NCBI GenBank assembly: GCA_017632155.1
Contig: JAGBRZ010000095.1
Span: forward strand, 1 to 13,212
DNA length: 13,212 bases
Source: Clostridia bacterium
GTDB lineage: Bacteria > Bacillota_A > Clostridia > Oscillospirales > CAG-272
Direction: 5' to 3'
The notes below the pieces were generated by a model that was not told the origin of the DNA, made no database searches, and saw nothing but the letters and a program-made list of their open reading frames with translations. The translations under genes were made by a program, and so were the position numbers. Positions 1-13,212 of this stretch are shown in pieces (the stretch's first letter is position 1; each line of letters begins with the position of its first letter).

Positions 1-70
1 GAAGGGGAGCTTGAGAGTGCGGTTCTATACGAGATGTTCTTAATTTTGCTTGAATTTTTGATTGTAATAA

Positions 71-100
71 AAATCTCCGCCTAAAATTGGGCGGAGATTT
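71..100 (-). terminator. Intrinsic terminator of the lipoprotein gene
   Basis: Perfect 11-bp stem (71-81 with 90-100, arm AAATCTCCGCC) with an 8-nt loop, followed on the minus strand by TTATTA. It begins 4 bases after the lipoprotein stop codon, as expected for a Rho-independent terminator. The plus-strand exit is less T-rich, so termination is mainly of minus-strand transcripts. Confidence 0.85.
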
Positions 101-104
101 CATA

Positions 105-1373
105 TTAATCAACAACAATAGTCCATTCAACTTTGACGGATTTGCCTTCGTCATCTTTTACAATGATGTCAAATGTTCCTGCTGAACTATTTCTGCCGAC
201 CTTCCAAGTCCATGTTACATCACCGTTTGAATCGCTGATTTTGGGATTGAGATCCTTTGAGGTTGATGGACCGGATTTGTAATTAACTTCGATGTAATAT
301 TGGGTGTTAGCCTTTCCATGTACGGTGACAGATACGACTTCATTTCTTGATGCGGTTACCGGCCATGAAACGATCGTAATGCCCTCGTCAGTTGAAGGAG
401 ATACGGTTTCTTCGGGAGCGGTAGTCATTTCGGGATCTATGGTAGTTTCAGGTGTTTCAATCGTACTGCCATCTGCACATACCTTGCACGCGCGCTCTTT
501 TCCGATTGCTTTTGCATCGGTAGCATAACCGGAATAAATGAACAAACTATCGTCTAAAGTCCAACAATCCTTACTGTAATGCCATACATATCCTTCGGTT
601 ACCCAATAAACAGTTCTTGCATCTTCCGGATTGCTTGTGCTTTCAGGAGTTTTCGTGGTTTCGGTAACTCTTGTAGTTTCAGGTGTTCTCGTGGTCTCGG
701 GGGCACTTGTAGTCTCGGGTGTTTTCGTAGTTTCAGGAATCCTCGTAGTTTCAGGAGCTTTTGTTGTTTCGGGAGTTCTCGTTGTTTCCGGCGTTCTGGT
801 AGTTTCGGGGATTCTTGTGGTTTCAGGAACTCTTGTAGTTTCAGGAGTTCTTGTAACTTCGGGAGTTTTTGTAGTTTCAGGAACTTTTGTTGTTTCGGGT
901 ACTATTGTGGTATCTGGAATAATTGAGGTTTCGGGAATCACAACTGTACTATCTGCAGAACAAGTTTTGCATGCGCGCTCTTTGCCGTTGGAATAAGCTT
1001 CGTTAGCGGTTCCAACATGAATTTTGGTGGAATCTGCGTTAATTATCGTGCTGCATTTTGCACTTTCATGCCATACGCTCCCACTTTCAAGCCAATAAAC
1101 GATAAGTTCCCCGTTGGTGTCATATTTTTTTGGATATTTTTCGGCTTCGTATATTGTAGACTCCGGAACTTCGTCTGCTATATTTGTTGTAACTGCAGTA
1201 GTGCTCGTTGTGTTATTCGATGATTCAGCAAGTTCGGTTAAATCAACCGCTTCTTTGCTTGTTTCAATACTTTCCGATATTTCACCAATGATTTCACCGC
1301 AAGAGGAAAGCAGCGCAGAGAGGGCGAGTGTTGTTGCTAAAATGAGTATTAGATTTTTAGTGAATGTTTTCAT
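105..1373 (-). CDS. Secreted lipoprotein with two Cys/His modules, Thr-Pro-Glu repeat linker and C-terminal Ig-like domain
   Basis: Predicted 422-residue lipoprotein, product unrecognised as a whole. The start at 1373 is chosen because GGAG lies 6 bases upstream; earlier in-frame ATGs lack a site. Residues 1-25 form a lipoprotein signal peptide ending in lipobox LLSSC, so Cys25 is probably lipidated and the protein anchored outside the membrane. Residues 93-138 and 256-299 are two copies of one module: YW, then VWH-x4-C, then a GKERACK-x-C ending (His102, Cys107, Cys135, Cys138; His265, Cys270, Cys296, Cys299). The Cys/His pattern resembles small zinc-binding or disulfide modules of the Ada-like type, an inference only. 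Between them, residues 147-249 hold about 17 hexapeptides of the form xxPETT, a rigid O-glycosylation-prone spacer. Residues 330-422 look like a beta-sandwich Ig-like domain. Its own promoter and structured leader lie upstream, a terminator downstream. Confidence 0.88.
   Translation of the reverse strand: MKTFTKNLILILATTLALSALLSSCGEIIGEISESIETSKEAVDLTELAESSNNTTSTTAVTTNIADEVPESTIYEAEKYPKKYDTNGELIVYWLESGSVWHESAKCSTIINADSTKIHVGTANEAYSNGKERACKTCSADSTVVIPETSIIPDTTIVPETTKVPETTKTPEVTRTPETTRVPETTRIPETTRTPETTRTPETTKAPETTRIPETTKTPETTSAPETTRTPETTRVTETTKTPESTSNPEDARTVYWVTEGYVWHYSKDCWTLDDSLFIYSGYATDAKAIGKERACKVCADGSTIETPETTIDPEMTTAPEETVSPSTDEGITIVSWPVTASRNEVVSVTVHGKANTQYYIEVNYKSGPSTSKDLNPKISDSNGDVTWTWKVGRNSSAGTFDIIVKDDEGKSVKVEWTIVVD
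620..937 (-). repeat. In-frame 18-bp tandem repeat encoding xxPETT hexapeptides
   Basis: About 17 degenerate copies of an 18-bp unit within the lipoprotein gene, encoding units such as KTPETT, RTPETT, RIPETT, SAPETT. Synonymous and conservative differences between copies show the array is not freshly duplicated. The periodicity is also visible in a shadow plus-strand reading frame, which is not a gene. Copy number may vary between strains. Confidence 0.9.
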
Positions 1374-1390
1374 ATTGTACTCCATAATAT

Positions 1391-1419
1391 AAAAAGTGCG
1401 CCAACCGAAGCCGACGCAC
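1391..1419 (-). terminator. Leader terminator (candidate attenuator) before the lipoprotein RBS
   Basis: On the minus strand GTGCGTCGGC (1419-1410) pairs over 10 bp, including three G-U pairs, with GTTGGCGCAC (1405-1396), closed by a cUUCGg tetraloop and followed by five U (1395-1391). This is a canonical intrinsic terminator, but it lies between the promoter and the RBS, ending only about 13 bases before the GGAG. Transcription of the lipoprotein must read through it, which implies attenuation or a separate small RNA with read-through. Confidence 0.8.
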
Positions 1420-1560
1420 AAAAAATACATCAGCCCGAATTGTCGCCAAACAAAACCTTTTACAAAATCACCTTACAGTATATGCAAAAGAAGAGCATCT
1501 GTATTTTTATCTAAGATAAAAATACACATACTGCGGCGAATTTATTCGGTTTTGTTTGGC
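1396..1560 (-). ncRNA. Structured 5' leader RNA of the lipoprotein gene (riboswitch/attenuator-like, class unknown)
   Basis: From the predicted +1 near 1560, the minus-strand RNA opens with GCCAAACAAAACC (1560-1548), which pairs perfectly over 13 bp with 1457-1445. Inside, further pairings stack into an irregular rod: UCGCC/GGUGA (1539-1535 with 1472-1468), CAGUAU/AUACUG (1533-1528 with 1481-1476), and a 25-bp palindrome (1525-1501) at the tip. A terminator (1419-1396) follows, then the RBS. Alternative pairings exist: CCGAAU (1549-1544) with AUUCGG (1440-1435), and AAAAAUAC (1508-1501) with a second GUAUUUUU (1428-1421) next to the terminator. I recognise no known riboswitch core. It could instead be a free small RNA; a 6S-like rod is an outside possibility. 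Confidence 0.65.
1501..1525. repeat. 25-bp palindrome in the leader region
   Basis: Perfect 12-bp inverted repeat (arm GTATTTTTATCT) around a single central A at 1513. It could be the apical hairpin of the leader RNA or a dimeric-repressor operator. It lies about 35-60 bases downstream of the predicted +1, so an operator would act as a roadblock. The sequence alone does not decide. Confidence 0.6.
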
Positions 1561-1566
1561 ATCTTT

Positions 1567-1595
1567 ATTATACCACAATTTTTGAGGTTTGTAAA
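1567..1595 (-). promoter_or_regulatory. Sigma-A promoter of the lipoprotein leader
   Basis: On the minus strand TTTACA (1595-1590), a 17-bp spacer and TATAAT (1572-1567) with an extended TGG upstream of the -10. The predicted +1 near 1560 coincides with the first base of the 13-bp closing helix of the leader RNA. No other promoter this good lies closer to the gene. Confidence 0.85.
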
Positions 1596-1616
1596 CAGCA
1601 AAATGCATATTGGAAA

Positions 1617-1778
1617 GGTGAAGGAGCAAAATTCTCCCGCAAGGGGAGAATTTACTCCTTCCGGAATGTCGGCGGGGCGCCGCCATTCCGACGCACAAGG
1701 GGAGAGTTTCGCCGTCTGCGGCCGGCGACTTAAGAAACTTTTTTCGAAAAGTTTCTTAAGAATCTTCAAAAACTTTCC
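1617..1778 (+). repeat. Multi-hairpin repeat element, copy 1
   Basis: About 160 bp starting GGTGAAGGAGC, matched by an inverted copy at 5079-5236. Order: hairpin 1 (AAGGAG ... CTCCTT), hairpin 2 (CGGAATG ... CATTCCG), a variable GC-rich hairpin near 1709-1728, and hairpin 4 (CTTAAGAAACTTTT ... AAAAGTTTCTTAAG, about 1729-1760). Hairpins 1, 2 and 4 align with copy 2; the third is unrelated in sequence but still folds. It lies between the scfB terminator and the lipoprotein promoter. No transposase and no clear target-site duplication was seen. Confidence 0.75.
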
Positions 1779-1796
1779 ACTTTTTAATTCAATCGA

Positions 1797-1825
1797 AAAA
1801 ATCCCGCCGATTTGGCGGGATTTTT
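1797..1825 (-). terminator. Terminator of the scfA-scfB operon
   Basis: 12-bp stem AAAAATCCCGCC/GGCGGGATTTTT with a 5-nt loop and a T run on the minus strand, about 38 bases beyond the scfB stop. A and T runs flank both sides, so it can act in both directions. Confidence 0.85.
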
Positions 1826-1830
1826 ACCTT

Positions 1831-1865
1831 CAACTAGCAACTAGTGTCTAGCAACTAGCAACTTA
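1831..1865 (-). repeat. Heptamer tandem repeat at the 3' end of scfB
   Basis: Five 7-bp units on the plus strand: CAACTAG, CAACTAG, TGTCTAG, CAACTAG, CAACTTA. In the gene's sense the units read AGTTGCT after the stop, and the scfB TAA (1865-1863) lies inside the last unit. Two further heptamer arrays with AGT-initial units occur in the window. Confidence 0.85.
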
Positions 1866-3242
1866 TTCTTCTTCCTCGCACGCTTCTGCCACCTTGAGCA
1901 TAATCGCGCACTCGATACGCTTCTTGAACAGCTTACATCCGTACTCGTAAACGCCGTTTACGCTGCCGGTTGCGTGGTAAGAGTTCGCGGCGCAGCCGCC
2001 GGAGCAATAAAGTCTTGCCCAGCAATCGCGGCATTCTTCTCTCGAATATGCCGAGCAGGAGCGGAATTCATCGCGAATGGCTTCGTTCTTTACGCCGTCA
2101 AAAATGTTGCCGAGGAGATATTTCTCGTCGCCGACGAACTGATGGCAGGGGTAAAGGTCGCCCCAAGGGGTGACAGCCATATACTCGGTGCCCGAGCCGC
2201 AACCCGAAATTCTCTTGTAGATGCAGGGGCCGCCCTCGAGGTCGAGCATATAGTGATAGAAGGTGATCGGCTTGCCGCGCTTCTTGCGGTCCATCATCTC
2301 GTAAGCAAGCTTTTCATACTGCTCGTAAAGCACGGGCAGATCCTCCTCGCCGAGCGCGTAGGGATCACCGGGAGGGCAGACTACGGGCTCCATTGAAAGC
2401 TCGGTAAAGCCTTCGTCAGCCATATGTATGATGTCGGAGCAGAAATCGGTGTTGAACTTGGTGTACGTGCCGCGCATATAGTAGCCTTTGTCGCCGCGAC
2501 GGGTTACGAATTCCTTGAACTTGGGAAGGATCAGGTCATAGCTGCCCTGACCGTTCACGGTCTTGCGGAGGTTATCGTGCACGTGGCGTCTGCCGTCGAG
2601 CGAGAGAACGACGTTGTCCATCTCTTTATTGGCAAAGTCGATGACGTCATCGTCGATCAGCACGCCGTTTGTCGTCAGCGTGAAGCGAAAATGCTTGCCC
2701 GCAGCTTCCTCGATCGAGCGCGCGTAGGCGACAAGATCCTTGACGACCTGCCAGTTCATCAGCGGCTCGCCGCCGAAGAAGTCGACCTCAAGATTGTGGC
2801 GTGTGCCCGAATTTTCAACAAGGAAATCAAGCGCGCGCTTACCCACCTCGAAGGACATCAGCGCGCGTTCACCGTGGAATCGACCCTGAGCCGCGAAGCA
2901 ATATTCACAGTTGAGGTTGCAGGTGTGTGCAACGTGCAGGCAGAGAGCCTTGACGGTGTTTGAATTGTTCTTAAGCTTGCCGACGAGGGGCGCGTAGATA
3001 TCCTCGGCGTAAAGCTTGCCGTCTGCTTTAAGCTCTTCAACGTCGGAGATCGTGTCGCGAATATCACCCTCGGTGATGCCCTCGGATGCAAATTTTTCAA
3101 GGCAGATCGAGATGATCTCGTCCGCCGACTTGGTTTCGTAGAGATTTATGACGTCATAGGCAAGATCATCGACCGCGTGAACCGCGCCCGAGCCGACGTC
3201 AAGGACGATATTGTAACCGCCGAGTTTATAAGAATGGATCAT
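1863..3242 (-). CDS. scfB: SCIFF maturase, radical SAM/SPASM thioether-forming enzyme
   Basis: 459-residue radical SAM peptide maturase that forms thioether crosslinks in the SCIFF peptide encoded just upstream. The start at 3242 (MIHSYKL) is chosen because GAGG sits 6 bases upstream and the family begins this way; the frame stays open to 3296 but runs into hairpin repeats. Seen: an N-terminal peptide-binding (RRE-like) region, residues 1-90; the radical SAM motif with Cys108, Cys112 and Cys115; GGEP at 157-160; and a Cys-rich C-terminal SPASM region (GCGSG, YPCHQF, CRDCWARLYCSGGC, GC) for auxiliary iron-sulfur clusters. The length fits the family. It lies 184 bases downstream of scfA, with a terminator and five hairpins in the gap, so it is probably made at lower levels than its substrate. 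Confidence 0.96.
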   Translation of the reverse strand: MIHSYKLGGYNIVLDVGSGAVHAVDDLAYDVINLYETKSADEIISICLEKFASEGITEGDIRDTISDVEELKADGKLYAEDIYAPLVGKLKNNSNTVKALCLHVAHTCNLNCEYCFAAQGRFHGERALMSFEVGKRALDFLVENSGTRHNLEVDFFGGEPLMNWQVVKDLVAYARSIEEAAGKHFRFTLTTNGVLIDDDVIDFANKEMDNVVLSLDGRRHVHDNLRKTVNGQGSYDLILPKFKEFVTRRGDKGYYMRGTYTKFNTDFCSDIIHMADEGFTELSMEPVVCPPGDPYALGEEDLPVLYEQYEKLAYEMMDRKKRGKPITFYHYMLDLEGGPCIYKRISGCGSGTEYMAVTPWGDLYPCHQFVGDEKYLLGNIFDGVKNEAIRDEFRSCSAYSREECRDCWARLYCSGGCAANSYHATGSVNGVYEYGCKLFKKRIECAIMLKVAEACEEEE

Positions 3243-3265
3243 ATTTACCTCAATTATATTTTTGA

Positions 3266-3375
3266 TTTTTCGCCAAGGGCGAAAAATTTCCTTCATTTCG
3301 CCCCTTGGGGCGAATTATCATTCGGCGAAGCCGATTATCATTTGGCGAAGCCAACTATCATTCGGGCGAAGCCCG
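3266..3375. repeat. Array of five short hairpins with ATTATCATT linkers (locus 1)
   Basis: Five consecutive palindromes: 3266-3286 (TTTTTCGCC arm), 3297-3314 (TTCGCCCC arm), 3323-3333 (CGGCGAAGCCG), 3343-3353 (TGGCGAAGCCA) and 3363-3375 (CGGGCGAAGCCCG). Those from 3314 onward are spaced at 20 bp by the linkers ATTATCATT and ACTATCATT. Stem base pairs change in compensating fashion (C-G to T-A, or one pair added) while the GCGAAGC core and the linker stay constant. The family recurs at 4996-5061 and 10696-10753. Here it lies between scfA and scfB. Confidence 0.85.
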
Positions 3376-3391
3376 ACAGCAAAAATTCCGA

Positions 3392-3423
3392 ATAAAAGCC
3401 GCCGCATTCGCGGCGGCTTTTAT
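3392..3423 (-). terminator. Intercistronic terminator between scfA and scfB
   Basis: Perfect 14-bp stem (ATAAAAGCCGCCGC with its complement), 4-nt loop and a TTTTATT exit on the minus strand, starting 3 bases after the scfA stop. A strong hairpin here would make the short precursor transcript more abundant than the maturase message, as is common for RiPP precursor/maturase pairs. Confidence 0.88.
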
Positions 3424-3426
3424 CAA

Positions 3427-3573
3427 TTACTTGGACTTCTTCTCGCAAGCCTGGTTTGCAACGCCGCAAGAGGTCTTGCAAGCGGACTGGCAGGAGGTCT
3501 GGCACTCGCCGCATCCGCCGTTCTTAACGGAAGCCTTGAGGTCACGAGTATTGATAGTACGAATTCTCTTCAT
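3427..3573 (-). CDS. scfA: SCIFF (six cysteines in forty-five) RiPP precursor peptide
   Basis: 48-residue peptide, starting MKRIRTINTRDLKASVKNGG and ending in a Cys-rich core with Cys21, 24, 28, 32, 36 and 43 in the CGECQTSCQSACKTSC pattern that defines SCIFF. Family knowledge: the peptide is nearly universal in Clostridia and is modified by ScfB to a ranthipeptide with Cys-Thr thioether links; its biological role is not settled. AGGTGG lies 9 bases upstream of the start. It has its own near-consensus promoter (3615-3643) and a terminator directly after the stop. The tail EKKSK after Cys43 is short. Confidence 0.96.
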   Translation of the reverse strand: MKRIRTINTRDLKASVKNGGCGECQTSCQSACKTSCGVANQACEKKSK

Positions 3574-3614
3574 TGTAAAATTCCACCTTTCGGATATAAT
3601 TTAATTCACCATAT

Positions 3615-3643
3615 AGTATATATGATTTTTGCCCGTTTGTCAA
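3615..3643 (-). promoter_or_regulatory. Promoter of scfA
   Basis: TTGACA (3643-3638), 17-bp spacer, TATACT (3620-3615) on the minus strand. The -35 box overlaps the stop codon of the upstream decarboxylase gene (TGA at 3642-3640 lies within TTGACA), so promoter and coding end are fused. No terminator lies between the two genes. Confidence 0.9.
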
Positions 3644-4974
3644 GAGGTTTTGATGATTTTTGGCGAAATCCCCGAATTTTTCAGCATTTCGAGGTGATTT
3701 TTTATCTCCTCGGTGACTCTTTCGCCGGGCAAAAGCAGGGGAACGCCGGGGGGATAGACCCAAACGTAGGCGTTTGAGATCTCGCCGCCATCGGGCAGAT
3801 CAACCCAGACCGCGTCGCAAAGAGGTATCTCTGTGGGCGGCAATTCTGTGATAAACGATGGGTAAGACTTGCTTTCCGTAAGCTCGGATTCTTTATCAAG
3901 CTCCATAATCGCCTGCGAGAGCGCGGCGAGATTTTCACACGTGTCGCAGACCGAGGTCATACAGAGCAGATAATCCGAATGAACCATTTCGGGCTCTATA
4001 TGATATCTTTCTCGCAAAGCATCGGCGAGCGATGAACCCGTGAAGTTTGTACCGCGTGTGGAAATTGAAATTTTTCCGATATCATCGGTTTTGATGAGCT
4101 TCAGCTTTTCGGGACGGGTCGATGCATAAAAATCATCAAGTATAGCGCGGTAGTTGTCAAAAACAGCCTTTCCATCCGATAAAATATCCGCGCATTTGGC
4201 GATCGAGTTCATTAATATATAGGAAGGGCTGCTCGTTTCAAAGATGCCGAGGTTGCGGGCGAAGCGAGAGGAATATTTTTCATTGAAAACGAGTCCAAGT
4301 GCCGTCCCCGTCAGTGCGGGGAGGGTCTTGTGCAGACTTGTGACGGCGATATCCGCGCCTCGCGGAAAATCGGGAAAGTGCTCCGAAAATCCGAGGTGCG
4401 CGCCGTGCGCGGCATCGACGAAAAGCGCTGCTGAGTGCTTTTTGCAGGCTTCCGCGATCGCGCCTACATCCGAGATCACGCCCTCGTATGTAGGCGAGGT
4501 GAGAATCACGCAAGTCGCGCCGTTCGAGCGAGCAAAGGCTTCTTCGACTGCCCCTGCTGTGATCGCTCCGCAGATGCCGTGCTCCTCGATTATGGGCGGG
4601 AGGATGCAAGTGGGATTCAGGCGGCAGAGCTCAATGGCGTGCCAAACCGATTTGTGGCAGTTTCGCGCGACGATAACGGAATCGCCCGGTTTTGTCAGCG
4701 TGCGGATACCCGCAAGGATGCCGCAGGTTGAGCCGTTTACGAGCGGTCGCGCAGACTTGGCTTTGTATAGATCTGCGTATTTTTCACAGAGCGAGCCGAT
4801 GATGCCGCCGTCATCGGGATCGTGCAGATCGTCCGCACCGTCGATCTCGGTTATGTCGACGGAGTAGGGGAGATCGGTGCCGAGCATTGCAATGTTTCGC
4901 TTGTGCCCGGGCATGTGCATCGGGATCGCGGAGGCGGTGATGCTTTCAATGGTGGATTGGAATTTTGTTTTCAT
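3640..4974 (-). CDS. Orn/Lys/Arg decarboxylase-family PLP enzyme
   Basis: 444-residue PLP-dependent enzyme of the group III amino-acid decarboxylase fold, the short bacterial form related to SpeA and YaaO. Visible: HMPGHK (20-25), phosphate-binding GSTCG (81-85), DAAHGAH (187-193), SLHKT with the probable PLP lysine Lys216, and the C-terminal signature YPPGVPLLLPGE (407-418). It probably decarboxylates arginine, lysine or ornithine for polyamine synthesis in the cytosol; the substrate cannot be told from sequence. The start is uncertain: ATG at 4974 or at 4986, neither with a good Shine-Dalgarno, perhaps because hairpin repeats (4996-5061) occupy the normal upstream region. Its stop overlaps the scfA -35 box. 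Confidence 0.9.
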   Translation of the reverse strand: MKTKFQSTIESITASAIPMHMPGHKRNIAMLGTDLPYSVDITEIDGADDLHDPDDGGIIGSLCEKYADLYKAKSARPLVNGSTCGILAGIRTLTKPGDSVIVARNCHKSVWHAIELCRLNPTCILPPIIEEHGICGAITAGAVEEAFARSNGATCVILTSPTYEGVISDVGAIAEACKKHSAALFVDAAHGAHLGFSEHFPDFPRGADIAVTSLHKTLPALTGTALGLVFNEKYSSRFARNLGIFETSSPSYILMNSIAKCADILSDGKAVFDNYRAILDDFYASTRPEKLKLIKTDDIGKISISTRGTNFTGSSLADALRERYHIEPEMVHSDYLLCMTSVCDTCENLAALSQAIMELDKESELTESKSYPSFITELPPTEIPLCDAVWVDLPDGGEISNAYVWVYPPGVPLLLPGERVTEEIKNHLEMLKNSGISPKIIKTS

Positions 4975-4995
4975 AGTAAATACCATGTGGCATAA

Positions 4996-5061
4996 TCGCG
5001 CGTTGCGCGAATGATAATCGGCTGCGCCGAATGAAGGTGAATTTCCGCTAAGGCGGAAATT
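4996..5061. repeat. Hairpin array with ATGATAAT linker (locus 2)
   Basis: TCGCGC-GTT-GCGCGA (4996-5010), linker ATGATAAT (5011-5018), CGGC-TGC-GCCG (5019-5029), AATGAAGGTGA, then AATTTCCGC ... GCGGAAATT (5040-5061). Linker and hairpin-of-3-nt-loop design match loci 1 and 3. The terminal linker AATGAAG also matches CTTCATT at 3291-3297 of locus 1 in reverse orientation, so the family has a conserved end as well as a conserved linker. It abuts copy 2 of the multi-hairpin element and lies 10-22 bases before the decarboxylase starts. Confidence 0.8.
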
Positions 5062-5078
5062 TTTGATAAAAAATCAGA

Positions 5079-5236
5079 GGAAAAGCTTTTGAAGATTCTA
5101 AAGAAACTTTTCCCGAAAAGTTTCTTTAGTGGGGTGCGGGGCAACGCCCCGAAATACGCTTCAAAATGGCGGCGTCCCGCCGACATTTTGGAAGGAGTAA
5201 AATCTTCCATTTAGGGGAGATTTTTGCTCCTTCACC
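5079..5236 (-). repeat. Multi-hairpin repeat element, copy 2
   Basis: Inverted relative to copy 1 (1617-1778). Read on the minus strand it begins GGTGAAGGAGCAAAA and ends AGAATCTTCAAAAGCTTTTC. Hairpin 2 reads CAAAATG ... CATTTTG where copy 1 has CGGAATG ... CATTCCG, and hairpin 4 reads CTAAAG ... CTTTAG where copy 1 has CTTAAG ... CTTAAG; both arms changed together. Hairpin 3 is GGGGC-GTT-GCCCC, unrelated to that of copy 1. The first bases provide the TGA stop of the 69-residue protein. Confidence 0.75.
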
Positions 5237-5441
5237 GTTTAATAATTTTGCCAATGATCGAAACCGCGATCACGACCGCGCCGGCAAGGTATGTTGGCCA
5301 GAAAATGTACGAGTACATCACGAGCCAATCGAACATCGTCCAGGCTTCGATTGAAATTTTGTATATTCCGAAAGCGAATGGTAGTATGAAAGGAGTAATT
5401 CCGATTATTAAGATAATGTTTAGGATGAAGTTCTTTTTCAT
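5232..5441 (-). CDS. Small two-helix membrane protein, function unknown
   Basis: 69 residues, not recognised by name. Two hydrophobic segments are visible, roughly residues 5-25 and 43-65, with Lys at both termini (MKKN and KIIKR), so probably both ends face the cytoplasm. Aromatic residues cluster in the connecting loop (AWTMFDW, YSYIFWPTY). AGGA lies about 9 bases before the ATG, which supports translation. The stop codon TGA falls inside the first bases of the multi-hairpin repeat, so the natural C-terminus may once have been different. No partner gene is obvious: the neighbours are intergenic repeats on both sides. Confidence 0.75.
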   Translation of the reverse strand: MKKNFILNIILIIGITPFILPFAFGIYKISIEAWTMFDWLVMYSYIFWPTYLAGAVVIAVSIIGKIIKR

Positions 5442-5473
5442 GGGGGGTTCCTAATAGAGCGGTATAAACCTGA

Positions 5474-5657
5474 TTTGCTAAATAATTTCATTCAGCAAAG
5501 GGTGACAGAGTCGATCCTTCCCTACATTCGGGAAGGATCGACTCTGTCCAAAATCGAGAAGCGGAGCTTCACGATTTTGAAGCATAGAAGCGAAATCTGA
5601 AGATTTCGCATTGAATCGAGACGCTGTCTCGAGCTCTGCGAACTTTTAAAAAGTTCG
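5474..5657. repeat. Cluster of six dissimilar hairpins downstream of murQ
   Basis: Gene-free region holding, in order, TTTGCT/AGCAAA (5474-5499), a perfect 19-bp stem GACAGAGTCGATCCTTCCC with 7-nt loop (5504-5548), AAAATCG-A-GAAGC/GCTTC-A-CGATTTT (5550-5578), GCGAAATC/GATTTCGC (5590-5609), TCGAGAC/GTCTCGA (5616-5632) and CGAACTTTT/AAAAGTTCG (5639-5657). None has a good U tract, so these are not a stack of ordinary terminators. Purpose unknown. Confidence 0.75.
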
Positions 5658-5724
5658 ATCAAAACTTCAACTTGTTTTAATTTAGATGAAAATTTTCGAG
5701 CTTGCGAGGAAATTCACCAAAACT

Positions 5725-5752
5725 TTTCACTTTTCACTTTTCACTGTCCACT
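5725..5752 (-). repeat. Heptamer tandem repeat overlapping the 3' end of murQ
   Basis: Four 7-bp units in the gene's sense: AGTGGAC, AGTGAAA, AGTGAAA, AGTGAAA, trailing into AGTTTTG. The last murQ codons (Ser, Gly, Gln, stop TGA) are read from the first unit and the start of the second. Confidence 0.85.
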
Positions 5753-6571
5753 TGCGTAAGCATCCAGCGCCGCAGGCACCTCGCCGTACTCCGCAAGCAG
5801 CCGTTCGGCGGTCTCTCTGTCGGCGTCGGAAAGCTGCATTATGATGCGCGTTGCGCGTTCAACGAGCTTTTCGTTGGTCGGGCGGACGTTTACCATAAGG
5901 TTCGAGCGCACCTTGCCCGTTTTTATCATTGCACAGGTGGAGAACATATTAAGTATCAGCTTTTGCGCCGTTCCCGCTTTGAGTCTTGTCGAGCCCGAAA
6001 TTACCTCGGGGCCGACGTAGACCGAAACGGCGATGTCGCAATGGTTTTCCATAAGCGATCCGGGGTTGCAGGTGACGGATATCGTTTTGCAGCCGAGTTC
6101 TTTTGCCTTTTTGAGCGCGCCGATGACAAAGGGAGCGCGTCCCGATGCGGAAAGTCCGACAACGACGTCACCGGGCTTCACGCCGTCGGCTTCGATGGCG
6201 GTCATACCCTTTTCCTCGCTGTCTTCGGCGTTTTCGGTTGCGCGGAAGACGGCTTCCTTGCCGCCCGCGATAACGCCGCGGAAAAGGTCGTAGTCAACGC
6301 CGAAGGTGGGCGGGCATTCGGAGGCGTCGATGATGCCAAGTCTGCCCGACGTGCCGCAGCCAACGTAGATCACGTGTCCGCCTTTTTCGATTGCTTCGCT
6401 TATCATATCGATAGCCGCCGCGATCTCGGGGAGTGCCTCGTCGATGCCGTCCTCAACGGCGCGATTTTCCTTGTTTATCAGTCGCACCATTTCAAGCGCA
6501 GAAAGCTTATCAATGTCCATTGTCCTCGGGTTTCTGCCCTCGGTTTTCAGTACGTCGTAATTGTCTCTCAT
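5741..6571 (-). CDS. murQ: N-acetylmuramic acid 6-phosphate etherase
   Basis: 276-residue SIS-domain etherase converting MurNAc-6-phosphate to GlcNAc-6-phosphate and D-lactate in cytosolic cell-wall recycling. Seen: the N-terminal TEGRNPRTMDIDKLS, the sugar-binding GCGTSGRLGIIDASECPPT (71-89) with likely catalytic Glu85, ENAEDS with Glu116, SASGRAPFV (141-149), and the NVRPTNEKL motif (228-236). Start 6571 is chosen because it is one base after the upstream gene's stop and fits the family; an ATG at 6601 would overlap. About 300 residues are usual, so the C-terminal helical region is roughly 20-25 residues short. Its last residues, SGQ, come from a heptamer repeat, which suggests the repeat trimmed the gene. 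No sugar kinase or PTS gene is adjacent. Confidence 0.95.
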   Translation of the reverse strand: MRDNYDVLKTEGRNPRTMDIDKLSALEMVRLINKENRAVEDGIDEALPEIAAAIDMISEAIEKGGHVIYVGCGTSGRLGIIDASECPPTFGVDYDLFRGVIAGGKEAVFRATENAEDSEEKGMTAIEADGVKPGDVVVGLSASGRAPFVIGALKKAKELGCKTISVTCNPGSLMENHCDIAVSVYVGPEVISGSTRLKAGTAQKLILNMFSTCAMIKTGKVRSNLMVNVRPTNEKLVERATRIIMQLSDADRETAERLLAEYGEVPAALDAYASGQ

Positions 6572-6572
6572 A

Positions 6573-7385
6573 TCAATATCTCTTGGGCTCGAAGCCTTCA
6601 AAAACGGGGATGTCGCCCTTTGCCTTTGCCTCGCCGTAAAGCTCGGGGGTGTTGACCGTCCAGGTGAATGTCAGGACGTTATAAAGCTTCTTGCAGATCA
6701 CGAGGGGCAAAAGCTTGGGGTGGCGGCAGTCATAGGAGATGTAGTCGGGCTGGGCGATGCAGTTGAGCACCATTGTGGTTGCGATAAAGCGAGTGAAGAT
6801 ATTGCCCTTGTGACCCTTCGCGAGGAAGTTCGAAACGAGCACGCCGCGCACCACGCGGGGGCGGTTGATGCGGAACCAGTTGATAAGCATCGGGTTGAAG
6901 GATTTGACAGAATAGAATCTGTCTTCTTTGTCGAGAAGCTTCATAAGCTCAACGCAAAGGCGGGTGTCGTTGCCCTTGAGCTCGATGCAAAGGGGAGTTG
7001 TGGGGTCGATCCCCGCAAGGACGTCCTCAAAAAGCGGGATCCTTTCGTAAGTGCCCTTGATCTCCATCCAGGAAAGCTCGGAAGCGGTCTTCGAATCAAC
7101 GCGCTCGGTGCGGTCGCACATACGCTGAAGTGTATCATCGTGGAAAACAACGACCTGATTGTCCTTCGAGAGGCGGACGTCGAGCTCGATGCCGTAGCCC
7201 TCACGCTCGGCGGCGTAGAATGCCTGCATCGTGTTCTCCACGGCAAAGTCGCCGTGGAGTCCGCGGTGGGCATAGTCCACCTTGAGCGGCTCAACTGAGG
7301 TCTTGGGCTGGGGACGGGGACGGAGAAGAAAGACGTAAAGCGCGGAAAGTGCGATCAGCGTGAAAAGAATATAAACGATAATCAT
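6573..7385 (-). CDS. Membrane-anchored glycerophosphodiester phosphodiesterase
   Basis: 270 residues: an N-terminal transmembrane helix (about 2-21), then a GDPD TIM barrel. Active-site features: AHRG (His40, Arg41), EN at 50-51, ELDV (Glu67, Asp69), FHDDTL with the second catalytic His82, IELKG (Glu135, Lys137) and the closing TWTVN (241-245). It hydrolyses glycerophosphodiesters to glycerol-3-phosphate and an alcohol; the membrane anchor and operon context fit deacylated phospholipids or teichoic-acid fragments, an inference. GAGG overlaps the stop of the upstream transporter gene and lies 9 bases from the start; its stop is one base from the murQ start, so the three genes are tightly coupled. 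Confidence 0.93.
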   Translation of the reverse strand: MIIVYILFTLIALSALYVFLLRPRPQPKTSVEPLKVDYAHRGLHGDFAVENTMQAFYAAEREGYGIELDVRLSKDNQVVVFHDDTLQRMCDRTERVDSKTASELSWMEIKGTYERIPLFEDVLAGIDPTTPLCIELKGNDTRLCVELMKLLDKEDRFYSVKSFNPMLINWFRINRPRVVRGVLVSNFLAKGHKGNIFTRFIATTMVLNCIAQPDYISYDCRHPKLLPLVICKKLYNVLTFTWTVNTPELYGEAKAKGDIPVFEGFEPKRY

Positions 7386-7396
7386 CTTAATTTACC

Positions 7397-8911
7397 TCAT
7401 TTTGTGGGTTTGGAGTCGCCGTGACGGACGAAGAGCATTGTAATGAAAGCAAGTCCCGCGAAGATCGCGGCATAGGGGAAGAGAGTCTTCATTCCAAAGT
7501 TGTCCATAATAAATCCCGATACGAGGGGCGTGATCGTCTGCGCCGCCATACTTGCGGTGTAATAGAAGCCGGTATATTTACCGACGTTACCGCCGCGTGC
7601 AAGCTCAACGACCATGGGGAAGGAGTTGACGTTGATGGTTGCCCATCCGATACCCGCGATGGCGAAGAGGATCATCATAACGGGCAGGGGAGTTCCCGCA
7701 TCAAGGAAGGATGCGGTGAGGAACGCGCCCGAGAGCATAATAACTCCCGCAAGTATAGTCTTCTTTCTGCCAAACTTGGTGGCAATGAAGCCGACGGGAA
7801 GGTACGCGATGAGCGCGGCAATGTTTGCAACGAGAAGGGTGGAGTTGTAGTCAAGCTGAAGAACTCTGCCCGCATAGACCGAGTATTTGCTCGTTACGGC
7901 GTTGTAGCCGAAGAACCAGAGCACAACGGATGCAAGCAAGAGGATGAGTGAGAGCCTTTCCGCGCCCGAAAGCTTGCGGCTTCCGGATGCCTCGTCCTCG
8001 TCGTTGCCCTCTTGGATGGCGTTTTCGCGGCTGATCTCTTCCATCTCCGCAACAAATTTGCGCTCGCGGACGGTGGAAAGGAAGATCACAAGGCTGACAA
8101 GCATAATTCCCGCAACGATGCAGAAATAGCCTGTGTAAGGCATATACGTGTTCTTGGTCGAGCCCGTGGCAAGAACCATACCGAGCCCGAGGATAAGGCT
8201 TCCGCCGATGGTGCCCATCAGGTTGATGACGGCGTTAGCCTTGGAACGCAGAGGACGGGGCGTAACGTCGGGCATTAGCGCAACCGCGGGTGTGCGGAAG
8301 GTCGCCATTGAAAGGAGCAGAACGAAGAGCACAGCGATGAAGGTGATCAGCGCGGAAGGATCCTTGCCGACGATCTCGCGTGCGATATAAGCCGAACGTG
8401 CGGGAACGACGAAATTGGTGTAATCGGGGTTCGCCTTGCCGTTTTCAAGCGTGGGCGAGAGGGTGAGGAACTCCTCGCGGGAGAATTCGTCCGAGAGGGT
8501 GTATTCAACGCCGTCGGGAGTTGCGAGTGGCGAGCCGTAGTCATAATCGTAAAGAACGGCGCGTGCTTCCTCGGAGTTGATGTCGGCAATGTTGCCGAGG
8601 CGGTCAAGCTGCATCGAATCGACGAAGGAAAGCGAAATGAGCGCTACCGCCGCGATCAGAGTACCGAAGATGATGAAGGGAGTGCGGCGTCCGAGCTTGG
8701 ATTTTGTTTTGTCCGAAAGGATGCCGAAGAGGGGAAGGAGGAAGAGCGCGAGAATGTTGTCGATAGCCATAATTGCGCCCGACCAGAACTGCGACATACC
8801 GAAGCGGTCGGTCAGGATCTTGGGAACGATGGTGTCATAAGCCTGCCAGAAGGCACAGATGAGGAAAAATGCGAATCCCACGCAAAGCGTGCGTTTGTAA
8901 TTGAGTTTCAT
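7397..8911 (-). CDS. MFS transporter, SLC45/sugar:cation symporter-like
   Basis: 504-residue, 12-helix major facilitator. The loop between helices 2 and 3 carries SDKTKSKLGRRTPF (66-79), and helix 10 has GWATINVNSFPMVVE (422-436), both typical of SLC45/sucrose-type and glycoside symporters. Residues about 97-185 form an unusually long acidic, probably extracellular insertion between the third and fourth helices. The cytoplasmic central loop (281-317) is charged. AAGGAG lies 8 bases upstream of the ATG. It heads the operon with the phosphodiesterase and murQ, so a sugar or cell-wall-derived amino sugar is a reasonable guess for the substrate; nothing in the sequence proves it. Confidence 0.88.
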   Translation of the reverse strand: MKLNYKRTLCVGFAFFLICAFWQAYDTIVPKILTDRFGMSQFWSGAIMAIDNILALFLLPLFGILSDKTKSKLGRRTPFIIFGTLIAAVALISLSFVDSMQLDRLGNIADINSEEARAVLYDYDYGSPLATPDGVEYTLSDEFSREEFLTLSPTLENGKANPDYTNFVVPARSAYIAREIVGKDPSALITFIAVLFVLLLSMATFRTPAVALMPDVTPRPLRSKANAVINLMGTIGGSLILGLGMVLATGSTKNTYMPYTGYFCIVAGIMLVSLVIFLSTVRERKFVAEMEEISRENAIQEGNDEDEASGSRKLSGAERLSLILLLASVVLWFFGYNAVTSKYSVYAGRVLQLDYNSTLLVANIAALIAYLPVGFIATKFGRKKTILAGVIMLSGAFLTASFLDAGTPLPVMMILFAIAGIGWATINVNSFPMVVELARGGNVGKYTGFYYTASMAAQTITPLVSGFIMDNFGMKTLFPYAAIFAGLAFITMLFVRHGDSKPTK

Positions 8912-8930
8912 GATTTAACTCCTTGGTTTT

Positions 8931-8936
8931 ATTATA
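8931..8936 (-). promoter_or_regulatory. Possible -10 box of the transporter-GDPD-murQ operon
   Basis: TATAAT on the minus strand, about 20 bases before the MFS start. No good -35 lies 16-18 bp upstream, and the leader would be only some 12 bases long before the RBS, so this is tentative. It may need an activator. Confidence 0.35.
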
Positions 8937-8996
8937 TGAAAGTAACTTTGATTGGTTTTAAAAGTTTAGGTTTTCTTGATGTAAAGATTGCAATAA

Positions 8997-9220
8997 TGTC
9001 CTCCTCATCCACCGGCTGAGCCGGTCCCCCTTCCCCGCTGGGGAAGGCTTATTAGACGAGCACGAACATAGGCTATTTGGAAATTAGTGGGTAATTATAC
9101 ACAACAAATTGAAATACAATATTATTTGATTAAGCAGTGCTCAGAAAGTTGAGCGAGATTCTAAATCAGCCTTCCCCAGCGGGGAAGGGGGACCGGCTCA
9201 GCCGGTGGATGAGGAGGACA
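8997..9220. repeat. Perfect 53-bp inverted repeat around a 118-bp AT-rich spacer
   Basis: 8997-9049 and 9168-9220 are exact reverse complements over 53 bases; pairing stops at both edges. Each arm contains two smaller palindromes, ACCGGCTGAGCCGGT and CCTTCCCC-GCT-GGGGAAGG. I recall similar CCTTCCCC/GGTGGATGAGG strings as dispersed repeats in gut Clostridia, from memory and unchecked. The spacer (9050-9167) has no credible ORF, only a small GCTCA/TGAGC hairpin. The element fills the whole gap between the Nudix gene and the transporter operon and probably blocks read-through between them. Confidence 0.9.
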
Positions 9221-9268
9221 AAGTCTGCACAGAACGAAAAATATGTGCGCTGAATTAGTCAAGCATAA

Positions 9269-9826
9269 TTATTGTTTTCTCTTATCCAAAAGATATTTCG
9301 CTTTGAGGACAGCCGATATAGTCTTGCCATCGGTTATCTCACCCGAAACGCACATTTCGGCGAGCTTGTCGAGCGGAATTGCCTCAAAGTCGATGAATTC
9401 ATCGTCATCGGGGTCGGTCTCTCCCATCGTAAGCCCCTCGGCAATATACATCGAGATAACCTCGCCGAGGATCGCGGGGGAGGGGACAAAGTCGCCGATG
9501 TGGGTTAATGTTTCGCAAACGGCACCCGTTTCCTCACGCAGCTCACGCAGAGCCGCCGCCGGGCGGTCGGTTTCACCGGGCTCAAGTTTGCCCGCGGGAA
9601 TTTCAAGGAATACCCTGCCGTGAGTATAGCGGTATTGGCGAACGCAGAGCACCTCTCCCTTTTCGTTTATCGGCACAACGCATACCGCACCGGGATGACC
9701 GACGTATTCGCGCGTTGCCTCTTTACCGTCGGGAAGCGTTACGCGGTCGACCATAACGTGAAGTATCTTGCCCGAGTAGACCTCGCAACCGTCAATGCGG
9801 TGTTCGGTCATATCAATATTTTGCAT
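9269..9826 (-). CDS. nudF: Nudix hydrolase, ADP-ribose pyrophosphatase family
   Basis: 185 residues, family ADP-ribose pyrophosphatase (ADP-ribose to AMP and ribose-5-phosphate, housekeeping). The start at 9826 has GAGG 7 bases upstream. The Nudix box covers 79-102: GKLEPGE, then RELREETGA with metal-binding Glu98 and Glu99. Between Glu85 and Arg94 there are 8 residues where the consensus GX5EX7REUXEEXGU allows 7, a one-residue insertion. Other family marks: VRQYRY (62-67), EIPAG (75-79) and PSPAILGEVISMYIAEGL after the box, typical of ADP-ribose enzymes. Its promoter (9867-9895) is strong and back-to-back with that of tcdA. The gene symbol is a family assignment. Confidence 0.92.
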   Translation of the reverse strand: MQNIDMTEHRIDGCEVYSGKILHVMVDRVTLPDGKEATREYVGHPGAVCVVPINEKGEVLCVRQYRYTHGRVFLEIPAGKLEPGETDRPAAALRELREETGAVCETLTHIGDFVPSPAILGEVISMYIAEGLTMGETDPDDDEFIDFEAIPLDKLAEMCVSGEITDGKTISAVLKAKYLLDKRKQ

Positions 9827-9866
9827 ATTATCACCTCAAAATATTATTTTATATTTATACAGAATA

Positions 9867-9895
9867 ATTATACACCATTTTTTCCCTCTTGTAAA
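9867..9895 (-). promoter_or_regulatory. Promoter of the Nudix gene
   Basis: TTTACA (9895-9890), 17-bp spacer, TATAAT (9872-9867) on the minus strand. Same -35 and -10 hexamers and spacing as the lipoprotein promoter. Confidence 0.88.
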
Positions 9896-9936
9896 GATTT
9901 TTTTGCAGATTGCCGCGGTCTTTTGGACTTTTTCTA

Positions 9937-9965
9937 TTGCATATTTCGGGGAATTGTGATAAAAT
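9937..9965 (+). promoter_or_regulatory. Promoter of tcdA
   Basis: TTGCAT (9937-9942), 17-bp spacer, TAAAAT (9960-9965) with an extended -10 TGA. It is divergent from the Nudix promoter, the two -35 boxes being about 40 bp apart. It leaves a leader of roughly 30 bases before the tcdA start. Confidence 0.75.
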
Positions 9966-10002
9966 TATAAAAACTAATGCAAAAGAGAGGCGGTGGAAGC
10001 GA

Positions 10003-10710
10003 ATGCAACTTGACGATACACGGACGCGGGCTTTGCTTGGCGAGGACGGTGTGAACAGATTGAGATCTGCGCACGTTGCGGTCTTCGGGCTTGGCGGCGT
10101 TGGCGGACATCTTTGCGAGGCGCTTGCACGCGCGGGGGTCGGCGAGCTGACCGTTATTGACGGCGACACGGTTTCGACGTCGAACGTAAACCGACAGATC
10201 ATAGCGACGCAGGATACCGTCGGCAGACCGAAAGCCGAGGTTATGGCGGAGCGCATCCTTTCGATCAATCCCGAATGCAAGGTGCATCCCATAAGCCTCT
10301 TTTATCTGCCCGAAAATGCAGATCAAATTGACTTCTCGCAGTTTGATTTCATTGCCGACGCGGTCGATACCGTTGCGGCAAAGGTCGAGCTTATTTGCCG
10401 CGCCGATGCTGCGGGAGTTCCCGTCATCGCCTCGATGGGGGCGGGGAACAAGCTTTATCCCGAAAGGTTCCGCATTTCCGACATCAGCAAAACGAGCGTT
10501 TGCCCTCTTGCCAAGATAATGCGCAAGAAGATGAAGGAAAAGGGCATCAAAAAGCTCGATGTCGTTTGGTCGGACGAAGAGCCGATCAAGGCTCAGGGAC
10601 TTGAGAGCGAAAACGGCAGAAACACGCCGGGAAGCCTTTCATTTGTGCCGGGAGCGGTGGGATTGATAATGGCGGGACATATTATAAGAAAGTTATCACG
10701 CTTCGCGTGA
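10003..10710 (+). CDS. tcdA: tRNA threonylcarbamoyladenosine (t6A37) dehydratase, E1-like
   Basis: 235-residue ThiF/E1-superfamily protein matching TcdA (CsdL), which activates t6A37 of ANN-decoding tRNAs with ATP to form cyclic t6A. Seen: the ATP-binding FGLGGVGGHLCEAL (28-41), DGDTVSTSNVNRQ (53-65), Lys77, the Asp-rich FDFIADAVDT (114-123), and the closing GSLSFVPGAVGLIMAG (210-225). Start 10003 is chosen for GGTGG 6 bases upstream; the longer frame from 9910 would include the promoter. The final residues SRFA and the TGA stop are encoded by the first hairpin of a repeat array (10696-10710), so the C-terminus is repeat-derived. No partner sulfur-acceptor gene is adjacent. Confidence 0.93.
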   Translation: MQLDDTRTRALLGEDGVNRLRSAHVAVFGLGGVGGHLCEALARAGVGELTVIDGDTVSTSNVNRQIIATQDTVGRPKAEVMAERILSINPECKVHPISLFYLPENADQIDFSQFDFIADAVDTVAAKVELICRADAAGVPVIASMGAGNKLYPERFRISDISKTSVCPLAKIMRKKMKEKGIKKLDVVWSDEEPIKAQGLESENGRNTPGSLSFVPGAVGLIMAGHIIRKLSRFA

Positions 10711-10753
10711 ATGATAATCCGCCTGCGGCGGAATGATAATTTGCCTACGGCAA
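10696..10753. repeat. Hairpin array with ATGATAAT linkers (locus 3)
   Basis: TCACGC-TTC-GCGTGA (10696-10710), linker ATGATAAT, CCGCC-TGC-GGCGG (10719-10731), linker AATGATAAT, TTGCC-TAC-GGCAA (10741-10753). All three stems differ but each is perfectly paired, and the linkers match loci 1 and 2. The first hairpin encodes the end of TcdA; the last one ends 3 bases before the GGAGG of the aminopeptidase gene and could mask that site. Confidence 0.87.
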
Positions 10754-10769
10754 AATGGAGGAAAAGAAA

Positions 10770-11813
10770 ATGAAATTCGACAGAGAAAAATACTTATCAT
10801 ATTGTTTTGATACCGTAAAGCGTCTTATGGACGTGCCTTCACCGAGTGGATATTCGCGCGAGATCGCTTCGCTGCTCGCGGATATTGCATCCGAACAGGG
10901 ACTTGCGCTTGAAGCGACCAAGAAGAGCTGTTTCTTTATGACCTACGAGGGCAAGAGCCACGATTCCGCGCTTGGCGTTGCGGCGCATTGTGACACTCTC
11001 GGTGCTATGGTTCGCTCGATCGACGGCAACGGCAACCTCAATTTCGCGCCCGTCGGCGGAGTTCTTTGCAACTCGCTTGACGGTGAATACTGCTTCGTTA
11101 TCACCCGAGAGGGCAAGAGATACACGGGAACTATCCTCTCCCGTTCTCCCTCGGTTCACGTTTATTCCGACGCGAGAAGCCGCGCGCGCGACGCGGACAA
11201 TATGTACGTTCGTCTTGACGAGAACGTAAAGAGCGCGGCAGATACCCGCGCCCTCGGTATTGAAAACGGCGACTATATTTGCTTCGATCCCAAGACCGTT
11301 GTGACAGAGAGCGGATACCTCAAGTCGCGCTTTATCGACGACAAGGCAAGCGTTGCTTGTGTTCTCACCGCGTTTAAAATTATGAAGGATGCGGGCATCG
11401 TTCCCGAAAAGGATATCAAATTCCTCGTTTCTATGTATGAGGAGGTCGGTCACGGCGCGGCGTTCGTCCCCGAAAAGCTCGAGTCGATGCTTGCAGTTGA
11501 TATGGGATGCATCGGCAAGGACCTGAAGTGCGACGAGCACACCCTTTCGATCTGCGCCAAGGATGCGGGCGGCCCTTATGACTATGAGCTGACCTCGAAG
11601 CTGATCGAGATGGCAAAGGCGGCAGAGCTTCCTTATTGTGTTGACCTCTACCCCTACTATGGCTCCGATGTGGGAGCTATGTGGCGTGCGGGAAATGACG
11701 TTCCCGGCGCGCTGATCGGCCCCGGCGTTCACGCTTCTCACGGAATGGAGCGCACCCACGCCGATGCCCTCGTTGCAACTGTTGAACTCATTTTGATGTA
11801 TCTGGGAGTATAA
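10770..11813 (+). CDS. M42-family metallo-aminopeptidase
   Basis: 347-residue cytosolic M42 (glutamyl aminopeptidase/endoglucanase M-like) peptidase that removes N-terminal residues from peptides, usually as a dodecameric shell with two metal ions per active site. Candidate ligands all visible: AAHCD (His73), FIDDKAS (Asp190), YEEVG with base Glu224 and ligand Glu225, VDMG (Asp244) and HASHGMERTH (His324). YGSDVGAM (297-304) matches the family GTDAG segment. The start at 10770 has GGAGG 8 bases upstream; the ATG at 10755 overlaps that site and is unlikely. It is followed 4 bases later by the Gfo/Idh gene, so they are co-translated. No promoter of its own is evident; it may be read from tcdA through the hairpin array. 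Confidence 0.93.
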   Translation: MKFDREKYLSYCFDTVKRLMDVPSPSGYSREIASLLADIASEQGLALEATKKSCFFMTYEGKSHDSALGVAAHCDTLGAMVRSIDGNGNLNFAPVGGVLCNSLDGEYCFVITREGKRYTGTILSRSPSVHVYSDARSRARDADNMYVRLDENVKSAADTRALGIENGDYICFDPKTVVTESGYLKSRFIDDKASVACVLTAFKIMKDAGIVPEKDIKFLVSMYEEVGHGAAFVPEKLESMLAVDMGCIGKDLKCDEHTLSICAKDAGGPYDYELTSKLIEMAKAAELPYCVDLYPYYGSDVGAMWRAGNDVPGALIGPGVHASHGMERTHADALVATVELILMYLGV

Positions 11814-11817
11814 GACT

Positions 11818-13035
11818 ATGGAAAAATTCAAGGTTGGTATAATCGGTCTCGGCTGCCGAGGCAACACGATGGGAATGCTCGTTGCCGAGCACGAAAACTG
11901 CGCGATCACCGCTATTTGCGATGAATATCAGGACCGTTGCGACGCGATGAAGGAAAAGCTCGCGCCTCTCGGACACGATCCCAAAATATTTTTGAATTAT
12001 GAAGAACTCATCGCCTCGCCCGAAGTTGAGATGGTCTTCGTCTTCTCGGCTTGGGAAAACCACGTCCCCGCGGCGGTGGCGGCTATGAGAGCAAAGAAGC
12101 CCGTTGCCTTTGAGGTTGGCGGCGCTTACACCATCGACGAATGCATTCAGCTTTGCAAGGCTCACCGCGAGACCGGAACTCCCGCGATGATGCTTGAAAA
12201 CTGCTGTTACGGCAGAGTTGAGCAGACTCTTTACTCTATGAACGCTGACGGATTCTTCGGCGAGCTTGTTCAGCTTTGCGGCGGATATTGTCACGATCTT
12301 CGCGAGGAGATCTCGATGGGTCTCATCAACCGCCATTACCGTCATCGCAACTACCGCAGCCGCAACTGCGAAAACTATCCCACTCACGAGCTTGGCCCGC
12401 TCAACGTACTGCTCGGAATTGGTCATGGCAATAAATTCGTCAGCCTTTCTTCGTTCTCGTCCAAGAGCGCGGGACTTGATACGTATATTAAAAATCACCC
12501 CGACCGCGATCAGACCTATGCCGATGGCAAGTGGGCTCAGGGCGACATTATCACAACGATTCTGACAACCGAATTCGGACAGATCGTTCGTTTGACTCTT
12601 GATACAACCCTCCCCCGTCCCTATTCAAGAGGACTTGAGATCCACGGCACAAAGGGTTGGTTCTCGCAGGATAATATGTCGGTCTACAGCGATGACGATC
12701 ACAAGGAAAGCGACCACTTCAAGTGGAAGAATTTCTGGGGCAACTATTCTCAGTATGAGGAAAAATATATGCCCAAGCTCTGGCGCGACTACCTCGAGGC
12801 GGGCATCAAGACAGGTCACGGCGGAATGGACTTCCTCGTAATCGATTCCTTCGTTCAGGCAGTACGCGAGGGCACTCCGATGCCTATCGATATCTATGAC
12901 TCCGCAATTATGATGGCAGTTACACCCCTTTCCGAGCAGTCGATAAAGCAGGGCGGCGCGCCCGTCGAATTCCCCGATTTCACCGCGGGAATAGAGAAGA
13001 GAGCGGTGGCAGAGGGTAAGTATAAGCTGTTTTAA
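11818..13035 (+). CDS. Gfo/Idh/MocA-family NAD(P)-dependent protein, GH109-like
   Basis: 405 residues. A Rossmann domain opens the protein with VGIIGLGCRG (6-15) and an acidic residue after the second strand (Asp35). AFEVGG (97-102) stands at the place of the usual EKP motif. The C-terminal domain carries ENYPTHELGP (185-194) and GHGGMDFLVIDSFVQAVREG (333-352), which recall GH109 NAD-dependent glycosidases; GH109 members are alpha-N-acetylgalactosaminidases, but many relatives are plain dehydrogenases. No signal peptide is seen, so it acts in the cytosol on an imported sugar or a cyclitol. GGGAG lies 9 bases upstream, overlapping the end of the aminopeptidase gene. A heptamer repeat starts 5 bases after the stop. 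Confidence 0.88.
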   Translation: MEKFKVGIIGLGCRGNTMGMLVAEHENCAITAICDEYQDRCDAMKEKLAPLGHDPKIFLNYEELIASPEVEMVFVFSAWENHVPAAVAAMRAKKPVAFEVGGAYTIDECIQLCKAHRETGTPAMMLENCCYGRVEQTLYSMNADGFFGELVQLCGGYCHDLREEISMGLINRHYRHRNYRSRNCENYPTHELGPLNVLLGIGHGNKFVSLSSFSSKSAGLDTYIKNHPDRDQTYADGKWAQGDIITTILTTEFGQIVRLTLDTTLPRPYSRGLEIHGTKGWFSQDNMSVYSDDDHKESDHFKWKNFWGNYSQYEEKYMPKLWRDYLEAGIKTGHGGMDFLVIDSFVQAVREGTPMPIDIYDSAIMMAVTPLSEQSIKQGGAPVEFPDFTAGIEKRAVAEGKYKLF

Positions 13036-13039
13036 GAAA

Positions 13040-13067
13040 AGTGGACAGTGATTAGTGGACAGTGGAC
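13040..13067 (+). repeat. Heptamer tandem repeat after the Gfo/Idh gene
   Basis: Four 7-bp units in the gene's sense: AGTGGAC, AGTGATT, AGTGGAC, AGTGGAC, then AGAAAGT. Begins 5 bases after the stop codon. The unit AGTGGAC also occurs in the murQ array. Confidence 0.85.
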
Positions 13068-13140
13068 AGAAAGTTGCGGGCAAATAATTTTGTTTGGTAC
13101 TTTTAAAACATTGTTTAGAGTGACAAGAATAATCCGAACT

Positions 13141-13211
13141 AGCCCGAGAGCGTTAATTTTTGGCGCTTTTGGGCTTGTCGTCCTAGCAAGATTAATATCT
13201 TGCGTCGTCCT
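13141..13211 (+). other. Structured intergenic region at the window edge
   Basis: AGCCCGAGAGCG (13141-13152) pairs over 12 bp, with two G-U pairs, with CGCTTTTGGGCT (13164-13175) around an 11-nt loop. There is no T tract after it. Then GTCGTCCT (13177-13184), a hairpin GCAAGAT-TAAT-ATCTTGC (13186-13203) and a second GTCGTCCT (13204-13211). The feature is cut by the window end; it may be part of a terminator region, a repeat or an RNA. Confidence 0.5.
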
Positions 13212-13212
13212 C

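Follow-up and report, generated by a model that had tools for sequence, protein, structure and literature searches.

A multi-copy leader RNA family of gut Clostridia with a putative transcription-attenuation switch

Introduction

In the window, by which we mean the whole 13,212-nucleotide stretch of clostridial DNA analysed here, a strong promoter and an intrinsic terminator stand in series ahead of a predicted lipoprotein gene. The arrangement raises the question of what the RNA between them does, and of what would decide whether the gene is read. The original prediction, made from the letters alone, called this RNA an unclassified, attenuator-like leader of a surface lipoprotein. That description agrees with what we report below, namely a conserved fold, a covarying antiterminator and terminator, and exported products downstream. 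Most of the parts that it listed also stand (promoter, closing helix P1, rod, terminator and the AAAAAUAC/GUAUUUUU pairing), whereas its 25-bp palindrome does not, and its CCGAAU/AUUCGG helix is not conserved. In our preferred reading the leader is probably a cis-acting transcription attenuator whose antiterminator 5' strand would be captured in cis or, in some genomes, by a trans-acting small RNA.

Layout of the leader

The features used in this work all lie on the minus strand of the window:

1567 to 1595, minus strand: promoter, with -35 TTTACA at 1595-1590 and TG-extended -10 TATAAT at 1572-1567
1548 to 1560, minus strand: 5' strand of the closing helix P1, with +1 expected at its base
1445 to 1457, minus strand: 3' strand of P1, the opening segment of the site that the candidate small-RNA antisense cores match
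1500 to 1526, minus strand: apical hairpin, 1526-1515 paired with 1511-1500, loop 1514-1512
1493 to 1508, minus strand: apical 3' strand, carrying a GCUC toehold; it covaries with 1436-1421 and can alternatively pair with the antiterminator 5' strand
1402 to 1442, minus strand: antiterminator, 1442-1425 paired with 1419-1402, loop 1424-1420, part of the minimum-energy fold
1391 to 1419, minus strand: intrinsic terminator, stem 1419-1410/1405-1396, loop UUCG (cUUCGg), U tract 1395-1391
1380 to 1383, minus strand: ribosome-binding site GGAG, read from the sequence
105 to 1373, minus strand: predicted lipoprotein of 422 aa, ATG at 1373, lipobox LLSSC, Thr/Pro-rich repeats
1863 to 3572, minus strand: radical-SAM/SPASM protein by Pfam, preceded near 3430-3572 by a short Cys-rich frame

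The promoter (1595-1567) reads TTTACA-17-TATAAT with TG 5' of the -10 element and matches the consensus at 11 of 12 positions, as had been claimed. Six bases separate the -10 element from the start of P1, which is the expected +1 position, and transcription would therefore begin at the base of P1; the start is placed there from the promoter spacing. Relatives of the leader, described below, point the same way: a -10-like hexamer was found in 72 of 74 distinct copies (preceded by TG in 61), and its distance to the start of the covariance model is identical in 57 of the 72.

P1 is, as predicted, a perfect 13-bp long-range helix (1560-1548 with 1457-1445). For the whole leader the folding energy is -68.5 kcal/mol (z -8.6), and the isolated rod (1560-1445) has a z score of -9.9; in neither case did any of 200 shuffled sequences fold as well. 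The 25-bp palindrome proposed for the tip of the rod proved to be a 12-bp hairpin with a 3-nt loop. The terminator, with its five U residues, is present as described (stem 1419-1396). The minimum-energy fold does not contain it and holds instead the antiterminator, a pairing that excludes the terminator and was absent from the original prediction. The lipoprotein matched no Pfam family above cut-off.

A widespread family of relatives

The first relative was found at locus L068, where 209 bases from promoter through ribosome-binding site are 65% identical to the window leader (E 3e-14, in a small set of loci around the neighbouring radical-SAM gene). The frame that follows the L068 copy starts like a signal peptide and, on reading, appears interrupted. 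Searches of whole genomes gave several copies per genome. In the consensus fold derived from ten of the copies, both sides had changed in 19 of 44 pairs. These ten were the basis of a covariance model, R1; the window is one of them and its own R1 score is not independent.

Within the same GTDB family, R1 matched 121 of 196 genomes (E<=0.01; at least 13 copies in the richest genome). It also matched 29 of the 50 genomes behind the fetched loci (E<=0.01; at least 16), 6 of 10 chosen genomes (E<=0.1) and, with at most seven candidates scored per genome, 99 of 391 genomes of the GTDB class (E<=0.001). Copy numbers are lower bounds, with at most 14, 56 and 7 candidates scored per genome in the 196-, 50- and 391-genome sets, respectively. 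Named carriers among the 50 include Ruminococcus bromii 5AMG and YE282, Ruminococcus sp. FMBCY1 and Lachnoclostridium sp. MSJ-17; in the same set, Fournierella massiliensis, Candidatus Intestinimonas merdavium and Lachnospiraceae bacterium B68, among others, gave no R1 match. Three leaders were counted in MSJ-17 and one in FMBCY1.

No Rfam family matched the leaders examined: the matches at gathering level were tRNAs, and relaxed scans gave nothing convincing. The check that had been suggested for this locus, Rfam and then a model built from the leader, thus returned no Rfam class, and a conserved fold with compensating changes across relatives. Our literature search recognised no description of the leader; PMC8040213, on candidate structured RNAs from human microbiomes, may contain it unnamed. 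About a quarter of the sampled class genomes carry the leader and Rfam holds no match, so that a common RNA controlling genes in gut bacteria seems to have escaped description, and the window leader appears to be one copy of a widespread, multi-copy and apparently undescribed RNA family in gut Clostridia.

Synteny was rejected as a guide to the leader: L001 and L002, the two closest relatives, whose radical-SAM neighbour is 96-97% identical to that of the window, gave a match to neither the lipoprotein gene nor the leader at the same place. Viral origin was likewise rejected, exact leader-site patterns giving 0 and 1 matches in viral contigs; the single match lies at 10116-10134 of L204, in a 174-kb contig. 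Same-strand pairs of leaders a few hundred bases apart occur in G713:C80, G637:C14, G818:C33 and G153:C19.

Conserved fold and two partners for one strand

Covariation was examined in an alignment, A3, of 55 matches (54 distinct) from 53 loci, which included the genomes of the ten training sequences. Two reverse-strand rows (L146:1545 and L145:1484) were kept in the cell-level counts and dropped from the row-permutation test. Within the fold, 95.6% of cells are paired, 34 of 41 pairs show changes on both sides, and 333 cells are double-changed against 94 in shuffles; these counts lean toward the fold, because the alignment was fitted to it. The paired fraction is 99.1% for P1, where 9 of 10 pairs show double changes, 94.2% for the apical hairpin (helix 4) and 99.0% for the terminator (helix 5). 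The full set of nine P1 pairs tested is present in 66 of 77 copies, and P1 appears decayed in the R. bromii 5AMG leader.

The antiterminator and the pairing of the apical 3' strand both lie outside the fold to which A3 was fitted. The antiterminator is 87.3% paired and has 17 double-changed cells against 9.7 in shuffles, a value reached in 1 of 500; counted instead by pairs that have at least one double change, the antiterminator does not exceed the shuffles (321 of 500). For the apical 3' strand with the antiterminator 5' strand (1508-1493 with 1436-1421), 93.1% of cells are paired and 29 are double-changed, where shuffles give 9.8 (0 of 500). The core of this pairing is AAAAAUAC with the second GUAUUUUU (1428-1421), which the original prediction had picked out and which covaries across relatives. 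Permutation of whole rows backs both pairings (0 of 500 each). A test of the apical strand that chooses the strand by its best own duplex favours its own pairing; the cell-shuffle and row-permutation tests are free of that bias. As both pairings covary, the aligned sequences indicate that the antiterminator 5' strand has two conserved partners, the terminator 5' arm and the apical 3' strand.

The CCGAAU/AUUCGG helix (1549-1544 with 1440-1435), put forward earlier as a competing pairing, was rejected as a conserved feature: runs of at least six Watson-Crick pairs occur in 2 of 77 copies (the window and L186), and runs of at least five are found in 9.1% of copies against 8.1% when linkers are swapped between copies.

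Genes downstream of the leaders

A frame bearing a ribosome-binding site follows the leader in 42 of 51 copies; by the rule used, the other nine have none. Of the 42 products, 15 are lipoprotein-like and another 10 have a signal peptide but no additional membrane span, giving 25 of 42 of exported type against 93 of 953 background frames (40 lipoprotein-like, 53 with signal peptide). The background consists of every frame of 100 aa or longer in the 80 loci fetched for a single gene, the radical-SAM neighbour, rather than of whole genomes. Eleven of the 42 are apparently cytoplasmic. By Pfam, the products include a BspA-type repeat protein and a DUF6273 protein; we take some others to be DUF6809-like, and products in MSJ-17 and R. 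bromii YE282 have what are presumably dockerin-like ends. In Ruminococcus sp. FMBCY1 and R. bromii 5AMG (L269 and L270) the leader precedes a protein that reads as sigma-factor-like, with a long C-terminal extension. A shared leader of this kind would account for the joint switching of whole sets of surface proteins.

A proposed attenuation mechanism

Based on the above, transcription would start at the base of P1 and the rod would fold with its apical hairpin. The strand emerging after P1, the 5' strand of the antiterminator, could then pair with the 5' arm of the terminator, allowing read-through into the lipoprotein gene; if that strand were captured, the terminator would form and transcription would stop. 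Capture in cis would occur when the 3' strand of the apical hairpin invades through the GCUC toehold, a proposal based on covariation. Capture in trans, in some genomes, would be by a small RNA of about 70-90 nt antisense to the P1 3' strand, the linker and the antiterminator 5' strand, often encoded divergently to a small Cro/C1-type regulator; this is proposed from gene anatomy and complementarity.

Free leaders seem poised between the two states. At equilibrium the mean probability is 0.47 for the terminator and 0.37 for the antiterminator, with 33 of 77 leaders favouring each, so that free leaders are not uniformly antiterminated. When the site is masked, to mimic a bound antisense RNA or invasion by the apical strand, the terminator probability exceeds 0.5 in 76 of 77 leaders, against 33 of 77 when free; in the window leader the same masking takes the antiterminator from 0.90 to 0 and the terminator from 0.00 to 0.99. 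Since masking flips the predicted fold, we propose read-through when the site is open and termination on its capture. The comparison of relatives shows the fold, both alternative pairings, the gene context and the anatomy of the small-RNA genes described next; we infer the direction of control, the action of the small RNAs on leaders and any such action on the window copy.

Candidate trans-acting small RNAs

In genome G002, two short loci bear a stand-alone reverse complement of the leader site. A pattern joining a -10 element to this antisense core matched 28 places in 27 of 395 genomes, against 3 for the reversed pattern. When the 28 were read one by one, the complementarity of eight (in seven genomes) proved to continue into the P1 strand, with a hairpin at the end. 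A relaxed pattern gave 12 places against 14 in its reversed control, returning the same eight and nothing new that was convincing; a pattern match alone is therefore not evidence.

A model of the small RNAs, R2, found 29 places in 26 of 335 genomes, among them two convincing additions, L302 (G001) and L310 (G153). Of the 21 places inspected, L316 is possible, L317 is the opposite strand of a leader, and the rest besides these additions are apparently unrelated hairpins; the other eight comprise five already known (L299, L300, L301, L303, L325) and three whose coordinates overlap leaders (L318, L320, L322). At low scores R2 cannot tell small RNAs from the opposite strand of leaders. With L316 and L199 (G166; possible, with no clear -10) left out, there are ten candidate small-RNA genes in nine genomes, and all nine carry leaders. 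The candidates are separate from the leaders and have their own promoter and terminator; they are rare beside the common leaders (seven of 395 genomes by pattern, two more by R2). RNAalifold detected no terminator in the first small-RNA alignment, because the hairpins are unrelated in sequence.

The first eight cores were paired with leaders of their own genomes. The 25 duplexes range from -13.0 to -42.9 kcal/mol, against averages of -13.2 to -16.9 kcal/mol for shuffled cores (single shuffles down to -31.5); 24 of the 25 are more stable than the mean of the shuffles, and 11 are more stable than the best of 500. The only leader tested in G241 pairs weakly (-13.0 kcal/mol). Because the energies are not uniform, we hold the trans part with slightly lower confidence. 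Leaders from other genomes pair equally well (means -24.4 to -32.9 kcal/mol), so these pairings give no sign of genome-specific co-evolution between small RNA and leader. Against the window leader the ten cores give -17.4 to -30.0 kcal/mol; within the 13-kb window itself, the site pattern found the leader alone.

Five of the ten candidates (L208, L211, L212, L302, L310) are divergent to a gene for a 67-83-aa helix-turn-helix protein, of Cro/C1 type by Pfam in all five, and several of the shared promoter regions contain palindromes by eye. Near-identical palindromes overlap the divergent small-RNA promoter in L211, L212 and L310, with CATACRAATGTATG in L211 and L212, and are candidate operators. 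Four of the ten (L206, L207, L208, L219) adjoin ferrous-iron or heavy-metal genes, by Pfam for L206 and L207. We tentatively suggest, at a little less than even confidence, a chromosomal network in which a Cro/C1-type regulator would control the divergent small RNA, which would act on the site shared by many leaders and bring about termination across a regulon of surface and secreted proteins, the apical and P1 5' strands serving as its cis mimics.

In G001, three leaders (L090; L093, identical to L181; L095, identical to L185) are followed by an antisense element and a hairpin, with no gene. Against their own or consensus sites these elements pair at -38.6, -33.2 and -28.6 kcal/mol, where reversed sequences reach -29.2 and other flanking stretches -31.8, so that two of the three stand out. 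Among five G001 leaders tested, which did not include the leader of L090, each element pairs best with a sibling (-42.6, -36.1 and -42.9 kcal/mol). Judged by this complementarity, some G001 leaders look as if they control small RNAs directed against sibling leaders.

Other explanations of the leader

The rod, perhaps through its AAUA internal loop, could instead bind a metabolite or a protein, the small RNAs being a later addition in a few lineages. AAUA lies near P1 in 56 of 74 copies, most leader-bearing genomes have no small RNA of the forms searched for, and such a sensor could use the same antiterminator/terminator switch. The helices of the rod, however, change sequence freely, and by eye the most conserved unpaired stretch of A3 is not a compact pocket but the linker together with the antiterminator strand. 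The products are varied exported proteins and not those of a single pathway, and Rfam matched no riboswitch to the leaders. We regard sensing by the rod as the less likely reading; in the many genomes where the searched small-RNA forms were not found, a ligand or protein on the rod, for example at AAUA, may be the primary signal.

The original prediction had named an independent small RNA with incidental read-through as its main alternative. The strength of the promoter and terminator fits this, as do the nine copies without a clear downstream frame and the G001 copies that precede an antisense element instead of a gene. Most copies speak against it, as 42 of 51 precede a frame that has a ribosome-binding site, 25 of these frames being of exported type; since an RNA of this kind also gives no account of a conserved and covarying antiterminator, we consider it improbable. 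A mobile, MITE- or REP-like hairpin that had dispersed to sites ahead of genes would account for the many copies per genome (a maximum of at least 16) and for close pairs such as those in G713:C80, G637:C14 and G153:C19. Against this, the differences between copies are compensated changes, the promoter spacing is kept, the genes downstream are of a biased class and viral contigs almost lack the exact site patterns (0 and 1 matches), which makes a mobile element highly improbable. Cis-acting attenuation remains our preferred reading.

Comparison with known systems

In the replication leaders of pT181 and pIP501, an antisense RNA blocks the antiterminator and so causes termination. The principle of antisense-RNA attenuation is named in passages of PMC7430163 and PMC8464778. 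By comparison and folding, the leaders described here share with those plasmids an antiterminator and a terminator that are mutually exclusive. They differ in being chromosomal and many per genome, and in carrying a cis strand that mimics the antisense RNA; the candidate antisense RNAs are not encoded in cis opposite their own leader and come from separate loci. Since these candidates are encoded elsewhere and match many leaders, the family does not belong to the pT181/pIP501 kind as defined. If the small RNAs act as proposed, this would be a trans-acting, multi-target form of antisense attenuation.

T-box leaders offer a second comparison: they too have a rod-like 5' domain and several copies per genome, and choose between antiterminator and terminator by pairing with another RNA. 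The present leader lacks an Rfam T-box match, its partner would be a dedicated small RNA rather than a tRNA, and its products are not amino-acid genes. Nor did any described riboswitch class in Rfam match, in keeping with the earlier remark that no known riboswitch core or T-box was recognisable. The leader resembles 6S RNA as a long rod of similar length that has a promoter at its base; unlike 6S RNA, the leader is followed by a terminator/antiterminator and a gene, and it has no Rfam match. FasX (Rfam RF02384) gave a weak match of shape, a long rod and then a terminator (20.4 bits, E 0.25). Membership was rejected, as the gathering score is 100 and chance is most likely.

Neighbourhood of the window leader

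Upstream of the leader, positions 1617-1766 form a hairpin-rich intergenic stretch. Its part at 1617-1700 recurs twice in L001, with 87% and 78% identity, which suggests a dispersed intergenic repeat. Beyond it, the Cys-rich frame and the radical-SAM/SPASM protein resemble what we take to be a SCIFF peptide and its maturase.
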